The notes below the pieces were generated by a model. It did no database searches, had not been told where the DNA came from, and saw nothing but the letters and a program-made list of their open reading frames with translations. This document shows, piece by piece, positions 1 to 64,000 of a stretch of 64,000 nucleotides of DNA. Each line of letters opens with the position of its first letter. The first letter of the stretch is position 1. The translations under genes were made by a program, and so were the position numbers. Source of the DNA: Hyphomonas adhaerens MHS-3 (GTDB lineage: Bacteria > Pseudomonadota > Alphaproteobacteria > Caulobacterales > Hyphomonadaceae); contig NZ_ARYH01000001.1 in NCBI RefSeq assembly GCF_000685235.1, positions 1,550,001-1,614,000 on the forward strand, written 5' to 3'.

Positions 1-670
1 CCCAGTCATTCGTCAGGTCATGCGTCGTCCTGAAATAGGGATCGAGCGTGAAGCGGTAGAGGATGAACGGGGTCACCGGCAGGACAAGGGCGGCAAGTGG
101 CCCCCAGCGGCCGGCGAACAGGAATTCGGTGATGCGGGCACCGGTGCCGGTCATGAACCGGGCCAGCGGACCCGCGACCGGTGCGAGCATCAGCGTGTAG
201 ACCAGCAGGTAGACCACATACCAGAGATGGTTCCAGGTCGGCGTTGTGATCGAGAAGGCCGACCCGAAATCGAGATAGTGCGGCCAGAACTGCCAGAAAC
301 TGCCGCTGAACTCGCCGTTCTCCACCAGCTGCAGCCAGCTTTGCGGGGCGACGATCACAACCATGCCGAACAGGATGGGCAGGCCGAGCCGGACCGCCCG
401 CTCACGCGCCAGCGTCGATCCACCGAGCTTGTCAGCCGCAAAGCGCAGCGCGACGCCGGAGATGAAGAAAAGCAGGGCGAGGCGCCACGGGTTCAGCAGC
501 ATCATCAACCATTCGGCGCCGGGGCTGACATGCACGCTTTTCACGTGCCAGCCCCACGTCACGTAGAACATGCCGGTGTGGTAGAAAATGAGCAGGCCAA
601 AGGCGATGATGCGCAGCCAGTCGAGATCGTAGCGGCGGGGGAAGGCGGGCGCCGGAGACGGTTCGGTCAT
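1..670 (-). CDS. Acyltransferase-3 family membrane protein (3' end cut by window)
   Basis: The reading frame opens with an ATG at 670 and runs off the left edge without a stop, giving 223 visible residues. The N-terminus reads RRYDLDWLRIIAFGLLIFYH, the typical opening of acyltransferase-3 (OpgC/OafA-like) proteins: an Asp-Leu-Arg motif entering the first membrane helix, then further hydrophobic segments with a FFISG motif. Such integral inner-membrane enzymes move acyl groups onto glycans or other surface molecules; the substrate here cannot be read. It is divergent from the LytTR regulator starting at 779/851, a pairing that suggests the regulator may control it. Confidence 0.8.
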   Translation of the reverse strand, partial: MTEPSPAPAFPRRYDLDWLRIIAFGLLIFYHTGMFYVTWGWHVKSVHVSPGAEWLMMLLNPWRLALLFFISGVALRFAADKLGGSTLARERAVRLGLPILFGMVVIVAPQSWLQLVENGEFSGSFWQFWPHYLDFGSAFSITTPTWNHLWYVVYLLVYTLMLAPVAGPLARFMTGTGARITEFLFAGRWGPLAALVLPVTPFILYRFTLDPYFRTTHDLTNDW

Positions 671-778
671 GGGGAAACTCCTTGTTCTGGAGCGCAGACT
701 GAAAGACGCCCGGCCAGGCGTCATGTGCCAAGGGGTATCCGGTGGGTGCAGGGGACAAACGGCCCCCGCCGGGGATGA

Positions 779-1699
779 ATGGCGGCGATCCGGGACGAAA
801 TTCCGCCAATAGCCTTCCGGTTCGTACGCGGTTTGTGGCAGGACACAGCGATGGTGACAGAGACGCAGCATCCCGAGATCAGGGCCGACGCCCGGGCCGA
901 CCGGCGGACCTGGTTCTTTTTCGGTTTGTTCATGGTCGCCTCCTTTTTCGAGAAATCCCTCTCGGATCATGACGACCTTGTGCGGGCAGGCTCGACGCAT
1001 CCGAACCTGCCATGGCTGAGCCAGGCAACATCGCATCTGGTGATCCTGGCCATGGTGCCGTTCATCACCTTCATGTTGAGCCGGTTTCCCTTCACATCAG
1101 ACCGCTGGCGCCAGAACCTGGCGATCCACGCGGCGGCGACGGTCGCGTTCTCCGCGGTGCACATCTTCCTGATGGTGTGGTTCAGAAAACTGCTGACCCC
1201 GCTTGTGTTCGGCTTTCCATACGATTTCGGTCTCACGGACCTGTCGCTCTGGCTGTATGAATACCGCAAGGATGTGCTCAGCTACACGCTGATCGCGGCG
1301 ATCTTCTGGATGAACCGGGTGGCAGAGCAGAAGGCCATGGAAGCAGAGGCCGCCCGAAGCGAAGCGAAAGACCGTCACCGGCTGACGCTGAAATCCGGTG
1401 GACGAACCTTTTTCGTGACCGCCGATGATGTGATCTGGGCGAAGGCCGCGTCCAATTATGTGGAAGTGGTCACGCCGGCGAAAACCTATCTGGCGCGGAT
1501 GACGCTGACGGAGCTGGAACGTCTTCTGGAGGAGGCCGGCGGTCATCATGTGCGCGTGCACAGGTCCCACATAGTCAATCTTGATCATGTCAGGGTCATC
1601 ACGCCGACAGGGGAAGGGGATGCCCTGATCGAGCTGGATTCCGGCGACACCGTGCCGGGCTCGCGCCGGTACCGGGAGCGCTATGCGCAAACGGCATAA
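779..1699 (+). CDS. Membrane-anchored LytTR-family DNA-binding regulator
   Basis: 306 residues. The N-terminal half has about four hydrophobic segments (roughly residues 43-57, 83-105, 115-135 and 165-180) and no receiver domain. The C-terminal 100 residues form a LytTR DNA-binding domain: a conserved RTFFVTADDVIWAKAASNYV stretch, then RVHRSHIVNLDHV and a closing GSRRYRERY. This is a one-component membrane-bound LytTR protein rather than a response regulator. A second in-frame ATG at 851 is possible and would remove 24 poorly conserved-looking residues. It is divergent from the acyltransferase gene, a likely target. The signal sensed is unknown. Confidence 0.85.
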   Translation: MAAIRDEIPPIAFRFVRGLWQDTAMVTETQHPEIRADARADRRTWFFFGLFMVASFFEKSLSDHDDLVRAGSTHPNLPWLSQATSHLVILAMVPFITFMLSRFPFTSDRWRQNLAIHAAATVAFSAVHIFLMVWFRKLLTPLVFGFPYDFGLTDLSLWLYEYRKDVLSYTLIAAIFWMNRVAEQKAMEAEAARSEAKDRHRLTLKSGGRTFFVTADDVIWAKAASNYVEVVTPAKTYLARMTLTELERLLEEAGGHHVRVHRSHIVNLDHVRVITPTGEGDALIELDSGDTVPGSRRYRERYAQTA

Positions 1700-1778
1700 G
1701 CACTATTTCGTGAGCGGGCTGGCCCGGACAGGGAATATCGCTAGGTTCCGCAGCGGTGAGGCAGTTGATGAATAAAGG

Positions 1779-3071
1779 ATGCCGATGATCCGCCCCATTC
1801 TCTGGTTTCTCGCCCGTCTGCCGCTTCTCGTCCTGATCCTCGTCATGGCGCTTGTCATGTCGAGTTGCACCATGCTGGGCATGAATTATGCGAGCCTCGA
1901 AACAGACAACAAACCCGCTCCGGCGCCCGCGCTGGACCTGCCCGCCATCACGGAGGAGGGCAGCCCTGAGCGTGAAGCCCTGAAGCAGAAGTTCGAGGAC
2001 GTGCTCTACGGGCCATGGCCAGCGGGCATGCCGGTCAGCTTCGGTGACTGGCAGATGATCGATCCGGACTACCTGGATGGGCGTGGCACGCTGGAGGAAG
2101 TGAAGATCACGGTCGGCAGTGGCGAGGGCGCCCGCGCGTTCATGATGGTCACCGCCTTTCCCAGGGCTTCAGGCCCTGTGCCCGTGGTGATCAGCCAGAC
2201 CTTTGCCGACACATGCTCCGTCTTTCCGGACGAGCCTCTCACCAATGCAGACGGTGAAATCTGCGATGGCAGCATGATGGAAGGCTTCCCCGGCTGGGCG
2301 GCGACCCAGATCTTCGGCCGCTATATCGCGCTGGCGCCGGTCGAGCGGTACTTCGATGCAGGGCTCGCCTATGCGAGCTTCTATGCCTCCGATTTCATCC
2401 CGGACCGCAAGAAGGAGGCGCCTGAGGCCATGGCGGCGCTGGGCGGGCCGGTGAACCCGACTTCCGCCCTGATGGCGTGGGCCTACAGCTTTTCTGCCGC
2501 GGTGGACGCACTGGATGCCGATCCGCGTATCGATCCGCGGGCGATCGGCGTCATGGGCCATTCCCGGCATGGCAAGTCCGCCCTGATGGCGGCCGTCTGG
2601 GACCGGCGCATCGCGGCGGTTGTGGCGCACCAGTCAGGGTTTGCCGGCGCATCGCTGTCGCGGTCGCACACAGGTGAGCGGCTCGACCGGATGGCGAAAG
2701 CCTATCCGCACTGGCTGGCCCCCGAAGCGCAGGATTGGCTGGACCGGCTGGACGAGATTCCCGTCGACCAGCATGAGCTGCTGGCGCTTGTCGCGCCGAC
2801 GCCGGTTCTGCTTGGCAATGGGCGCCGGGATGTGTGGTCTGACCCGAATTCCTCGTTCCGGGCCGCAGAGGCGGCGAGTGCAGCCTACGAGGTGACCGGG
2901 CATACGGGCCTCACCGTTTCAGGCATGGGGGATTTCGACCCCGCCGCAGGAATATCCTGGTGGCTGCGTCCCGGCGGGCACAGCGTGGTCCCGGAAGATA
3001 TCGACGCTTTCACGGTCTTCCTGCACGCGCATCTCGTAGGGGAAGGAAGTTCACAATACGCTGTTCACTAA
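1779..3071 (+). CDS. CE15-like alpha/beta hydrolase lipoprotein (glucuronoyl-esterase-like)
   Basis: 430 residues. The N-terminus has a strong hydrophobic segment ending in a lipobox (VMSSC), so an envelope lipoprotein is predicted. The core is an alpha/beta hydrolase: nucleophile elbow GHSRHGKSAL with Ser262, the following HQSGFAGASLSR block, the IPVDQHELLALVAPTPVLL strand and the RPGGHS motif with catalytic His401. These blocks match the order in carbohydrate esterase family 15, which cleaves glucuronoyl esters linking lignin and xylan. True substrate specificity is not established; deacetylases of the same fold are an alternative. The downstream MAPEG gene begins about 50 bp later. Confidence 0.75.
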   Translation: MPMIRPILWFLARLPLLVLILVMALVMSSCTMLGMNYASLETDNKPAPAPALDLPAITEEGSPEREALKQKFEDVLYGPWPAGMPVSFGDWQMIDPDYLDGRGTLEEVKITVGSGEGARAFMMVTAFPRASGPVPVVISQTFADTCSVFPDEPLTNADGEICDGSMMEGFPGWAATQIFGRYIALAPVERYFDAGLAYASFYASDFIPDRKKEAPEAMAALGGPVNPTSALMAWAYSFSAAVDALDADPRIDPRAIGVMGHSRHGKSALMAAVWDRRIAAVVAHQSGFAGASLSRSHTGERLDRMAKAYPHWLAPEAQDWLDRLDEIPVDQHELLALVAPTPVLLGNGRRDVWSDPNSSFRAAEAASAAYEVTGHTGLTVSGMGDFDPAAGISWWLRPGGHSVVPEDIDAFTVFLHAHLVGEGSSQYAVH

Positions 3072-3120
3072 AGGCGATGCGCAGTAAGTATAAGAAAAAC
3101 AGTGCTTAGGGAGGGCACCC

Positions 3121-3555
3121 ATGCCGATCAATGTTGGATTTCTTTACCCTGTTCTCGCTCTTGTGGTGTGGACGCTGGTCATGTGGCTGTGGATGTATGT
3201 GACGCGCATTCCGGCGATGCAGAAAGCGCAGATCAATCCTGACGATGCGCGCCATCCCGGCACTTATGTCGACAAGATGCCGGCGAATGTCCGGTCGGTG
3301 GCCGACAATTACAATCACCTGCACGAACAACCGACCATCTTTTACGCTCTGATGTTCTTCGCGGCGCTGACCGGCGGGGCGGATCATGTCGCCACCTATC
3401 TGGCCTGGGCCTATGTCGGCCTGCGGGTTGTGCACTCCTTTGTGCAGGTCCTGTCGCCGAAAGTGACCCTGCGGTTCATGATGTTCGCACTTGCCTCGCT
3501 GGTGCTGTTCATCCTGGCCGGCAAGGAAGTGGTCCGCATCCTCACGTTGGCATAG
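3121..3555 (+). CDS. MAPEG family membrane protein
   Basis: 144 residues with three or four hydrophobic helices. The features [34 protein letters not shown] and [13 protein letters not shown] are characteristic of bacterial MAPEG (eicosanoid and glutathione metabolism) proteins, including the E-x-P motif in the second helix. A good ribosome-binding site (GGGAGGG) precedes the ATG by a few bases. The bacterial MAPEG proteins of this type mostly have no assigned substrate. The gene sits just upstream of prfA and may share its transcript. Confidence 0.85.
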
Positions 3556-3607
3556 AACCGCCGGAAGGGGCTTACCAGTTGCCTTAAACGGCACTAGAGA
3601 AGCCGCC

Positions 3608-4684
3608 ATGGCAAGCATTTCAGATTCCCGCCTCCAGCAGGTGATCGATCGGTTCGAGGAAGTCGAGGCGCGCATGGGCGCAACCTCGGATACGGCCGAA
3701 ATCATCTCCCTGTCGAAAGAGCATGCAGAGCTGAAGCCCGTCGTCGACAAGGCGAGGGACCTGCTCAATTCGCGTACGGGCCTGAAAGAGGCCCAGGCGC
3801 TGGCCAGCGGCAGCGACAAGGACATGGCCGAACTGGCCGAGATGGAAATCGAGGAAATCAGGGAGAAGCTGCCGGCGCTGGAAGAGGAAATGCAGATCCT
3901 TCTCCTGCCGAAAGATGTCGATGATGCTGCGGATATCGTGCTGGAAATCCGCGCCGGGACGGGCGGCGACGAAGCGGCGATTTTTGCGGGTGACCTGTTC
4001 CGCATGTATTCGCGCTATGCCCAGCTGATGGGCTGGAAGGTGGATATCGTCGATGCCTCGCCGGGCGATGCGGGCGGCTACAAGGAGATTGTCGCGAACG
4101 TGTCCGGCGACGGCGTGTTCGGCCACATGAAATGGGAAAGCGGCGTGCACCGTGTGCAGCGCGTGCCGGCCACAGAGACGCAGGGGCGGATCCACACCTC
4201 CGCGGCAACAGTCGCCGTCCTGCCCGCACCTGAAAATATCGAGATCGACATCAAGCCGGATGACATCCGTATCGATACAATGCGCTCGTCCGGGGCAGGT
4301 GGCCAGCACGTCAACACGACCGACTCCGCTGTGCGCATCACGCACCTTGCATCCGGCATCGTGGTGACCAGTTCCGAGAAGTCCCAGCACGTCAACCGCG
4401 ACAAGGCGATGGAACAGCTGAAGATCCGCCTCTACGAGAAACAACGGGCCGAAGCCGATGCCGAACGCGCTGAAGCGCGGGCCAGCCAGATTGGCTCGGG
4501 CGACCGGAGCCAGAAAGTGCGGACCTACAACTATCCCGAAAACCGGGTGACCGATCACCGGATCGGCCTGACGCTGTATTCGCTGGACCGGATTGTTTCG
4601 GGCGACAAGCTGCAGGACGTGATCGAAGCGCTGATCACGGAAGACCAGGCGCGCAAGCTCGCCGCCATGGAAGAGGCAGGCTGA
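3608..4684 (+). CDS. prfA: Peptide chain release factor 1
   Basis: 358 residues, the usual RF1 length. It recognises UAA and UAG in the ribosomal A site and triggers peptide release. The anticodon-like PAT tripeptide is at residues 187-189 ([17 protein letters not shown] context), and the catalytic GGQ motif is at 231-233 in [15 protein letters not shown]. The frame is open further upstream, but those 39 codons overlap the MAPEG gene and look non-coding, so the ATG at 3608 preceding [10 protein letters not shown] is chosen. prmC, whose product methylates the GGQ glutamine, follows after 20 bp. Confidence 0.97.
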
Positions 4685-4704
4685 TCGCCGGCGCAGGCGT
4701 CAGG

Positions 4705-5574
4705 ATGGAGGTGTCCGGCGTGCAGACCTATCAGGACCATCTCCGCACCGGCACGCAGCGCCTGCGCGCGGCTGGCATTGACGAGGCGAGCCACGAGGTG
4801 CGCCTGATGATGATGGCCGCGTCGGGCCTGTCCCGCACCGGACTGATTTCTGCCGAAGCGGACATTGTGCCGGAGGACATTGCAGGCCGGTTTGACGAAA
4901 TGCTCCGTAGGCGGCAGGAGCGACAGCCACTCCAGCACATTCTCGGCACGACGGAATTTTACGGGCTGGAGTTCGCGTGCGACGCGCGGGCTTTGATCCC
5001 CAGGCCCGATAGCGAAACGGTGGTGGAGGCCGCCTTGCGTCTTGTCCCAGAGGACGCGGCGATGATGATCGCAGATCTCGGGACGGGGACGGGGTGCCTG
5101 CTGGCGGCCCTTCTGGCGAACCGTCCGCAGCTGCGCGGCGTGGGCGTGGAGGCGAGCCCGCAGGCGGCAAGCCTCGCGCGGGAAAACCTCTCCCGGCTGG
5201 GGCTGGAGGACCGCGCCTCGGTGTTTGAGGGAAGCTGGGCTGACTGGCAGGACTGGCACGCCGCCGGTCTGATCATTTCGAACCCGCCCTACATTGCCAG
5301 TGCAGAGATTGCCGTCCTCGCGCCGGAAGTGCGCACACATGATCCGATGTCGGCGCTGGATGGCGGGGCGGACGGTCTGGAGGCCTACCGGGAGATTATC
5401 GGACGTGCCAGACAATATCTGAAACCCGGGGCCTGGCTGGTTTTCGAAATCGGCCACGACCAGAAAGAAGCGGTATCCGGACTGATGGAATCGGCAGAAT
5501 TTGCCGAAATCGGGGCTTCAAAAGACCTCGGTGGAAATGATCGTGCCGTATGGGGGCGGAAAGCCGACAGGTGA
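4705..5574 (+). CDS. prmC: Release factor glutamine N5-methyltransferase
   Basis: 289 residues. PrmC methylates the glutamine of the GGQ motif in release factors using S-adenosylmethionine. The N-terminal helical domain is followed by a class I methyltransferase fold with motif I DLGTGTGCL and the substrate-amide-binding NPPY at residues 193-196. A GTG six codons... five codons downstream (4720) is an alternative start. The prfA-prmC pairing is standard in bacteria and strengthens both calls. Confidence 0.96.
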   Translation: MEVSGVQTYQDHLRTGTQRLRAAGIDEASHEVRLMMMAASGLSRTGLISAEADIVPEDIAGRFDEMLRRRQERQPLQHILGTTEFYGLEFACDARALIPRPDSETVVEAALRLVPEDAAMMIADLGTGTGCLLAALLANRPQLRGVGVEASPQAASLARENLSRLGLEDRASVFEGSWADWQDWHAAGLIISNPPYIASAEIAVLAPEVRTHDPMSALDGGADGLEAYREIIGRARQYLKPGAWLVFEIGHDQKEAVSGLMESAEFAEIGASKDLGGNDRAVWGRKADR

Positions 5575-5773
5575 ACTCACATTTTCGCTTGGCGGCCAAG
5601 GCGTTACAGGATACAAGATTCGTGTGAAACGGTATGAGTGGGTTCCAGTGGTTTCCCTCTTCGATCACAGGCTTCGCGCAAAAAATTGGGGCTGTGGCCA
5701 GCTGAACAAACGGCCAGCGCGACGGGAACGGCCTGCATAAACCTAGCAGGCGCATGAACATGGGACTGACTTC

Positions 5774-6445
5774 ATGAAACGCTCACGTGGGCGCAACCGC
5801 CGGTCAGGCGGTAACAACCAGAACAATTTCAACAATCCGAACCGGCATTTTGAATCTGTCGGGCCGGACGTGAAAATCCGTGGGTCCGCCCAGCAGGTAC
5901 TCGAAAAGTACCAGCAGTATGCGCGGGACGCCCAAACCAGTGGCGACCGCATTCTCTCGGAAGCCTATTATCAGTTCGCCGAACATTATCAGCGGATCGT
6001 CGCCAAGCAGCTGGAAGCGCGCGAGCGCCAGCAGCAACAGCGCGGCGGCAGCCGCGATGACCGCGATCAGAACCGCCGTGACAATTCCCGTAATGACGGG
6101 GATGACAACGCCAATGAGTCCGGCAAGAGCGATGGCGAAAAGACCGAAGCCAGCGTGGAGCGCCGTGATGCGCCAACCCCGAAAGACGATGGCAACGAAG
6201 ACGCCATGCGCGTCATCGACGAGGACAAGTCCTCCGATGAATCCAGCGCATCTTCTTCGGATGACGACAAGGCCGAAAAGCCGAAGCCCCGCCGCAAGAG
6301 TCCGCGCCGGAAGACCTACAAGAGCGGGGAAAATGAGGGATCAGATGATTCCGACCCGTCCGATGGTGTCCTGAAGACCGTTTCCCGCGGCCGCCGCAAG
6401 GCCAAAGATGAAGAAGCGGAACCTTCTGCCGAAACCACCGACTGA
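5774..6445 (+). CDS. DUF4167 domain protein, low-complexity charged tail
   Basis: 223 residues. The N-terminal 85 residues carry the DUF4167 signature found widely in Alphaproteobacteria: a basic RSRGRNRRSGGNN start, then ESVGPDVKIRGSAQQVLEKY and SGDRILSEAYYQFAEHYQRI. The rest is a low-complexity region rich in Asp, Ser, Lys and Arg, likely disordered. The basic N-terminus and disordered tail suggest nucleic acid or ribosome association, but the family has no established role known to me. A strong terminator follows at 6468-6503. Confidence 0.85.
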   Translation: MKRSRGRNRRSGGNNQNNFNNPNRHFESVGPDVKIRGSAQQVLEKYQQYARDAQTSGDRILSEAYYQFAEHYQRIVAKQLEARERQQQQRGGSRDDRDQNRRDNSRNDGDDNANESGKSDGEKTEASVERRDAPTPKDDGNEDAMRVIDEDKSSDESSASSSDDDKAEKPKPRRKSPRRKTYKSGENEGSDDSDPSDGVLKTVSRGRRKAKDEEAEPSAETTD

Positions 6446-6467
6446 GGGGCCAGGACCCGCCGCAAAT

Positions 6468-6503
6468 AAAAAGCCCGGTGCGCCAAAGGCCGCCGGGCTT
6501 TTT
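6468..6503 (+). terminator. Rho-independent terminator after the DUF4167 gene
   Basis: An A-tract plus GCCCGG arm pairs with CCGGGC followed by five T. With flanking A and T tracts the stem can act in both directions, separating this gene from clpB. Confidence 0.85.
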
Positions 6504-6531
6504 CTTGTGTGAACCTTCCCGTCGCAGGGGA

Positions 6532-6560
6532 GTTGCAACACAGGAAACTGTTCCCACATT
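6532..6560 (+). promoter_or_regulatory. Candidate heat-shock sigma-32 promoter of clpB
   Basis: GTTGCAA (6532-6538) and CCCACATT (6553-6560) are separated by 14 bp, close to the sigma-32 pattern CTTGAA-N(13-17)-CCCATnT, and lie about 80 bp upstream of the clpB start. This is pattern matching by eye, supported by the known heat-shock control of clpB. Confidence 0.4.
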
Positions 6561-6640
6561 GGCTGTGACGGACAATGGCGCTGCCGCTAAGCGGGGTGCC
6601 GGGATCCTGAAACAAATCTGCCTTTGAAAGGGGATGATAC

Positions 6641-9256
6641 ATGAATATTGAGCAATACACCGAGCGCGCCCGGGCCATCATTCAGGGGGCCCAAACCGCC
6701 GCTCTGGCCGCCGGTCACCAGGTTTTGACGCCGGCGCATGTCCTGAAAGAAATGCTGGAGGATCGCGACCAGTTGGCCGTGAACCTCATCCGTGCAAGTG
6801 GCGGACGGCCCGAACTTGTCGTGCAGGGCGTCGACACGGCGATTGGCAAAATTCCGAAAGTTTCCGGCTCCAATACCGGCCTGCGACTGGAGCAGGCGGG
6901 GGCGAAGCTCTTCCAGGATGCCGAAGCCGGCGCCAAGAAGGCGGGCGACTCCTTTGTGACGACCGAACGCCTCCTGCTGGCCATCGCCGGGCTCTCCGGT
7001 GATCCGGCAGCCAATGTTCTCAAAGATGCCGGTGTGACACCAAAAGGTCTGGAAGGGGCGATTGTCCAGCTGCGCCAGGGCCGCACGGCCGACAGCGCGA
7101 ATGCTGAAGAAGGCTACGAAGCCCTCAAGAAATATGCCCGCGACCTGACCCAGGATGCGCGTGACGGCAAGCTCGATCCGGTTATCGGCCGCGACGAGGA
7201 AATCCGGCGCACGATCCAGGTGCTTTCACGCCGGTCCAAGAACAACCCGGTTCTGATCGGTGAGCCCGGCGTGGGTAAGACCGCGATTGCCGAGGGCCTG
7301 GCCCTGCGCATCGTCAATGGCGATGTTCCGGAAAGCCTCAAGGACAAGAAACTTCTGGCGCTCGACATGGGCGCGCTGATCGCCGGGGCGAAATTCCGCG
7401 GGGAATTCGAGGAGCGCCTCAAGGCTGTGCTGAATGAAGTGCAGCAGGCCGAAGGCGGCGTTATCCTGTTCATCGATGAGATGCACACGCTGGTCGGCGC
7501 AGGCAAGGGCGACGGCGCCATGGACGCGTCCAACCTGTTGAAGCCTGCACTGGCCCGCGGTGAGCTTCACTGTGTGGGTGCGACCACGCTGGACGAGTAC
7601 CGCAAATATGTCGAAGGCGACGCTGCGCTCGCCCGCCGTTTTATGGCGGTGTTTGTGGATGAGCCGACCGTGGAAGACACGATTTCGATCCTCCGTGGCC
7701 TGAAAGGCCGCTACGAGGCGCACCATGGTGTGCGTGTGTCGGATGCAGCAATCGTTTCGGCCGCGACGCTGTCGAACCGCTACATCACGGACCGCTTCCT
7801 GCCGGACAAGGCCATCGACCTGATGGACGAGGCCGCCTCGCGCCTGCGCATGCAGGTCGACTCCAAGCCCGAAGAACTCGACGAGATCGACCGCCGCCTG
7901 CTGCAGCTGAAGATCGAAGCCGAAGCGCTGAAGAAAGAAAAAGACGCCGCGTCGGTCGACAGGCTGAAAACGCTTGAGGAGGAGATTGCAGAATTGCAGT
8001 CCCACTCCGACGAGCTGACAACGGCGTGGAGCGCGGAAAAGAACAAGCTGAAAGGCGCAGCGACCGCCAAGGACCAGTTGGACCGGGCCTATGCCGAAAT
8101 GGCTGAAGCCCAGCGCCAGGGTGATCTTGCGAAGGCGTCCGAGCTGAAATTCTCGACCATTCCGGAACTGGAAAAACTGATCCAGGAAACCGAGAGCAGC
8201 GAAGATGGTGGCGGTGGCGTCGTCTCCGAAGTTGTGAAACCGGAAGACATTGCCGCCGTCGTCTCGAAGTGGACGGGCATTCCTGTCGACAAGATGATGG
8301 AAGGCGAGCGTGAGAAGCTGCTGCAAATGGAAGACGCCTTGCGCAAGCGGGTTGTCGGCCAGGACCCGGCCCTTGAAGCGGTGTCCAATGCCGTGCGCCG
8401 TGCGCGTGCCGGCCTGCAGGATCCGAACCGCCCGATCGGCTCCTTCCTGTTCGTCGGTCCGACGGGTGTCGGTAAGACGGAGCTGACCAAGGCGCTCGCC
8501 GAATTCATGTTCGACGACGACACGGCCATCCTGCGGCTTGATATGTCCGAGTTCTCGGAGAAACACTCCGTGGCCAGACTGATCGGCGCCCCTCCGGGTT
8601 ATGTCGGCTATGATGAAGGCGGCGTGCTGACCGAAGCGGTTCGCCGGCGCCCGTACCAGGTCGTCCTGTTCGACGAGGTCGAGAAAGCCCACCCGGACCT
8701 GTTCAACACGCTGTTGCAGGTTCTGGACGACGGCCGTCTGACGGATGGCCAGGGCCGGACCGTGGACTTCAAGAACACGATCATCATCATGACCTCGAAC
8801 CTTGGCGCCGATGCCCTTGCCTCAGGTGAGGAAGGGGACATCAGCGAGGGTGCAAAAGAATCGGTGATGAGTGCCATCCGGGCCCACTTCCGTCCGGAGT
8901 TCATCAACCGGATCGATGAGATCGTCTTCTTCAAACGGCTTGGCCGCAGCGAGATCGACCATATCGTCGATATCCAGATGGAACGTCTCGAAGGCCTCCT
9001 GAAGGACCGGAAGATGCATCTGGAGCTCACGCTTGAGGCCCGCAACTGGCTGGCTGCCCGTGGGTATGACCCGGTTTACGGGGCCCGCCCGCTGAAGCGC
9101 GTGATCCAGAAGGAGTTGCAGGACCCGCTGGCCCGGCTGCTGCTGGAAGGCCGCATCCATGATGGCGAGACCATCCAGATCGGCGTGGAAGGTGACCAGC
9201 TCTCGATCAATGGCGTGCCGAACGACTTCGCCAAGGGCGCGGCTGTTCTGAACTAA
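6641..9256 (+). CDS. clpB: Protein-disaggregating AAA+ chaperone ClpB
   Basis: 871 residues, the normal ClpB length. It is a hexameric cytoplasmic disaggregase that works with DnaK to rescue aggregated proteins. Domains in order: Clp N domain (residues 1-145), first AAA+ module with Walker A GEPGVGKT at 207, a coiled-coil middle domain (about 405-525), second AAA+ module with Walker A GPTGVGKT at 606, and the C-terminal D2-small domain with the [10 protein letters not shown] motif. The coiled-coil separates it from ClpA and ClpC. A GGGG-type ribosome-binding site precedes the ATG. It is a single-gene unit between terminators. Confidence 0.98.
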
Positions 9257-9275
9257 GCCATTTCACATCAAACGG

Positions 9276-9304
9276 AAACGGCGCAGGGAACCCTGCGCCG
9301 TTTT
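9276..9304. terminator. Bidirectional terminator between clpB and the M23 peptidase
   Basis: A near-perfect hairpin, AAACGGCGCAGGG against CCCTGCGCCGTTTT, with T-tract on the plus strand and A-tract at the other end. It can serve clpB and the convergent peptidase gene. Confidence 0.85.
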
Positions 9305-9330
9305 CATTTGGGCTGGTTAAAAGCCGGATC

Positions 9331-10704
9331 TCAGGGCGAAGGCGGATTGACCGGCAGGGAAACGCTCAACAGCCCGGCGCCCTGTTCGGCGCGAATTTCG
9401 TCGATCGCGTCGCGGGATTTCAGGAACTCGTCCATGATGACGGGCGCCTCGGCCAGTTTGCGGCCGGTGGGCAGTTTCAGGCGCATGGCGTTCACCGGCT
9501 TGCCATTGATGTACACCTCATAGTGCAGGTGGGGTCCGGTGGAGGCACCTGTTGATCCGACATAGCCAATGGTTTCGCCCTGACGGACGCGGCGCCCCTT
9601 GCGAAGGCCGCGGGCGTAACGCGACAGGTGGGCATAGGCCGTCTTGTAGCCGTTGGCGTGCTGCACGACGATATAGTTGCCATAGCCGCCCCGGCGCGCG
9701 GCCCATACGACAGTCCCATTGCCGGCTGCGTAGACCGGTGTGCCGCTCGGCGCGGCAAAGTCCGTCCCCTTGTGCAGGCGGGTATAGCCGGAAATCGGAT
9801 GGACGCGATTGCCGAAGGACGACGAAAGCCGCGCGCCATTGATCGGCGTCTTCATCAGGAATTTCGTGGCGCTTTCGCCATTGAAATCAAAGTAGTCGGT
9901 CTCGCCATCGTCGGATGGGGTGAAGCGGTAGAAGCTGCGGGTCAGGGCCTTGCCGTCCAGGGAGGCGTAAATCAGGTTTCCGGTCTTCACCGGGTGTCCC
10001 GCCTCATCGGTGTACGTTTCGTACACCATCTCGAAGGAGTCGCCGGGATGGATTTCACGTTGGAAATCAACGTCATAGGCGAAGACGGACGCGTAATCGA
10101 CGACCTGCTGGTCCCCGGCGCCGAGTTTCAGCGCCGTTTCATAGATCGAGGTTTCGATGGGGGCGCTGACGCGGTGATAGTGCGGGGTCAGGCGGGCATT
10201 GAGTGCCGCGGCCGTCCAGTTGCCGTCCGTGCCGCGTTTGATGAACAGGTTCCGGCCTGCTTCGGCTTTTACATTCAGGGCGCTGAGGTGCCCGTCATCC
10301 AGAAAGACTTCCGCTTCGAGACCCGGCAACAGGCGGCGCGGGTCGAGCAGGTCTTCATCATAAAGGGTCTGAAGCGCGCCAGCGGCCTCGTTCGCCGGCG
10401 CGCCAAGGCGCTGGACGAGGCCGGTCAGTGTTTCACGGCGGGCGAGTTTGCCGGTCGCTGTTTGCAGCGGAGGGGCAGGCGGCTGGATGTCCGTGGCGGT
10501 CAGCAGCGTCGCCGCCAGCGGCGGGGGCGCAAGGGCGGCTTCGGCGGTGCCCGGTCCGTTCTGGCCGTTCGGCCCGGCAATCAGCAGGCCGGCGACGGCC
10601 GATCCCGTGCCCAGGACGAGGAGTGCGACGAGGCTTTTCACACCATGTGACAGCGTCGAGCGCGCAGGCGCCTTGGGTTCAGTCGGTTTTTGAGTGTCTT
10701 GCAT
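9331..10704 (-). CDS. M23 family metallopeptidase, membrane-anchored
   Basis: 457 residues from the ATG at 10704, which has a strong GGAGGGG site; the frame is open 26 codons further upstream but without such a site. The N-terminus has one membrane segment (SLVALLVLGTGSAVAGLLIAG), then a periplasmic region with an OapA/CsgE-like domain, then a C-terminal LytM/M23 domain. All zinc ligands are present: HKGTD (His311, Asp315) and HLH (His392, His394). Such enzymes cut peptidoglycan cross-bridges during growth or division. The intact active site argues against an EnvC-type activator lacking catalysis. It is divergent from ydbH. Confidence 0.88.
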   Translation of the reverse strand: MQDTQKPTEPKAPARSTLSHGVKSLVALLVLGTGSAVAGLLIAGPNGQNGPGTAEAALAPPPLAATLLTATDIQPPAPPLQTATGKLARRETLTGLVQRLGAPANEAAGALQTLYDEDLLDPRRLLPGLEAEVFLDDGHLSALNVKAEAGRNLFIKRGTDGNWTAAALNARLTPHYHRVSAPIETSIYETALKLGAGDQQVVDYASVFAYDVDFQREIHPGDSFEMVYETYTDEAGHPVKTGNLIYASLDGKALTRSFYRFTPSDDGETDYFDFNGESATKFLMKTPINGARLSSSFGNRVHPISGYTRLHKGTDFAAPSGTPVYAAGNGTVVWAARRGGYGNYIVVQHANGYKTAYAHLSRYARGLRKGRRVRQGETIGYVGSTGASTGPHLHYEVYINGKPVNAMRLKLPTGRKLAEAPVIMDEFLKSRDAIDEIRAEQGAGLLSVSLPVNPPSP

Positions 10705-10893
10705 GGTGCAAGCCCCTCCATTTTGTTCGCCACCCTGGCATTCTGCCTGCAAATCCCGTGCAGACGGACGTTTATTCGTCAAATTGTTATCGCCTTTGCC
10801 TATTAAGGCTTTTGAAACAGCGCCGGAAAGGAATTCCCCTTTCAGGCAAGATTCTAAATTCCACAGTGAGCCGGACGCAAGCCGGATGAGTCA

Positions 10894-13800
10894 GTGACGC
10901 CACCAGATGACGGAGATTTTAGCAAAACGGCCCGTCAGGCGCCATCGGCGCGTGCGCGCCGGGCACGCTGGGTGTTTGCAGCGGCCGTCCTGCTGGTTCT
11001 GGCGGGCGTCATTGGTGGCTGGGCGATGCGCAAGACCCTTGCCCGCAAGGTGCTGGCCGATTGGTGTTCGGGCCGGGAACTGGTCTGTTCAACGCGGTTC
11101 GATGAGCTGGGCCTTACCGGCGCCGTGATGGATGACCTGTCTGTCACAGGACAGGGACAGGCGGCATTCGAGGCCAGCAAAGTGCGGGTCAGGCTGGACT
11201 GGCCGGGCTTGTTCCGGCCGCGTGTAACAGCCATCGAGCTGGACGCGCCCGCGTTGCACGGAACCCTGTCAGACGGACAGCTGGGCTTTCACGGGCTTGA
11301 ACGGCTGGTGCCGTCAGGTGGCAGTGGGGGCGGCGGGGCGCTTCCGGCAGTCGACATCCGCGAAGGCCGCATCCTGATCGGAACCAGCGCCGGAGAGGTC
11401 AGCGCCCGCGTCTCGGCAAGCGGCGTGTTCCCAGATGATGCCAAGGCTTCGATCACACTGGATCCGGCCAGCCTGGACGAGCCGCAGGGCTACCTGCGCT
11501 GGTCTGGCGGTGTGGCGGATCTCATTGCGAAGGATGGCCAGCTGGAAGGGCAGGTGAACCTCACCCTTGAGGAAATGCGCACCGATGACGTGACCCTTTC
11601 CGATACGGAACTTGTGGCGAGCCTGGAGTCCGGCATCGATGAGACAGCGCCCGCCCGGCTTGTCTGGGAGGGACGTGTGGCGGAAGCGTCCGGCGCCGAC
11701 TTTGCGCTGACGGCCCTGCAGGCCAGCGGTCATGCCAGACTGGACCGGATCACAGGGGCGTCGGTGGAGGAATTGTTCGCGGCGCTCACGGAAGCGGACG
11801 TTCAGCTGGACGCGGGACAGACCCGCTGGCGAAACTATGCAGCCGACACCGGGCACATCGAGGCTTCCCTCCGCAAGACGGATGACGTGATTGCCGGGCC
11901 TTCGGAAATCGCCCTGACCGATGTCACGATTCCTCAAGGCCGGGCCGGAGCGCTCACCGCAGCGGGAGACCTGTCCTGGGCGAAGGAGTCCGGAGGTCGC
12001 TTCGTTGGTCAGATTTCCACGACCAATGCCGCCTTGTCGGAAACCGCATCAGACACGCTGCTGAACCGGGTAAAACTGCCTGCGCCCCTGACCGCACATG
12101 GGGCCAGCCTGCGGGCGGCTCTGGGCCGGGCACTATCAGATTTCGGCGCTGCGTCGCGGGTCAATGTGACAGCGCACAATGGCGCGGTCGCCCTGGAGGC
12201 GCAGGATGATGCCTCCCTGAGCGCCGCGAGCGGGCTTGCCCTGTCGGTTTCGGCACCGCGGCCGGAGCGAACCTGGTTCAGCCTGAAAGGCGGACAGACC
12301 TTCGTCGGCGGGAACGTGACCCTGAAGGGAGGCGGCGCGCCGCGGCTGTCTGCCGATCTGGAGTCGCTGACCTTCGGCAGCGGCGGCCTGCGCGTGGATG
12401 CCCGGTCGGTGGACGTGTCGCCCTGGCGGGCAAACGGAACCCGGTTCGGCATGTCCCTCTCATCCCTGACAGTCCATTCGACACCGGATGATCTCAGCGT
12501 GAATGCGGACGGATCGGTGTCGCTGTCCGGACCTGTGTTTGGCATCGAACTCGCCGAGTCCCGTTTGAGCGGCGCGATCCAGGTCATCAACGGGGAAGAC
12601 GGGCTCCGGGTCGAGCCGGTAAATCAGCCGTGCCTCCTGTTCGATACGCAAGGCGTGAAGCTGGGCGGGGTGGCATTCCAGCCGAACAGATTGAACCTGT
12701 GTCCTCGTCAGGGGGCTTTCATGAAGCCTGGCAATGGAGATGCCTCCGGCACGGCGTCTCTCGGCGACGTTTCCTGGCCGTTTGAATCCAAATCTGTCAC
12801 CGGCGTGCTGAATCTGGAGAAGGCCGCCATCGACTGGTCGGTGCGCAAGGGCTTTAGCCTGGCGCTCTCGTCGCCTGAACTCGGCCTGCCAATGAATATC
12901 GGTGACCGTACACTGTCGATCGACGCAGCGCGCCCCCGTGTCCGTCTTGCCACCGCGAAAGGGAAAGTGCCTGCGCTATCCGCGATGCTTGGCCCGACGG
13001 TTTTCGGGGGATCGCTGATCCCTGCCAAAGTGTCTGCAGACGAGATCCGCTTCGATGGCGCGATCGGTGCCGCCGGACTGTCGGGAGACCTGGCGGGTGA
13101 CGCTGTCCTGATCCGCGACTTCCGGGATGACCCTGTCTACCAGCCGCTCCTGTCAGACCTGACAGCGCAGATGCACGAGTGGCAACTGGCGCTCCACGGG
13201 CCGCTGCGCCTGCAGGCCAGCGACGTACCGGTTGGGGAAATCACGGCGGATATCAATGTGCTGACCCTGGATGGCACTGCGCGGGTTGCGACACGCGTTC
13301 TGGAATTCCGGAAAGGTGGGCTTCAGCCTGTCATGCTCTCGGAGCGTCTGCGCGGGGTCTACACAGATGCGGCAGGCAGCATGGAAGCTGTTTCGGATGT
13401 GGTCATTGACGGTGGACGCCTCGCCGGAACGGCGGACGTCTCGGTGTCGGACTTCGGGTTTCAGACCACACGTCTCGGCCGGGTCGAGAATGTGGATGGA
13501 CAGGTTCACTTCGCAGACCTGTTTACGCTTTCGACCGATCCGACGCAGGTGCTGACCGTGGGCGGCATGAACCCGGGAATCCCCTTGCTGGATGGCCGGA
13601 TCGTGTTTGCCTTGTCCGGCGGGAAAGTCCTTGTGGTCGAGTCCGCGGCCTTTCCATTCGCCGGCGGTACGCTGGCACTGGCCCCTTTCGACTGGACGCT
13701 TGGCGCCGACACGCAGCATGTCGAGGTGACGGCGGATGCCATCGAACTGGCGGAACTCGTCCGTATCCTGAAGCTTCCCAAGATCGAGGCGGAAGGGACT

Positions 13801-14247
13801 GTGTCAGGCCGGTTCCCGATTGATGTCGAGCGCTCGAATGTGCTGATCCGTGATGCGCGTCTGTTTGCGGACGACAGCGGGGGGCGGGTTGCCTATCTTG
13901 GAGATGCTGCAGATTCTGCGGCCCGGTCTGACGCGAATGTCCGCCTGGCCTTCGAAGCACTGAAAGACTTCGACTTCACGGTTCTGGAGGTGGGGCTGGA
14001 CGGCAATGTCGCCGACCGGGTGAAAATCACGCTGAAACTGGCCGGCAAGAGCCGGAACGATATTACCTATGGCGCCAACGCCCACATTGTTCGGGGCCAG
14101 CCCTTTGAGTTCAACATCGCCGTGGATTCGGCCCTGGCAGAGCTCTTCCGGTCGAGCCAGTTCTATACCAACCAGCAGAAGCTGACGGATTTCGTGGTCG
14201 AGGAAGTGTTGACGGACCGGGGGCTTAAAATCCAGGAAGATGAATGA
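10894..14247 (+). CDS. ydbH: YdbH-family AsmA-like intermembrane phospholipid transport protein
   Basis: 1117 residues, GTG start. A short cytoplasmic N-terminus and one membrane helix (WVFAAAVLLVLAGVIGGWAM) are followed by a very long repetitive beta-rich region of the AsmA/TamB/YdbH type, a groove-shaped bridge proposed to carry phospholipids across the periplasm. The C-terminal residues (FNIAVDSALAELFRSSQFY and a final helix) match the end of YdbH. The assignment is supported strongly by ynbE and ydbL lying directly downstream, as in enterobacteria. An ATG 70 bp... other start codons nearby are less consistent with the membrane segment. Divergent from the M23 peptidase. Confidence 0.85.
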   Translation: MTPPDDGDFSKTARQAPSARARRARWVFAAAVLLVLAGVIGGWAMRKTLARKVLADWCSGRELVCSTRFDELGLTGAVMDDLSVTGQGQAAFEASKVRVRLDWPGLFRPRVTAIELDAPALHGTLSDGQLGFHGLERLVPSGGSGGGGALPAVDIREGRILIGTSAGEVSARVSASGVFPDDAKASITLDPASLDEPQGYLRWSGGVADLIAKDGQLEGQVNLTLEEMRTDDVTLSDTELVASLESGIDETAPARLVWEGRVAEASGADFALTALQASGHARLDRITGASVEELFAALTEADVQLDAGQTRWRNYAADTGHIEASLRKTDDVIAGPSEIALTDVTIPQGRAGALTAAGDLSWAKESGGRFVGQISTTNAALSETASDTLLNRVKLPAPLTAHGASLRAALGRALSDFGAASRVNVTAHNGAVALEAQDDASLSAASGLALSVSAPRPERTWFSLKGGQTFVGGNVTLKGGGAPRLSADLESLTFGSGGLRVDARSVDVSPWRANGTRFGMSLSSLTVHSTPDDLSVNADGSVSLSGPVFGIELAESRLSGAIQVINGEDGLRVEPVNQPCLLFDTQGVKLGGVAFQPNRLNLCPRQGAFMKPGNGDASGTASLGDVSWPFESKSVTGVLNLEKAAIDWSVRKGFSLALSSPELGLPMNIGDRTLSIDAARPRVRLATAKGKVPALSAMLGPTVFGGSLIPAKVSADEIRFDGAIGAAGLSGDLAGDAVLIRDFRDDPVYQPLLSDLTAQMHEWQLALHGPLRLQASDVPVGEITADINVLTLDGTARVATRVLEFRKGGLQPVMLSERLRGVYTDAAGSMEAVSDVVIDGGRLAGTADVSVSDFGFQTTRLGRVENVDGQVHFADLFTLSTDPTQVLTVGGMNPGIPLLDGRIVFALSGGKVLVVESAAFPFAGGTLALAPFDWTLGADTQHVEVTADAIELAELVRILKLPKIEAEGTVSGRFPIDVERSNVLIRDARLFADDSGGRVAYLGDAADSAARSDANVRLAFEALKDFDFTVLEVGLDGNVADRVKITLKLAGKSRNDITYGANAHIVRGQPFEFNIAVDSALAELFRSSQFYTNQQKLTDFVVEEVLTDRGLKIQEDE

Positions 14248-14324
14248 GGGATAACCATGTCCTTGATTGACGTTAAGCTATGCCATGCCATGGTGGCGAA
14301 AGACCCAAGGAGGCCACCACGCCC

Positions 14325-14510
14325 ATGACCTTTCGAAACATGCTCCTTGCGGGCGCCGGATTTTTTATCCTGGCTGCCTGCACGCACACGATCAGGATCG
14401 AGCCTTCGGACAAGCCGATCAAGATCGATCTCAATATCACCCAGGAAGTTCGCATCATTCTCGACAAGGAAGTCGAAGAGCTGATCGCAGACAACCCGGA
14501 CCTGTTCTAG
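14325..14510 (+). CDS. ynbE: YnbE-family small lipoprotein
   Basis: 61 residues. A hydrophobic leader ends in a lipobox (LAAC), followed by HTIRIEPSDKPIKIDLNI and a short helical end, the hallmark of YnbE. The frame is open 15 codons upstream, but AAGGAGG at 14307-14313 supports the ATG at 14325. In enterobacteria YnbE is an outer-membrane lipoprotein that completes the YdbH bridge by strand addition; the same job is inferred here from gene order. Confidence 0.9.
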   Translation: MTFRNMLLAGAGFFILAACTHTIRIEPSDKPIKIDLNITQEVRIILDKEVEELIADNPDLF

Positions 14511-14529
14511 CGAAGAGAGGAGAAACCCT

Positions 14530-14877
14530 ATGACATCCCTTCGCACTTTCGCCGCCGCGTCTGTTTTCGCCATCGCATCCTTCGCGATGGCACCTGCCGC
14601 TTTTGCCGGTGACCCTGTGATCGACGCTGCCATTGATGCCGGTCAGGTTGGGGAAACCATTGACGGCCTTCTGGGCGTTGTTGGCACGGCCGATCCGACC
14701 GTTGTCCGCAAGGTCAACGAGATCAACAATCGCCGCGCCGCCAAATATGCCGAGGTCGCTGCCCAGACAGGCACGACCCCTGCGCAGGTCGCACGGCTGA
14801 CCGGTGAGAAGCAGATCGAAAAGCTCGATGCCGGTGAGTTCTACATGGACGAGACCGGCGTCTGGAAACGCAAGTGA
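14530..14877 (+). CDS. ydbL: YdbL-family periplasmic protein (DUF1318)
   Basis: 115 residues with a cleavable signal peptide ending in AAFAG. The mature part has the DUF1318 pattern: IDAAIDAGQVGETIDGLLGV, KVNEINNRRAAKYAEVAAQT and a GEFYMDETGVWKRK end. YdbL is proposed to chaperone YnbE and prevent its self-assembly in the YdbH-YnbE lipid bridge. A GAGAGGAG site sits just upstream of the ATG and the gap to ynbE is 19 bp, so one operon is likely. Confidence 0.9.
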   Translation: MTSLRTFAAASVFAIASFAMAPAAFAGDPVIDAAIDAGQVGETIDGLLGVVGTADPTVVRKVNEINNRRAAKYAEVAAQTGTTPAQVARLTGEKQIEKLDAGEFYMDETGVWKRK

Positions 14878-14920
14878 CATCGTGACTTGCCCGGCCCGGC
14901 TGCGGCTCTAGGGTAGGGGC

Positions 14921-15160
14921 ATGTCTCGCAAAGCCATCGCCATCATCTTCGCCTGTATCGCTGTTCTGGCAGTGGTGCTGGCTGTCATGCCACGTTTCTG
15001 GATGGGCGGGAGCGACGGTATCAGCGGGCATGGCTGGGCGGCCTATATCATCGGTGCGGTCATGACCGTCGGCCTGTCCGGCGGCTTGTTTTTCCTGACA
15101 TTCTACTCCGCCCGCCACGGGCACGACGATATTGATCGTCCGGACGACCCGGCGGTGTAA
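14921..15160 (+). CDS. Small two-helix membrane protein of unknown function
   Basis: 79 residues with two clear hydrophobic helices (residues 5-23 and 41-65) and a short charged tail rich in His and Asp (ARHGHDDIDRPDD). I do not recognise a family. The start at 14921 is preceded by a GGGTAGGGG stretch. It follows ydbL after 43 bp and could be its last operon member, but no function can be inferred. Confidence 0.6.
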   Translation: MSRKAIAIIFACIAVLAVVLAVMPRFWMGGSDGISGHGWAAYIIGAVMTVGLSGGLFFLTFYSARHGHDDIDRPDDPAV

Positions 15161-15262
15161 TCACTGCGGCTGTGACGGTAACTTCACGCAGCTCTGATTG
15201 ACACAAACGGCGGAGCACCCAATCCTGCCGCCATTGCCACACTATTTTCTACAGGGCTGACC

Positions 15263-15910
15263 ATGTCATCGATCGATCCTGCGCGCCTGTCTGCGTACAT
15301 TGCGTCGCGCATTTGCCACGACCTTGTCTCGCCGATTTCCTCGGTCACCAACGCGCTCGACCTTATGGAAGAGCCGGGCGACCACGAAATGAAGGCGCAG
15401 GCAGAAGACCTGCTCCACGATGGCGCTGAAAAAGCTGCCGCGCGTATCCAGTTCCTGCGCTACGCATTCGGCTCCATCGGCCTGAACGCCGGCGCTGCGG
15501 ACATTCACGAGGCCCGCAAGATTACGGAAGCCTTCGTCAAGAGCCATAAACCCAGCGTGGAATGGGACATCCAGGCAGACCATCTGAGTTTTTCTCACGT
15601 TCGCCTGATGATGAACCTTGTCATGATGGCGGTGGAATCCCTGCCGAGGGGCGGCGTAGTCAGCGTTCGGATCCGCAGCGAAGCCGGCGGCCTGACGATC
15701 ACGTTGACGGCAAAAGGCGACCGTGCCCGCGTCAAGAACGAGGTCGCTGCAGCTGTTGACGGGACCGAGCCGGACGAGGGCTGGCGGGCCGAAACCATTC
15801 AGCCGCTTTTCACAAGAATGATTTGCGACGGCCTTGAAGGCGAACTGACTGCCAAGGCAAGTGATAATCAGGTGATTTTCATGGTCACAGGTCTGCGCGC
15901 CGAAGGCTGA
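15263..15910 (+). CDS. chpT: Histidine phosphotransferase ChpT
   Basis: 215 residues. ChpT relays phosphate from the hybrid kinase CckA to CtrA and CpdR, so it is central to alphaproteobacterial cell-cycle control. The first helix carries the phosphorylatable histidine in RICHDLVSPISSV (His19), followed by the second helix of the dimerisation bundle and a degenerate kinase-like C-terminal domain (LPRGGVVSVRI, KGDRARVKNEV). The partner ctrA is in the same window at 54610, while cckA is not visible. A response-regulator gene and cheR follow on the same strand. Confidence 0.9.
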   Translation: MSSIDPARLSAYIASRICHDLVSPISSVTNALDLMEEPGDHEMKAQAEDLLHDGAEKAAARIQFLRYAFGSIGLNAGAADIHEARKITEAFVKSHKPSVEWDIQADHLSFSHVRLMMNLVMMAVESLPRGGVVSVRIRSEAGGLTITLTAKGDRARVKNEVAAAVDGTEPDEGWRAETIQPLFTRMICDGLEGELTAKASDNQVIFMVTGLRAEG

Positions 15911-15996
15911 GCTAGCTCGCAGAACGGGAATTGAAAGATTTTGTTAAGACACTTCGGCGAGCGTCCGGAGATTGTCTTCCAGTGGGGAAGTGGTTC

Positions 15997-16362
15997 ATGA
16001 AAACGTGCCTGATTGTCGACGATTCCCGCGTGGTGCGGAAGGTTGCGGCTCGTATCGTCAAGGATCTGCGCTTTGAGGTGGTCGAAGCGGGCGACGGCGC
16101 GGAAGCGCTGGAAATCTGCCGCAAACAGATGCCGGAGGCTGTGCTTCTGGACTGGAACATGCCGGTCATGAACGGCCTGGATTTTCTGCGTGCCCTGCGC
16201 CGGGAAGAGGGCGGCAAAAAGCCGGTTGTCATGTTCTGTTCGATCGAGAATGATGCTGAGCATGTCGGCGAGGCCCTTCGGTCCGGTGCCGATGAGTTCA
16301 TTATGAAGCCGTTTGACGCTGAAATTCTTGAAAGCAAGTTCGCCGAAGTCGGGCTGATCTAA
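15997..16362 (+). CDS. Single-domain response regulator (CheY-like)
   Basis: 121 residues, a receiver domain alone. Acidic pocket Asp8-Asp9, phospho-acceptor Asp52 in LLDWNMPVMNG, switch residue Ser82 and conserved Lys104 in MKPFD are all present, so it should be phosphorylatable. The frame opens 22 codons earlier, but GGGGAAG just before the ATG at 15997 and the receiver start favour this site. It lies between chpT and cheR, pointing to chemotaxis or motility control, perhaps with phosphate from ChpT or a CheA encoded elsewhere. Confidence 0.88.
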   Translation: MKTCLIVDDSRVVRKVAARIVKDLRFEVVEAGDGAEALEICRKQMPEAVLLDWNMPVMNGLDFLRALRREEGGKKPVVMFCSIENDAEHVGEALRSGADEFIMKPFDAEILESKFAEVGLI

Positions 16363-16431
16363 GTATTTCTTAACAATCCTTGCTGTACCGGTAACTTTTG
16401 CAATCGCATCAGTCCGGGACCGGAGCTAATT

Positions 16432-17277
16432 ATGCAGGATGGGGTTTTCAACGAATTGGCAGATCTGGCCCTGAAAGGGTCGGGTCAGACGATTCCGCGA
16501 TCGAAATCCTATCTGATCGAAGCCCGTCTGGCGCCGATTGCCCGCCGTGAGGGCTTCGGGTCGCTGGACGATCTGGTCCACTGCCTGAAATCGCGCGCCA
16601 ATCCCGTATTTGCCGCCGAATGCGCAGCGGCACTGGTTTCCAAGGACACATGGTTCTTCCGGGAGCGCGATACGCTGCACCGGCTGGTCAACGACATCCT
16701 GCCCATGCGCCTGAAGTCCGGAAACACCGGCCGCCTGAAGGTCTGGATTGCCGGGGGCTCGACGGGCCAGGAAGCCTATTCCCTGGCCATGCTGCTGGAG
16801 GATGACCTGCCTGCCGCCTTGCGTGGCGCAAAGATCGAGATTCTCTCCACCGATCTCTGCAAGACGGCCACAGAGCGCGCCCGCGCCGGCCGCTACGGGC
16901 ATTACGAGGTCCAGAAGGGGCTCTCCATCCACCGCCTGATGCACCACTTCACCCGCACAGACAGTGGCCAATGGGAGATTTCTGAAGCGCTGCGCAGCAA
17001 GGTCAGCTTCCGACAGCACAATTTGCTGGAAAGCGCCGGCGGGCTTGGCAAGTTTGACGTCATCCTGTGCCGGAACGTCCTGTCCGGTATGGACCGGTCG
17101 GCCCGTAGCCGCGTTGCCGACTCGCTGGCCGCACAGCTGATGCCGGGCGGGCTGGTGATCCTGGGGCAGGGTGAGAGCCTGATCGGCCTGACCAACCAGC
17201 TGGAACCGTCCCGTGATTTCCGCGGTACCTGGATGGCTTCAGACGGCACCCCGAAATCTGCCACATCCGCAGCCTGA
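16432..17277 (+). CDS. cheR: CheR-family protein-glutamate methyltransferase
   Basis: 281 residues. The N-terminal helical CheR domain is followed by an S-adenosylmethionine-dependent methyltransferase domain: DTWFFRERD, the motif I equivalent GGSTGQEAYSLAM, STDLCKTATERARAG and the CRNVLSGMD motif (canonical CRNVLIYFD). It would methylate glutamates of chemoreceptors. The small departures (Gln for Glu in the SAM motif and GMD for YFD) mark it as a divergent CheR. Neighbour of a CheY-like regulator; no receptor, CheA or CheB is seen here. Confidence 0.85.
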   Translation: MQDGVFNELADLALKGSGQTIPRSKSYLIEARLAPIARREGFGSLDDLVHCLKSRANPVFAAECAAALVSKDTWFFRERDTLHRLVNDILPMRLKSGNTGRLKVWIAGGSTGQEAYSLAMLLEDDLPAALRGAKIEILSTDLCKTATERARAGRYGHYEVQKGLSIHRLMHHFTRTDSGQWEISEALRSKVSFRQHNLLESAGGLGKFDVILCRNVLSGMDRSARSRVADSLAAQLMPGGLVILGQGESLIGLTNQLEPSRDFRGTWMASDGTPKSATSAA

Positions 17278-17369
17278 GCAGGCCTGCCTCTTCACCTCCT
17301 GACCACTTGCCGCTATATGCGCGCCTCAACCTTGGCTGCTCCGGGCCTTGAACCCGGCGGGAGTAAGAG

Positions 17370-18554
17370 ATGACTGATACGAACACGGCTGCCTGGACGG
17401 GCGGCGTCAATTCCCTTGGATTCGCAAAAGCGCCGGCCGATACGCGCGTCGTCGCCGCCATGTCGGGCGGGGTCGACTCGTCCGTTGTGGCCGCCATGCT
17501 GAAAGCGGAAGGCTATGATGTCATCGGCATCACCCTGCAGCTGTATGATCATGGCGCCGCGATCGAGAAGAAAGGCGCCTGCTGCGCCGGGCAGGACATC
17601 CACGATGCGCGGAACGTTGCCGACATGATCGGCATTCCGCACTATGTGCTGGACTATGAATCGAAGTTCCGCGAGCAGGTGATGGAGGACTTCGCCGACA
17701 CCTATCTTGCCGGATCGACGCCGATCCCCTGCATCCGGTGCAATCAGACGGTCAAATTCTCCGACCTCCTGAAAACCGCGAAAGAGCTCGGCGCCGACTG
17801 CCTTGCGACGGGTCACTACATCCGCCGGACAGACGGACCGGATGGACCGGAGCTGCATCGTGCGGCGGATGCCTCCCGTGATCAGTCCTACTTCCTGTTC
17901 GCCACGACGCGGGAGCAGCTGGATTTCCTGCGCTTTCCGTTGGGCGACCTGCCCAAGACCGAAGTGCGGGAACTTGCCGACCGGTTCCATCTGCCGGTGG
18001 CGTCAAAGCCGGACAGCCAGGACATCTGCTTCGTGCCGGAAGGGTCCTATGCGAGCGTCGTTGAGAAACTTCGTCCTGGGGCCGGGCGAGGCGGCGACAT
18101 CGTGCATCTCGACGGGCAGGTGCTGGGCCAGCACAAAGGTGTCATCCACTACACGATCGGCCAGCGTCGCGGCCTGGGCGTCGCGACGGGCGAGCCTCTA
18201 TTCGTGGTCAAGATCGATGCACCGAACCGCCGTGTGATCGTCGGCCCGCGTGAAGCGTTGATGACATCCGGCCTGTTGCTGGAAGAGCTGAACTGGATTG
18301 GCGCAGGAAGCCTTGAAGCGGCCGCTGATGCGGGCGCGCCCGTGCTCGTCCGCGTGCGGTCCACCCGGCCGCCAGTTCCAGGCCGGCTTGGCTGGCACGG
18401 TGACACTCCGGTGATCTGGTTCGATGAGCCGGAAGAAGGCGTTGCGCGCGGTCAGGCGGCCGTCCTGTACGACCCGGACGGCGGCACGCGCATTCTCGGC
18501 GGCGGGTTTATCCTGAGGGCCATTCCGGCAGATGAACGGATTGCGGCTGCCTGA
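17370..18554 (+). CDS. mnmA: tRNA-specific 2-thiouridylase MnmA
   Basis: 394 residues. MnmA puts sulfur on U34 of the Lys, Glu and Gln tRNAs. It has the PP-loop ATP motif SGGVDSSV at residues 32-39, the catalytic pair of cysteines in [15 protein letters not shown] and DICFVPEG, and the [15 protein letters not shown] tRNA-binding block. About 20 extra residues precede the core, as is common in Alphaproteobacteria; the ATG at 17370 has a GGGAG site. The 3' end converges with the luxR-type gene. Confidence 0.96.
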
Positions 18555-18563
18555 CAGGCGTGA

Positions 18564-19295
18564 TCAGTCCACCATGCCCAGAGCTATGCCCCTGAGGGCG
18601 GCGGATACGCGGTCATTCACATCGAGCTTCTCGAAGCAGCGCCGGATATAGGTTTCGACCGTATTGCGCGACAAGTGAAGGACTTCCGCAATCTGAGAAT
18701 TGGTTCGCCCGCGGGCAACCCAGCGGAGGATCTCCCGCTCGCGGGCAGACAGGTTCGTTCCGTCCGGCAATTCCCGCAACAGCAGGCGGCAATAGACAAG
18801 GTGGCCCATCTGGGAGGCGGCCTGCAATTCGAGCACTTCGTCCGTTGACGGGATTTTCCTGCGTCCAAAGCCGAGTGCCGCATATCCGTTGCGCCCGGCA
18901 GGGCCGAAGAGCGGAATACCGATCCCTTCGCCCAGATTCTGCGCGGCGACCCGCTGCAGGTAGTCGCTTTCTTCCGGTGTCAGGTTCGGCAATTGGGACG
19001 ATTCGGACCAGAAATAGGGCCGCGTGAAATTCACCGCCCTCCGCGCGAGCGGATCACACAAATGCAGCTGCTCTTTGAGATAGGTTTCTCGCCAGTCCTC
19101 CGGATAGCCGAACTCTCCAACCCGGATCTGACCATCGAAATCGCGAGCCCCGACCGGCGGATAGTGCATATAGCTGGCCATCACGACATGGGTGGTTTCG
19201 TAATAGCTGGCTGAAGCCGCACGGAGGTCCCGGAACGTTACCGCATCGCGGCAATCCCGAAAAAATTGACGAAGTGGCTCGAGGGTGCGTGCCAT
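18564..19295 (-). CDS. LuxR-type regulator with a complete AHL-binding pocket (solo)
   Basis: 243 residues. The N-terminal autoinducer-binding domain contains all six residues invariant in acyl-homoserine-lactone receptors, at exactly TraR spacing shifted by 11: Trp68, Tyr72, Asp81, Pro82, Trp96 and Gly124. The C-terminal GerE-type helix-turn-helix reads LSAREREILRWVARG and SQIAEVLHLSRNTVETYI. It is therefore likely a real AHL sensor. No luxI homologue is present anywhere in the window, so it is a candidate solo. It follows the ELM1-family gene on the same strand after 73 bp, so co-transcription with it cannot be excluded. Confidence 0.9.
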   Translation of the reverse strand: MARTLEPLRQFFRDCRDAVTFRDLRAASASYYETTHVVMASYMHYPPVGARDFDGQIRVGEFGYPEDWRETYLKEQLHLCDPLARRAVNFTRPYFWSESSQLPNLTPEESDYLQRVAAQNLGEGIGIPLFGPAGRNGYAALGFGRRKIPSTDEVLELQAASQMGHLVYCRLLLRELPDGTNLSAREREILRWVARGRTNSQIAEVLHLSRNTVETYIRRCFEKLDVNDRVSAALRGIALGMVD

Positions 19296-19368
19296 TCCTT
19301 GTCCCCAGATTCCGTGACATAAGGCCCCAGGCCGGGGGCAAATGCAAGCAAAAGCGGGGACCCCGGGA

Positions 19369-20445
19369 TCAGCTCAGCCAATCAGGCGCTGCGACCCTGT
19401 CCGATTGGCCCATATCCGGCTGTGGATAGCGTTCAAGAAGTTTGTCCACAATCGCGTCCGCAACCCGGTCCGCTTCGCGAAGGGGGGCATAGGTCCAGGT
19501 TTCCAGCGTGCCGTCAAACCAGCGCGCTGCGCCATGCGCGATCAGGCTGTCGTGCAGCTTGTCGAACTTCTCGGACCGCCCTTCAAGCTTGACGATATGC
19601 AGGGGCAGGCCGTGCCATGCGGCATCCGAAAGCATGTTGGCGCTGTCTTCTGTCACGATGGCCACATCTGAAAATGTCAGCCATGCGATGTAGGGGTTCG
19701 GACCATCCTCTGTGCCCGACCAGAATAATGCGCCGATATCATCGGCCATCCGGCGAAACCGTGCCCGGATCGGGTCGGGTGTCCGGCGCGACGCCGTTAT
19801 CCGCAGGCGCCAGCCTTGTCCGGCAAGCGTCCGGAGCTGGCTGTCGAGCCGGTCAGCGGCCGACTCCGTAAACGCGTGCGCCTTGCTGTTTCCGCCCAGG
19901 ATCACGATGGCGCTCTTGCCGCGCTCATCTGCCAGATCTGCGAAAGCCTGAGCCGCTTCCTCAATGGCGTGCGGTGAAAAGTAGGACGGGGACCCGACCG
20001 TCTGGATGACGTTGGGGCCTGTCACACCGTCATGCTTGGGGGTGACCAACAGGTCGAAATTGTCCGGCGAAATATGCGGGTCGAGGATCTGGACTGTCAG
20101 TGTACGCCCACCGGACCATTCGCGGACCGCGCGGGTGAAGGCCGCAGACCGCCGGCCTGCGGCGATCCATACGGTGGGCCAGGGTGCCTGCAATTGCGCG
20201 CGCTGGTCTGCGGGAAGGGCGGACAATGGCGAGGGCCAGTTATCTGCCGGCAGCCAGGTCCACGGCATGCGCGGTGTCAGAACGATGGGGTCAGACCGGT
20301 GGGCTTCACCGGCGATATGCCCGATCTTCATCCATCGGCGCGTTTCGCCGAGCGCGTGGACGACCGCGCGCACCTGTGCGGCGTTGCCTGCGCGGCCATC
20401 TGAGACCGCCCAGACTGAGGGTCCGAGCGGTCCCGGCCCAAACAT
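19369..20445 (-). CDS. Mitochondrial fission ELM1-family protein (DUF1022)
   Basis: 358 residues. The start VWAVSDGRAGNAAQVRAV, the HISPDNFDLLVTPKHDGVTGPNV block and VTEDSANMLSDAAWHG are the signature of the ELM1/DUF1022 family, a GT-B-like fold found in Alphaproteobacteria and in plants, where ELM1 recruits a dynamin to mitochondria. The bacterial role is unknown; a nucleotide-sugar enzyme has been suggested by fold. Its ATG directly abuts the greA stop codon, so the two genes are translationally linked. Confidence 0.88.
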   Translation of the reverse strand: MFGPGPLGPSVWAVSDGRAGNAAQVRAVVHALGETRRWMKIGHIAGEAHRSDPIVLTPRMPWTWLPADNWPSPLSALPADQRAQLQAPWPTVWIAAGRRSAAFTRAVREWSGGRTLTVQILDPHISPDNFDLLVTPKHDGVTGPNVIQTVGSPSYFSPHAIEEAAQAFADLADERGKSAIVILGGNSKAHAFTESAADRLDSQLRTLAGQGWRLRITASRRTPDPIRARFRRMADDIGALFWSGTEDGPNPYIAWLTFSDVAIVTEDSANMLSDAAWHGLPLHIVKLEGRSEKFDKLHDSLIAHGAARWFDGTLETWTYAPLREADRVADAIVDKLLERYPQPDMGQSDRVAAPDWLS

Positions 20446-20919
20446 TTACCGGTACTCGACTTTGATGATTTCGTAAGCGCGGGCCCCGGCGGGCGCGGCG
20501 ACCTCGGCTTCGTCGCCTTCTTCCTTGCCGATCAGGGCACGGGCAATCGGGGAAGAGATGGAAATCTTGCCTTCCTTCACGTTTGCCTCGTCGTCTCCGA
20601 CGATCTTGTAGGAAGATTCCTCTTCGGAATCGACGTCGATCAGGGACACGGTTGCGCCAAAGCGGATTTTCCCGCCGGTCAGCTTGGACACGTCGATCAC
20701 GTCAGCGCGGGCAAGCTTGTCGTCCAGCTCGCTGATGCGGCCTTCGATGAAGCTCTGCTTCTCTTTGGCGGCATGGTATTCGGCGTTTTCCGACAGGTCG
20801 CCATGGGCGCGCGCTTCGGAAATCGCCGCGATGATGTTCGGGCGCTCAACCGATTTGAGGTTCTTGAGCTCAGCTTGAAGCGCAGCATGGCCTTCTGCGG
20901 TCATGGGAATGCGTTCCAT
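20446..20919 (-). CDS. greA: Transcription elongation factor GreA
   Basis: 157 residues from the ATG at 20919, which has GAGG eight bases upstream; a second start three codons earlier is possible. The N-terminal coiled coil carries the acidic tip [14 protein letters not shown], which reaches the RNA polymerase active centre to stimulate transcript cleavage, followed by the FKBP-like C-terminal domain ([19 protein letters not shown]). It lies downstream of carB on the same strand with a 66 bp gap; carB-greA linkage is common in proteobacteria. Confidence 0.97.
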
Positions 20920-20985
20920 AGGGGTCACCTCTGTAATTGGGCGAAAATCGTTGTCGTAAATGTCAGCGTCGTCAAGTGGGGGTTA

Positions 20986-23900
20986 TCACGCTGATTGCAA
21001 GGCGCGCACCGAGATTTCCCGTGACGTCATGCTCGTGATCGCGCGAACCGACGCAATCGAAGCGGCGAGTGTGGTGTAGTAGGGGATCTTGTGACCCACG
21101 GCCGTGCGGCGGATCGAGGCGCTGTCTGCAATGGATGTTGCACCTTCCGTCGTATTGAAAACCAGCTGGATTTCGCCGTTGATCATGGCGTCCACAATGT
21201 GGGGCTGGCCTTCATTGACCTTGTTGATGGAGCGTACAGGCAGGCCTTCAGCTTCCAGATGAGCCGCCGTACCCGACGTTGCAACCAGGGTGAAACCGAG
21301 TGCAACAAGCTCGCGGGCGGCTTCAACAGCGCCGGTTTTGTCCGAATCCTTCACCGAAATGAATACGGCGCCTTCGGCCGGCAGCAGCACGCCGCAGCCC
21401 ATCTGGCTCTTGAGGAAAGCGGTCCCGAAATCGTCGTCCCAGCCCATGACTTCACCCGTCGAGCGCATTTCGGGGCCAAGTTGCGGATCCACGCCCGGGA
21501 AGCGCGCGAACGGGAAAACAGCTTCCTTCACGGCCACCCGGCGCGGATGGGCCTGTGTCAGATCAAATCCGGTCAGCGACTCACCCGCCATGACCTTGGC
21601 GGCGATCCCGGCGATCGGGGCGCCCACGGCCTTGGCGACGAACGGCACGGTCCGGCTGGCGCGCGGGTTGGCTTCCAGCACATAGATTTCTTCGCCCTTC
21701 ACGGCGAACTGGATGTTGATCAGGCCACACACCTTCAGCTCACGTGCAAGTGCGATCGTCTGCTTTGCCAGACGGTCCTGCAGGGCAGGAGACAGGGTGA
21801 AGGGCGGCAAGGCACAGGCGGAGTCGCCGGAGTGGACGCCAGCTTCCTCGATGTGTTCCATGATGCCGGCGACGTGGACATTCTCGCCATCGCAGATCGC
21901 GTCGACATCCACTTCGGTCGCATCGGACAGGTAGCGGTCGATGAAGAGCGAAGCGTCGCCGGAGACCTGAAGCGCCTCAGCGGCAAACTTGCGCAGGTCT
22001 ACGTCGTCACGCGCAATTTCCATCGCACGCCCGCCGAGAACGAAACTCGGCCGCAGCATGACCGGGTAACCGATCTCGTTCGCCTTGATCTGGGCTTCTT
22101 CCACACTGCGCGCCGTACGCGACGGCGCCTGCTGGATACCCAGCCTGTCGAGCAGGGCGGCGAACTGCTCGCGGTCTTCTGCCAGATCAATGGACGCCGG
22201 GCTGGTGCCAAGGATTGGAATGTTCTGCTGGTCGAGCGGATTGGCAAGTTTCAGCGGTGTTTGCCCACCGAACTGAACGATCACGCCGCGCAGGTGGCCG
22301 ATGCCGCTTTCCTTGTGGATGATCTCCAGCACGTGCTCGTCGGTCAGCGGTTCGAAATAGAGACGATCGGAGGTGTCATAGTCCGTAGACACCGTTTCCG
22401 GGTTGCAATTCACCATGATCGACTCCATGCCGAGGTCTGCCATGGCGAAGGCGGCGTGGCAGCAGCAATAGTCGAATTCGATACCCTGGCCGATCCGGTT
22501 CGGGCCGCCGCCAAGGATCACCACTTTTTCCCGTGCCGTCGGCAGGGATTCGCAGTCGGCTTTTTCCTGGCCGAACAGCGGGTGTTCATAGGTCGAGTAC
22601 AGGTAGGGCGTTTTTGCCGCGAACTCGGCGGCGCAGGTGTCGATGCGCTTGTAGACAGGGCGGACATCCAGCGCATGACGCTGGTCACGCACGGCGTCTT
22701 CTGTCTTGCCGGTCAGCTCTGCGAGACGTTTGTCGGAAAACCCCATCGCCTTGATGTCGGTCAGCGCGTACGCATCATCCGGCAGGCCTTGCGCGCGGAT
22801 CGTGTTTTCGGCGGCCACGATCTCTTCAAACTGGCGCAGGAACCATTTGTCGATCGAGGTGATGGCGTAGACGTCATCCACGCTGAGGCCCATGCGGAAG
22901 GCTTCGGCCACGACACGCATGCGGTCAGGTGCCTGGATGGCCAGCGCGGCACGCAACTTTGTCTCGTCTTCGAAAGGCAGTTCGTTCAGGCCGGTCAGGC
23001 CGGTCTCCAGGGAGTTCAGCGCTTTCTGGAAGCTTTCCTTGAAGTTCCGGCCGATGGCCATGGCTTCGCCGACCGACTTCATCGCGGTGGTCAGGACGGG
23101 TTCCGTGCCCTTGTATTTCTCAAAGGCGAAACGCGGAATCTTCGTGACGACATAGTCGATGGTCGGCTCGAAAGATGCGGGCGTCACGCCGGTGATGTCA
23201 TTGTCCAGCTCATCCAGCGTGTAGCCGACCGCCAGCTTTGCGGCGATCTTCGCAATCGGGAAACCGGTTGCCTTGGACGCCAGCGCGGAGGAGCGCGACA
23301 CGCGCGGGTTCATCTCGATGACGACCAGGCGCCCGTCTTCCGGGTTCACCGCGAACTGGACGTTCGACCCGCCGGTCTCGACACCGATCTCGCGCAGCAC
23401 CGCAAGCGACGCGTTGCGCATCACCTGGTATTCCTTGTCGGTGAGCGTCAGGGCAGGGGCGACCGTGATGGAGTCGCCTGTGTGGACGCCCATCGGGTCG
23501 ATATTCTCGATGGAGCAGATGATGATGGCGTTGTCCGCCGTGTCGCGGATCACCTCCATCTCATACTCTTTCCAGCCGAGCAGGCTCTCGTCGATCAGGA
23601 TCTGGGCGTTCGGCGAGGCGGCGAGACCGGAACGGCAGATCTCTTCATATTCCTGGACATTGTAAGCGACGCCGCCGCCCGTGCCGCCGAGCGTAAACGC
23701 CGGACGGATGATGGCGGGGAGGCCAACCACGTCGAGCGCGTCCATGGCGCGCTTCAGGCCGGTGATGCGGTCATACTTGCCTTTTTCGTCACGCGGCGAC
23801 GACACGATGGTCGCGCGCGGATTTTCCAGGCCGATCCGGTCCATGGCTTCGCGGAACAGGGCGCGGTCCTCTGCCATTTCGATGGCTTCCGCCCGGGCGC

Positions 23901-24249
23901 CGATCAGTTCGACGCCGTGCTTTTCGAGCGTGCCGGCATAGTGCAGGTCCAGCGCACAGTTCAGCGCCGTCTGGCCGCCCATCGTTGGCAGCAGGGCGTC
24001 CGGCTTTTCCGCTTCGATGATCTTCTCGACGATCTCCGGCGTGATCGGTTCGATATAGGTTGCGTCCGCCAGCCCCGGATCCGTCATGATCGTCGCCGGG
24101 TTCGAGTTTACGAGGATGACGCGATAGCCTTCATCCTTGAGGGCTTTCAGAGCCTGAACCCCGGAATAGTCGAACTCGCAGGCCTGCCCGATTATGATCG
24201 GTCCGGCCCCGATGACGAGAATGGAGCTAATATCTGTGCGCTTTGGCAT
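20986..24249 (-). CDS. carB: Carbamoyl-phosphate synthase large subunit
   Basis: 1087 residues, full length. It makes carbamoyl phosphate for pyrimidines and arginine from ammonia delivered by CarA. Two homologous ATP-grasp halves are visible, each opened by a [17 protein letters not shown] or [17 protein letters not shown] block, and the C-terminal MGS-like allosteric domain contains [12 protein letters not shown]. The ATG at 24249 with AGGAG upstream is chosen over a TTG three codons earlier. Its partner carA is 4.5 kb away at 28806, on the same strand but separated by unrelated genes. Confidence 0.98.
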
Positions 24250-24374
24250 GTGCCCCAACTCCTAGCGGTCAAACGGCTGCGTCATAGCAGAGTCGGAGGG
24301 TTGGGCAAGGTGAACCGGACCAGAAAGTCGGTGCGTGCTGCAGTAAGTTGGTGGGTGTGGCTTTCAGGGGGAGA

Positions 24375-24854
24375 TCAGAGACAGGCGTTTTCAGGAGAAA
24401 TCGTCATTTGCTCCTGCGCCAGTCGCCAGGTGCCGTCCACGATCTTGAAGACTTGTTGCACGTGCTGGCGTTGGGATGCCCGGCCGCCTTCATGCGTGGT
24501 GCCCTGCAGGCGAGCGTTGAAACTCGCGATTGCGCGATTGTTGCCAACCATCACATCAATTGGGGAATCGATCACCAGGGACCACTCCGAAAACGTTTCC
24601 GAGAGCAGTTGGGACCAGAACGCAGCGTATGCGTCTAGTGAAACACTTACCGACATACGCCGACCGAAATCCGTGACCATCCGGACCGGCTCATCGATTG
24701 CGATCGTTCGAAGTTGCTCCGTCAGGAACGCTCCATTGACACTGCTCCAGGTGGAACACCAGGCGAAGACCCGGGTCTTCACCTTTGTTTCGGCAGAAGT
24801 GCTGCCACGGTTCGATACAATCGACAGAGTGGAAGAAGTGATGGGGGGGGCCAT
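24375..24854 (-). CDS. SnoaL/NTF2-like fold protein, possible ketosteroid-isomerase-like
   Basis: 159 residues. The pattern of a small cone-shaped NTF2-like fold is visible: an FSEWSLVIDSPIDVMVGNNRAIASFNARLQG strand region read in parts, then QQVFKIVDGTWRLAQEQMTI, the typical closing strand of DUF4440/SnoaL-like proteins. The first 20 residues are Ser/Thr-rich and the exact start is uncertain. Function cannot be told from sequence. The gene stands alone between carB and the glycine-zipper lipoprotein. Confidence 0.6.
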   Translation of the reverse strand: MAPPITSSTLSIVSNRGSTSAETKVKTRVFAWCSTWSSVNGAFLTEQLRTIAIDEPVRMVTDFGRRMSVSVSLDAYAAFWSQLLSETFSEWSLVIDSPIDVMVGNNRAIASFNARLQGTTHEGGRASQRQHVQQVFKIVDGTWRLAQEQMTISPENACL

Positions 24855-24970
24855 GGCGCTCCTTGAACGAAATGCACTGGTGAACAGTGGGGCTTTAACG
24901 CCTTAAAGTAGACTTTGTTCCGCGCAGTTTCATTTTGCACCCGGCTTTCTTGCTGTGAGGGTAAACAGAT

Positions 24971-24998
24971 CGGCCCCGCTTCTTAAGAAACGGGGCCG
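24971..24998 (-). terminator. Hairpin downstream of the glycine-zipper lipoprotein
   Basis: CGGCCCCG and CGGGGCCG form an 8 bp perfect stem around a 12-base loop just past the stop of the minus-strand lipoprotein gene. The T-tract after it is poor, so termination strength is uncertain. Confidence 0.5.
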
Positions 24999-25023
24999 AA
25001 GTGACGTTTACAGGCTCTGCTGG

Positions 25024-25362
25024 CTAGCGACGCGAGCTGTCATAGGGATAGCGGTCATAGGCGTTTGCGACGCCGTCACCATCGGAATCCCGCTCGGTTT
25101 CCTGGTCTTTCACACCGGGCATGTCGCAGTCTTCGGCTTCGGTGCAGCCTTTCGCGGCACCCGCCGTTCCGCCGATTGCGCCGCCGATGATCGCGCCGCG
25201 TTCAGCGTTGCCATCGCCGACATTGTTGCCGATCACGGCGCCAGCGACAGCGCCGGCTGCAGCGCCATACGCCGCGTTACGCTCCGTTGTGCCGCTCGAG
25301 GTACAAGCCGCCAGAACGGCAGCACTGGCGCCAATGGCCATCAATTTCACGGGGAAGGTCAT
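25024..25362 (-). CDS. Glycine-zipper lipoprotein with calcium-type DSDGDG repeat
   Basis: 112 residues. A signal sequence ends in lipobox LAAC. The mature protein begins with Ala/Gly-rich zipper segments (AAYGAAAGAVAGAVIGNNVG and AIIGGAIGGTAGAAKG), typical of YMGG/SlyB-like outer-membrane lipoproteins, and ends with a thrombospondin type-3-like Asp-rich motif, DSDGDGVANAYDRYP. It probably sits in the outer membrane and helps envelope integrity; this is inferred from family resemblance only. Confidence 0.75.
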   Translation of the reverse strand: MTFPVKLMAIGASAAVLAACTSSGTTERNAAYGAAAGAVAGAVIGNNVGDGNAERGAIIGGAIGGTAGAAKGCTEAEDCDMPGVKDQETERDSDGDGVANAYDRYPYDSSRR

Positions 25363-25458
25363 ATTGGGTCCTTTCGGGTGACTATGACCGCAACAACGGA
25401 TAGCCCCCGCAACGGTTCCCCGTGCAGCATTACAATGAGGTCAGGAAGACCTGCCGCG

Positions 25459-26196
25459 CTAGCTCCAGCGCTTGGACAGCTTCTGGCTTATCTCGTCCGG
25501 CGCCTGTTTCTCGGTCCCCTGATACCCGGTGACCTCATCGGCCACGAACGGGTTGTCCTGCCGTTCCTGCCCGAAGGTGGACAGTGGGCCGTGACCGGGA
25601 ACGAAGCGCATCTGCGGACCGAGCGGCCAGAGCTTGCTGGTGATCGAGTCGATCAGTTGTTGCTGGTTCCCGCGCGGGAAGTCAGTCCGCCCGACAGAAC
25701 CACGGAACAGGACATCGCCCACGAAGGCCAGCGCGCCTTCCTGGGAATAGATGACCACATGTCCCGGCGTGTGCCCGGGTGTGTGTGCCACGCCGAATTT
25801 GTTGCCTGCCAGTTCGAGGACATCGCCATCATGCAGGTAGCGGTCGGGCGTGACGTTCTTCCCGTCCTTGATGCCGTACTTTGCGCCCTGGGTTTCGATT
25901 TCATCCAGCAGCCACTGGTCGTCCTCGTGCGGGCCGATCACGGGGCAGCCCGTTCGTTCTGCGACGGCGGCAGCGGCCCCGGCATGGTCCATGTGCCCAT
26001 GCGTCAGCCAGACGGCCACGATCTTCACGCCGAACTCTTCCGCAGCGGCCATGAGCTTGTCCACCTCACCGCCCGGATCGATGAAGACGCCTTCCATGGT
26101 CTCGGTCGACCAGATCATGGACGTGTTCTGCTGCAGGGGCGTGACCGGAATGATCCGGATCTCGAGCTTGGGCTGGTTGGCAGGTGTCTCAGTCAT
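25459..26196 (-). CDS. MBL-fold metallohydrolase (glyoxalase II-like, YcbL type)
   Basis: 245 residues. The zinc-binding signature THGHMDHAGAAAAVAE is present, with later ligands in HTPGHTPGHVVIYS, GDVLFRGSVGRTDFPRG and VPGHGPLSTFGQER. These motifs match the small cytoplasmic glyoxalase-II-like hydrolases (YcbL) rather than beta-lactamases. The likely substrate is S-lactoylglutathione or another thioester, but this is not proven by sequence. Divergent from the M48 protease. Confidence 0.88.
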   Translation of the reverse strand: MTETPANQPKLEIRIIPVTPLQQNTSMIWSTETMEGVFIDPGGEVDKLMAAAEEFGVKIVAVWLTHGHMDHAGAAAAVAERTGCPVIGPHEDDQWLLDEIETQGAKYGIKDGKNVTPDRYLHDGDVLELAGNKFGVAHTPGHTPGHVVIYSQEGALAFVGDVLFRGSVGRTDFPRGNQQQLIDSITSKLWPLGPQMRFVPGHGPLSTFGQERQDNPFVADEVTGYQGTEKQAPDEISQKLSKRWS

Positions 26197-26322
26197 GATT
26201 GCTACATAGTCGGTCCGGTAGGGAACGCAAAGCGTGCGGCAGGTGCTTTTCCTGATACGAGCCCTCCGCTAACACTGGATAGGCAGACCAGATGCTGGCC
26301 AGATGCTGGAGAGGAGACTTTC

Positions 26323-27300
26323 GTGCGTATGCCGACGCAACCCGGCGGGAGGTATCGCGGCGGCGGCGGTATCGCGCGCTTGTTCCGGAGCCGCTTGGGT
26401 CTCCTCCTGATCGCCGCCATCGGTCTTTTTCTATACTGGCAGATGAACCAGAAGCCGGTTCCGTTTTCTGGCCGCAAGCAGCTCAACACCGTCTCCATTG
26501 AGCAGGAAGTGAAGCTTGGCCAGCAATCCTACCTCCAGATCCTGAACCAGGAGCAGCGCCAGGGGAACGCCGTGCTGTGCGCCGACGAGGCCTGTACAGG
26601 CGAAGAGGCGGCGCTGACCGATACGGTGCGGGGGATTGGCGCGCGCCTGCAGGCGGCCGCAGTCGAGCTTGAACAGGAATTGCTGGATGACGGCTATGCC
26701 TTCACGCCGGTCGCGGACACGTTCGACTGGACCTATTATGTCGTTCATTCCGTCACGCCCAACGCCTTCTGCCTGCCGGGCGGCTATGTGGCGGTCTATA
26801 CGGGTATCCTGGATATCACCGGCAATTATGATGGCGCCCTCGACATGGAAGACCTGGCCGATCCGGACAAGCTGGCCGTCGTGATGGGGCATGAGATCGG
26901 TCATGCACTGGCGCATCATGGGGCCGAGCGGATGAGCCAGCAGCAGGTGATGCAGATGGGGCAGATGGCGGTTGGCGTGTCCATGGGGGACATGGACGCC
27001 TCGCAGCGGCGCGCGATCATGCAGGCCTTCGGCATTGCAGCGCAGGGCGGGATGCTGAAATTCTCGCGCGAGCACGAGACCGAAGCGGACAAGATCGGCC
27101 TCGATCTGCTGGTGCGCGCTTGTTACGATCCGCGGGAGGCGCCGGAACTCTGGCAGCGCATGGGCAGGATCAGCGGTGGCCAGCGTCCGCCAGAATGGAT
27201 GAGCACGCATCCGGCCAGCGAGACCCGCGCTGAAAACTTCCGCAAATGGATGCCTGACGCGATTGCAGAATATGAGAGTCGTTGTGGCCCGTTACGTTAG
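26323..27300 (+). CDS. M48 family zinc metalloprotease, membrane-anchored
   Basis: 325 residues from the GTG at 26323, seven bases after GAGGAG; an ATG two codons later is the alternative. The open frame extends 1.3 kb upstream, but that part is the shadow of opposite-strand genes. One N-terminal membrane segment (LGLLLIAAIGLFLYW) precedes a periplasmic M48 domain with zinc motif HEIGHALAHH at residue 190 and the third ligand in SREHETEADKIG. Such Oma1/LoiP-like proteases work in envelope protein quality control. Confidence 0.9.
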   Translation: MRMPTQPGGRYRGGGGIARLFRSRLGLLLIAAIGLFLYWQMNQKPVPFSGRKQLNTVSIEQEVKLGQQSYLQILNQEQRQGNAVLCADEACTGEEAALTDTVRGIGARLQAAAVELEQELLDDGYAFTPVADTFDWTYYVVHSVTPNAFCLPGGYVAVYTGILDITGNYDGALDMEDLADPDKLAVVMGHEIGHALAHHGAERMSQQQVMQMGQMAVGVSMGDMDASQRRAIMQAFGIAAQGGMLKFSREHETEADKIGLDLLVRACYDPREAPELWQRMGRISGGQRPPEWMSTHPASETRAENFRKWMPDAIAEYESRCGPLR

Positions 27301-27337
27301 AAATATACCGGGCGGGACAATTGGTGTTCCGACATAA

Positions 27338-27371
27338 AACTGCGCCCTTACCTTTGCAGGCGGGCGCAGTT
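27338..27371 (+). terminator. Hairpin after the M48 protease gene
   Basis: AACTGCGCCC and GGGCGCAGTT form a perfect 10 bp stem with a 14-base loop, 38 bp past the stop. Only two T follow, so it may be a weak terminator or an mRNA-stabilising stem. Confidence 0.5.
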
Positions 27372-27484
27372 CCTTGGCGTCCCGCGCTAGCCTGAGGCCA
27401 GTCCCACCCAGCACAAATACATACGCGGTTCCAAATCAACGCTTTGGGCAAGGAATTGCCTTAGAAGCGCTTTAAAATATTACG

Positions 27485-27495
27485 TACCACTGGTA
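27485..27495. promoter_or_regulatory. Candidate operator of the TetR gene
   Basis: TACCA-C-TGGTA is a perfect short inverted repeat in an AT-rich stretch 29 bp upstream of the tetR start, where autorepressor sites commonly lie. It is short and could be chance. Confidence 0.3.
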
Positions 27496-27523
27496 TGATA
27501 GGCCAGCAACGAAAAAAAGACCC

Positions 27524-28111
27524 ATGGCAAGGAGAACTGCAGAACAGGCAGAAGCCACTCGCGCTGCTATCCTTGAAGCGGCCCGAGACCGATTTGCCCA
27601 GGATGGCTTTAGCGCCAGTATTGCGAGCATTGTTGCCGATGCAGGGGTCACGAAAGGGGCGTTGTTCCACCACTTCCCGAGCAAGCTGGATCTGTTCCGC
27701 GAGGTCTGGACTGACCTTCAGACGAGAATGGGAGAGGAAGCCCTCTCGGAAGCCCGCAAGATCAGCGGCGAACAAGACCCCTATATCCAGTTCCTTACCG
27801 GCGCACGGGTATACCTGAAATGGGCGGCGCGCCCTGAATATTTCAAGATCGTCCTGTATGAAGGCCCGGTCGTGCTGGGCTTGCAGGGATGGTACGAGTC
27901 CAATCGCAATCTCGGCCAAAGCAGCGTACGCCAGGCGATGGAAGCGCTGGCCGAAAGGGGACGCATCGCGCCGAGCCGCGTGAACTCCTATTCGGTGCTG
28001 GTCCAGTCCGCTCTGAACGGCGCAGGATTTGCCCTCGCAGAGGGTGTCGACGGCCTGACTCCGGACGAGGTTTATGAAGCTTTCGAAATCATGATCCGCA
28101 GCCTGCACTAG
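27524..28111 (+). CDS. TetR/AcrR-family transcriptional regulator
   Basis: 195 residues. N-terminal helix-turn-helix domain: RAAILEAARDRFAQDGFSA, then IASIVADAGVTKGALFHHF with the usual FPSKLDLF continuation. The C-terminal ligand domain (about residues 65-195) is unassigned. An AAGGAG-type site is within range. The last four bases overlap the convergent 2OG-Fe(II) oxygenase gene, so those two are not co-transcribed; the target genes are unknown. Confidence 0.92.
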   Translation: MARRTAEQAEATRAAILEAARDRFAQDGFSASIASIVADAGVTKGALFHHFPSKLDLFREVWTDLQTRMGEEALSEARKISGEQDPYIQFLTGARVYLKWAARPEYFKIVLYEGPVVLGLQGWYESNRNLGQSSVRQAMEALAERGRIAPSRVNSYSVLVQSALNGAGFALAEGVDGLTPDEVYEAFEIMIRSLH

Positions 28112-28779
28112 GCGAGGGGATCGATATTTCCCTGGATCGACGGGTTCACCCGCCACCACGCGGCAATGCCAAACCGTGAGGCTTTCGTCACTTCGACCGC
28201 ATGCGGAATGGTTTCGGAGAGCATGAACACGACACCAGCGCGTTCCGGCAGGATGTAGGCGGCGGGGGCCGCAGATTCTTCGGCGCCTTCCGGCCAGACG
28301 ACAAGCGCTCCGCCATTCTCCTCGGTCCAGTCTTCGTTCAGGTACACGACGAGTGACACGACCCGGTTGCGCGGCCCTTCGAAACTGTCGAGGTGGCGGT
28401 CGTAGAATTCCCCCGGCTGGTAGACCGCGAAGCAGGCTTCAAATTCGAACAGGCCGATCATGAGGCCGCGGTTGAGGGCTTCACGCAGCTGCTCCGCCCA
28501 CTGCAGGAAACCTGCCTGCGCCGGTGTTGCACCATCCATCCAGGCGATCCGGGACTTGCGGATCGACCGGTCAAGCTGGAAGTCCGCCTCCCGGCCGATC
28601 CCCGCAGGCGCCAGCTCACCTTCCGTATTGGCTTCCAGCACCTCCGCACGCAGGGCGAGGTAAAGGGCATCCGGCAACATGTGCGGTTGCCAGCTCCAGC
28701 CCTTAGACGCGAGATCACCAAGGATTGCGCCGAGGCGATTATCGCCGGGCGGAGGCACCAGAGGGGCAATGGCCGTCAT
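28108..28779 (-). CDS. 2-oxoglutarate/Fe(II)-dependent prolyl-hydroxylase-like dioxygenase
   Basis: 223 residues. The iron triad is readable as YDRHLDSF (His, Asp) and ETIPHAVEV (His), followed by the 2-oxoglutarate-binding Arg in SRFGIAAWWR. Around them are the family strands RVVSLVVYLNEDW and GGALVVWPEG, as in SM-20/PHD-like or PiuC-like enzymes. The substrate is not evident. It follows carA after 26 bp on the same strand and may be co-transcribed with it. Confidence 0.85.
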   Translation of the reverse strand: MTAIAPLVPPPGDNRLGAILGDLASKGWSWQPHMLPDALYLALRAEVLEANTEGELAPAGIGREADFQLDRSIRKSRIAWMDGATPAQAGFLQWAEQLREALNRGLMIGLFEFEACFAVYQPGEFYDRHLDSFEGPRNRVVSLVVYLNEDWTEENGGALVVWPEGAEESAAPAAYILPERAGVVFMLSETIPHAVEVTKASRFGIAAWWRVNPSIQGNIDPLA

Positions 28780-28805
28780 GGCCGTAAACTTTCAAAAGGG
28801 TCGGA

Positions 28806-29993
28806 CTATTTGCCGGCCCGGTGTTGCGTCATCAGGTCTGCAAAGCGCTGGAACAGGTAGAAACTGTCCTGCGGGCCAGGGCTGGCTTCGGGGTGATGCT
28901 GGACCGAAATGATCGGGCGGTCTTTCACGGCGAGGCCGGAATTCGTGCCATCGAACAGCGAGCGGTGACTTTCTTCCACGCCCGTCGGCAGAGTGGCCGG
29001 GTCGACGGTGAAGCCATGGTTCATGGACACGATCTCCACCTTCCCGGTGGACAGGTCTTTCACCGGGTGGTTCGCGCCGTGATGGCCCTGTGCCATTTTC
29101 ATTGTCTTCGCACCGAGGGCGAGCGCCAGAAGCTGGTGTCCGAGGCAGATACCAAGGATCGGCAGGCCGCTGTCGATCACCGCGCGGATCATGTCTCCGG
29201 ACCGCTTGATCGTTGCGGCCGGATCACCCGGGCCGTTGGAGAACACGATGCCGTCCGGCTTCAGCGCGGCGATGTCCTCGAACGACGCGTCGCCGTTCAC
29301 GACAGTTGCGCGGATGCCGACATTGGCGAGGTTGCGCAGGATGTTCTTCTTCACACCGAAATCGACCACAACGACGTGGAAGGCCGGCTTATCCAGATGG
29401 CCATATCCGGTTTCCGGCAGCCACAAGCTTTCGGAATTCTCGAAGTCTGCGCCGGTATCCACGTCCGCGGCGAGGTCGGCTGTTTCCAGGCCTTCCCAGG
29501 CGCGGGCCGCTTCGATCAGTGCATCAAGGTCGATATTTCCGTCCGGCTGGTGGCAGATGGCTGCCTTTTGCATGCCTTTCTCGCGGATCAGGCGGGTGAT
29601 GGCCCGCGTATCGACCCCGAAAAGACCGGCGATTCCGCGTTTTTTCAGCCATGAATCGAACGTATTGGTGGACCGCCAGTTCGAAGGCGCCGTGATCGGC
29701 TCGCGGAAAATGGCGCCCCGGGCGGCATGGGATCCGGGTTCCGAGGACTCCTCATGGTCCTCATCATTGGTCCCGACATTGCCGATATGGGGAAATGTGA
29801 ACAGGACGATTTGGGACGCGTAGGAAGGGTCCGTGAGGATCTCCTGATAGCCCGTGATCGCTGTATTGAAACACAATTCTCCGGTTCGGACGCCTGCGGC
29901 GCCTGCACCGTGACCAAGAAACACTGTGCCGTCGGCGAGCGCGATCGCTCCCGTGGCTGAAGTAGCCGCTTGAGTTTTGGCCAAGTAGGACAT
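28806..29993 (-). CDS. carA: Carbamoyl-phosphate synthase small (glutaminase) subunit
   Basis: 395 residues. It hydrolyses glutamine and feeds ammonia to CarB. An N-terminal CPSase small domain ([33 protein letters not shown]) is followed by a class I glutamine amidotransferase domain with catalytic Cys in [14 protein letters not shown] and the His-Glu pair in [10 protein letters not shown]. The ATG at 29993 has GGAGG ten bases before it; an upstream GTG at 30002 is too close to that site. Confidence 0.97.
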
Positions 29994-30127
29994 ATTTGTC
30001 ACACCTCCCGGGCGCCGCGTAGGGTCTCGTTAACCCATCCGCATGAAGTTCGTCCGGTGTATTGGGGCGGAGTCTCTGCTGCGTCAAGCGAGTGATGCGG
30101 CAGGGCTTATGAGAGGCGAAACACGGC

Positions 30128-30625
30128 ATGGGCCGAGAAGATACGAGTGGATTGATGTCGCTTAAGGCGCGCATTGGTAATGCCCTCAAATCCGAGACCG
30201 AAAAGGGCAAGCCCGGCGTACGCCTGGCAACCCTGCGCCTGATCGATTGCGCGGTGCGTGACCGGGACGTGTGTGCACGTGGCCGCGGCGACGGTGAAGG
30301 CTGCCCGGAAGCGGATGTCCGCCGCGTGCTGGAGACCATGGTCGCCCAGCGCGAAGTGGCCGCCCGCGAGCACGAAGATGCCGGCCGCCTCGAAGAGGCC
30401 ATTCGCGAACGCGAAGAAATCGAGATTATCCAGCAATTCCTGCCAGTCCCCCTGCAGGGCAAGGCGCTGGAATCAGCCGTGGAGGAGGTTGTGACCGACC
30501 TCGGCGCCTCCAGGCTCAAGGACCTTGGCCGCTGCATGAGCGCGCTCAAGGAGCGTTATCCCGGCATGATCGAGTCCGGTGCAGCCGGCAAAGCTGTTCG
30601 CAAGGCCCTTTCGCGCGCCAGCTGA
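30128..30625 (+). CDS. GatB/YqeY domain-containing protein
   Basis: 165 residues. The YqeY family pattern is visible: MSLKARIGNALKSETEKGK, LATLRLIDCAVRDRD and a C-terminal tRNA-amidase-tail-like helical domain (DLGRCMSALKERYPGMIESG). It is related to the GatB tail of the tRNA-dependent amidotransferase but acts alone; its role is unknown. The ATG at 30155, directly before SLKARIG, fits the family start better, whereas 30128 has the better GAGAGG site. Upstream of dnaG, a frequent arrangement in Alphaproteobacteria. Confidence 0.88.
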   Translation: MGREDTSGLMSLKARIGNALKSETEKGKPGVRLATLRLIDCAVRDRDVCARGRGDGEGCPEADVRRVLETMVAQREVAAREHEDAGRLEEAIREREEIEIIQQFLPVPLQGKALESAVEEVVTDLGASRLKDLGRCMSALKERYPGMIESGAAGKAVRKALSRAS

Positions 30626-30712
30626 TCCCGTCAGTGAAACCTTCTTAACCTTCGGAACACGCCGAGGGTTGTCCCGTTCTTTCCGCACTTGAGCCACGGA
30701 AAGGACGATCAC

Positions 30713-31477
30713 ATGAAACCCCTTCTTTTTACCGCCAGTGCAATTGCCCTCATGATGGGTGCAGCTGCCTGTACCGAAGCGACGAGCCATGCGGAGACGG
30801 CGCCGCAGGCTGCAGCGGAAACTTCCGCTGCCACGCCGGATCAGATGCCGGACAAGCAAGCCGCCAACCTCAAGGAAATGACGCGGGCCGACATCGAACC
30901 GGTGAAACGCGAAAAGTTCACGCTGGCCTCTGACGAAATTCTGGCATCGCGCCTGATCGGCTCTGAGGTGCTGGACCCGGCGGGCGACGAAATCGCGACG
31001 GTGGCCGATGTCTGGATCGGTGAGCCCGGCGATACGCCGAAACTGATCGTCCGGGACGGTGGTGTGGCCGGTGTTGGCGGCACGCTGCACGCCATCGGCT
31101 TCGAAGGCGCCCTGATCGAACCTGTTGCAAACGATGACGAGCCGGACGTGCGCGTGACCTATTCGAAAGCTTCACTGGAAGGCCTGCCGGAGTTCAAGCA
31201 GAACGGCGTGGACGATTACCGTCTCGCCTCTGAAGCCATGGGCACGACGGCATCGCTGTCCTTCGGCGACAATCTCGCCCGGGTGAATGATTTCGTGATG
31301 AAGGTCGATGGCACACCGGAATATGCAGTCATTTCCGACGGTCTTGCCGGAACGACACATTACGTCATCGACGCCGATGCCCTGACCATCGAGCAGGGGG
31401 ACGGAGATGGAACCCTGGTCATCGATCTTGATGCCGATGCGTTTGCCCACGCCAAGGTACTGGCGGACGGTCAATAA
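30713..31477 (+). CDS. PRC-barrel-like lipoprotein
   Basis: 254 residues from the ATG at 30713 (GGAAAGGA site upstream). The signal sequence ends in a lipobox (GAAAC), followed by an Ala/Thr-rich linker and two PRC-barrel-type beta regions: LASRLIGSEVLDPAGDEIATV, read in parts, and SLSFGDNLARVNDFVM. PRC-barrel proteins of the envelope are common in Alphaproteobacteria and mostly uncharacterised. It lies between yqeY and dnaG, apparently as its own unit. Confidence 0.75.
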   Translation: MKPLLFTASAIALMMGAAACTEATSHAETAPQAAAETSAATPDQMPDKQAANLKEMTRADIEPVKREKFTLASDEILASRLIGSEVLDPAGDEIATVADVWIGEPGDTPKLIVRDGGVAGVGGTLHAIGFEGALIEPVANDDEPDVRVTYSKASLEGLPEFKQNGVDDYRLASEAMGTTASLSFGDNLARVNDFVMKVDGTPEYAVISDGLAGTTHYVIDADALTIEQGDGDGTLVIDLDADAFAHAKVLADGQ

Positions 31478-31588
31478 GCCTCCAGTCTGGCTGCGTAAGG
31501 GAGGGTCTGGCCTTGCCGGGCCCTCTTTTCGTGAGTTGACGTGAAAAGGCGCGTTTCCCCGGAGGCGGGAACGCGGTATCCTGACCGG

Positions 31589-33469
31589 ATGGCGCCACCT
31601 TCCATCCGCATCCCTGACGGCTTCGTAGAGGAGCTGAAGGCCCGTATCCGGCCTTCGGATGTGATCGGCCGCAAGGTGAAGCTGACCAAGAAGGGGAAGG
31701 AATGGGTCGGCCTTTCCCCCTTCACCAATGAGAAATCGCCCAGTTTCTACGTCAACGACCAGAAGCGCATCTTCAAGGATTTCTCCTCCGGTCTTGGCGG
31801 CGATGTCATCAGCTTCATCATGGAGACAGAACGTCTGAGCTTCATGGAAGCGGTGGAGAAGCTGGCGGAAGAGGCCGGCATGGAACTGCCCAAGGCGAGC
31901 CCGCAGGCCGCCGAGGAATATGACCACCGCAAACGCCTTCAGGCCGTGTGCGAAGCGGCGACGGCCTATTTCGAAGACCGGCTGAATTCTTCAGAAGGCA
32001 TGGCAGCGCGGACTTATCTTGAAGGGCGGGGCCTGCGGCCGGCAGCCTGGAAACGCCATCGCCTCGGCTATTCGCCGGACGACTGGCGCAAGACAATCGA
32101 CCATCTGAAATCGCAGGGATTCTCCACCAAGGAAATCCTGGAGGCAGGGCTCGCCAAGGAAAGCGACCGGGGCGGAGAGCCCTATGATGCGTTCCGCGGA
32201 CGACTGATGTTCCCGATCGCCGATGTGCGCGGCGGGATCATCGCGTTCGGGGGCAGGGCGCTTCAGCCGGATGCAAAACCGAAATACCTGAATTCCGGTG
32301 ACACACCGCTGTTTCACAAATCGCGCGTGCTCTACCGCTACAAGGTGGCGCGGGAAGCGCTGGGCGGGGGGGATGGCGGCGGCCTGCTCGTCTGCGAAGG
32401 CTACATGGATGCGATCGCGCTGGCCGAAGCGGGTTTTGGCACATCCGTGGCCCCGCTCGGCACGGCGCTGACGGAAGACCAGCTGAGCATGATCTGGCGG
32501 GCCGGGCCGGAACCGGTCCTGTGTTTTGACGGCGACCGCGCCGGACTTGGCGCGGCGTACCGGGCCATCGACCGGGCCCTGCCGCATGTCGAGCCGGGGC
32601 GGTCACTGTTCTTCGTGCTGCTGCCGGACGGCATGGACCCGGACGACCTGATTCGGGCACGCGGCCCCGGCGCCATGTCTGACGCGCTGGAAGAACGGAT
32701 CTCCATGTCCGAACTTCTCTGGCTGCGCGAGCGCGATGCCGAACCGCTCGACACGCCCGAGCGCCAGGCAGGCCTGGAGGCCCGTCTGATGGCCGCTGCC
32801 GCGCAAATCCAGCATCCCGGCGTTCGCGCCGCGTATGAGCGCGACCTCAAATCCCGGATGCGGGATCATTTCTGGCAACTGCGCCAGGCCAGCCGCGGCA
32901 GGTCCAAAGGCAGCGGGGACTACAGAAAGCGCCCCGGAACGGGACAATTTCCCGCCTCAGGCGATCAGGGGCAGGTGGAACTGAAAGGCGGCGCGCCAGC
33001 CAAACTGCGCGGCCTGGGGCAGGTGGTGCGGGCGGTCGATACGCCCGAACTGCTGGACCTCGGCGCCGAAACGCTTGCGGCGGCTGTTTTTGCCGATCCG
33101 GACGTCAGCCGGATGCGCGATGCTGTGCTGGACTTCGCGGATGCAGGAAAACCTATTGACCGCGAGGCATTGAGTGCCCATTTAGCGGAAGCAGGGAACA
33201 TGCGCGCTGCCAGTCTGCTCAACGAATATCCCCAGACGCCTCCGATAGCGGTCGACGGACCCGAGGCACGGGAATGGCTAATTGCCCTCGAGCAATACAT
33301 GGTTGCAGGTCGTTCCGCAGAGCAGGACACCGACACTGGCATGGATGATGCTGGTGCGGATGCTACGTCGTCGCCATCAGCCTGGCGGCGCAAGCACCAG
33401 CTTGTCGCGGAACGCAGGGCTCTGAGAGCCCGCATGAACGAGGCAGCAGGAAAAGTCGGCGAAAGCTGA
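31589..33469 (+). CDS. dnaG: DNA primase DnaG, lacking zinc ligands
   Basis: 626 residues from the ATG at 31589 (the frame is open 16 codons upstream). DnaG makes RNA primers for replication. The order is zinc-ribbon-like N-terminus, Toprim-containing RNA polymerase core (LLVCEGYMDAIALAEAG, CFDGDRAGLGAA, DGMDPDDLIRARG) and a C-terminal DnaB-binding domain. The four zinc ligands of E. coli DnaG are all replaced: Ser43, Thr46, Asp64 and Ser67 within GLSPFTNEKSPSF and IFKDFSSGLGGD. The rest of the module fold-pattern is kept. rpoD follows, as in the classic macromolecular synthesis operon, though no rpsU is present. Confidence 0.96.
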   Translation: MAPPSIRIPDGFVEELKARIRPSDVIGRKVKLTKKGKEWVGLSPFTNEKSPSFYVNDQKRIFKDFSSGLGGDVISFIMETERLSFMEAVEKLAEEAGMELPKASPQAAEEYDHRKRLQAVCEAATAYFEDRLNSSEGMAARTYLEGRGLRPAAWKRHRLGYSPDDWRKTIDHLKSQGFSTKEILEAGLAKESDRGGEPYDAFRGRLMFPIADVRGGIIAFGGRALQPDAKPKYLNSGDTPLFHKSRVLYRYKVAREALGGGDGGGLLVCEGYMDAIALAEAGFGTSVAPLGTALTEDQLSMIWRAGPEPVLCFDGDRAGLGAAYRAIDRALPHVEPGRSLFFVLLPDGMDPDDLIRARGPGAMSDALEERISMSELLWLRERDAEPLDTPERQAGLEARLMAAAAQIQHPGVRAAYERDLKSRMRDHFWQLRQASRGRSKGSGDYRKRPGTGQFPASGDQGQVELKGGAPAKLRGLGQVVRAVDTPELLDLGAETLAAAVFADPDVSRMRDAVLDFADAGKPIDREALSAHLAEAGNMRAASLLNEYPQTPPIAVDGPEAREWLIALEQYMVAGRSAEQDTDTGMDDAGADATSSPSAWRRKHQLVAERRALRARMNEAAGKVGES

Positions 33470-33534
33470 AAAAGCACGGAACTTTGAGGCGTATGGCGGG
33501 GCGAGCGCGTCGTATGTCACGGGAGAGAGAGTGA

Positions 33535-35523
33535 ATGGCATCTGCCAAGCAGAAGAATACGCAGAGCGAACGTGAATCCGAGGACGAAAAGGACAACGAC
33601 GCCGGTCTTGTCGATTTCAACGCCACGGACGTCAAAAAGGTCCTGAAGCGCGCCCAGAAGCGCGGCTTTATCACCCATGACGAAATCAACGCGCTTCTGC
33701 CGAATGACGAAATGACGTCCGACCAGATCGAGGACGTCATGTCCCAGATCTCGGAAATGGGCATTGCCGTCGTCGAAACGGAAGAAGAAGCGGAAGAGCA
33801 GGGCAAGGCCCTGACCAAGATCGAGGACCGCAAGGTCGTCGCCAAGAAGGGCAATGCGCGCGGTTCCGACCGCACCGACGACCCGGTACGCATGTACCTG
33901 CGCGAAATGGGCGCCGTCGAACTGCTGTCCCGCGAAGGCGAGATTGCGATTGCCAAGCGGATCGAAGCCGGCCGCGACGCGATGATCCGCGGCCTGTGCG
34001 AAAGCCCGCTGACTTTCGAAGCCATGATGGTCTGGCGGGACGAGCTCATCAATGAGCGCATCCTCCTGCGCGACCTGATCGACCTGGAAGCGACCTATGG
34101 CGCGGAAAATCCGCCGCCGGAGCCGAAACCCGTCGAGAAGGAAGAAGAGCCCGAGGCGAAGGCGAAAACCCGCCGCGGCGATGTCGACGAGGTCGAGGCC
34201 GAACGCGAGCGCCAGAAGAAAGAAGCCGAAGAGGAAGAGGACGAAGACGACGCCGCCGCCATGTCCATGTCGGCCATGGAAGCGGAACTTCGTGACGGCG
34301 TCCTCGCCAAGCTCGACGAAATCTCCGACGGCTTCGGACGTTACCGCAAGCTGCAGGACAAGCTCGTTACCCGCCGGATGGAAGGCAAGGAACTGACGCC
34401 GAAGGCGCAGTCCGAATATGACGAACTGTCCAACAACATCGTTGAGAACCTGAAGACGATCCACATCAACAACGCCCGTATCGAGGCGCTGGTGGAACAG
34501 CTTTATGCCATCAACAAGAAGCTGATGGGCCTGGAAGGCAAGCTGATGCGCCTGGCTGACGCGCATGGCGTGCCGCGCAAGGAATTCCTCAGCAACTATT
34601 TCGGCCGCGAGCTGGAGCCGGACTGGACCGAACAGGTCAGAGGCCTGTCTGCGAAATGGAAGCGTTTCGTCGACTCCAAGGAAACCGACATCGAGGAAGT
34701 GCGTTCGGAAATCTCCGAAATCGCACAGGAAATCGGTATTCCGATCGACGACTATCGCCGCATCGTCCAGACGGTGCAGAAAGGCGAGCGTGAAGCCCGC
34801 ATCGCGAAAAAGGAGATGGTGGAAGCCAACCTCCGCCTCGTGATCTCCATCGCGAAGAAGTATACGAACCGCGGCCTTCAGTTCCTGGATCTCATCCAGG
34901 AGGGCAATATCGGCCTGATGAAGGCGGTGGACAAATTTGAGTATCGCCGCGGCTACAAATTCTCGACCTACGCCACATGGTGGATCCGTCAGGCTATAAC
35001 CCGGTCGATTGCCGACCAGGCCCGCACGATCCGTATTCCGGTGCACATGATCGAGACGATCAACAAGATCATCCGTACCCAGCGCCAGATGCTGCACGAG
35101 ATTGGCCGCGAGCCGACTCCGGAAGAACTGGCCGAGAAGCTGGGCCTGCCGCTGGAGAAGATCCGCAAGGTTCTGAAGATCGCGAAAGAGCCGATCTCGC
35201 TGGAAACGCCGATTGGCGACGACGAGGATTCAAACCTCGGCGACTTCATTGAGGACAAGGCCGCGCTTCTGCCGGTCGATGCCGCGATCCAGTCGAACCT
35301 GCGTGAGACGACGACCCGTGTGCTCGCCTCGCTCACCCCGCGTGAGGAACGTGTGCTGCGCATGCGCTTCGGCATCGGCATGAACACCGACCACACGCTG
35401 GAAGAAGTCGGCCAGCAGTTCAGCGTGACGCGCGAACGTATCCGCCAGATCGAAGCGAAAGCGCTCCGCAAGCTGAAGCATCCGAGCCGCAGCCGCAAGC
35501 TGCGCAGCTTCCTGGATACGTAA
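33535..35523 (+). CDS. rpoD: Primary sigma factor RpoD (sigma-70)
   Basis: 662 residues, normal for alphaproteobacterial RpoD. Region 1.1 is at the N-terminus, then region 1.2 ([20 protein letters not shown]), a long acidic non-conserved insert (about residues 195-250, rich in Glu and Asp), region 2 ([20 protein letters not shown] and [17 protein letters not shown]), region 3 and region 4.2 ([20 protein letters not shown]). It directs RNA polymerase to housekeeping promoters. It follows dnaG by 65 bp and ends at a strong terminator. Confidence 0.98.
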
Positions 35524-35531
35524 GAATTTTG

Positions 35532-35559
35532 AAGGGCGGTCCATGTGGCCGCCCTTTTT
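35532..35559 (+). terminator. Rho-independent terminator of rpoD
   Basis: AAGGGCGG and CCGCCCTT form the stem, followed by T-tract, directly after the rpoD stop codon. Confidence 0.9.
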
Positions 35560-35561
35560 AT

Positions 35562-35780
35562 TCACTCGGCTAGAAGGGTCCAGCTAGGTAGACGCCGCAT
35601 GAGGGGGATATCTCGCTTGATGAAGTCGAGGCACTGGCGCTGAAGTATCCGCATCTGGACTTCATTGAAAGCCGCGAACGTATCGGTATCAGCGAGTGTT
35701 GTGGCGGTAAGGTCGGCTGGGCCGAGGATAACGTACCGATGAGATTTTAGTTCGTGTACGGTAATTTGATTGCCAGGCAT
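35562..35780 (-). CDS. Possible small orphan protein
   Basis: 72 residues, beginning MPGNQITVHELKSHRYVILG and ending RDIPLMRRLPSWTLLAE. I recognise no family. No convincing ribosome-binding site precedes the ATG. It occupies most of an otherwise gene-free stretch after rpoD whose base composition is more AT-rich than its neighbours. It could be a genuine accessory gene, a remnant or chance. Confidence 0.25.
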   Translation of the reverse strand: MPGNQITVHELKSHRYVILGPADLTATTLADTDTFAAFNEVQMRILQRQCLDFIKRDIPLMRRLPSWTLLAE

Positions 35781-35911
35781 GTAGATAATGAAACGATTTT
35801 CCGTGCACTTTATCTGGCGGGGCTGCTCCGCGCAAAGGTGCTGGGCAAGGCAGTGTTCATGTTTAATTCAGATGCGCGTGTGGATAGTCTTTTTTTACAA
35901 GGATAAAATTA
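35781..35911. other. AT-richer intergenic leader of the repeat-protein gene
   Basis: No credible gene is seen. The stretch becomes AT-rich towards its end, with a seven-T run at about 35889-35895 and an AAGGA site eight bases before the ATG at 35912. It probably holds the promoter of the repeat protein. Confidence 0.4.
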
Positions 35912-36766
35912 ATGAAGAAAATTTTGCTCTCGGTCATCGCGCCGGTTCTGGCGCTGGCAACAGGTCAGGCCTCTGCACAAGAAGATTGCAAGACCTGTGA
36001 GGTGGCACCGCAAGAGTTTAAATATGACGACAAGGCAGTTGAACGCAAGAATCCGATGGTTTCAGATATCGCGACTGTCAAAGCATCTGAAATTGAGAAC
36101 ATAAAGCTTGGCAATGGCATCAAGGGTGAAGCCCAGGCAATGCCGAACGAGAAGCTTGGCAACGGCATCAAGGGTGAAGCCCAGGCAATGCCGAACGAGA
36201 AGCTTGGCAACGGCATCAAGGGTGAAGCCCAGGCAATGCCGAACGAGAAGCTTGGCAACGGCATCAAGGGTGAAGCCCAGGCAATGCCGAACGAGAAGCT
36301 TGGCAACGGCATCAAGGGTGAAGCCCAGGCAATGCCGAACGAGAAGCTTGGCAACGGCATCAAGGGTGAAGCCCAGGCAATGCCGAACGAGAAGCTTGGC
36401 AACGGCATCAAGGGTGAAGCCCAGGCAATGCCGAACGAGAAGCTTGGCAACGGCATCAAGGGTGAAGCCCAGGCAATGCCGAACGAGAAGCTTGGCAACG
36501 GCATCAAGGGTGAAGCCCAGGCAATGCCGAACGAGAAGCTTGGCAACGGCATCAAGGGTGAAGCCCAGGCAATGCCGAACGAGAAGCTTGGCAACGGCAT
36601 CAAGGGTGAAGCCCAGGCAATGCCGAACGAGAAGCTTGGCAACGGCATCAAGGGTGAATTCCGGGCAATGCCGAACGAGAAGCTTGGCAATGGCATCAAG
36701 GGTGAATTCCGGGCAATGCCGAACGAGAAGCTTGGCAATGGCATCAAGGGTGAAAGCGCGGATTAA
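35912..36766 (+). CDS. Secreted protein built of 16-residue tandem repeats, function unknown
   Basis: 284 residues. A classical signal peptide (MKKILLSVIAPVLALATGQASA) is followed by about 42 unique residues with a CKTC pair, and then residues 65-284 are a tandem array: thirteen full copies of KLGNGIKGEAQAMPNE plus a final KLGNGIKGE-SAD. Copies 12 and 13 read FRAMPNE instead of AQAMPNE. Each unit is charged, Gly/Asn-rich and lacks Cys and aromatic residues apart from the Phe in those two variants. The DNA copies are almost identical, so expansion is recent. No family is recognised; a disordered or beta-solenoid-like exported polymer is only one possibility. The next gene is convergent. Confidence 0.85.
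   Translation: MKKILLSVIAPVLALATGQASAQEDCKTCEVAPQEFKYDDKAVERKNPMVSDIATVKASEIENIKLGNGIKGEAQAMPNEKLGNGIKGEAQAMPNEKLGNGIKGEAQAMPNEKLGNGIKGEAQAMPNEKLGNGIKGEAQAMPNEKLGNGIKGEAQAMPNEKLGNGIKGEAQAMPNEKLGNGIKGEAQAMPNEKLGNGIKGEAQAMPNEKLGNGIKGEAQAMPNEKLGNGIKGEAQAMPNEKLGNGIKGEFRAMPNEKLGNGIKGEFRAMPNEKLGNGIKGESAD
36104..36766 (+). repeat. 48-bp in-frame tandem repeat, 13 full copies plus a partial copy
   Basis: The unit begins at an AAGCTTGGC (HindIII site) and recurs exactly every 48 bp from 36104 to 36728. Copies 2-12 have GGCAACGGC, while the first and the last two have GGCAATGGC. Copies 12 and 13 carry GAATTCCGG in place of GAAGCCCAG. There are no spacers, so this is a coding minisatellite and not a CRISPR. 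The edge copies share variants, as expected if the middle was expanded by unequal exchange or slippage. Confidence 0.97.
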
Positions 36767-36799
36767 ATCCACGATTTTTCCTGCGAAGCCTGACCGGTA

Positions 36800-37381
36800 T
36801 CAGAGCTGACGTTTGATACCGGCTGCCCACGCCTTGGCTTCTTTCCTTTCGGTTTTGTTTTTCGGTTTTTGTCTTTCCGTCACCATGTCGACAATGTTCG
36901 GTTCGGGGTGAACCAGGTGACCAAGACCATCAGGTGTGGAAAGCCAAACCGGAAGGTCGCCTTGCGAGAACATGGCGATGAGGTTTCTACCAAGCTCGGT
37001 TCCATAGGCTTCAACGCCATCAAACGCCCACCCGCCTATGTAGAGTTTGGCAAATGGATGGGGCGGATCGTTCGGGCGCTGCAAGCTGAATATGATTTTC
37101 AATTTGTCAGGACGGGCCTCTTCAGGCATCGCACCGATATGTTTCCAGAGACACTGCCATTCCCGGCACACGGGAAACCGTTCCTCGTAAATCCCGCATC
37201 CTGGATTTGCACAATGTTCACAGGCTATGCCTTCCGGCTTTTGAAATTCAGGTGTTCGGATTGTAAGGTGCGTGCAGCAAGCTGAGCAATCTCCACACTC
37301 TCTGCCTTCAACAAGTCCTCCGAAAATTTTCTCCCGGTCAGCCTCCGGGCGGAAATCCATATCCCATGTCAGGTGTTTCAT
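36800..37381 (-). CDS. YkgJ-type cysteine-cluster protein
   Basis: 193 residues from the ATG at 37381; the frame is open 23 codons upstream but reads like non-coding palindrome DNA. The N-terminal region has the cysteine cluster RECGDCSACCTHL, then CEHC-x3-GCGIYEERFPVCREWQC, the pattern of the YkgJ/UPF0153 zinc- or iron-chelating family. The C-terminus is basic (KPKNKTERKEAKAW). Function is unknown. It is convergent with the repeat-protein gene. Confidence 0.8.
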   Translation of the reverse strand: MKHLTWDMDFRPEADREKIFGGLVEGRECGDCSACCTHLTIRTPEFQKPEGIACEHCANPGCGIYEERFPVCREWQCLWKHIGAMPEEARPDKLKIIFSLQRPNDPPHPFAKLYIGGWAFDGVEAYGTELGRNLIAMFSQGDLPVWLSTPDGLGHLVHPEPNIVDMVTERQKPKNKTERKEAKAWAAGIKRQL

Positions 37382-37405
37382 AATATCCAGTCTTTTACAT
37401 TGGTT

Positions 37406-37467
37406 TGGTCGACCAGTGACGTTTAAGCTTGGTTTGTAAACCCTCATCATAGGCCGTCCTGGACGGC
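37406..37467. promoter_or_regulatory. Cluster of three inverted repeats upstream of the ykgJ-like gene
   Basis: Within 62 bp lie TGGTCGACCA (37406-37415, perfect), GGTTT-GT-AAACC (37431-37442, perfect) and GCCGTCC-T-GGACGGC (37453-37467, perfect). They sit directly upstream of the minus-strand gene start at 37381 and so may be operator sites or short hairpins. Confidence 0.4.
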
Positions 37468-37487
37468 TTGACCTGACTTACAAGTTT

Positions 37488-37600
37488 AAATCGCCGCCTT
37501 CAGCGCCTGATCCAGATCCGCGATCAGGTCGTCGGCGCCTTTTTGCCGATGGAGAGAGAGGCGCACTGTGTTCGGTGCGGCCCCGGCGGCGGTCTTTTGT
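37488..37600 (-). pseudogene. Decayed 3' fragment of an O-acetylhomoserine sulfhydrylase gene
   Basis: Read on the minus strand, this stretch encodes AGAAPNTVRLSLHRQKGADD followed by LIADLDQALKAAI and a stop. That matches the C-terminus of the intact metY product at 41263-42549 (AGASPDTVRLSIGIEDAEDL then LIADLDQALKAAG). The DNA aligns closely with 41269-41375, with small indels and mismatches. Only about the last 30 codons remain, so this is a remnant of a duplication or rearrangement. It lies in the gap before the DUF1254 gene; apart from it and the palindromes, I see only a likely promoter in 37600-37694. Confidence 0.8.
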
Positions 37601-37694
37601 CTTCATCGTATCTGCCGGCCTCAGTAATGCGATTGCATTAAATTGCGCCCGGCCTATACCTTGGCCCTTGGAGAGCAAACTCGAGGGGCTGAAA

Positions 37695-39161
37695 TTGAAG
37701 CGTATCCTGACTGGCATAGTGATGGGCGTCGTCCTGATCGTCGCGTGCGTGCTTACCGCCGTCTTTGTTGCGAAGAATGGCGCTGTCAGCGCAGGCATTC
37801 GCGCCGCGACCTCCGGAATGGGCGATGCATCTGTCTCCGAGTTGGGCGACGTGAAACCCTATCCGCCCATCGAGTTTGCCGAGAAACACGCTTATGATCT
37901 CGGCGGGCAGGCCTATCTCTGGTTCTACGGCCGCTGGCGCATGATCCTGGAAGAGCGTGACTTTGTCCTGAAAAATGGCGCTGCGATCAATTCGCTCCTC
38001 AAATACCGCGATCCGCCCACCGCCGACGACGAGATCTATGTCACGCCGAACCTCGATGTCCTGAATATCGTCTCGTTTTTCGATCTCGCGGAGCAGCCGC
38101 AAATCCTGACGATCCCGCCTATCGAGGATGGCCGCTATTACACATTCATGTTCGTGGACGCCTGGCACAACATCATCGCCAACGTCTCGCGCCAGCATTA
38201 TCCGCAAGGTGGCCAGCAGGTCGCGCTGGTCGGTCCGGGCTGGCAGGGGGCACTGCCTGAGGGCGCTATTCGCCTGGACTCGCCGACAAACACGGTGGCG
38301 CTGCTCGGGCGTATCCGTGTCAGTCCCGAAATCCCGGAAGACGTGGCAAAGGCGCAGGCCCTTCTCGATGCGGTAGAGGTGGCGCCGCTCAGCACGATGA
38401 TGGATGTACCCGTGCCGGCGGGCACCGTACCGGGGCAGAGCTATGAGCTGATCGACCCGAATGCGCGGCAAACGCTCGCTATTTTCGACAATTACCGTGA
38501 AATCCTCCGGCGCAATCCGCCTTACGGAAAAGACGCCTACGCGGCGGATATCTTCGAGGAAATCATTCCGGGCGCCGGCCTGGAACCCAATCCGGTCTTT
38601 ATGGCGGGGCTGAAGGAAACGGCACGGGATAGCCAGCGCATGATCCGGACGATTCCTCTGGCCTCTCGCCTGCGTGGCTGGAGCATGACCCCGCCGGAGG
38701 TTTCCACGCCAGACTGGTCGTGGTTGTTGCGGGCAGCGCTGACGGAGTACGGCATCCTCGTGAACGTGAAAGAGGAGTCCGTCTACATCACCACGACGCT
38801 GGATTCTGATCGGAAGAATATGACGGGCGGGGAGTCCTATGAGCTGCGGCTTGCGTCACCCCCTCCCGTCAAGGAATTCTGGTCCATCACCCTGTACGAT
38901 ATGGCAACGGCGCAGCTGATTGCGAATGATTGGGACAAGTTCCGGATCGGCGACAACACGCCTGGCTTGAAATATGAGGCGGACGGATCGCTTCGTCTCT
39001 TTATCTCACCTGAGCCGCCGGAAGACGCTGACGATGTCCCCAACTGGATTCCGAGCACCCCGAACAAGGATATCCAGTTGAACATCGTCATGCGGATTTA
39101 CGGGCCGACCGATGAAATCCTCAGCAAGGAATGGTTCCCGGAAAACTGGCAGAAGCAGTAA
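37695..39161 (+). CDS. DUF1254/DUF1214 domain protein
   Basis: 488 residues. A TTG at 37695, six bases after GAGGGG, is the best start: the open frame continues 40 codons further upstream but across the metY remnant. A membrane or signal segment (ILTGIVMGVVLIVACVLTAV) is followed by DUF1254 (IYVTPNLDVLNIVSFFDLAE, TIPPIEDGRYYTFMFVDAWH) and a C-terminal DUF1214 (FWSITLYDMATAQLIAND). The family is common in environmental proteobacteria and lacks a firm biochemical role. It has its own terminator downstream. Confidence 0.85.
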   Translation: MKRILTGIVMGVVLIVACVLTAVFVAKNGAVSAGIRAATSGMGDASVSELGDVKPYPPIEFAEKHAYDLGGQAYLWFYGRWRMILEERDFVLKNGAAINSLLKYRDPPTADDEIYVTPNLDVLNIVSFFDLAEQPQILTIPPIEDGRYYTFMFVDAWHNIIANVSRQHYPQGGQQVALVGPGWQGALPEGAIRLDSPTNTVALLGRIRVSPEIPEDVAKAQALLDAVEVAPLSTMMDVPVPAGTVPGQSYELIDPNARQTLAIFDNYREILRRNPPYGKDAYAADIFEEIIPGAGLEPNPVFMAGLKETARDSQRMIRTIPLASRLRGWSMTPPEVSTPDWSWLLRAALTEYGILVNVKEESVYITTTLDSDRKNMTGGESYELRLASPPPVKEFWSITLYDMATAQLIANDWDKFRIGDNTPGLKYEADGSLRLFISPEPPEDADDVPNWIPSTPNKDIQLNIVMRIYGPTDEILSKEWFPENWQKQ

Positions 39162-39182
39162 CGCCATCCGGAGACCCAAAAG

Positions 39183-39211
39183 AAAAGGGCGGCCAATTGG
39201 CCGCCGTTTTT
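39183..39211. terminator. Bidirectional terminator between DUF1254 and yeiH-like genes
   Basis: GGCGGCC-AATT-GGCCGCC flanked by AAAA and TTTTT serves two convergent genes. Confidence 0.9.
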
Positions 39212-40220
39212 ATTGGATCTGCAGCCCCGTCAGAACGAGGAAGCTGGCGCCGATCAGGACGGCAAGTGAGAGCACCCCGGTGGTCAGCACACGTCCGCCG
39301 CTGGCGAGGACGGCGCGCAGATCCACCATCAGGCCGAGGGCGGCCATTGAGACAAGGGTGAGCAGCGTCGAGGCCACAGCGATCGGGGGCAGGGCGGCTG
39401 CCGGAATCAGATTGGCGCTACGCAGAGCCATCATGGCGAGGAAGCCGATGATGAACCAGGGCACGAGGCGGCCGAGGCCCGGGCGGCTGGCGCCTGCCGC
39501 TTTTCCGCCCGCAAGACCGAGCAACAGGATCACCGGACCGAGCAGCAGCACACGGATCAGTTTGACTAATGTGCCCACCTGCGTCGAGAGAAGGCCCACA
39601 GGCGCCGTCGCTGCCAGCACCTGCGGCACGGCATAGACGGTCAGGCCCGCCAGAACGCCATATTGCCGTTCGCTCATGTCCAGCTGCAGCTTGAACAGTG
39701 GCAGGAACAGAACGACGAGAATTCCGAGCGCCGCGGTAAAGGCGATGGACGCCGTGACATGTTCCGACTCCGCCTCGATCACGGGCGCGGCCGCGACGAT
39801 GGCGGAGTTGCCGCAGATCGAATTTCCGCAGGCGACCAGAAGCGCCAGCTTGTGCGGCAGGCCGATCACGCGCCCGATGCCATAGCTGATCGCGATGGCC
39901 GCGAAGACGACCCCGGCAATCGCCGCCACCAGCGGTAGGCCCGCTTTGCCGATGGCCGCCGCACTGACAGAGGCGCCAAGCAGCACGATGGCCGCCTCCA
40001 GCAACAGTTTCGAGGAAAAGTGTACGCCGGCGCGCAGCCGGTCATGCAGACCGAAGATCGTATGGAACGCCACGCCAAGCAGGATCGCCAGCACGAGCGC
40101 CTCGAACCAGGCGCGGCCGAATACCTGCACTTCCGCTACCTGCAGCCCCGCTGCCAGCAGGGCGATCAGCGCCGCCAGCACGAGGCCGGGCATGATGGAT
40201 CGGGTGCGCTGGAACAGCAT
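39210..40220 (-). CDS. YeiH/UPF0324-family putative sulfate exporter
   Basis: 336 residues with about ten hydrophobic helices. The motif CGNSICGNSAIVAAAPVIEA is the hallmark of the YeiH family, and FSSKLLLEAAIVLLGASVS and QVGTLVKLIRVLLLGPVIL are also typical. Family members are proposed to export sulfate or a related anion. A LysR regulator is divergent 100 bp away, the usual yeiH-yeiE style arrangement. Confidence 0.88.
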   Translation of the reverse strand: MLFQRTRSIMPGLVLAALIALLAAGLQVAEVQVFGRAWFEALVLAILLGVAFHTIFGLHDRLRAGVHFSSKLLLEAAIVLLGASVSAAAIGKAGLPLVAAIAGVVFAAIAISYGIGRVIGLPHKLALLVACGNSICGNSAIVAAAPVIEAESEHVTASIAFTAALGILVVLFLPLFKLQLDMSERQYGVLAGLTVYAVPQVLAATAPVGLLSTQVGTLVKLIRVLLLGPVILLLGLAGGKAAGASRPGLGRLVPWFIIGFLAMMALRSANLIPAAALPPIAVASTLLTLVSMAALGLMVDLRAVLASGGRVLTTGVLSLAVLIGASFLVLTGLQIQ

Positions 40221-40270
40221 GGTTTCCGCCTTTCACTGGACGGAAAACAGATGCCAGCACCAATCATGTC

Positions 40271-40305
40271 ATTCTATCGAATAATAATGTATATTCCATT
40301 CGGAA
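40271..40305. promoter_or_regulatory. Two inverted repeats in the yeiH-lysR divergent promoter
   Basis: ATTC-TATC-GAAT (40271-40282) and TTCC-ATTC-GGAA (40294-40305) are spaced 23 bp centre to centre, about two helical turns, immediately upstream of the lysR start at 40321. This matches the recognition-site plus activation-site layout of LysR-type regulators. Confidence 0.45.
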
Positions 40306-40320
40306 AAATTGGACGAATAG

Positions 40321-41190
40321 ATGACCCTGGAACAATTGCGCATTTTCGTGGCCGTCGCCGAGCGGGAGCATCTGACCCGCGCGGCGGCAGATATCGGTCT
40401 GACGGCCTCGGCCGTCAGCGCGTCGGTCCGGGCGCTGGAAGCGTATTACAATGTGGCCCTGTTTGACCGGGTGGGGCGCGGCATTGAGCTGACGGAAGCG
40501 GGCCGTGTCTTTCTGGGCGAGGCGAAGGCGACCCTGGCGCGGGCGGAGGCGGCGGGGTTGGCGTTGAGCGAGCTGGGCGGATTGCGCCGTGGCACGCTGC
40601 ATGTGCAGGCCAGCCAGACGATAGCGAATTACTGGCTGCCGCCGCGCCTGATGCGCTTTCATGACGATCATCCCGGAATCGACGTGCGCCTGGAGGTCGG
40701 CAACACCCGGAGTGTCGCCGATGCCGTTCTGAACGGGCAGGCCGAACTTGGCTTCATTGAAGGCGAGATCGATGCACCGGCCCTGCATGTCAGGCTGATG
40801 GCCAAGGACGCGATGATGGTCGTAACCGACCGCAATCATCCGTTTGCAGACGGGCACCCGCTCACGGATGCGGACCTTGCTGCGGCGAAATGGGTGATGC
40901 GGGAAGCGGGTTCCGGCACGCGGGCGGCGCTGATGGATGCGCTTGCCGGGCGAGGGCTTGCACTGGCGGACCTGACCATCGCGCTGGAACTGCCGTCTAA
41001 CGAGGCCGTTGTCTCGGCCATTCGGGGCACATCCGGCGTGGCGGCGGTTTCAGGTGCGGTGGTTGCGCCGCTGATCGCCCGCGGCGATCTGGTGGCCGCG
41101 AACATGTCCCTCCCGGTCCGTCATTTTTATGCGCTGCACCACAAGGAGCGCCGGCTCAGCAAGGCAGCAGACGTGCTGCTGGGCCTCTGA
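40321..41190 (+). CDS. LysR-family transcriptional regulator
   Basis: 289 residues. Helix-turn-helix near the N-terminus (LTRAAADIGLTASAVSASVR, then LEAYYNVALFDR) and a periplasmic-binding-protein-like effector domain (GTLHVQASQTIANYWLPPRL, GQAELGFIEGEID). It most likely controls the divergent yeiH-like gene and itself. The similarity to CbbR/YeiE-type regulators suggests a sulfur- or anion-related effector, which is inference from the neighbour. Confidence 0.92.
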   Translation: MTLEQLRIFVAVAEREHLTRAAADIGLTASAVSASVRALEAYYNVALFDRVGRGIELTEAGRVFLGEAKATLARAEAAGLALSELGGLRRGTLHVQASQTIANYWLPPRLMRFHDDHPGIDVRLEVGNTRSVADAVLNGQAELGFIEGEIDAPALHVRLMAKDAMMVVTDRNHPFADGHPLTDADLAAAKWVMREAGSGTRAALMDALAGRGLALADLTIALELPSNEAVVSAIRGTSGVAAVSGAVVAPLIARGDLVAANMSLPVRHFYALHHKERRLSKAADVLLGL

Positions 41191-41211
41191 GCCGCCTGAT
41201 CTGACCGGCAT

Positions 41212-41243
41212 AAAAAAGGGCAGCCAATGGGCTGCCCTTTGTC
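41212..41243. terminator. Bidirectional terminator between lysR and metY
   Basis: AAAGGGCAGCC and GGCTGCCCTTT form a strong stem flanked by A6 and a T-rich end, between convergent genes. Confidence 0.9.
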
Positions 41244-41262
41244 TTTACTGGACGGGAAGGCT

Positions 41263-42549
41263 TCAGCCCGCCGCCTTCAGTGCCTGGTCCAGATCCGCGA
41301 TCAGGTCTTCGGCGTCTTCGATGCCGATGGAGAGGCGGACCGTGTCCGGCGAGGCGCCGGCGGCGATCTGCTGTTCTTCGGTCAGCTGACGGTGCGTGGT
41401 CGAGGCCGGGTGAATGACCAGCGAGCGGGCATCGCCGAGGTTTGCGACATGGCTGAACAGGTTCAGGCCGGCAACGAATTTCATGCAGGCATCATAGCCG
41501 CCCTTCAGCTGCACGGTGAACAGCGCGCCAGCGCCTTTCGGGCAGATTTTCGGGATGCGGTCCTTGTAGGGCGACGAGTCGAGCCCGGCATAGGTGACGC
41601 CGGAGACGGCCTCATGGCCTTCCAGCCAGGCGGCGATCTTCTTCGCATTGGCGATGTGCTTCTCCATGCGCAGCGACAGGGTCTCGATGCCCATCAGCGT
41701 GTAGTGCGCGCCTTGCGGGTTCATCGTCATGCCGAGGTCACGCAGGCCGATGGCGATGCCATGGAAGGTGAAGGCGGCCGGGCCGAACGTCTCGTGGAAG
41801 GTGAGGCCGTGATAGGCCGGTTCCGGCTGGGAGAGGGACGGGAACTTGTCGCTGGCCGACCAGTCGAACTTGCCGGAGTCGACCACCACGCCGCCGGTGA
41901 CCGTGCCATTGCCGGTCATGTATTTCGTCAGCGAGTGAACGACCAGCGTCGCGCCATGGTCGATCGGGCGGCAGAGATAGGGCGTGGCCGTCGTGTTGTC
42001 GACGATCAGCGGAATACCGGCCTCGTCCGCGATGGCGGCGACGGCGTCGAGATCGGTGATATAGCCACCGGGGTTCGCGATGGTCTCGCAGAAGATGGCG
42101 CGGGTGTCGTCATCGATCGCGGCTTTCACGGCGTCGAGGTCGTCGAAGTCGACAAAGGTGCACGACCAGCCGAAGCGTTTGAAGGTCTGGCTGAACTGGG
42201 TGATCGTCCCGCCATAGAGGCGCGTCGAGGCCACAATGTTGCGGCCCGGCGCCATCAGCGGGAACAGCGACATGATCTGCGCCGCATGGCCGGACGAGCA
42301 GCAGACTGCGCCTGCGCCGCCTTCCAGCGCGGCGATGCGGTTCTGCAGCGCGCCGATCGTCGGGTTTGTCAGGCGGGAATAGATGTAGCCGACTTCCTGC
42401 AGCCCGAAGAGCGCGGCGGCATGATCGGCATCGCGGAACACATAGGCGGTGGTCTGGTAGATCGGCACCTGGCGTGCGCCGGTGGCCGGGTCGGCCTCGG
42501 TGCCTGCGTGAATGGCCAGCGTGTCAAAGCCCTGCGGTGTGTCGGTCAT
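41263..42549 (-). CDS. metY: O-acetylhomoserine aminocarboxypropyltransferase / sulfhydrylase
   Basis: 428 residues. This Cys/Met-metabolism PLP enzyme makes homocysteine directly from O-acetylhomoserine and sulfide. The PLP lysine lies in HSLTKYMTGNG, with the Tyr/Arg pair in YIYSRLTNPTIGALQNRIAA and the substrate-binding SLVIHPASTTHRQL near the C-terminus. Its length and the missing gap typical of cystathionine gamma-synthases favour MetY. A remnant of a second copy lies at 37488-37600. Confidence 0.93.
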   Translation of the reverse strand: MTDTPQGFDTLAIHAGTEADPATGARQVPIYQTTAYVFRDADHAAALFGLQEVGYIYSRLTNPTIGALQNRIAALEGGAGAVCCSSGHAAQIMSLFPLMAPGRNIVASTRLYGGTITQFSQTFKRFGWSCTFVDFDDLDAVKAAIDDDTRAIFCETIANPGGYITDLDAVAAIADEAGIPLIVDNTTATPYLCRPIDHGATLVVHSLTKYMTGNGTVTGGVVVDSGKFDWSASDKFPSLSQPEPAYHGLTFHETFGPAAFTFHGIAIGLRDLGMTMNPQGAHYTLMGIETLSLRMEKHIANAKKIAAWLEGHEAVSGVTYAGLDSSPYKDRIPKICPKGAGALFTVQLKGGYDACMKFVAGLNLFSHVANLGDARSLVIHPASTTHRQLTEEQQIAAGASPDTVRLSIGIEDAEDLIADLDQALKAAG

Positions 42550-42661
42550 GTCGTTTCCTCGGTTTCTAGCCCTGCGGTTTCTCCGCCGTCTTTAGGGGAG
42601 CGGCCGGGGCGCAGCAATGAGGAAATCTGACGTGTTCGCCGCAGGCTTTCTGATGCGTGCC

Positions 42662-43513
42662 TTACTGGCTGAACGTGCCGCAGGCGGCCGGGTCGCCGGT
42701 GGTGAGGCCGCGTTTCAGCCATTCGACCCGCTGGTCGGCGGTGCCGTGGGTGAAGGCCTCCGGCGTCACCTTGCCGGTCATGCGCTTCTGGATCATGTCG
42801 TCGCCAATGGCCTGGGCCGTCCGCAGGCCTTCTTCGACATCGCCAGCTTCCAGCGCGACGGCGCCGTCTGAGGCTTCGGCGGCATGGGCTGCCCAGACGC
42901 CGGCATAGCAGTCGGCCTGCAGCTCCAGCGCAACCGACCAGCTATTGGCCTCTTCCTGGCTGTCAGCGGCCTGCTGGAGCTTGCGCACCGCGTCGCTGGT
43001 GCCGGTCAGCTTCTGAACATGGTGTCCGAATTCGTGTGCGATCACATACGCCTTGGCGAAGTCTGCACCGGAGGCGCCAAGCTGGGTCTGCATGTCCTGC
43101 CAGAAGCCGAGGTCGAGATACACGGTCTGGTCTGCCGGGCAGTAGAACGGCCCCATGGCGGCCTGGCCATAGCCGCAGCCGGTGCCCGTGCCTTGTTCGT
43201 AGAGCACAACTGTGGGGGCGGTATAGCTGCGGAGCTCCTGGCTCCACACGTCATTGATGTTGGCGCTGATGACATCGACAAACTGGCCGGCTTCGTCTTC
43301 CGGTGTGCCGCGGACGCCTTCCTGCGTACTGGCCGCGTTGCCGGTCGACTGGCTACCGACAATCTGGGCCACTTCCTCCGGCTCCATGCCGAGGACGAAA
43401 TAGCCGATCAGGGCGATGATGATGACGCCGATACCGCCGCCGGCCACCTTGCCGGGCCCCATGCCCCGACGGTCCTCGATATTGCCGCCCTTGCGTCCAC
43501 CTTGCCAGCGCAT
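42662..43513 (-). CDS. YpfJ-type neutral zinc metallopeptidase
   Basis: 283 residues from the ATG at 43513, preceded by AGGAGAGAG; the longer open frame adds 32 codons with no family support. The sequence begins RWQGGRKGGNIEDRRG, the family opening, followed by one membrane helix (GGGIGVIIIALIGYFVLG) and a periplasmic domain with zinc motif HEFGHHVQKL and YCPADQTVYLDLGFW. The motif NSWSVALELQADCYAGVWA is also typical. Probably an envelope protease; no substrate is known. Confidence 0.9.
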   Translation of the reverse strand: MRWQGGRKGGNIEDRRGMGPGKVAGGGIGVIIIALIGYFVLGMEPEEVAQIVGSQSTGNAASTQEGVRGTPEDEAGQFVDVISANINDVWSQELRSYTAPTVVLYEQGTGTGCGYGQAAMGPFYCPADQTVYLDLGFWQDMQTQLGASGADFAKAYVIAHEFGHHVQKLTGTSDAVRKLQQAADSQEEANSWSVALELQADCYAGVWAAHAAEASDGAVALEAGDVEEGLRTAQAIGDDMIQKRMTGKVTPEAFTHGTADQRVEWLKRGLTTGDPAACGTFSQ

Positions 43514-43623
43514 CCGCTCTCTCCTGATACTGTGCCGGGCCTCTCGCCCGGCCATTGCCGCTATCCTAGCATCCATGCGAGGACGAAACAGTCCTTTTGG
43601 CCAGCCCATGCAGGGGAGTTCTC

Positions 43624-44046
43624 ATGCACGAAACCATCGCTCTCAGGACTTCGGGGCAGGGCCTCTATGAATTCACCCGGGCCGTCCAGCGGTTCCTGTC
43701 CGATATGCCCGTCCGCAATGGGCTGCTGACGCTGTTCTGCCAGCATACGTCCTGCTCGCTGCTGGTGCAGGAGAATGCCGATCCCGATGTGCAGGCAGAC
43801 CTGAAGGCCTTTTTCCGCCGCCTCGTGCCGCCAGCGAACGATCCATCCATGAGCTATCTGGAACATCGCACCGAAGGGCCGGACGATATGCCCGCGCACA
43901 TCAAGGCCGCGCTGACGCAGACGTCTCTTTCAATCCCGGTGATCGAAGGCCGCCTGGCGCTGGGCACCTGGCAAGGGCTCTATCTGTTCGAGCACCGCGA
44001 CGCCCCGCACACCCGCCGCGTCGTGGCGCACTTGCTGGAAGGCTAG
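43624..44046 (+). CDS. yjbQ: YjbQ/UPF0047 family protein
   Basis: 140 residues from the ATG at 43624, which follows CAGGGGAG. The family signature is clear: GLLTLFCQHTSCSLLVQENA, YLEHRTEGPDDMPAHIKAAL and LGTWQGLYLFEHRDAPHTRR, with the conserved His and Glu residues. Some members have weak thiamine-phosphate synthase activity. The stop codon overlaps that of the convergent methyltransferase by sharing CTAG. Confidence 0.92.
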   Translation: MHETIALRTSGQGLYEFTRAVQRFLSDMPVRNGLLTLFCQHTSCSLLVQENADPDVQADLKAFFRRLVPPANDPSMSYLEHRTEGPDDMPAHIKAALTQTSLSIPVIEGRLALGTWQGLYLFEHRDAPHTRRVVAHLLEG

Positions 44047-45089
44047 AACCCCGCCGGTGCCGGCAGGCCGCTGGACGACAGGCAGACCGCCTTGAAGCGT
44101 TCGCCCATGTCTTTCGGGTCGATCAGGCGCTGGGCGGCATTGAACATGGCTTCGCCGTCGTCCGGGTTCGCCTTGACCAATTGATTGAGCCGCGCCTGCG
44201 CGCCGAGGCCCAGCAGGAACATGCCCTGGGGGGCCGGTCCGGCGACATCCAGCCCGGCTTTGCGGGAGAGGCGCGCCAGCCGTCCGAAATCGACATCCAC
44301 CGTCAGGTCGGACTCGCCGGGCAGGGCGAGCGGGCTGACCTGCTCACCATCCTTGTACGAACGAAGACTGTCCCCGGGCGCCTTATCCGAGGGGCCATAA
44401 TCCACGAACAGGGCACGGAAGGGCGCGTCGCGGGTCACGAGGTCTGCGACCAGCAGGTCCATGCCGGTCTGCACTTCCACCACGGCGCGCGTCTCTCCGG
44501 CGCCTTCCGGCGGGGCCTGTTCATCGGCGGCGAGGCCGAAGACGAGGTCACGGCTGGCATCGAGGCCGATGACGCATTCGCGCCATGACCCGCCATCCCG
44601 GCGGAACTGGCGGGCGGGCAGGCAGTCGAGATATTCGTTTGCGACCAGCAGCATGGGGCCGGCAGGCACTTCGGCCAGCGTGGAGACGAAATCCGGCTGG
44701 GCGGCTGCAAGCGCGTCCCGCTGGATATCGCGCATCGCCGGTGAGGGTTCGACGAGGGTCAGCCGCATGGCCTTTGCGAAGTCTTCGCCGCCCGCCACCA
44801 TGCCGAGGCGCAGCGCGTCCTGCATCAGGGCACCGCGGCCGGGGCCGATCTCGACGATCCGGATTTCCTCAGGCGATCCCATCGCCTTCCATTCATGCAC
44901 CAGCCAGAGGCCGATCAGTTCGCCGAAGATCTGGCTGATCTCGGGGGCGGTGATGAAATCCTTCCCGATGCCGGGACGCGTGGCGTAATAGCCCTGCGCC
45001 GTGTCATGCAGGCAGAGCTGCATATAGGTCGACACAGGGATCGGGCCGCCTGTTTCGATCAGGCGGATGAGACGGTCTTTCAGGGTCAC
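44043..45089 (-). CDS. MidA/NDUFAF7-family protein arginine methyltransferase-like protein
   Basis: 348 residues from a GTG at 45089 that overlaps the lgt stop in a GTGA junction; the longer open frame would run deep into lgt. Motifs: GPIPVSTYMQLCLHDTAQGY, FITAPEISQIFGELIGLWLV, and the SAM motif IVEIGPGRGALMQDALR. In mitochondria NDUFAF7 dimethylates an arginine of complex I; bacterial members lack a proven role. Translational coupling with lgt is likely. Confidence 0.88.
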   Translation of the reverse strand: MTLKDRLIRLIETGGPIPVSTYMQLCLHDTAQGYYATRPGIGKDFITAPEISQIFGELIGLWLVHEWKAMGSPEEIRIVEIGPGRGALMQDALRLGMVAGGEDFAKAMRLTLVEPSPAMRDIQRDALAAAQPDFVSTLAEVPAGPMLLVANEYLDCLPARQFRRDGGSWRECVIGLDASRDLVFGLAADEQAPPEGAGETRAVVEVQTGMDLLVADLVTRDAPFRALFVDYGPSDKAPGDSLRSYKDGEQVSPLALPGESDLTVDVDFGRLARLSRKAGLDVAGPAPQGMFLLGLGAQARLNQLVKANPDDGEAMFNAAQRLIDPKDMGERFKAVCLSSSGLPAPAGF

Positions 45090-46054
45090 GCTTTGGTCTT
45101 GGTGTCTTTGGGGGTCTTTGGTTTCAGCGCGTTCCAGACGAGCCACGCGCCGCCCAGCCACATCGGGATGGACAGCAGCTGGCCCATGGTCAGCCATTCC
45201 GGCATGCCGTGGACGAAGCTGTCCGGCATACGGAAGTTTTCCACCACGGTGCGTCCGAAGGCGTACATCAGCAGGAACAGGCCCGCGACGAGGCCGGGCC
45301 GTTTCAGGGCGCCGAAGCGCCAGATCAGAATGGAGAGCACGATCAGCGGCAGCCAGCCCTCCAGCGCCGATTCATACAGCTGGCTCGGATAGCGGGCGGT
45401 CTCGAAGCCGTTATAGACCCATTTTCCGGTGTCCCAGTTGAAGGCCGGCGGGGTGGAGCCCGGCACCACGCCTTCCGGGAAGACCATGCCCCACGAGGAG
45501 TCCGTGTGGCGGCCATACAGCTCGGCATTGATGAAGTTTGCAATTCGCACGAGGCCGATGCCGATCGGCGCCACGACCCCGGCGATGTCGCCGATCGAGA
45601 ACAGGCTGACCTTTCGCGACCAGGCGAAATAGACAAGCGCGACGGCAACGCCGGAGATCCCTCCGTGGAAAGACATGCCGCCATCCCAGATCCGCAGGAT
45701 CGTGCCCGGATCCGCCATCAGGGCGTCCATCTGGTAGGGCACCATGTAGAACAGGATGTAGCCGAGCCGTCCGCCGAGGATGATGCCCAGGATGATCCAG
45801 AACATGATGTCGTCCAGCTGGTCCTTGGTCAGCGGGCTTTCGCCGCCGAACAGGGCCGGGCGCCGGATCATGGCGCTGGCATACCACCAGGCGAGGCCGA
45901 TCCCGGCCATGTAACCCAGCGCGTACCAGCGCAGATGGAACGTGCCGAGGCCGATAAAGCCGAAATCTATGGAGAAAAGGGCGGGGCTCATCTCGGGGAA
46001 AGAGAGGGCACCGGCAGCCAGGTGTGCCCCCAGCAGCGTCATCGTGTCGAACAT
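45086..46054 (-). CDS. lgt: Prolipoprotein diacylglyceryl transferase
   Basis: 322 residues, integral membrane. Lgt attaches diacylglycerol to the lipobox cysteine of the many lipoproteins in this window. The signature GLVRIANFINAELYGR and the conserved HGG in GGMSFHGGISG are present, with seven or so hydrophobic segments. The gene is followed with a 4 bp overlap by the midA-like gene. The extra loop around MVFPEGVVPGSTPP is normal for proteobacterial Lgt. Confidence 0.97.
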   Translation of the reverse strand: MFDTMTLLGAHLAAGALSFPEMSPALFSIDFGFIGLGTFHLRWYALGYMAGIGLAWWYASAMIRRPALFGGESPLTKDQLDDIMFWIILGIILGGRLGYILFYMVPYQMDALMADPGTILRIWDGGMSFHGGISGVAVALVYFAWSRKVSLFSIGDIAGVVAPIGIGLVRIANFINAELYGRHTDSSWGMVFPEGVVPGSTPPAFNWDTGKWVYNGFETARYPSQLYESALEGWLPLIVLSILIWRFGALKRPGLVAGLFLLMYAFGRTVVENFRMPDSFVHGMPEWLTMGQLLSIPMWLGGAWLVWNALKPKTPKDTKTKA

Positions 46055-46143
46055 GCGGCCTCTTTTCCCTGTCTTGCCCCGAACCTATCTGTTACGGAAT
46101 GTGGCAGACAAGGCCAGCCACCCGCGCGCGAAGGAGTAGCCTC

Positions 46144-46401
46144 ATGGCGACGACAAATCCACTGCTCGATGACATTGCAGGTCTGATGACCGGCGCATTG
46201 GGGGCGGCGCGTACAGCGGGCGAAGAGGCCAAAACGGCGGCGCAGTCCCGCGTGCGGGCGATGATCGCCGATATGGACCTGGCCGGGCGTGACGAAGTCG
46301 AGGCGCTGAAGGCGCTGGCCGTCTCCGCGCTGGAAAAGGTCGAGGCGCTTGAAAAGCGTGTGGCGGAGCTGGAAGCCGCCGAAAAAGCAGGCGACGATTG
46401 A
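46144..46401 (+). CDS. ubiK: UbiK-family accessory factor (YqiC-like)
   Basis: 85 residues from the ATG at 46144 with GAAGGAG upstream. An N-terminal helical stretch (NPLLDDIAGLMTGALGAART) is followed by a C-terminal coiled coil (ALEKVEALEKRVAELEAAEK), the pattern of the UbiK/BMFP family that assists the UbiJ lipid-binding step of ubiquinone synthesis. It is divergent from lgt by 89 bp. Confidence 0.88.
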   Translation: MATTNPLLDDIAGLMTGALGAARTAGEEAKTAAQSRVRAMIADMDLAGRDEVEALKALAVSALEKVEALEKRVAELEAAEKAGDD

Positions 46402-46531
46402 CGTCTGGAGCTCCCGCAACTGTTGAAGCGCATGGACCTCGTCGCTGAGGGGCGTATGCATGGACCATGCGTGGGGATAGCGCAGAGGGACGAATCCTGT
46501 CCCGATAAGACTGTCTGCGAGGGGAGCGTAA

Positions 46532-47035
46532 ATGAGTGTCAGCCTGAGCCGTAATGAATTCAACATGGTTGACCCGCTGGAGCGGGTTGAACAGGCGCTT
46601 GAAGAAGGCGGCTGGCAGGCTGAACGCGATGAAGAGGGCACAATCCAGGCCGTCGCCGAAACACGCTGGGGCGACCTTGGCGCCCTGTTTGCCTATCGCC
46701 CGGAACCCGCCGCCATCCATTTTTCCATGACGCTGGACGTCAAACCGCAAACCGCGCGCCGCGCCCAGATTGCCGAGCTGATCATGATGGCGAATGAACG
46801 CCTCTGGCTCGGCCATTTCGACTATTGGGCCGACGAGGGCGTGATCATTTTCCGCTACACATTCCCGATGATGGACCGGGACGAGCCGACGCTGGGCGAA
46901 GTGCGCAGCACGATGGCCGCCGCTGTCAGCGCGGTCGAACGGTTCATCCCCGCTTTCAATTTCCTGATCTGGGCTGGAAAATCCCCGCGCGATGCCATCG
47001 ACGCGGTGATGTTCGAAACCCACGGCGAAGCCTGA
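46532..47035 (+). CDS. YbjN-domain protein
   Basis: 167 residues. The pattern of the YbjN family is visible: NPLERVEQALEEGGW-like opening (here VDPLERVEQALEEGGWQAER), then QTARRAQIAELIMMANERLW, LGHFDYWADEGVIIFRYTF and VERFIPAFNFLIWAGKSP. This fold resembles type III secretion chaperones; its role is unknown. The stop is 4 bp before proC, so the two are co-transcribed, with a tetR and a phosphotransferase gene following. Confidence 0.85.
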   Translation: MSVSLSRNEFNMVDPLERVEQALEEGGWQAERDEEGTIQAVAETRWGDLGALFAYRPEPAAIHFSMTLDVKPQTARRAQIAELIMMANERLWLGHFDYWADEGVIIFRYTFPMMDRDEPTLGEVRSTMAAAVSAVERFIPAFNFLIWAGKSPRDAIDAVMFETHGEA

Positions 47036-47039
47036 GGCG

Positions 47040-47846
47040 ATGGCCGCGCCATCGATCGCCCTGATCGGGGCAGGGCGGATGGGCGCTGCGCTCGCCAGTG
47101 GCTGGCTGGCCGGAAAGAGCAAACCGGATATCCGTATCCAGGACCCGAAGCCGTCGGAAACCGTCACCGAATGGGCCGACGCCGGCAAGGTGGCCGTAAA
47201 CCCCGACCCGGAACCGGTGGATGTCCTGATCATTGCGGTGAAGCCCCAGGTCTTCCCGAAGATGGCCGAAAGCCTGAAATCCTGGATCGGCCCGAAGACG
47301 CTGGTCGTCTCCATCATGGCCGGGACGCGCATCAAGCAGCTCGCCGAACGCCTTGGCACGGACTGCGTCATCCGGGTCATGCCCAACACACCCGGAGCCA
47401 TCGGCAAGGGCGTCTCAGTCATCTCCAAGTCCGGTATGGTCATGGCGAAGCAGCTCGAAATCGCCGAAAAACTGCTGCGGCCGCTGGGCGCCGTCATTGG
47501 CCCGGTGGACGAAAAACACATGTCGATTGTCACCGGCCTCTCCGGCAGCGGGCCGGCCTATGTCTTCCTCATGGCAGAGGCCATGGCGGATGCGGCAATC
47601 GCCGAGGGCCTGTCTGCCGAACTCGCTGAACAGCTTGCCGCGCTCACGATCGAAGGCGCTGCGACCCTGATGGTGCAATCGGACCAGCCGCCCAGCGCGC
47701 TCAGAAAAGCGGTCACCTCACCCGGCGGCACCACCCAGGCCGCCCTTGACATCCTTATGGATGAGGGTGGGATGCCGATACTGATGCGAAAAGCGATCCG
47801 GGCCGCCGCCAACCGCGACCGGGAGCTGTCTCGCGATACCGATTAG
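47040..47846 (+). CDS. proC: Pyrroline-5-carboxylate reductase
   Basis: 268 residues. It performs the last step of proline synthesis. The N-terminal Rossmann motif ALIGAGRMGAALASGWL is followed by VKPQVFPKMAESL, RVMPNTPGAIGKGVSVI and the C-terminal signature block SPGGTTQAALDIL. The gene starts 4 bp after the YbjN-like stop codon. Confidence 0.95.
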   Translation: MAAPSIALIGAGRMGAALASGWLAGKSKPDIRIQDPKPSETVTEWADAGKVAVNPDPEPVDVLIIAVKPQVFPKMAESLKSWIGPKTLVVSIMAGTRIKQLAERLGTDCVIRVMPNTPGAIGKGVSVISKSGMVMAKQLEIAEKLLRPLGAVIGPVDEKHMSIVTGLSGSGPAYVFLMAEAMADAAIAEGLSAELAEQLAALTIEGAATLMVQSDQPPSALRKAVTSPGGTTQAALDILMDEGGMPILMRKAIRAAANRDRELSRDTD

Positions 47847-47861
47847 GAGACAGGCAGGACC

Positions 47862-48518
47862 ATGGAGGAGGAGACAGTCGACATCGTCGAGCTTGGCCTT
47901 CTCGCCGCATTGCGCCTGGCTGAAGACAATTCCTGGGGCAATATTACCCTCTCCGCCATTGCTGAAGAGGCCGGCCTGCCGCTGAGCGAGTTCTACGGCG
48001 TCACGCGGGACGACCTCGCCAACGCCTTCGAGGCTTATTTCGACCGCGCCATGTCCGCAGAAGGCCCGCCAGGCGGAGACTCCCCGCGTGAGCGCCTGTT
48101 CGACGTGATCATGCTGCGCTTCGAAGCGATGGAAGACCACCGCGCTGGCGCCATTGCCCTGATGCGGGACCGCGAGCGGACACCGCGCCTGCTGCTGCGC
48201 CTGCCGGCGCACCGGGCCGCGAGCGCTCACTGGGCGCTGGCCTCGGCGGGCCTCGACGATGACAGCGGCGCGCCGCTGGGCCTCAAGATTGCCGCCATCG
48301 CGTTCGTGATCGCGCAGACCGAGCGGGCCTGGCGCAAGGACAAGAATGGCGATTTCGCCCTCACCATGGCCGCGCTGGACAAGGCCCTGCGCGCCGCGGA
48401 GGCGCGGATGTTACGCCTGAAGAAATACATACCCAAAAAATCAAAGAGCGGGCCGGCAGAGCCCGACGATGCGGAGGAACCCCATGAGCCGACCCGGCCT
48501 CGACACCAATCCCCTTGA
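47862..48518 (+). CDS. TetR-like regulator
   Basis: 218 residues. The N-terminal part reads ALRLAEDNSWGNITLSAIAE followed by EAGLPLSEFYGVTRDDLANA, a TetR-like helix-turn-helix, although some residues resemble COQ9-family proteins, which have the same fold. The C-terminal tail is basic and proline-rich (KKYIPKKSKSGPAEPDD). The 3' end overlaps the phosphotransferase gene by 35 bp. Whether it binds DNA or lipid is not certain. Confidence 0.65.
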   Translation: MEEETVDIVELGLLAALRLAEDNSWGNITLSAIAEEAGLPLSEFYGVTRDDLANAFEAYFDRAMSAEGPPGGDSPRERLFDVIMLRFEAMEDHRAGAIALMRDRERTPRLLLRLPAHRAASAHWALASAGLDDDSGAPLGLKIAAIAFVIAQTERAWRKDKNGDFALTMAALDKALRAAEARMLRLKKYIPKKSKSGPAEPDDAEEPHEPTRPRHQSP

Positions 48519-49569
48519 ACTCACGCCGGACTGGTTCAACCAGCTTTTCGAAGAAATAGGCATTGATGCAGAGGTCTCCGGCCTCACGGCAAAGTCTATC
48601 GGCACAGGCCAGATTGGCGAGAATGTCCGCTTTGTCTTCGACTATGCCCGCAAGGGAGACGGCGCCCCGGCGACGCTGGTCGGCAAGTTCCCGTCCGATA
48701 ATGAAGCCAGCCTCATGACGGCCAAAATGCTCGGCCACTATGAGCGCGAGGTGAACTTCTACCGCACCTTTCCGAAAGTGGCGGGCCGCATCACCCCCGC
48801 CGCGCTGTACACCGACTATGACGCGGAGACGAACCGCTTCGCTCTGATCATGGAAGACATGGCCCCGTCCGAGCAGGGAGACCAGCTGGCCGGCTGCAGC
48901 GTCGCTGAGGCGGAGCGGGCCATGGATGCCGCAGCGATTCTGCACGCGGCCTACTGGAATGACGAGTCCCTTGATACCTATCCCTGGCTGCAGGGCACCA
49001 GCGTGGCGCCGCCTCCGGCAATGAGCCCGGAGCAGGTTGCCATGCTGTGGACAGGCTTCAAGGACCGCTATGACGCGTCTCTCACGCCGGATGTCATCGA
49101 AGTGGGGGACGCCTATGCCGACGCCCTGCCGCGCATGCAGCAGGAGCCGGGAGACGGCCCGTTCGCCCTGACGCACAACGATTACCGCCTGGACAATATG
49201 CTGTTTGGCAAGCCGGGCGCGCCGAAGCCGCTCGCCGTGGTCGATTGGCAGACGGTAGGCAAGGGCGCCCCGGCCAGCGATGTGGCGTATTTCATCGGGG
49301 CAGGCCTGACACGGGAAGACCGGCCGAAGCATGAGCAGGCCCTGCTGCGCTACTATCATGCCCGCCTGCAGGATGAGGGCGTCACGGATTACGGGTTCGA
49401 CGCGCTCTTCGATGACTACCGCTACACGTGTTTCTACGGCATGTCGGTGGCGTTTGGCGCGGCGATGCTGGTGAAACAGACGGAACGCGGCGATCAGATG
49501 TTCCTGACCATGTTGCGGCGTCATGCGGCGCAGGCACGGGACAATAATGCTCTCGAATTGCTGCCCTGA
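48484..49569 (+). CDS. EcKinase/APH-like phosphotransferase
   Basis: 361 residues from the ATG at 48484 (GCGGAGGAA site). The protein-kinase-like phosphotransferase motifs are present: LIMEDMAPSEQGDQ (hinge), HNDYRLDNMLFGKPG (catalytic loop) and AVVDWQTVGKGAPASDVAYF (metal-binding Asp). It belongs to the ecdysteroid-kinase-like/DUF1679 group, often linked to acyl-CoA or steroid catabolism in Alphaproteobacteria. The substrate is unknown. Confidence 0.85.
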   Translation: MSRPGLDTNPLELTPDWFNQLFEEIGIDAEVSGLTAKSIGTGQIGENVRFVFDYARKGDGAPATLVGKFPSDNEASLMTAKMLGHYEREVNFYRTFPKVAGRITPAALYTDYDAETNRFALIMEDMAPSEQGDQLAGCSVAEAERAMDAAAILHAAYWNDESLDTYPWLQGTSVAPPPAMSPEQVAMLWTGFKDRYDASLTPDVIEVGDAYADALPRMQQEPGDGPFALTHNDYRLDNMLFGKPGAPKPLAVVDWQTVGKGAPASDVAYFIGAGLTREDRPKHEQALLRYYHARLQDEGVTDYGFDALFDDYRYTCFYGMSVAFGAAMLVKQTERGDQMFLTMLRRHAAQARDNNALELLP

Positions 49570-49775
49570 AGCCGCAGATTTTTTTCATTCGTGTAATGTT
49601 TTCTGCAGAGTCTCGCCCACTGTGCCGGGCCGGAACAGGTTTCCAAACATCCTCCTAATGAGCGCGCGTAAACTCTCATAACGGGTTACGCGTGGGCTTA
49701 AGGGGAAGCGCGTAGTGTCCATATTCCGGGCTCTCCAGAAGGAGTGTCCGCCCTCTATTGGAAAATGGTGTGGAT
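49570..49775. promoter_or_regulatory. sciP upstream region with a 7-bp inverted repeat
   Basis: CGCGTAA (49665-49671) and TTACGCG (49686-49692) form a perfect inverted repeat with a 14-base spacer, 83 bp upstream of the sciP start. Inside it, GTAA and ATAA are spaced by six bases, weakly reminiscent of CtrA half-sites. One GANTC site (GAGTC, 49608-49612) is also present. No gene is seen here. Confidence 0.35.
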
Positions 49776-50048
49776 ATGGAACAGCAGAATGCAAAACCGA
49801 TGAGTGTGAAAGGCCCTGACGGCCAGAAGCTCACAATGGCGGATCTCCCGTCGCCGAACATTTCCCGTTGGGTCACCCGCCGCAAAGCGGAAGTGGTTGC
49901 CGCCGTTGCCGGTGGCCTGCTGAGCCGCAAGGCTGCGTGTGATCGCTACAACCTGACGGATGAAGAGTTCGAAGGCTGGGAGCGACTTTACCTGCGTCAC
50001 GGCGCCAAAGGCCTGCGCACGACCCGCCTGCAGCAGTATCGCCGCTAG
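49776..50048 (+). CDS. sciP: CtrA inhibitor SciP (DUF1153)
   Basis: 90 residues from the ATG at 49776; a TTG at 49758 and a GTG at 49770 are also in frame. SciP is a small helix-turn-helix protein that binds CtrA and blocks its recruitment of RNA polymerase. Highly conserved blocks: GPDGQKLTMADLPSPNISRW, VTRRKAEVVAAVAGGLLSRK and a final TTRLQQYRR. It sits directly upstream of the flagellar operon, and ctrA lies 4.6 kb downstream. Confidence 0.95.
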   Translation: MEQQNAKPMSVKGPDGQKLTMADLPSPNISRWVTRRKAEVVAAVAGGLLSRKAACDRYNLTDEEFEGWERLYLRHGAKGLRTTRLQQYRR

Positions 50049-50055
50049 GCGTTTG

Positions 50056-50070
50056 TTAAACCCAAATTTA
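50056..50070 (+). promoter_or_regulatory. Candidate CtrA box of the flagellar operon
   Basis: TTAA-ACCCAAA-TTTA fits the CtrA consensus TTAA-N7-TTAA with one mismatch and correct spacing, 61 bp upstream of the fliF start. Another TTAA is at 50082-50085. Two GANTC sites follow (GAATC 50104-50108 and GAGTC 50122-50126). Confidence 0.55.
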
Positions 50071-50130
50071 CGGGCGCCCCGTTAACTCTGGCGAAAGCAT
50101 CCGGAATCCTCCGGGTGACGGGAGTCCAGT

Positions 50131-50793
50131 ATGGCGCACGGAAGATCCGGTATCTCGCGCGGCGCGGCGCCTTCCACACGGGCGCTCGCGTTCGCGGCAT
50201 GTGCGGTGGCCCTCGGCCTGCTCGCCTGGCGCGGCAGCGATGTGATCAGCCGTACCCCCGCATCGCCCGGTCCGCTTTCCCAGTCTGAAGCGTCCCTCCT
50301 GTCTGTCGCCGAAGCGATGGCGGGGCAGGGGCATGTCCGCATTTCCATTGTCCGCCAGCCAGGTGCTGTCCGGCAGGTCCTGCTGCTTCTGGACGAGGCG
50401 GCCGGCGTGGACGATGCGACGCTGTCCAACACCATATCCACGGCTGCCGGGCTCGACCCTTCCAAGGGAGAAGGCGTGGACCTGCAGCGTGTGGCCTTCG
50501 CGCCCGGTATCAGCGGCGCGCCGCTGCCGCGCGACTGGGCGGAATTGTCGTTGCTGGCCCTGCTGGCCGGTCTGGCTGGATGGATCGGTTTCCGGGCGGA
50601 GCGCCGCGAAGAGGCGCCTGTCGAACTGGTGCAGGAATCCCTGCCAGGCCGTGTGGCGCAGCCCGCTGCGGAACCGGCCGTTCGCCCCGTCGCCGTGCAC
50701 GATGATGATGCCGCAGACCTCGCCCGCCGTGATCCCGGCCGGGCAGCCGATGTCGTCCGCGGCTGGATGAGTGGCAATGGAGGCAATGCATGA
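50131..50793 (+). CDS. fliF: Reduced FliF-like MS-ring protein (no RBM1/RBM2)
   Basis: 220 residues versus about 530-560 in normal FliF. Layout: membrane helix near residues 18-33 (LAFAACAVALGLLAW), one FliF_C-like beta/alpha segment (residues about 50-125: VRQVLLLLDEAAGVDDATLS, GLDPSKGEGVDLQRVAFA), a second helix near 138-153, and a cytoplasmic tail ending in RRDPGRAADVVRGWM, which matches the FliG-binding tail of FliF. The YscJ-type RBM1 and RBM2 domains are missing and no other frame upstream contains them, since sciP is there. It is followed immediately by fliG (4 bp overlap), which supports a FliF role. A full-length fliF elsewhere in the genome cannot be excluded. Confidence 0.75.
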   Translation: MAHGRSGISRGAAPSTRALAFAACAVALGLLAWRGSDVISRTPASPGPLSQSEASLLSVAEAMAGQGHVRISIVRQPGAVRQVLLLLDEAAGVDDATLSNTISTAAGLDPSKGEGVDLQRVAFAPGISGAPLPRDWAELSLLALLAGLAGWIGFRAERREEAPVELVQESLPGRVAQPAAEPAVRPVAVHDDDAADLARRDPGRAADVVRGWMSGNGGNA

Positions 50794-51722
50794 GTGCGCT
50801 GACGGTTGCCCGCAAAGAGACACCGGCGGACGGCCTGATGCGGTCGGCCCGCCTGATGCGCGCACTTGGTCCGGATGCGGCACCGATCTGGGCGGAACTT
50901 TCCAAATCTGAAGTGCAGGCCCTGACGGCCGCGATGGATACGCTCGGCCCTTCGGCGGAAGGGGAAGCCGACGCGGTCTCCCAGTTCATGGCCGCGCATC
51001 AAAAGCTACGCAGCCCGGCAGAGCCCGGCGCGTCTGTCTGGCGTCGCCTGTCAGATGTAGGCGCGGAGGCGCTGGCGAGCCTGTTCGAGACGGAGCATCC
51101 GCAAACCGTTGCATTGGTCCTGTCGCGCTTGCAGGGCGAGGCATCTGCGCGGCTTCTGCGCGCCTTGCCGCCTCGGCTGGCCATCGACGCGATGCAGCGG
51201 CTGTTGAATCTTGGGCCCGTCCATCCGGCCGCACTGTCGGCATTTGAAACCCGGCTTGAGGCCATCCTGATGGCGAATGCCGGGGATGGGCAGGCAAGCG
51301 GACATGAGCGTGTCGCCCGCATTTTTGATCGCCTCGACAGCCGGTCCGAGAAGACATTCCTTGCTGCGCTCGACCACGCCGAACCGGGGGCAGGCGAGAA
51401 GGTGCGCGCGTTGATGTTCACGTTCGACGACCTGACGAGCCTGGATGCGGCTGGCCTGCAGACACTTCTGTCCGCGGCGGATCGCGCCGTTCTGGTTGTG
51501 GCGCTGAAAGGCGCGCGGCCCGATACGGCCTCAGTTTTCTTTGCCAATATGACCCAACGTGCCGGCGATCTGCTGCGAGAGGAGATCGCGTCGCTTGGCC
51601 CGGTCCGCCGCAGTGACGTCGAAACCGCCCGCCAGGAACTGGTCGCGCTGGCCCGCACACTGATCCAGCGCGGCGATATCCGCGCCGATGGCCAGATCGA
51701 AGACGATGAGCTGGTAGAATGA
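50790..51722 (+). CDS. fliG: Flagellar motor switch protein FliG
   Basis: 310 residues. FliG joins the MS ring to the C ring and transmits torque. The N-terminal domain (GLMRSARLMRALGPDAAPIW) should bind the FliF tail. The middle domain has EHPQTVALVLSRLQ. The C-terminal torque domain is complete: LMFTFDDLTSLDAAGLQTLL, ALKGA, FFANMTQRAGDLLREEI, GPVRRSDVE, retaining the charged residues (Lys, Arg, Glu-Glu, Arg) that face the stator. It overlaps fliF and fliH by 4 bp each. Confidence 0.93.
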   Translation: MSALTVARKETPADGLMRSARLMRALGPDAAPIWAELSKSEVQALTAAMDTLGPSAEGEADAVSQFMAAHQKLRSPAEPGASVWRRLSDVGAEALASLFETEHPQTVALVLSRLQGEASARLLRALPPRLAIDAMQRLLNLGPVHPAALSAFETRLEAILMANAGDGQASGHERVARIFDRLDSRSEKTFLAALDHAEPGAGEKVRALMFTFDDLTSLDAAGLQTLLSAADRAVLVVALKGARPDTASVFFANMTQRAGDLLREEIASLGPVRRSDVETARQELVALARTLIQRGDIRADGQIEDDELVE

Positions 51723-52141
51723 TACAGCGCGCCGTCAAATCCCTGCAGCCCTTCGATTTCCGCAGCGATTTCACGCCGCCGCCGGAACCGGACGTGCCGG
51801 CGCTGCCGGTGGAGGAAAAGATCACGCTGTCTGCGCCGGATCTGGCGATGCTGCTGACAGAGGCGCGTGCGGAGGCCCATGCCGCTGCCATGTCATTGAA
51901 GCATGACGAACAGAATGCGCGCCTGCAGCAGGTGACGGAAAACCTGACGGAAGCCCTGGCAAACCTGGTCTCTCTGGCCGGACACCTGGAAACGAGCGCT
52001 TATTCGGACGGTTTCCGGGAGTCCGCATTGCGTCTGGTCACGGCGACAGCCCAGCGGATCGTGGACGGACAGGGCGATCTGTTTGCACAAAGCCAGGAAT
52101 TCATCCAGAACAGCCGCCCGACCGAGAAGGATGGATCATGA
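51719..52141 (+). CDS. fliH: FliH/FlbE-like flagellar assembly protein
   Basis: 140 residues. Low sequence identity is normal in this family; the call rests on position between fliG and fliN, on length and on an amphipathic helical centre rich in Ala, Glu and Gln (AMLLTEARAEAHAAAMSLKH, DEQNARLQQVTENLTEALAN). FliH/FlbE regulates the FliI ATPase and links it to FliN. The gene overlaps both neighbours by 4 bp, so the operon is tightly coupled. Confidence 0.75.
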   Translation: MIQRAVKSLQPFDFRSDFTPPPEPDVPALPVEEKITLSAPDLAMLLTEARAEAHAAAMSLKHDEQNARLQQVTENLTEALANLVSLAGHLETSAYSDGFRESALRLVTATAQRIVDGQGDLFAQSQEFIQNSRPTEKDGS

Positions 52142-52404
52142 CCCAACCTGCCAATCCTGCCTTGCAGAAGTCCCTGATGGACGTGCCCGTGCGTGTTGAT
52201 GTCGTGCTGGGCGAAGTGCGCATGCCGATGGAAGAACTGGCCGCCATGTCCGCCGAGGACATCGTCGCGCTGGAGCGGCGCACCGACGAACCGGTCGAGA
52301 TTTATGTCTCCGACCGCCTGATGGCGCGGGGGCGCCTGGTTGTTGCCGATGGGCAACTCGGGGTGACGCTTTCGGAGATCGTGGACTCCCGCGAAGCCGC
52401 CTGA
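52138..52404 (+). CDS. fliN: Flagellar motor switch protein FliN
   Basis: 88 residues, the SpoA domain alone. DVPVRVDVVLGEVRMPMEEL, VALERRTDEPVEIYVSDRLM and ARGRLVVADGQLGVTLSEIV match the FliN C-terminal fold, including the GEL-type and V-D-R-L motifs. FliN forms the base of the C ring and binds FliH. Ends 214 bp before flhF. Confidence 0.92.
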   Translation: MTQPANPALQKSLMDVPVRVDVVLGEVRMPMEELAAMSAEDIVALERRTDEPVEIYVSDRLMARGRLVVADGQLGVTLSEIVDSREAA

Positions 52405-52617
52405 CTGCGGGAAAACCCATGGTTAACAATGTGTTGCAGGCCGACAGATTCGGCACTGCAGGAATGGGCTGTTTGCCCCGTCCGAATTCGGCAATCCCTA
52501 ACACCGAAGAGGAATTTGTTAACCTTTAGACGACACTAATGGTTTCGGGAGAGTGTGGCCCGTTCGCGTCTGGGGCGCGGGGATGGCGGGTCTGTTCGAG
52601 AGTAAGGACGCCGCCGT

Positions 52618-53628
52618 ATGCGTATGAAGATGTTCGCCGCCGAGACCTTCGAGGCTGCCAAGGCGATGATTTTTGCCGAGATGGGAGCCGATGCGGTGAT
52701 CCTGTCCGAGCGCGAGATTGATGGTGGCGTGGAAGTTCGTGCGGCGGTCGACAAGATGGGCGGCGTCGGCATGGTGCCGAATGAGCCGCTGTTCCTGCGC
52801 GATGCGCGCGGTGGCGGCCATGGCCGAGGTTCCGAAAATCCCCTGTTCAGCCGCGTGCGCGATGCGCTGCTCTGGCATGGTTCACCGCAGCGTTTTGCGG
52901 ATCGTATTGCCGCCGAAGGGGCTGGCCGCGTCCAGCACCTGAGAGATCCGGAAGAGGCCATCTCCGAAGGCCTTGCCCGCATCGTGACCTGCGATCCGCT
53001 GCCTGCGCGCCTGGACCGCGATATTCTTCTGGTCGGCCCGCCCGGGCACGGCCGCACCGCCACAGCTGCCAAGCTGACCCGCCGCGCTGCCATGGCGCGC
53101 GCCGAAGTGGCCCCTGTGGCCGCTGACCTTGACGGCACAGCTGGTGGGGCACAGCTGGCGGCGTATCTGGAGCGGGAAAAGAGCCAGATCCGCACCTGCC
53201 AGTCACCGGATGACCTGTTCGCGACATTGAAGACGCTGAAGACCGAGAACCGCCGGTGCGTGATCGATCTGCCGGCCATCAATCCATTCGATGATGACGA
53301 TATGGCCAGCCTGCAGGACCTGATTTCCGTCATTCGCGCCGAGCCTGTGCTGGTCCTTTCAGCCGAAGGCCACCCCGACGACCAGCTTGAAGCCGCCCGC
53401 AGCTTTGCCAGAGCAGGCATCAAGCGGGCCATTCTGACCAAACTCGATGTTGTCCGAAGGAGGGGCGGGGCCATATCCGCCCTGTCGTCGGCCGGCATTG
53501 CCTTCTCACACCTTGCCGTCACCCCGTTCATCGGCGGCGGACTGGTCCCGGCAGCGCCCATGCGCCTTGCCGCCCTGTTGATGGAAGATGCCCCGGGCGA
53601 CGTGATCGCCCTGAAAGGAGCCGCGTAA
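52618..53628 (+). CDS. flhF: FlhF-like signal-recognition-type GTPase with degenerate catalytic motifs
   Basis: 336 residues. The N-terminal FlhF B domain (KMFAAETFEAAKAMIFAEMG, ADAVILSERE) and the SRP-type NG domain pattern are present. The P-loop reads GPPGHGRT at 140-147, with Arg146 for the essential lysine; the G3 motif DTAG is replaced by DLPA (217-220), and only G4 TKLD is normal. FlhF sets the position and number of polar flagella; GTP hydrolysis here is probably impaired. flhG follows by 4 bp. Confidence 0.82.
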   Translation: MRMKMFAAETFEAAKAMIFAEMGADAVILSEREIDGGVEVRAAVDKMGGVGMVPNEPLFLRDARGGGHGRGSENPLFSRVRDALLWHGSPQRFADRIAAEGAGRVQHLRDPEEAISEGLARIVTCDPLPARLDRDILLVGPPGHGRTATAAKLTRRAAMARAEVAPVAADLDGTAGGAQLAAYLEREKSQIRTCQSPDDLFATLKTLKTENRRCVIDLPAINPFDDDDMASLQDLISVIRAEPVLVLSAEGHPDDQLEAARSFARAGIKRAILTKLDVVRRRGGAISALSSAGIAFSHLAVTPFIGGGLVPAAPMRLAALLMEDAPGDVIALKGAA

Positions 53629-53632
53629 TCCC

Positions 53633-54475
53633 ATGAGTTTCATGATGCGCAAATCGCAGGAACGTCCGGCGCCGCGGCCAACACCGCGGCGGGTCGAGCC
53701 TGCGTCGATCATCGCAGTTGCGAGCGGGAAGGGCGGCGTCGGCAAGACGTTCATGGCCATCACGCTGGCATCCGCCTTCGCCCAGGCCGGTAAACGCACC
53801 TTGCTGGTGGATGGGGACCTTGGCCTCGCCAATGTCGACGTCCAGCTCGGCATCGCGCCTGAAACCGACCTCGCGGCCGTTATTGCCGGCTGGGTCGAGC
53901 TCGACGATGCCGTGACGCCAGTTGATGGCGGCGCCGCAGATGGCGGGTTCGATGTGCTGCCGGGCCGGTCAGGCTCCGGCGCGCTGGCAGAACTGCCGCC
54001 AGAAGAAGTGGCCCGCCTCGCGGCCGGTCTTTCCGCGCTGGCCCTGCAATATGACCAGGTCGTGGTCGATCTCGGCGCCGGGATCGAGGCGAACTGCATG
54101 CGGCTTGCCCGTGCTGCCGACAAGGCCCTGATGGTGATCACGGACGAGCCGACGTCGATGACCGACGCTTACGCCTTTATCAAGGTGCTGCGCGGCTATG
54201 CGCCGAATGTCGAGCCGGTGGTCTGTATCAACCAGGCCGACAGCCGTGCTGCCGGACAACGGACTTATGAGGCGATTGCCCGGGCGTGCCAGACTTTCCT
54301 TGGCTTCCGTCCGCATCTGGCCGGTGTTGTGATCCGCGACCCGAAGGTCCGCGATGCAATCCGCTGCCAGAAGACACTGATTTCCACAGATCCTCAGGCT
54401 CAACCTATCCAGGATGCCATCGCAATCAGCCAAATGCTGATCGGTGCAGCCTCGGCAGCGGAGCTTGGCAATTAA
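53633..54475 (+). CDS. flhG: FlhG/MinD-like flagellar number regulator
   Basis: 280 residues. Deviant Walker A SGKGGVGKT at residues 31-39 is intact, followed by the A' motif VDGDLGLANVDVQLGI and the B motif VVVDLGAGI (in FlhG usually D-x-G-A-G). FlhG antagonises FlhF and limits flagellar number. A proline/arginine-rich N-terminal extension (QERPAPRPTPRR) may be equivalent to the FlhG activator helix region. A C-terminal amphipathic MinD-type helix is possible but weak. Confidence 0.9.
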   Translation: MSFMMRKSQERPAPRPTPRRVEPASIIAVASGKGGVGKTFMAITLASAFAQAGKRTLLVDGDLGLANVDVQLGIAPETDLAAVIAGWVELDDAVTPVDGGAADGGFDVLPGRSGSGALAELPPEEVARLAAGLSALALQYDQVVVDLGAGIEANCMRLARAADKALMVITDEPTSMTDAYAFIKVLRGYAPNVEPVVCINQADSRAAGQRTYEAIARACQTFLGFRPHLAGVVIRDPKVRDAIRCQKTLISTDPQAQPIQDAIAISQMLIGAASAAELGN

Positions 54476-54505
54476 TCTGTGTGAAGATTTGGGGGATTTC
54501 GCGGG

Positions 54506-54597
54506 GAATCGCAGGGCTCTGTTAACTAGTGTTAAAGAAACAGCCTATAGGATTCTCAGAGTTAATAAAAACGACTAGCTTGTCGTTAGGCTGATTC
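54506..54597 (+). promoter_or_regulatory. ctrA promoter region: three GANTC sites, a TTAA pair and an inverted repeat
   Basis: GANTC (CcrM) sites at 54506-54510 (GAATC), 54551-54555 (GATTC) and 54593-54597 (GATTC). TTAA-CTAGTG-TTAA at 54522-54535 resembles a CtrA site but with six instead of seven spacer bases. AACGAC-TAGCTT-GTCGTT (54570-54587) is a 6 bp inverted repeat just ahead of the start. In Caulobacter ctrA is controlled by GANTC methylation and by CtrA itself; similar control is inferred. Confidence 0.5.
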
Positions 54598-54609
54598 GGG
54601 AGACGACAC

Positions 54610-55323
54610 ATGCGCGTCCTGCTAATTGAAGACGATAGCGCCGTCGCGCGTTCCATCGAGCTGATGCTGAAGTCCGCGGGCTTCAACATCTACGCCACTG
54701 ACCTCGGTGAAGAAGGTGTCGATCTGGGGAAGGTCTACGAGTACGACATGATCATCCTTGATCTGTCGCTGCCTGATATCTCCGGCTACGAAGTCCTCAA
54801 ACAGCTGCGTATGGGCCGCGTGAACACGCCGGTCATGATCCTCTCCGGTAACCCGGACATCGAGGCAAAAGTCCGCACGCTGGGTTATGGCGCTGACGAT
54901 TACCTCACCAAGCCGTTCAACAAGGACGAGCTGATCGCCCGCATTACCGCCATTGTGCGCCGCTCCAAAGGCCATGCCGAGAGCGTGATCCGCACCGGCG
55001 AGATCCTGGTGAACCTCGACGCCAAGACGGTGGAAGTGGACGGCGACCGCGTGCACCTCACCGGCAAGGAATACCAGATGTTCGAGCTGCTTTCCCTCCG
55101 GAAGGGCACGACGCTGACCAAGGAAATGTTCCTGAACCACCTCTATGGCGGCATGGACGAGCCGGAACTGAAGATCATCGACGTCTTCATCTGTAAGCTC
55201 CGCAAGAAGCTGCAGCAGGCCACCGGCGGCAATCACTATATCGAAACGGTCTGGGGCCGCGGCTATGTGCTCCGCGATCCGCGCCCGAGTTCGAAAACGA
55301 GCGAGGTCGAAGAGGCGGCATAA
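54610..55323 (+). CDS. ctrA: Cell-cycle master response regulator CtrA
   Basis: 237 residues. An OmpR-type response regulator: receiver domain with phospho-acceptor Asp51, and a winged-helix domain whose stretch [40 protein letters not shown] and [15 protein letters not shown] is almost invariant in CtrA. The protein ends in Ala-Ala (VEEAA), the residues needed for ClpXP degradation in Caulobacter. It activates flagellar and division genes and silences the origin. Its phosphodonor ChpT and inhibitor SciP are also in this window. Confidence 0.98.
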
Positions 55324-55350
55324 GCCTTTTCCCGACGATCAGAACAGAAG

Positions 55351-55376
55351 CCCCAGCCCGACGGCTGGGGTTTTTT
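55351..55376 (+). terminator. Rho-independent terminator of ctrA
   Basis: CCCCAGCC-CGAC-GGCTGGGG followed by six T, 27 bp after the ctrA stop codon. Confidence 0.95.
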
Positions 55377-55502
55377 GTTTGTTTCACCCGATAATTGATG
55401 GATTTGTCAGCCATGACTCTCTTTTTGGGAGAAGGCTGTTGTATCTGCTGCAGAACCCGAAAATAAAACTGATCACCTATAGGTAGTCTGCGGGATTGGG
55501 GT

Positions 55503-57041
55503 ATGCGGTTGAAAACGGCAGCGGTGGCTGCTGGCGCTTTGGCGCTGGCATTGAGTGGATGCGGCGGGGGAGGCGGCACAGGAAGCGGCCAGGACCCAAT
55601 AGCCTCACCGCCGCCTCTACCTCCGCCCGCCAATACACCGCCGGAAGTGAACTACACGCTCAGCTCTTCTAGCCCGGATGAAGAGCAGCCATTCTGGATC
55701 GATGCCAGTGGTTCGACGGATTCGGATGGTGACGCGCTGACCATTGCGGTCACTCAGCTCTCCGGCCCGGCTCCCAGCAATGTGCCATTGTTTGAAAATG
55801 TGCCGACCGGCGAAGGGATCTTCGCGTTCCGTGCTCCGGAAGTGAGCGCGGATTCTGCAATGGAGTTTGAAATCTCGGTTTCGGACGGAGAAGATACGAC
55901 CACAGAGAACGTGACTATTTCCGTCCGGAACATCGTCTTGTCGCCTGTCGGCGGTATCGTGAGTGGCGATCTTGCGAACTTCGGGAACCTGCAGAATCCG
56001 GTCGGCGCCGACTTCTTTTCCCAGCCATTCGGCGCGCTGACTTCCGGATTGATAGGTGTGGCGGACAAAGCGGACGATACGGCACGCCTCTCGTTCAGAT
56101 ATGAAAATGATCTGACGACCGAAGAATTTGTTCCAGTCGTGGAAAATGATCTGCCGGACAGCATCGCAGGTGAGAACACCCTTGTGAGCAGCGGGTTTTT
56201 TAAATCTGGGTCCCAGTCGGTTCTGGTTGCTCTGGAAGAAAGTAATCGTGTTCATCTCCTGCAGGCATTTGAGCAGGTTTTGACCACTCAGAAACCTTGT
56301 GCCGTGGCATCGCTCCTTTCTCCGGACATTCCGATTTTGTCAGATCTGGTCGTGGGCAGCCGGGACAATGGTTTGCGGTTGTTCAAGTTCGATGATGTCA
56401 ATGGAATGAACCTCGAACCGAGCACGGTGATCGAGGCTTCCGGTGAGTACTGCCATGTCGGCGGGGATAGCAACGATCTGGTCGCGTATGATTCGTCGAC
56501 GCAATCCCTGCGCTTCTGGACCACGCAATCCGGAGCAGCCCCCCTTGAAGGGGCGAGCCTGCCAATTGCCCAACCACAAGGATTGGACCTGGTCGGGGCC
56601 GCATTCAAGCTCAATGCAACGGGAGCGGATACGTTTACGGCTGCGTTCGTTTTCTCCGATGGCGTCCATGATGGACATCATGAGGTGCACATTTATTCGA
56701 ATGAGCAAGGGAACCCGGGTATCGTCAACACGAAGGTGTACTCGTGGACCAAGGGAGTGCCTTCGGACATCATCATAGAAGACACGAACTCGATGGATGC
56801 CTCGAGCCAATCGGATGTCCTGATCGCTCTGGAAGATATCCCGTACCTTATTTTTATCGATGATGAGCAAGACGTGATGCTCGGTACGTACAGCCCGGAC
56901 TACGCTCCGCTGCAATACCTGCCGGCTCCGTTCTGGACTTCCAGTGTCCGGCACTCCTGGGGGCTGGATCTGGCAAGCGATGCACTCGTACTCACGCAGA
57001 CCCGGACCGGTACGGTCACAATGGTCGAGCTGACGCCATAG
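55503..57041 (+). CDS. Large lipoprotein with an Ig-like domain, function unknown
   Basis: 512 residues. Lipobox LSGC ends the signal; a Gly- and Pro-rich linker (GGGGGTGSGQDP, PPPLPPPANTPP) is followed by a cadherin/Ig-like domain with WIDASGSTDSDGDALTIAV and EFEISVSDGEDTTTENVTIS, and a C-terminal region of about 350 residues with no motif I recognise, possibly a beta-propeller. The gene is somewhat lower in GC than its surroundings. No operon partner; located between ctrA and recR. Confidence 0.75.
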   Translation: MRLKTAAVAAGALALALSGCGGGGGTGSGQDPIASPPPLPPPANTPPEVNYTLSSSSPDEEQPFWIDASGSTDSDGDALTIAVTQLSGPAPSNVPLFENVPTGEGIFAFRAPEVSADSAMEFEISVSDGEDTTTENVTISVRNIVLSPVGGIVSGDLANFGNLQNPVGADFFSQPFGALTSGLIGVADKADDTARLSFRYENDLTTEEFVPVVENDLPDSIAGENTLVSSGFFKSGSQSVLVALEESNRVHLLQAFEQVLTTQKPCAVASLLSPDIPILSDLVVGSRDNGLRLFKFDDVNGMNLEPSTVIEASGEYCHVGGDSNDLVAYDSSTQSLRFWTTQSGAAPLEGASLPIAQPQGLDLVGAAFKLNATGADTFTAAFVFSDGVHDGHHEVHIYSNEQGNPGIVNTKVYSWTKGVPSDIIIEDTNSMDASSQSDVLIALEDIPYLIFIDDEQDVMLGTYSPDYAPLQYLPAPFWTSSVRHSWGLDLASDALVLTQTRTGTVTMVELTP

Positions 57042-57122
57042 GCGCCGTCGGCCCAGAGGTCAGCTGACCTAGAATTGCACGTCTATGCTTGCAACGCCCG
57101 GCAAATACCTGACATTGGGGGC

Positions 57123-57731
57123 ATGTCACAGCGTTCTGCCGGCCCGGAGATTCTTCGCCTGATTGAGCTGATGTCCCGTCTGCCGGGCTTCGGGCCGCGG
57201 TCGGCACGCCGGGCGGCTCTTTTCCTACTCAAACGGAGCGATACGCTGCTGTTGCCGCTGGCCGAGGCGATGTCCGATGCCGGGCGCCGGATCGAGAAAT
57301 GCGAGATCTGCGGGAACTATGACACGTTGCAGCCTTGCGCAGTGTGCCAATCGGGCGGCCGCGATGAGGGCCTGATCTGCGTTGTGGAGGATGTGCCGGA
57401 CCTGTGGGCGCTGGAGCGCGGCGGATCCTATCGCGGGCGCTATCACGTCTTAGGCGGGGTCATGTCTGCCGTCGATGGAATCACGCCGGATGATCTCAAC
57501 ATTCCCTCGCTGATCTCACGGATCGATGCGGGCGGGGTGCGCGAAGTGATCCTGGCGCTGAATGCCACGTTCGAAGGCCAGAACACGGCCCACTACGTCG
57601 CAGAGCAGCTGGCCGGCAAGGGCGTGCAGATTACCTATCTCGCCCACGGCGTGCCGGTGGGCGGGGAGCTGGATCATCTGGACGATGGCACACTCGCCGC
57701 CGCGCTGCGGGCCCGGCGGACGAGCGAATAG
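57123..57731 (+). CDS. recR: Recombination mediator RecR
   Basis: 202 residues from the ATG at 57123. RecR helps RecF and RecO load RecA at gaps. It has the N-terminal helix-hairpin-helix [20 protein letters not shown], a four-cysteine zinc finger [16 protein letters not shown], and a Toprim domain beginning [16 protein letters not shown]. The usual upstream partners dnaX and ybaB are not here. The stop is 12 bp before the convergent sugar dehydrogenase gene. Confidence 0.95.
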
Positions 57732-57743
57732 GCTGAACTATTC

Positions 57744-58880
57744 CTATTCCGCGATGTCGACGCGGAAGATGCCGTCCAGATCCTTGGTGGCGACATAGAG
57801 GTGGCCGTCCGGCGACTGGGCAACGTCGCGGATCGCGTACTCATCCTTGAACAGGTTCTCCCGCTCGGTCACGACGCCGTTCTCCAGCCGGATGCGGACG
57901 AGTTCCAGGCCGGCAGGGCCGTTCATGCCGCCGACGAAGAAGTCACCCTTCCAGCCGGGATAGACATCGCTGGTGAGGCGGGTCAGGCCGGATGGCGCGA
58001 TGGATGGCACCCAGTAGGTGAGCGGTTGCTCCATGCCTTCCTTCTCGGTTTTCTCGGTGATGATCGTGCCGTCATAATTGACGCCATAGGTGATCACCGG
58101 CCAGCCATAGTTTGCGCCGGGTTTGATGATGTTGAATTCGTCGCCGCCCTTGGGGCCATGCTCTGTCTCGTACAGCGTGCCTTCCGTCTTGTCGTAGTAG
58201 AGACCCTGGATGTTCCGGTGCCCGTAGGAGTACACGGCAGGGTTTCCATCCACTCCGTCGGCAAACGGATTATCGGCCGGAATGGTACCATCGGAATTGA
58301 TGCGAATGAGAGACCCATGGGTGATTTTAGGGTCCTGAGCATCCTTCATGTATTTGAAACCTTCGCCGAGTGAGACGAACAGCGTGCCGTCATTGGCGAA
58401 TTGCAGGCGGCCACCGAAATGGTAGGCGGTGTCGCGGGAGTCGGCCCGGAAGATTTCCGTCATGTCTTCCAGCGCGGTGTTGTCATCGCTGAGGCGGGCC
58501 CGCACGACCGCGGTTCCGTTGTCGGCTTCGGTGCCCTGGGCATAGGCGACATAGATCAGGCGGTTGGTTTCGAAATCCGGATCCAGCGCGATGCCAAAAT
58601 AGCCGCCTTGTCCTTCTGTCAGGGCAGGGGGCATGCCGGTGACCGGCGTGGCTTCGCCTTCGCCGCCTGCGGCATAGTTCAGGCCGCCATCCTTTTCGGT
58701 GAACAGGAGGTCGCCATTGGGCAGGAAAGCCAGACCCCACGGGAATTCAGCCTCGATGACAGGGGTCAGCGTTACTTCAAGGTCGCTGGAAACCTCAGGC
58801 GTTGCAGGCGCGGCGGCCGAACCGGGGCTGCATGCAGAAAGGGCGAGGGCAGAAACAAAGCCGGCAAAGATCAGGCGCAT
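57744..58880 (-). CDS. PQQ-dependent soluble sugar dehydrogenase-type lipoprotein
   Basis: 378 residues from the ATG at 58880. Lipobox LSAC ends the signal. The beta-propeller contains the soluble glucose dehydrogenase pattern: FPWGLAFLPNGDLLFTEKDG, YHFGGRLQFANDGTLFVSLG, YGHRNIQGLYYD and EHGPKGGDEFNIIKPGANYG, with the His, Arg and Gly residues that bind PQQ and calcium. It probably oxidises aldoses in the periplasm. PQQ synthesis genes are not visible nearby. Confidence 0.85.
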   Translation of the reverse strand: MRLIFAGFVSALALSACSPGSAAAPATPEVSSDLEVTLTPVIEAEFPWGLAFLPNGDLLFTEKDGGLNYAAGGEGEATPVTGMPPALTEGQGGYFGIALDPDFETNRLIYVAYAQGTEADNGTAVVRARLSDDNTALEDMTEIFRADSRDTAYHFGGRLQFANDGTLFVSLGEGFKYMKDAQDPKITHGSLIRINSDGTIPADNPFADGVDGNPAVYSYGHRNIQGLYYDKTEGTLYETEHGPKGGDEFNIIKPGANYGWPVITYGVNYDGTIITEKTEKEGMEQPLTYWVPSIAPSGLTRLTSDVYPGWKGDFFVGGMNGPAGLELVRIRLENGVVTERENLFKDEYAIRDVAQSPDGHLYVATKDLDGIFRVDIAE

Positions 58881-58950
58881 GGGACGTCTCCCGGGACAGG
58901 AAGGTTGGGGAATGGTGTGGGCAACATAAGTCAGGCCGGGCTTTGGGCCA

Positions 58951-58983
58951 AATAAAAAGGGGCGGCCCTGGCCGGGCCGCCCC
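58951..58983 (-). terminator. Terminator of the first TonB-dependent receptor
   Basis: GGGGCGGCCC and GGGCCGCCCC form a 10 bp perfect stem; on the minus strand it is followed by TTTTTATT, just beyond the receptor's stop codon at 59007. Confidence 0.9.
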
Positions 58984-59006
58984 AATTCGCTTCGGTCTTG
59001 AACCTG

Positions 59007-61901
59007 TTACCAGGACTTCTTGACCGTGACGCCATAGAGCGCCGGTTCGGTCAGGAAGACGTTGGTGAAGAGGCCGGAGGAGTCGTCGGTCAGGTAGTTA
59101 CCCGTGATGACTTCCTCATCCGTCAGGTTCTTGGCGAACAATTCCACGCCCCATCCGTTCTGATCATTGTTGAACAGGATGGACAGGTTGACGTTCGACC
59201 AGGAGTCGAGCTGGTCACGCTGCGTGTTCCAGATCCGGCTGACACTGTCGGCCTGATAGTAGTAGTCGCTGCGGATTGTCATATCCCAGTTCGAATTGCC
59301 GAGGGCTGGGAAGGTGTATTCAGCAGCGAGGTTCAGCGTCGTGTCAGGCGCGCCCGGAAGGTTGTTTCCATCGAGGCTCTTCGCGTCGCCTTCGAACGGC
59401 TCGAGTGCATTCGCCGTTTGGACGTTTCCGTTGCTGTCCGTGTAGCTCACGGTGACACCGTCAAGGCCGAACGACGATTCAGCACCGGAGAACGCACCGC
59501 TGCATAGACCGCGCGTGTCACCCGCATTGAGCAGACCGCCCTGGATGGCACCGAGAACAGTTGCATAACCTTGGGCCGAAACCACGCAGTTGGCGAAGCT
59601 CGCTGCATTTTTCAGCACGACGAGGTCAGAACGGCCATTGGCGCGATCAAGAACGTCGATACCATATGCATCCTGGATCTCAGTATCGAGAATACCCAGG
59701 TTTGCCGTGAGCAACCAGTTGTCCGCCGGCGTCCAGAGGAACTCAACTTCAAGGCCTTTGATCTTGGCGTCGATGTTGGTGTTCACTGAAGACCGGTTGA
59801 TGATCTGAGTGATCTGGTACCCTTCATAGTCATAATGGAACCCGGTCACGTTGAGCTGGGCGACACCGCCGCCAAGCGTGTTCTTCGTACCGATCTCGAT
59901 GGAGTTCACGAACTCAGGATCGAAGGTTTGCGAGAACAGGTTTGCACCGGCAGGCTGCGGTGGGTTGATCCCGCCGCCTTTGTAGCCTTTCGAGTAAACA
60001 CCATAGATCAGGGTTTCGTCGGTGAAGCCGAGATCCGGTGACCAATCGATACCAAAGCGTCCGGTCGTTTCCTTGTCTTCGGTGTTCAGGCTGCCATCTC
60101 CGCCATCATCCGGGGCCGCACCCACGATCGGCGACGGTTGCAGAGGGTCTGCACCAGCCGCTTGTGGCGTGAACAGGAAGGTCGGAATGACATCCTGCTC
60201 CTTTTTGTCGATCGTGTTTCTCAGGCCAAGGGTGAACTTCAGGTTGTCCGTTGCCTGATAGTAAGCCTCGCCAAAGAAGGCGGTTGAATCGAGACGGTAA
60301 GGAGACAAGGAGCGGAAGTATTCACCGCCATCGCCGTTCAGCGTGCCGTTGAACAGTCCGAGATTGTTCGTGCTCCCCGAGTCGAGCGGGACATTCCCGC
60401 CGAAGATGCCGCCACCGGCAGCATTGTTCAACTGGGTCAGGGCCGTCAGCGAGTTCGAAAGAACATAGTAACCAGCCGTGCTGTCATAAGGATCAATCGC
60501 TTCGAAATCGACCTTGATTGCGCCGAGATTGAAGTTGAACGGTCCATCGAAATCCGACTGCAGACGAATCTCGTGCGTGTCCTGATCGCTGCCGCCGCCC
60601 GATTGGTCGAACGTACGGAACAGGTTGGAAACGCCAAGTTCCGGATCAGACACAACACCGCCTGGGAACAGGAGCGGATAAAGGGCAGGAATCGCTGCGA
60701 ATGGACCCGCTGTCTCATTGAAGGCAATGGTTGGGGCGATCTTGTTATAGTCTTCGATCGACTGAACCGAGCTCTCATTGTGGCTGCCGAGATAGGTGAA
60801 CAGCAGGCTGTCAGTGACATTCCATTCACCCTTCCAGGTGATCAGGTCCTGGTCTGCCTTGTAGATCGGGTCGAAGGCAGATTCGATGGTGCGAAGGTCC
60901 GGGTTCACTGGGTCGGTGAAGGCGTCGCCGTTCAAAAGGCCGGCCGTAATGGCAAGACCGCCGCCAAGCGTTGCCTGCGAGTTCACCCGATCGTTTGATT
61001 GGTTGAGCGGAGCATCCTGACAACCGACCGAAGTTACGAGCTGGTCGAATGCAGAGACCTGGAATCCGCCGAATGACGAGAAGCCCGGATCCTTTTTACA
61101 CAGCTGCTTGCCGGCGCGCAGGCGGCTGTCATCTTCTTCGAAGTGTTCGTAGGAAACCCAGCCGCGCAGATTGTCGGTCGGTTCCACTGCGAAGGTTGCC
61201 CGGAAGCTGGAGAGGTCACGGTCATCGATATCGTTGCCGGTGACGGCATTTTTCACATAGCCGTCGCGTTGCAGAAGTGAGCCGGCCAGGCGCAAGGCGG
61301 CCTTGTCGCCAAGCGGCAGGTTGACCATGCCTTTCGCTTTGAACGTATTCTCGTTGCCGTAGGTCAATTCGGCATTCGCCTGAAACTCACCCAGCACAGG
61401 CTTGGCGGTGATCAGGTTGAACACACCGCCGGTGGCGTTCCGGCCGTACAGCGTGCCCTGCGGACCACGCAGAACCTCGACCCGTTCGACATCGTAGAAT
61501 TCCGCTTCGAACAGACGGTTCGCTGTCAGTGGGACATCGTTCTGGTGGATACCAACCCCTGCGTCACCAGACTGGGCGACCGAGTCCACACCGATGCCGC
61601 GGATCTTGAAGTTGAAGCCCGTGAAGTTGCCTTTGGTAAAGGTCACGTTCGGGATGGATTTGACGAGGTCCGGGCCGCCGGTCAGCTGGAGCCGATTGAG
61701 CGCCTCTTCGTCAAATGCCGAGACTGCGATCGGAACGTCCTGAATGGATTCCTCGACCTTCTGGGTCGTCACGGTCACGGTGGAAAGTGTTCGGGTGCTT
61801 TCGCCGTCCTCTTGCGCGACGGCAACCGGGGCGAGCAGCCCCATGGCCAACACGGAAGCGCCAGCCAGCCAGACACATTTCGAGTCTCTGTATTTGGTCA
61901 T
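59007..61901 (-). CDS. TonB-dependent outer-membrane receptor
   Basis: 964 residues. Signal peptide (LAGASVLAMGLLAPVAVAQ), TonB-box-like TVTVTTQKVEE, a plug domain (IPNVTFTKGNFTGFNFKIRG, VERVEVLRGPQGTLYGRNAT, GGVFNLITAKP) and a 22-strand-type barrel with a C-terminal closing strand ending in a Lys-Ser-Trp (VTVKKSW). The plug belongs to the sphingomonad/caulobacterial type active in uptake of complex carbon sources or siderophores. The substrate is unknown. A second receptor lies directly upstream on the same strand. Confidence 0.93.
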   Translation of the reverse strand: MTKYRDSKCVWLAGASVLAMGLLAPVAVAQEDGESTRTLSTVTVTTQKVEESIQDVPIAVSAFDEEALNRLQLTGGPDLVKSIPNVTFTKGNFTGFNFKIRGIGVDSVAQSGDAGVGIHQNDVPLTANRLFEAEFYDVERVEVLRGPQGTLYGRNATGGVFNLITAKPVLGEFQANAELTYGNENTFKAKGMVNLPLGDKAALRLAGSLLQRDGYVKNAVTGNDIDDRDLSSFRATFAVEPTDNLRGWVSYEHFEEDDSRLRAGKQLCKKDPGFSSFGGFQVSAFDQLVTSVGCQDAPLNQSNDRVNSQATLGGGLAITAGLLNGDAFTDPVNPDLRTIESAFDPIYKADQDLITWKGEWNVTDSLLFTYLGSHNESSVQSIEDYNKIAPTIAFNETAGPFAAIPALYPLLFPGGVVSDPELGVSNLFRTFDQSGGGSDQDTHEIRLQSDFDGPFNFNLGAIKVDFEAIDPYDSTAGYYVLSNSLTALTQLNNAAGGGIFGGNVPLDSGSTNNLGLFNGTLNGDGGEYFRSLSPYRLDSTAFFGEAYYQATDNLKFTLGLRNTIDKKEQDVIPTFLFTPQAAGADPLQPSPIVGAAPDDGGDGSLNTEDKETTGRFGIDWSPDLGFTDETLIYGVYSKGYKGGGINPPQPAGANLFSQTFDPEFVNSIEIGTKNTLGGGVAQLNVTGFHYDYEGYQITQIINRSSVNTNIDAKIKGLEVEFLWTPADNWLLTANLGILDTEIQDAYGIDVLDRANGRSDLVVLKNAASFANCVVSAQGYATVLGAIQGGLLNAGDTRGLCSGAFSGAESSFGLDGVTVSYTDSNGNVQTANALEPFEGDAKSLDGNNLPGAPDTTLNLAAEYTFPALGNSNWDMTIRSDYYYQADSVSRIWNTQRDQLDSWSNVNLSILFNNDQNGWGVELFAKNLTDEEVITGNYLTDDSSGLFTNVFLTEPALYGVTVKKSW

Positions 61902-62061
61902 CTAATTTTTCCTCCCCTCGGGCCGGCGGGATTGCTGGCTTCGAGCTGTTCTTTGAGCCGTTTCTTTTTGAACGTGCTTCAGAATCCATCGAATGGCAGC
62001 CGGGAGGGAAAGTCAATATTTTCAGTTGGAAGGATTGGCCCGGTGGACCCTACGTAAAGGC

Positions 62062-62096
62062 AAAAAATGAGCGGTGTCCGGGGCCGGACACCGCTC
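62062..62096 (-). terminator. Terminator of the second TonB-dependent receptor
   Basis: GAGCGGTGTCCG-GGGC-CGGACACCGCTC is a perfect 12 bp hairpin; the minus strand continues with six T. It lies 29 bp past the stop codon of the right-edge receptor. Confidence 0.95.
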
Positions 62097-62124
62097 TGTT
62101 TGCAAGATTGTGCCTAAAGAGACC

Positions 62125-64000
62125 TTAGAACCGTGTCCTCAAAGTCACACCGTAAGTGGCAGGATCCTGGATGAACACACCACGTGCCGTTCCGCGGAGC
62201 GGCATGTTGAAGGTCACATTCTTCGTCTGCTCGTCGGTCACATTGTTCCCCCAGATCTCGAACGTCCAGCGGTCATCCGCCGTGCTGATACCGGCACGAA
62301 GGTTCAACTTGCTGTTCGCGTCCTGGATATCGTCGGCGAGCCGGGCACCTGTATCGTCCACGGCCTGGGTCGATGTACGGCGTTCGGATTCGCTGCGAAC
62401 CGTACCGGTCAGGAAGTAGGGCATGCCGTTGTCGAGCGCGCTCTCCCAGGTCAGGCCAATCAGACCGACCCATTCCGGTGCATTGGTCAGCTTGAATCCG
62501 CACAGGCGATTCACCGGGTTCGATGGATCAAACCCGCCCGGTGCGCAGTCATTCGGGTAATACGCATCGGTATAGGTCAGGGCACCATTGGCGCTGAGAT
62601 TGTCCGTCAGCTGGGTTTGAACTTCAATTTCGACCCCTTTGCTGACGACCTTCGGCACGTTGAATGTCTGGAATTGGGTTCCGGTGAATTCGAGCACCTG
62701 GAAGTCTTCCATTTCCTGGTTGAACACAGCCAGGTCGAACCGGCCGCGGCCGTCATTGAACGTCCCTTTGAGGCCGGCTTCGGTCGCATCGATCTTTTCA
62801 GAGTCGAAGCGTGGATCCGCCCCGCCGGTCGCCGCCGTCGGGTCGAGGTTGAAGCCGCCTGACTTGAAGCCGTGTGTGAAGCCTGCATAGAAGTTCAGGT
62901 TCTCGGTCAGCGAGCCGCCGAGTTTCACCGTGTATACCAGCTCTTCATCCTCAAACGTGTCGTTGAACGTCCGAGGCAGTGGCAGGAAGGCTGAGGCCGG
63001 AAGGTCGGCTTCGGTGGCGAACGGGAAGCAGGTCAGTGCCAGCGCCGTCGGGGCCAGAGGGGCCACATTGGCAGGGTAGGCATTGGCCACGATACCGTTC
63101 GCGATGTTTGTACAGGTCGGCGAGGACGCCGAAACCTGGTCAAACGACCCGTCTTTCGTTTCTTCCACATAGCGAAGGCCGACGGTCAGGTTTAGCCGAT
63201 CCGTCAGCTCAAGGACGTTATGAGTGAAGACGGAGAAAGACTCGCCTTGCTGGTTGAACTTGTTGGTCGCATAGCTGCCGGCAGGGTCGACACCGCCCAG
63301 CGCGGCCGGCACATTGCCGCCAAAGCCGACACTGACAGCCTGGGCGCCAAGCGCAGGCACCAGCAGGGCCGACACATAGCGGCCATAGTCGCCGCCAAGC
63401 GTCATGGTGGCCTGTTCTTCGATGTCCTCATCCGAATAATAGGTGCCGAGCAGCCAGTCGAGCCGGCCATTGAAGGCCTGGCCCTGCAGGCGCAGTTCAT
63501 GCGTCGTCGTCTTGATGTCGTCGTAAGACGGCCGGACGCTCGGTGCCGCGAACGGCGCCGTGTTGTCGCCCACAGCATAGACGTCGAGGCTCACATACTC
63601 AGAGTGCTGAATGGATTCAGCATGGAAGTCCCGGTAAGAGCCGATATAGACGAGATCAGCGAAGCCGAGGTTCCAGTCGAGCTGAGCGGAGATGCCTTCC
63701 TGCTGGAACGGGTTCTGGAATTGCTCGCCATTGGACGTCAGGCTGTCGAGGGCACGGGGGCCGAAAGCCGAAACACCGCCATTGGCAGGCAGGCCGACAG
63801 CCGCATAAATGCCGGCTTCTCCCAGCGGGTCAACGGTGACGATGGCGTCGCAGCACTGTTCATCCGCGTCGGAGTAATCCGCAATCACCCGGAGTTTTGC
63901 GTCCGGGGTGATTTGCCAGAGCGCTTGCCCGCGCACCATCCAGCGGTCACGCGTATGGCTTTCCGCACCGGTCGTGCTTTCGACCAGTCCGTCGCGTGTC
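62125..64000 (-). CDS. TonB-dependent receptor, 5' end beyond the window
   Basis: The frame is open to position 64000, giving 625 residues of barrel, without plug or signal. Barrel motifs include VRGQALWQITPDAKLRVIAD, the NPFQQEGISAQLDWNLGFAD stretch, YVEETKDGSFDQV, a YAGFTHGFKSGGFNLDP strand that is very common in these receptors, and a C-terminal YGVTLRTRF ending in Phe. Substrate unknown. It is distinct in sequence from the receptor downstream of it, so the two are not a recent duplication. Confidence 0.9.
   Translation of the reverse strand, partial: TRDGLVESTTGAESHTRDRWMVRGQALWQITPDAKLRVIADYSDADEQCCDAIVTVDPLGEAGIYAAVGLPANGGVSAFGPRALDSLTSNGEQFQNPFQQEGISAQLDWNLGFADLVYIGSYRDFHAESIQHSEYVSLDVYAVGDNTAPFAAPSVRPSYDDIKTTTHELRLQGQAFNGRLDWLLGTYYSDEDIEEQATMTLGGDYGRYVSALLVPALGAQAVSVGFGGNVPAALGGVDPAGSYATNKFNQQGESFSVFTHNVLELTDRLNLTVGLRYVEETKDGSFDQVSASSPTCTNIANGIVANAYPANVAPLAPTALALTCFPFATEADLPASAFLPLPRTFNDTFEDEELVYTVKLGGSLTENLNFYAGFTHGFKSGGFNLDPTAATGGADPRFDSEKIDATEAGLKGTFNDGRGRFDLAVFNQEMEDFQVLEFTGTQFQTFNVPKVVSKGVEIEVQTQLTDNLSANGALTYTDAYYPNDCAPGGFDPSNPVNRLCGFKLTNAPEWVGLIGLTWESALDNGMPYFLTGTVRSESERRTSTQAVDDTGARLADDIQDANSKLNLRAGISTADDRWTFEIWGNNVTDEQTKNVTFNMPLRGTARGVFIQDPATYGVTLRTRF

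Follow-up and report, generated by a model that had tools for sequence, protein, structure and literature searches.

The short fliF gene examined here encodes a mini-FliF of 220 residues. It is a genuine gene and not a chance ORF, and it is both conserved and subject to purifying selection. Comparisons of sequence and gene order lead us to regard it as probable that this protein is the FliF of the ancestral (Caulobacter-type) polar flagellum, reduced in place, and that the rotor and stator of that flagellum outlasted its export gate, rod and filament, swimming having passed to another flagellum. The neighbouring fliG, fliH and fliN genes, together with remote fliM, motA and motB genes, make up a second rotor-stator set, conserved in its own right.

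The window, that is, the whole 64-kb stretch of DNA that we analyzed (contig C1, positions 1550001-1614000), belongs to a genome of 3.67 Mb in 9 contigs, and the features discussed below are collected in Table 1. A first-pass annotation of this DNA had reported a complete ORF with sciP directly upstream and a 4-bp overlap with fliG. All of this was confirmed; the overlap that joins mini-fliF to fliG reads ATGA. Homologous open frames of similar size were found in 41 of the 42 genomes of the genus, the one miss being a genome that is 74% complete, and sciP adjoins mini-FliF in 40/40 Hyphomonas loci compared for synteny. The dN/dS ratios were 0.10-0.26 for mini-fliF against nine relatives and 0.07-0.11 for fliG2. 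Presence in nearly the whole genus also rules out a deletion limited to this isolate, which the annotation had envisaged, as the origin of the short FliF. Damaged genes of the set were seen elsewhere: in Hyphomonas oceanitis (L193, the same place as L035) mini-FliF is frameshifted into 217 and 67 aa with its neighbours intact, and in a Hyphomonadaceae MAG (locus L219) fliG2 is broken into two frames of 240 and 75 aa. Further downstream, flhF adjoins the mini-FliF operon in only part of the genus Hyphomonas, and flhG is 69-75% identical to the flhG found at the same locus in two related genera.

Table 1. Features of the mini-FliF locus, in coordinates of the 64-kb window
Feature	Position	Strand	Basis and remarks
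sciP (CtrA inhibitor), directly upstream of mini-FliF	49758..50048	+	NCBIfam CtrAInhibSciP, 129.7 bits (cut-off 100)
CtrA-box-like site TTAA-N7-TTTA upstream of mini-fliF	50056..50070	+	Site scan, 19 mini and 3 full loci
Mini-FliF, 220 aa	50131..50793	+	ATG start, TGA stop
First membrane helix, residues 14-40	50170..50250	+	AlphaFold2 model
RBM3 core (alpha-beta-beta-alpha-beta) without beta-collar insert, residues 51-121	50281..50493	+	Model and profile alignment
Second membrane helix, residues 133-155	50527..50595	+	AlphaFold2 model
C-terminal tail, predicted to bind FliG, residues 191-213	50701..50769	+	Two helices in model
fliG2, ancestral FliG, 310 aa	50790..51722	+	Pfam FliG_C, FliG_M, FliG_N; torque-helix charges; tree
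fliH2, FliH N-terminal half only, 140 aa	51719..52141	+	hhalign
fliN2, 88 aa	52138..52404	+	Pfam FliMN_C, 3.7e-21
flhF (polar GTPase)	52618..53628	+	NCBIfam TIGR03499, 3e-22, below its cut-off
flhG (MinD-like ATPase)	53633..54475	+	ParA/MinD-type families
ctrA, downstream neighbour	54610..55323	+	NCBIfam CtrA, 411.6 bits (cut-off 350)

Searches of mini-FliF gave a single sub-threshold match to an unrelated family in Pfam and no match in NCBIfam, and YscJ_FliF (PF01514, RBM1-2) was not matched. The proposal of an intact FliF lacking RBM1 and RBM2 is supported, and such a protein would make a new architecture. An AlphaFold2 model built from 21 sequences (mean pLDDT 79) predicts both of the membrane helices that had been annotated, together with an RBM3 core in which pLDDT is mostly above 90. 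The annotation had recognized only the second part of RBM3. This needs correction, since the mini-FliF family profile aligns to both the start (full-FliF residues ~240-272) and the end (~385-421) of RBM3 and the model shows a complete RBM core. In a Ponticaulis full FliF, for example, mini-FliF residues ~49-81 align to 240-272, 89-125 to 385-421 and 189-222 to 525-558, so that the beta-collar insert, ~112 residues of the full protein (273-384), has no counterpart. The model has a short hairpin where the RBM3 insert would be, and the cylindrical beta insert of the SpoIIIAG type is absent.

Of the full FliF ORFs, 27/27 (21 distinct sequences) were matched by the mini-FliF profile, the matches lying in the RBM3 and tail blocks; in a search limited to these 27, whole-sequence E-values ran from 2e-14 to 3e-9, single blocks being weak. 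Searched against PDB sequences, the profile matched Salmonella FliF (E 3.6e-7). In a Foldseek comparison of the model, several FliF, PrgK and EscJ ring domains appeared at probabilities of 0.90-0.99 among the top 50 matches. However, none had an E-value below 0.001, a redox protein came first and unrelated folds scored equally; therefore, our view of the fold rests on the profile alignment and the model. The tail resembles those of Salmonella FliF (6scn) and of the Hyphomonadaceae full FliF, and this resemblance suggests that it binds FliG.

By prediction and homology, then, mini-FliF is like the MS-ring protein FliF in lying upstream of fliG and in having two membrane helices, an RBM3 core and a C-terminal tail. 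It differs in the absence of RBM1, RBM2 and the beta-collar insert, in its length (220 against 548-604 aa) and in its retention in genomes without FlhA. A second comparison can be made with SpoIIIAG, the Bacillus sporulation ring protein, which presumably has neither a second helix nor a FliG tail and differs from mini-FliF in both. SpoIIIAG is a ring protein homologous to RBM3, according to excerpts of two papers (PMC8786727, PMC8092281), and it has a cylindrical beta-barrel insert, whereas mini-FliF does not. The former paper also reports, in the part available, that Salmonella RBM3 with its collar makes rings on its own (PMC8786727). The ring built by FliF has about 34 subunits.

The annotation had supposed that mini-FliF, if functional, would build an MS ring, and had proposed a genome search for a second fliF, which with its own flagellar cluster would count against that reading. 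Such a gene was found: a full-length FliF of 503 aa, at C1:1266.9 kb and 333 kb from mini-FliF, has an apparently complete flagellar cluster of its own, and PF01514 matches no other gene of the genome. The only FlhA of the genome also lies in that cluster (C1:1292.8 kb), and not with mini-FliF. With a separate full FliF and flagellar cluster present, it is very unlikely that mini-FliF serves the swimming flagellum as its MS ring. In this cluster (L002, L050), Pfam confirms FliL, FliF, FliN, FliP, FliG, FlgI, MotA and FlbT, and FliM barely over the cut-off; a MotB is located at C1:1276.8 kb, and the names of the hook, rod, flagellin, FliI, FliR and other genes were read from ORFs and not from family profiles. 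The host genome has two FliG_C matches. One is the swimming FliG (L002:13073-14188), whose torque helix is degenerate, the usual Lys and last Arg being replaced. We also considered a split FliF, in which mini-FliF would partner with a separately encoded YscJ/RBM1-2 protein, as had been suggested. This idea was abandoned, as no second PF01514 protein occurs in the genome, and none at all in nine mini-FliF genomes without FlhA (see below).

To place mini-FliF in relation to full FliF, 80 sciP loci from named genomes were compared. The gene after sciP was mini-FliF at 57 loci and a full FliF at 22, and one locus ended at a contig edge; 21 of the full FliFs were complete (548-604 aa) and one ran off its contig. 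The mini-FliF loci belong mainly to Hyphomonas and Henriciella, and the full-FliF loci to Ponticaulis, Hirschia and others. Downstream of both kinds of FliF come fliG and fliN, as far as the contigs reach, and flhF and flhG are next in the two outgroup loci that were studied in more detail. In a FliG tree rooted with the FliG of the swimming flagellum, FliG2 was sister to the FliG of related genera. A TTAA-N7-TTTA site was found upstream of the fliF gene at 15/19 mini loci and at 3/3 full-fliF loci of related genera, and the other four mini loci have either a perfect TTAA-N7-TTAA (two) or another one-mismatch form (two). We call these sites CtrA-box-like on the basis of TTAA-N7-TTAA, which we take to be the CtrA consensus. 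Their conservation suggests that CtrA control of the old operon persists. Some titles in this collection deserve mention: four loci (L196, L197, L201 and L202) are titled Acidobacteria/Candidatus Sulfopaludibacter and yet have a Hyphomonas-type sciP/mini-FliF, so that the titles are probably wrong, and L224 (Hyphomonas sp. ih12) has a full ancestral FliF, unlike the other Hyphomonas-titled loci that extend past sciP.

We then compared the remaining members of the set. FliG2 aligns to solved FliGs, and that of the window keeps the charged torque positions, which we take to be K264, R281, D289 and R297 (E. coli numbering). The same charges are kept in seven of eight FlhA-less genomes examined, the exception being G072. 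In MotA, R90/E98 are reported to pair with FliG D289/R281 (PMC7564593, in the excerpt available). The EHPQ motif of FliG2 varies and is poorly kept, and its N-domain is shortened. fliH2 has no FliH match in Pfam; aligned by hhalign to the N-terminal half of the FliH of related genera, it gave a probability of 94.8% and an E-value of 5e-8 for one template. The C-terminal half of FliH, missing from fliH2, is presumably the part that binds the ATPase FliI.

fliM2 lies at C1:291.5 kb, beside dksA. In relatives, the locus beside dksA reads flgH-flgA-flgG-flgF-fliL-fliM (names read from ORFs), and in the mini-FliF lineage flgH, flgA, flgG, flgF and fliL are gone from this ancestral fliM locus. The C-terminal domain of FliM2 is FliMN_C in 11/11 homologues, and its N-terminus keeps an EIxALL-like motif. 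No PDB sequence was matched by the FliM2 sequence; its model, however, matched FliM in the C-ring (Foldseek E 4e-12), and the identity of FliM2 was settled by this structure comparison. Homologues of all three switch-complex proteins, FliG with its torque helix, FliM and FliN, are thus present in the set. Two other genes near fliM2 were kept in 6/6 of the FlhA-less fliM2 neighbourhoods fetched. One, beside dksA and fliM2, encodes a protein of 422 aa without a Pfam family of its own (L049:13633-14901), and this protein may belong to the complex as well. The other is a second FlbT (L049:15889-16275); FlbT is a flagellin regulator in Caulobacter.

The stator genes are scattered, with the second MotA (MotA2) at C1:595.4 kb and the second MotB (MotB2) at C3:185.3 kb. 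The channel Asp of MotB2, which binds the proton, is present in 8/8 copies examined, six of them from FlhA-less genomes, and the peptidoglycan (OmpA) domain of MotB2 and the conserved regions of MotA2 are retained. MotA2 is 46-48% identical to the MotA of related genera, and the MotA of the swimming flagellum 53-56%. Because MotA2 is the more diverged of the two, its vertical descent is less certain than that of FliG2.

We also surveyed 105 genomes of the family Hyphomonadaceae, from 10 genera. Mini-FliF occurs in 73 of them, all within five genera, and in none of the other five. In an order-wide search (398 genomes), short mini-FliF frames were found only in Hyphomonadaceae among the matches listed, those outside the family being all in frames of 494 aa or more. 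Related genera without mini-FliF have an extra FliN-like gene of 84-87 aa (L079:8016-8273, with six similar loci, L080-L085), which sits away from the flagellar genes recognized in those loci. It was tried as a marker of a hidden mini-FliF locus and set aside, as BLAST with the window proteins found no sciP, FliG or FliF in 7/7 loci (L079-L085).

The coexistence of mini-FliF with a flagellum raises the question of whether mini-FliF, FliG2, FliM2 and FliN2, with MotA2/MotB2, are accessory parts of the swimming flagellum, such as a second C-ring or a stator of a second type. Indeed, 64 of the 73 mini-FliF genomes also have FlhA, and 63 of these 64 have a full FliF; two MotA genes occur in 63/64, two or more MotB genes in 64/64 and exactly four FliMN_C genes in 60/64. 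Furthermore, a swimming FliG without two of the usual torque-helix charges might borrow FliG2. However, fliF, fliG, fliN, fliM and motA genes and a MotB are already part of the swimming cluster, and FlhA is missing in 13 of the 105 genomes, nine of which keep mini-FliF (G026, G038, G043, G044, G062, G067, G070, G072, with a partial frame, and G088). In these nine the rotor set and a MotA persist with neither FlhA nor a full FliF, PF01514 being absent in all of them, and we consider such a hybrid motor unlikely.

The composition of the nine genomes is nearly uniform. FliG2 is present in 9/9, and exactly two FliMN_C genes, FliN2 and FliM2, in 9/9. One MotA occurs in 9/9, and the five fetched were MotA2 (55-65% identity). 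One MotB occurs in 7/9 (not in G072 and G088), and the six fetched were MotB2; G088, without a MotB match, is 80% complete. No rod, hook or filament genes were recognized beside fliM2 or mini-FliF in the fetched FlhA-less loci, where chosen proteins were compared. The other four FlhA-less genomes vary: G042 and G054 lack mini-FliF and also MotA and MotB; G073 keeps MotA, MotB and FliM2 and has no mini-FliF match; and G064, probably a fragmented assembly, has two MotA and two MotB.

These observations also bear on a static role, in which mini-FliF, FliG2/FliM2/FliN2 and FlhF/FlhG would form a non-rotating polar platform for polarity or for the control of flagellar genes. The clustering of FlhF, FlhG, SciP and CtrA with mini-FliF would suit such a platform, as would the second FlbT near FliM2. 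On the other hand, a platform that does not rotate is at odds with the torque charges kept in FliG2, with the proton-binding Asp and peptidoglycan domain of MotB2 and with the conserved regions of MotA2, and also with the absence of MotA and MotB from both G042 and G054, in which mini-FliF is lacking. We regard a static scaffold as distinctly improbable.

In the FliG2 tree, the nine FlhA-less genomes stand at about six places, several of them beside flagellated sisters (G026 by G022; G038 by G033 and G034; G088 by G087), and G062, G067 and G070 form one clade. The seven of the nine that could be matched to named records are all MAGs, and a binning gap could account for the missing flagellar cluster. 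Against this, three MAGs with different isolate names fall in one clade and are all without FlhA, as is every one of the three genomes of genus g2. When an empty site of the swimming cluster was looked for in G070 by comparison with G053, 97 of 357 query ORFs were matched and the gene order was shuffled.

A last alternative is that the set is a remnant of the old flagellum that is decaying and has no function today. There are signs of decay: G072 looks degraded, with a frame of 131 aa, a long branch, no MotB match and lost torque charges, G054 and G042 are without mini-FliF, and one Hyphomonas copy is frameshifted. However, retention across the genus Hyphomonas, the low dN/dS ratios of mini-fliF and fliG2, and the retention of the same components at several places in the tree argue against a relic, which was already unlikely and which we consider very improbable.

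Returning to the reading that we prefer, the retention of the ancestral rotor and stator, mini-FliF would be a minimal rotor anchor made of a membrane helix, the RBM3 core, a second membrane helix and a FliG-binding tail. Through the RBM3 core it would assemble into a small ring in the membrane that lacks both a collar and the RBM1/2 housing of an export gate, FliG2, FliM2 and FliN2 would build a C-ring on the tail, and a dedicated proton stator of MotA2/MotB2, anchored to peptidoglycan, would push on FliG2. From the ancestral system RBM1/2 and the collar are gone, as are its flhA, the FliH C-terminal half and the rod and ring genes beside fliM, and a second flagellar cluster would have taken over swimming. 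Since the lost parts are those that serve export and the structures outside the inner membrane, the complex would be a rotor and stator with a role independent of a flagellum. CtrA probably controls it, and FlhF/FlhG probably give it a polar position. Sequence comparison establishes the homology, the identity of the locus, the parts lost and kept, the joint retention in genomes without FlhA or full FliF, the selection and the preserved torque and proton residues; ring assembly, rotation and polar position are what we infer from it. Less favourable to this reading are the poorly kept EHPQ motif and shortened N-domain of FliG2, the less certain descent of MotA2, the decayed set of G072, the frameshifted Hyphomonas copy, the lack of a MotB match in G088, and G073, which has MotA, MotB and FliM2 and no mini-FliF match. 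The stronger proposal is that it is a free-standing rotary motor whose MS ring has shrunk to one ring-building motif and which has a C-ring and proton stators, and no export gate, rod, hook or filament. This motor would be conserved across Hyphomonas, Henriciella and relatives, would be kept after flagellum loss, and would probably serve as a mechanosensor or in another non-swimming task. Taken as a whole, we hold this proposal to be evenly balanced. Because nothing known would turn outside the inner membrane without export, the output is perhaps the state of stator engagement. By analogy with the mechanical pathway of Caulobacter, we would guess, rather tentatively, that load or a surface is sensed in this way.

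Several known systems help to place the set. The Myxococcus gliding motor AglRQS is likewise a MotAB-type stator without a flagellum, and it differs from the mini-FliF set in having no known FliG/FliM/FliN rotor. The set resembles the bacterial flagellum itself in its FliG, FliM, FliN, MotA and MotB homologues with their key residues, and differs from it in that nine genomes with the rotor set lack FlhA and that flgH, flgA, flgG, flgF and fliL are absent from the ancestral fliM locus. In Caulobacter, mechanical activation of adhesion in a flgH (late-assembly) mutant needs proton flux through MotB and the inner-membrane rotor, and DgcB associates with the stators, as excerpts of one study report (PMC7885107). 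That surface-sensing pathway shares with the present set an inner-membrane rotor and a proton-conducting stator; however, its motor sits in the flagellar basal body, whereas the mini-FliF motor would be a dedicated one. We set aside the hat-like structure described in a study that includes H. neptunium as a candidate for the mini-FliF complex, since the part of that study available describes it as widespread, with E. coli and Salmonella among the many species that have it (PMC9380563). The loss of flagellar genes in Lysobacter was likewise set aside as a precedent, as it does not, in the excerpt available, concern a kept motor (PMC9927559). A literature search, mostly of papers outside subscription, found no FliF without RBM1/2 and no motor-only derivative of the flagellum.

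Non-flagellar type III secretion systems are reported to derive from the flagellum through partial loss (PMC3459982, in excerpt), and they offer a mirror image: there export was kept and the motor lost, whereas in the mini-FliF set the motor was apparently kept and export lost. Type III secretion systems are flagella cut down to the exporter; the mini-FliF set, if real, would be a flagellum cut down to its motor, and would be the counterpart of those systems. It would mean that a rotor-stator pair can be useful by itself, and would offer structural biologists a naturally occurring minimal MS ring with which to study FliF, FliG and stator coupling. Hyphomonas neptunium, a stalked bacterium that multiplies by budding, is amenable to gene deletion, according to the part available of one report (PMC7200025). 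If the set is real, the role of a motor without a propeller would become testable in this species.
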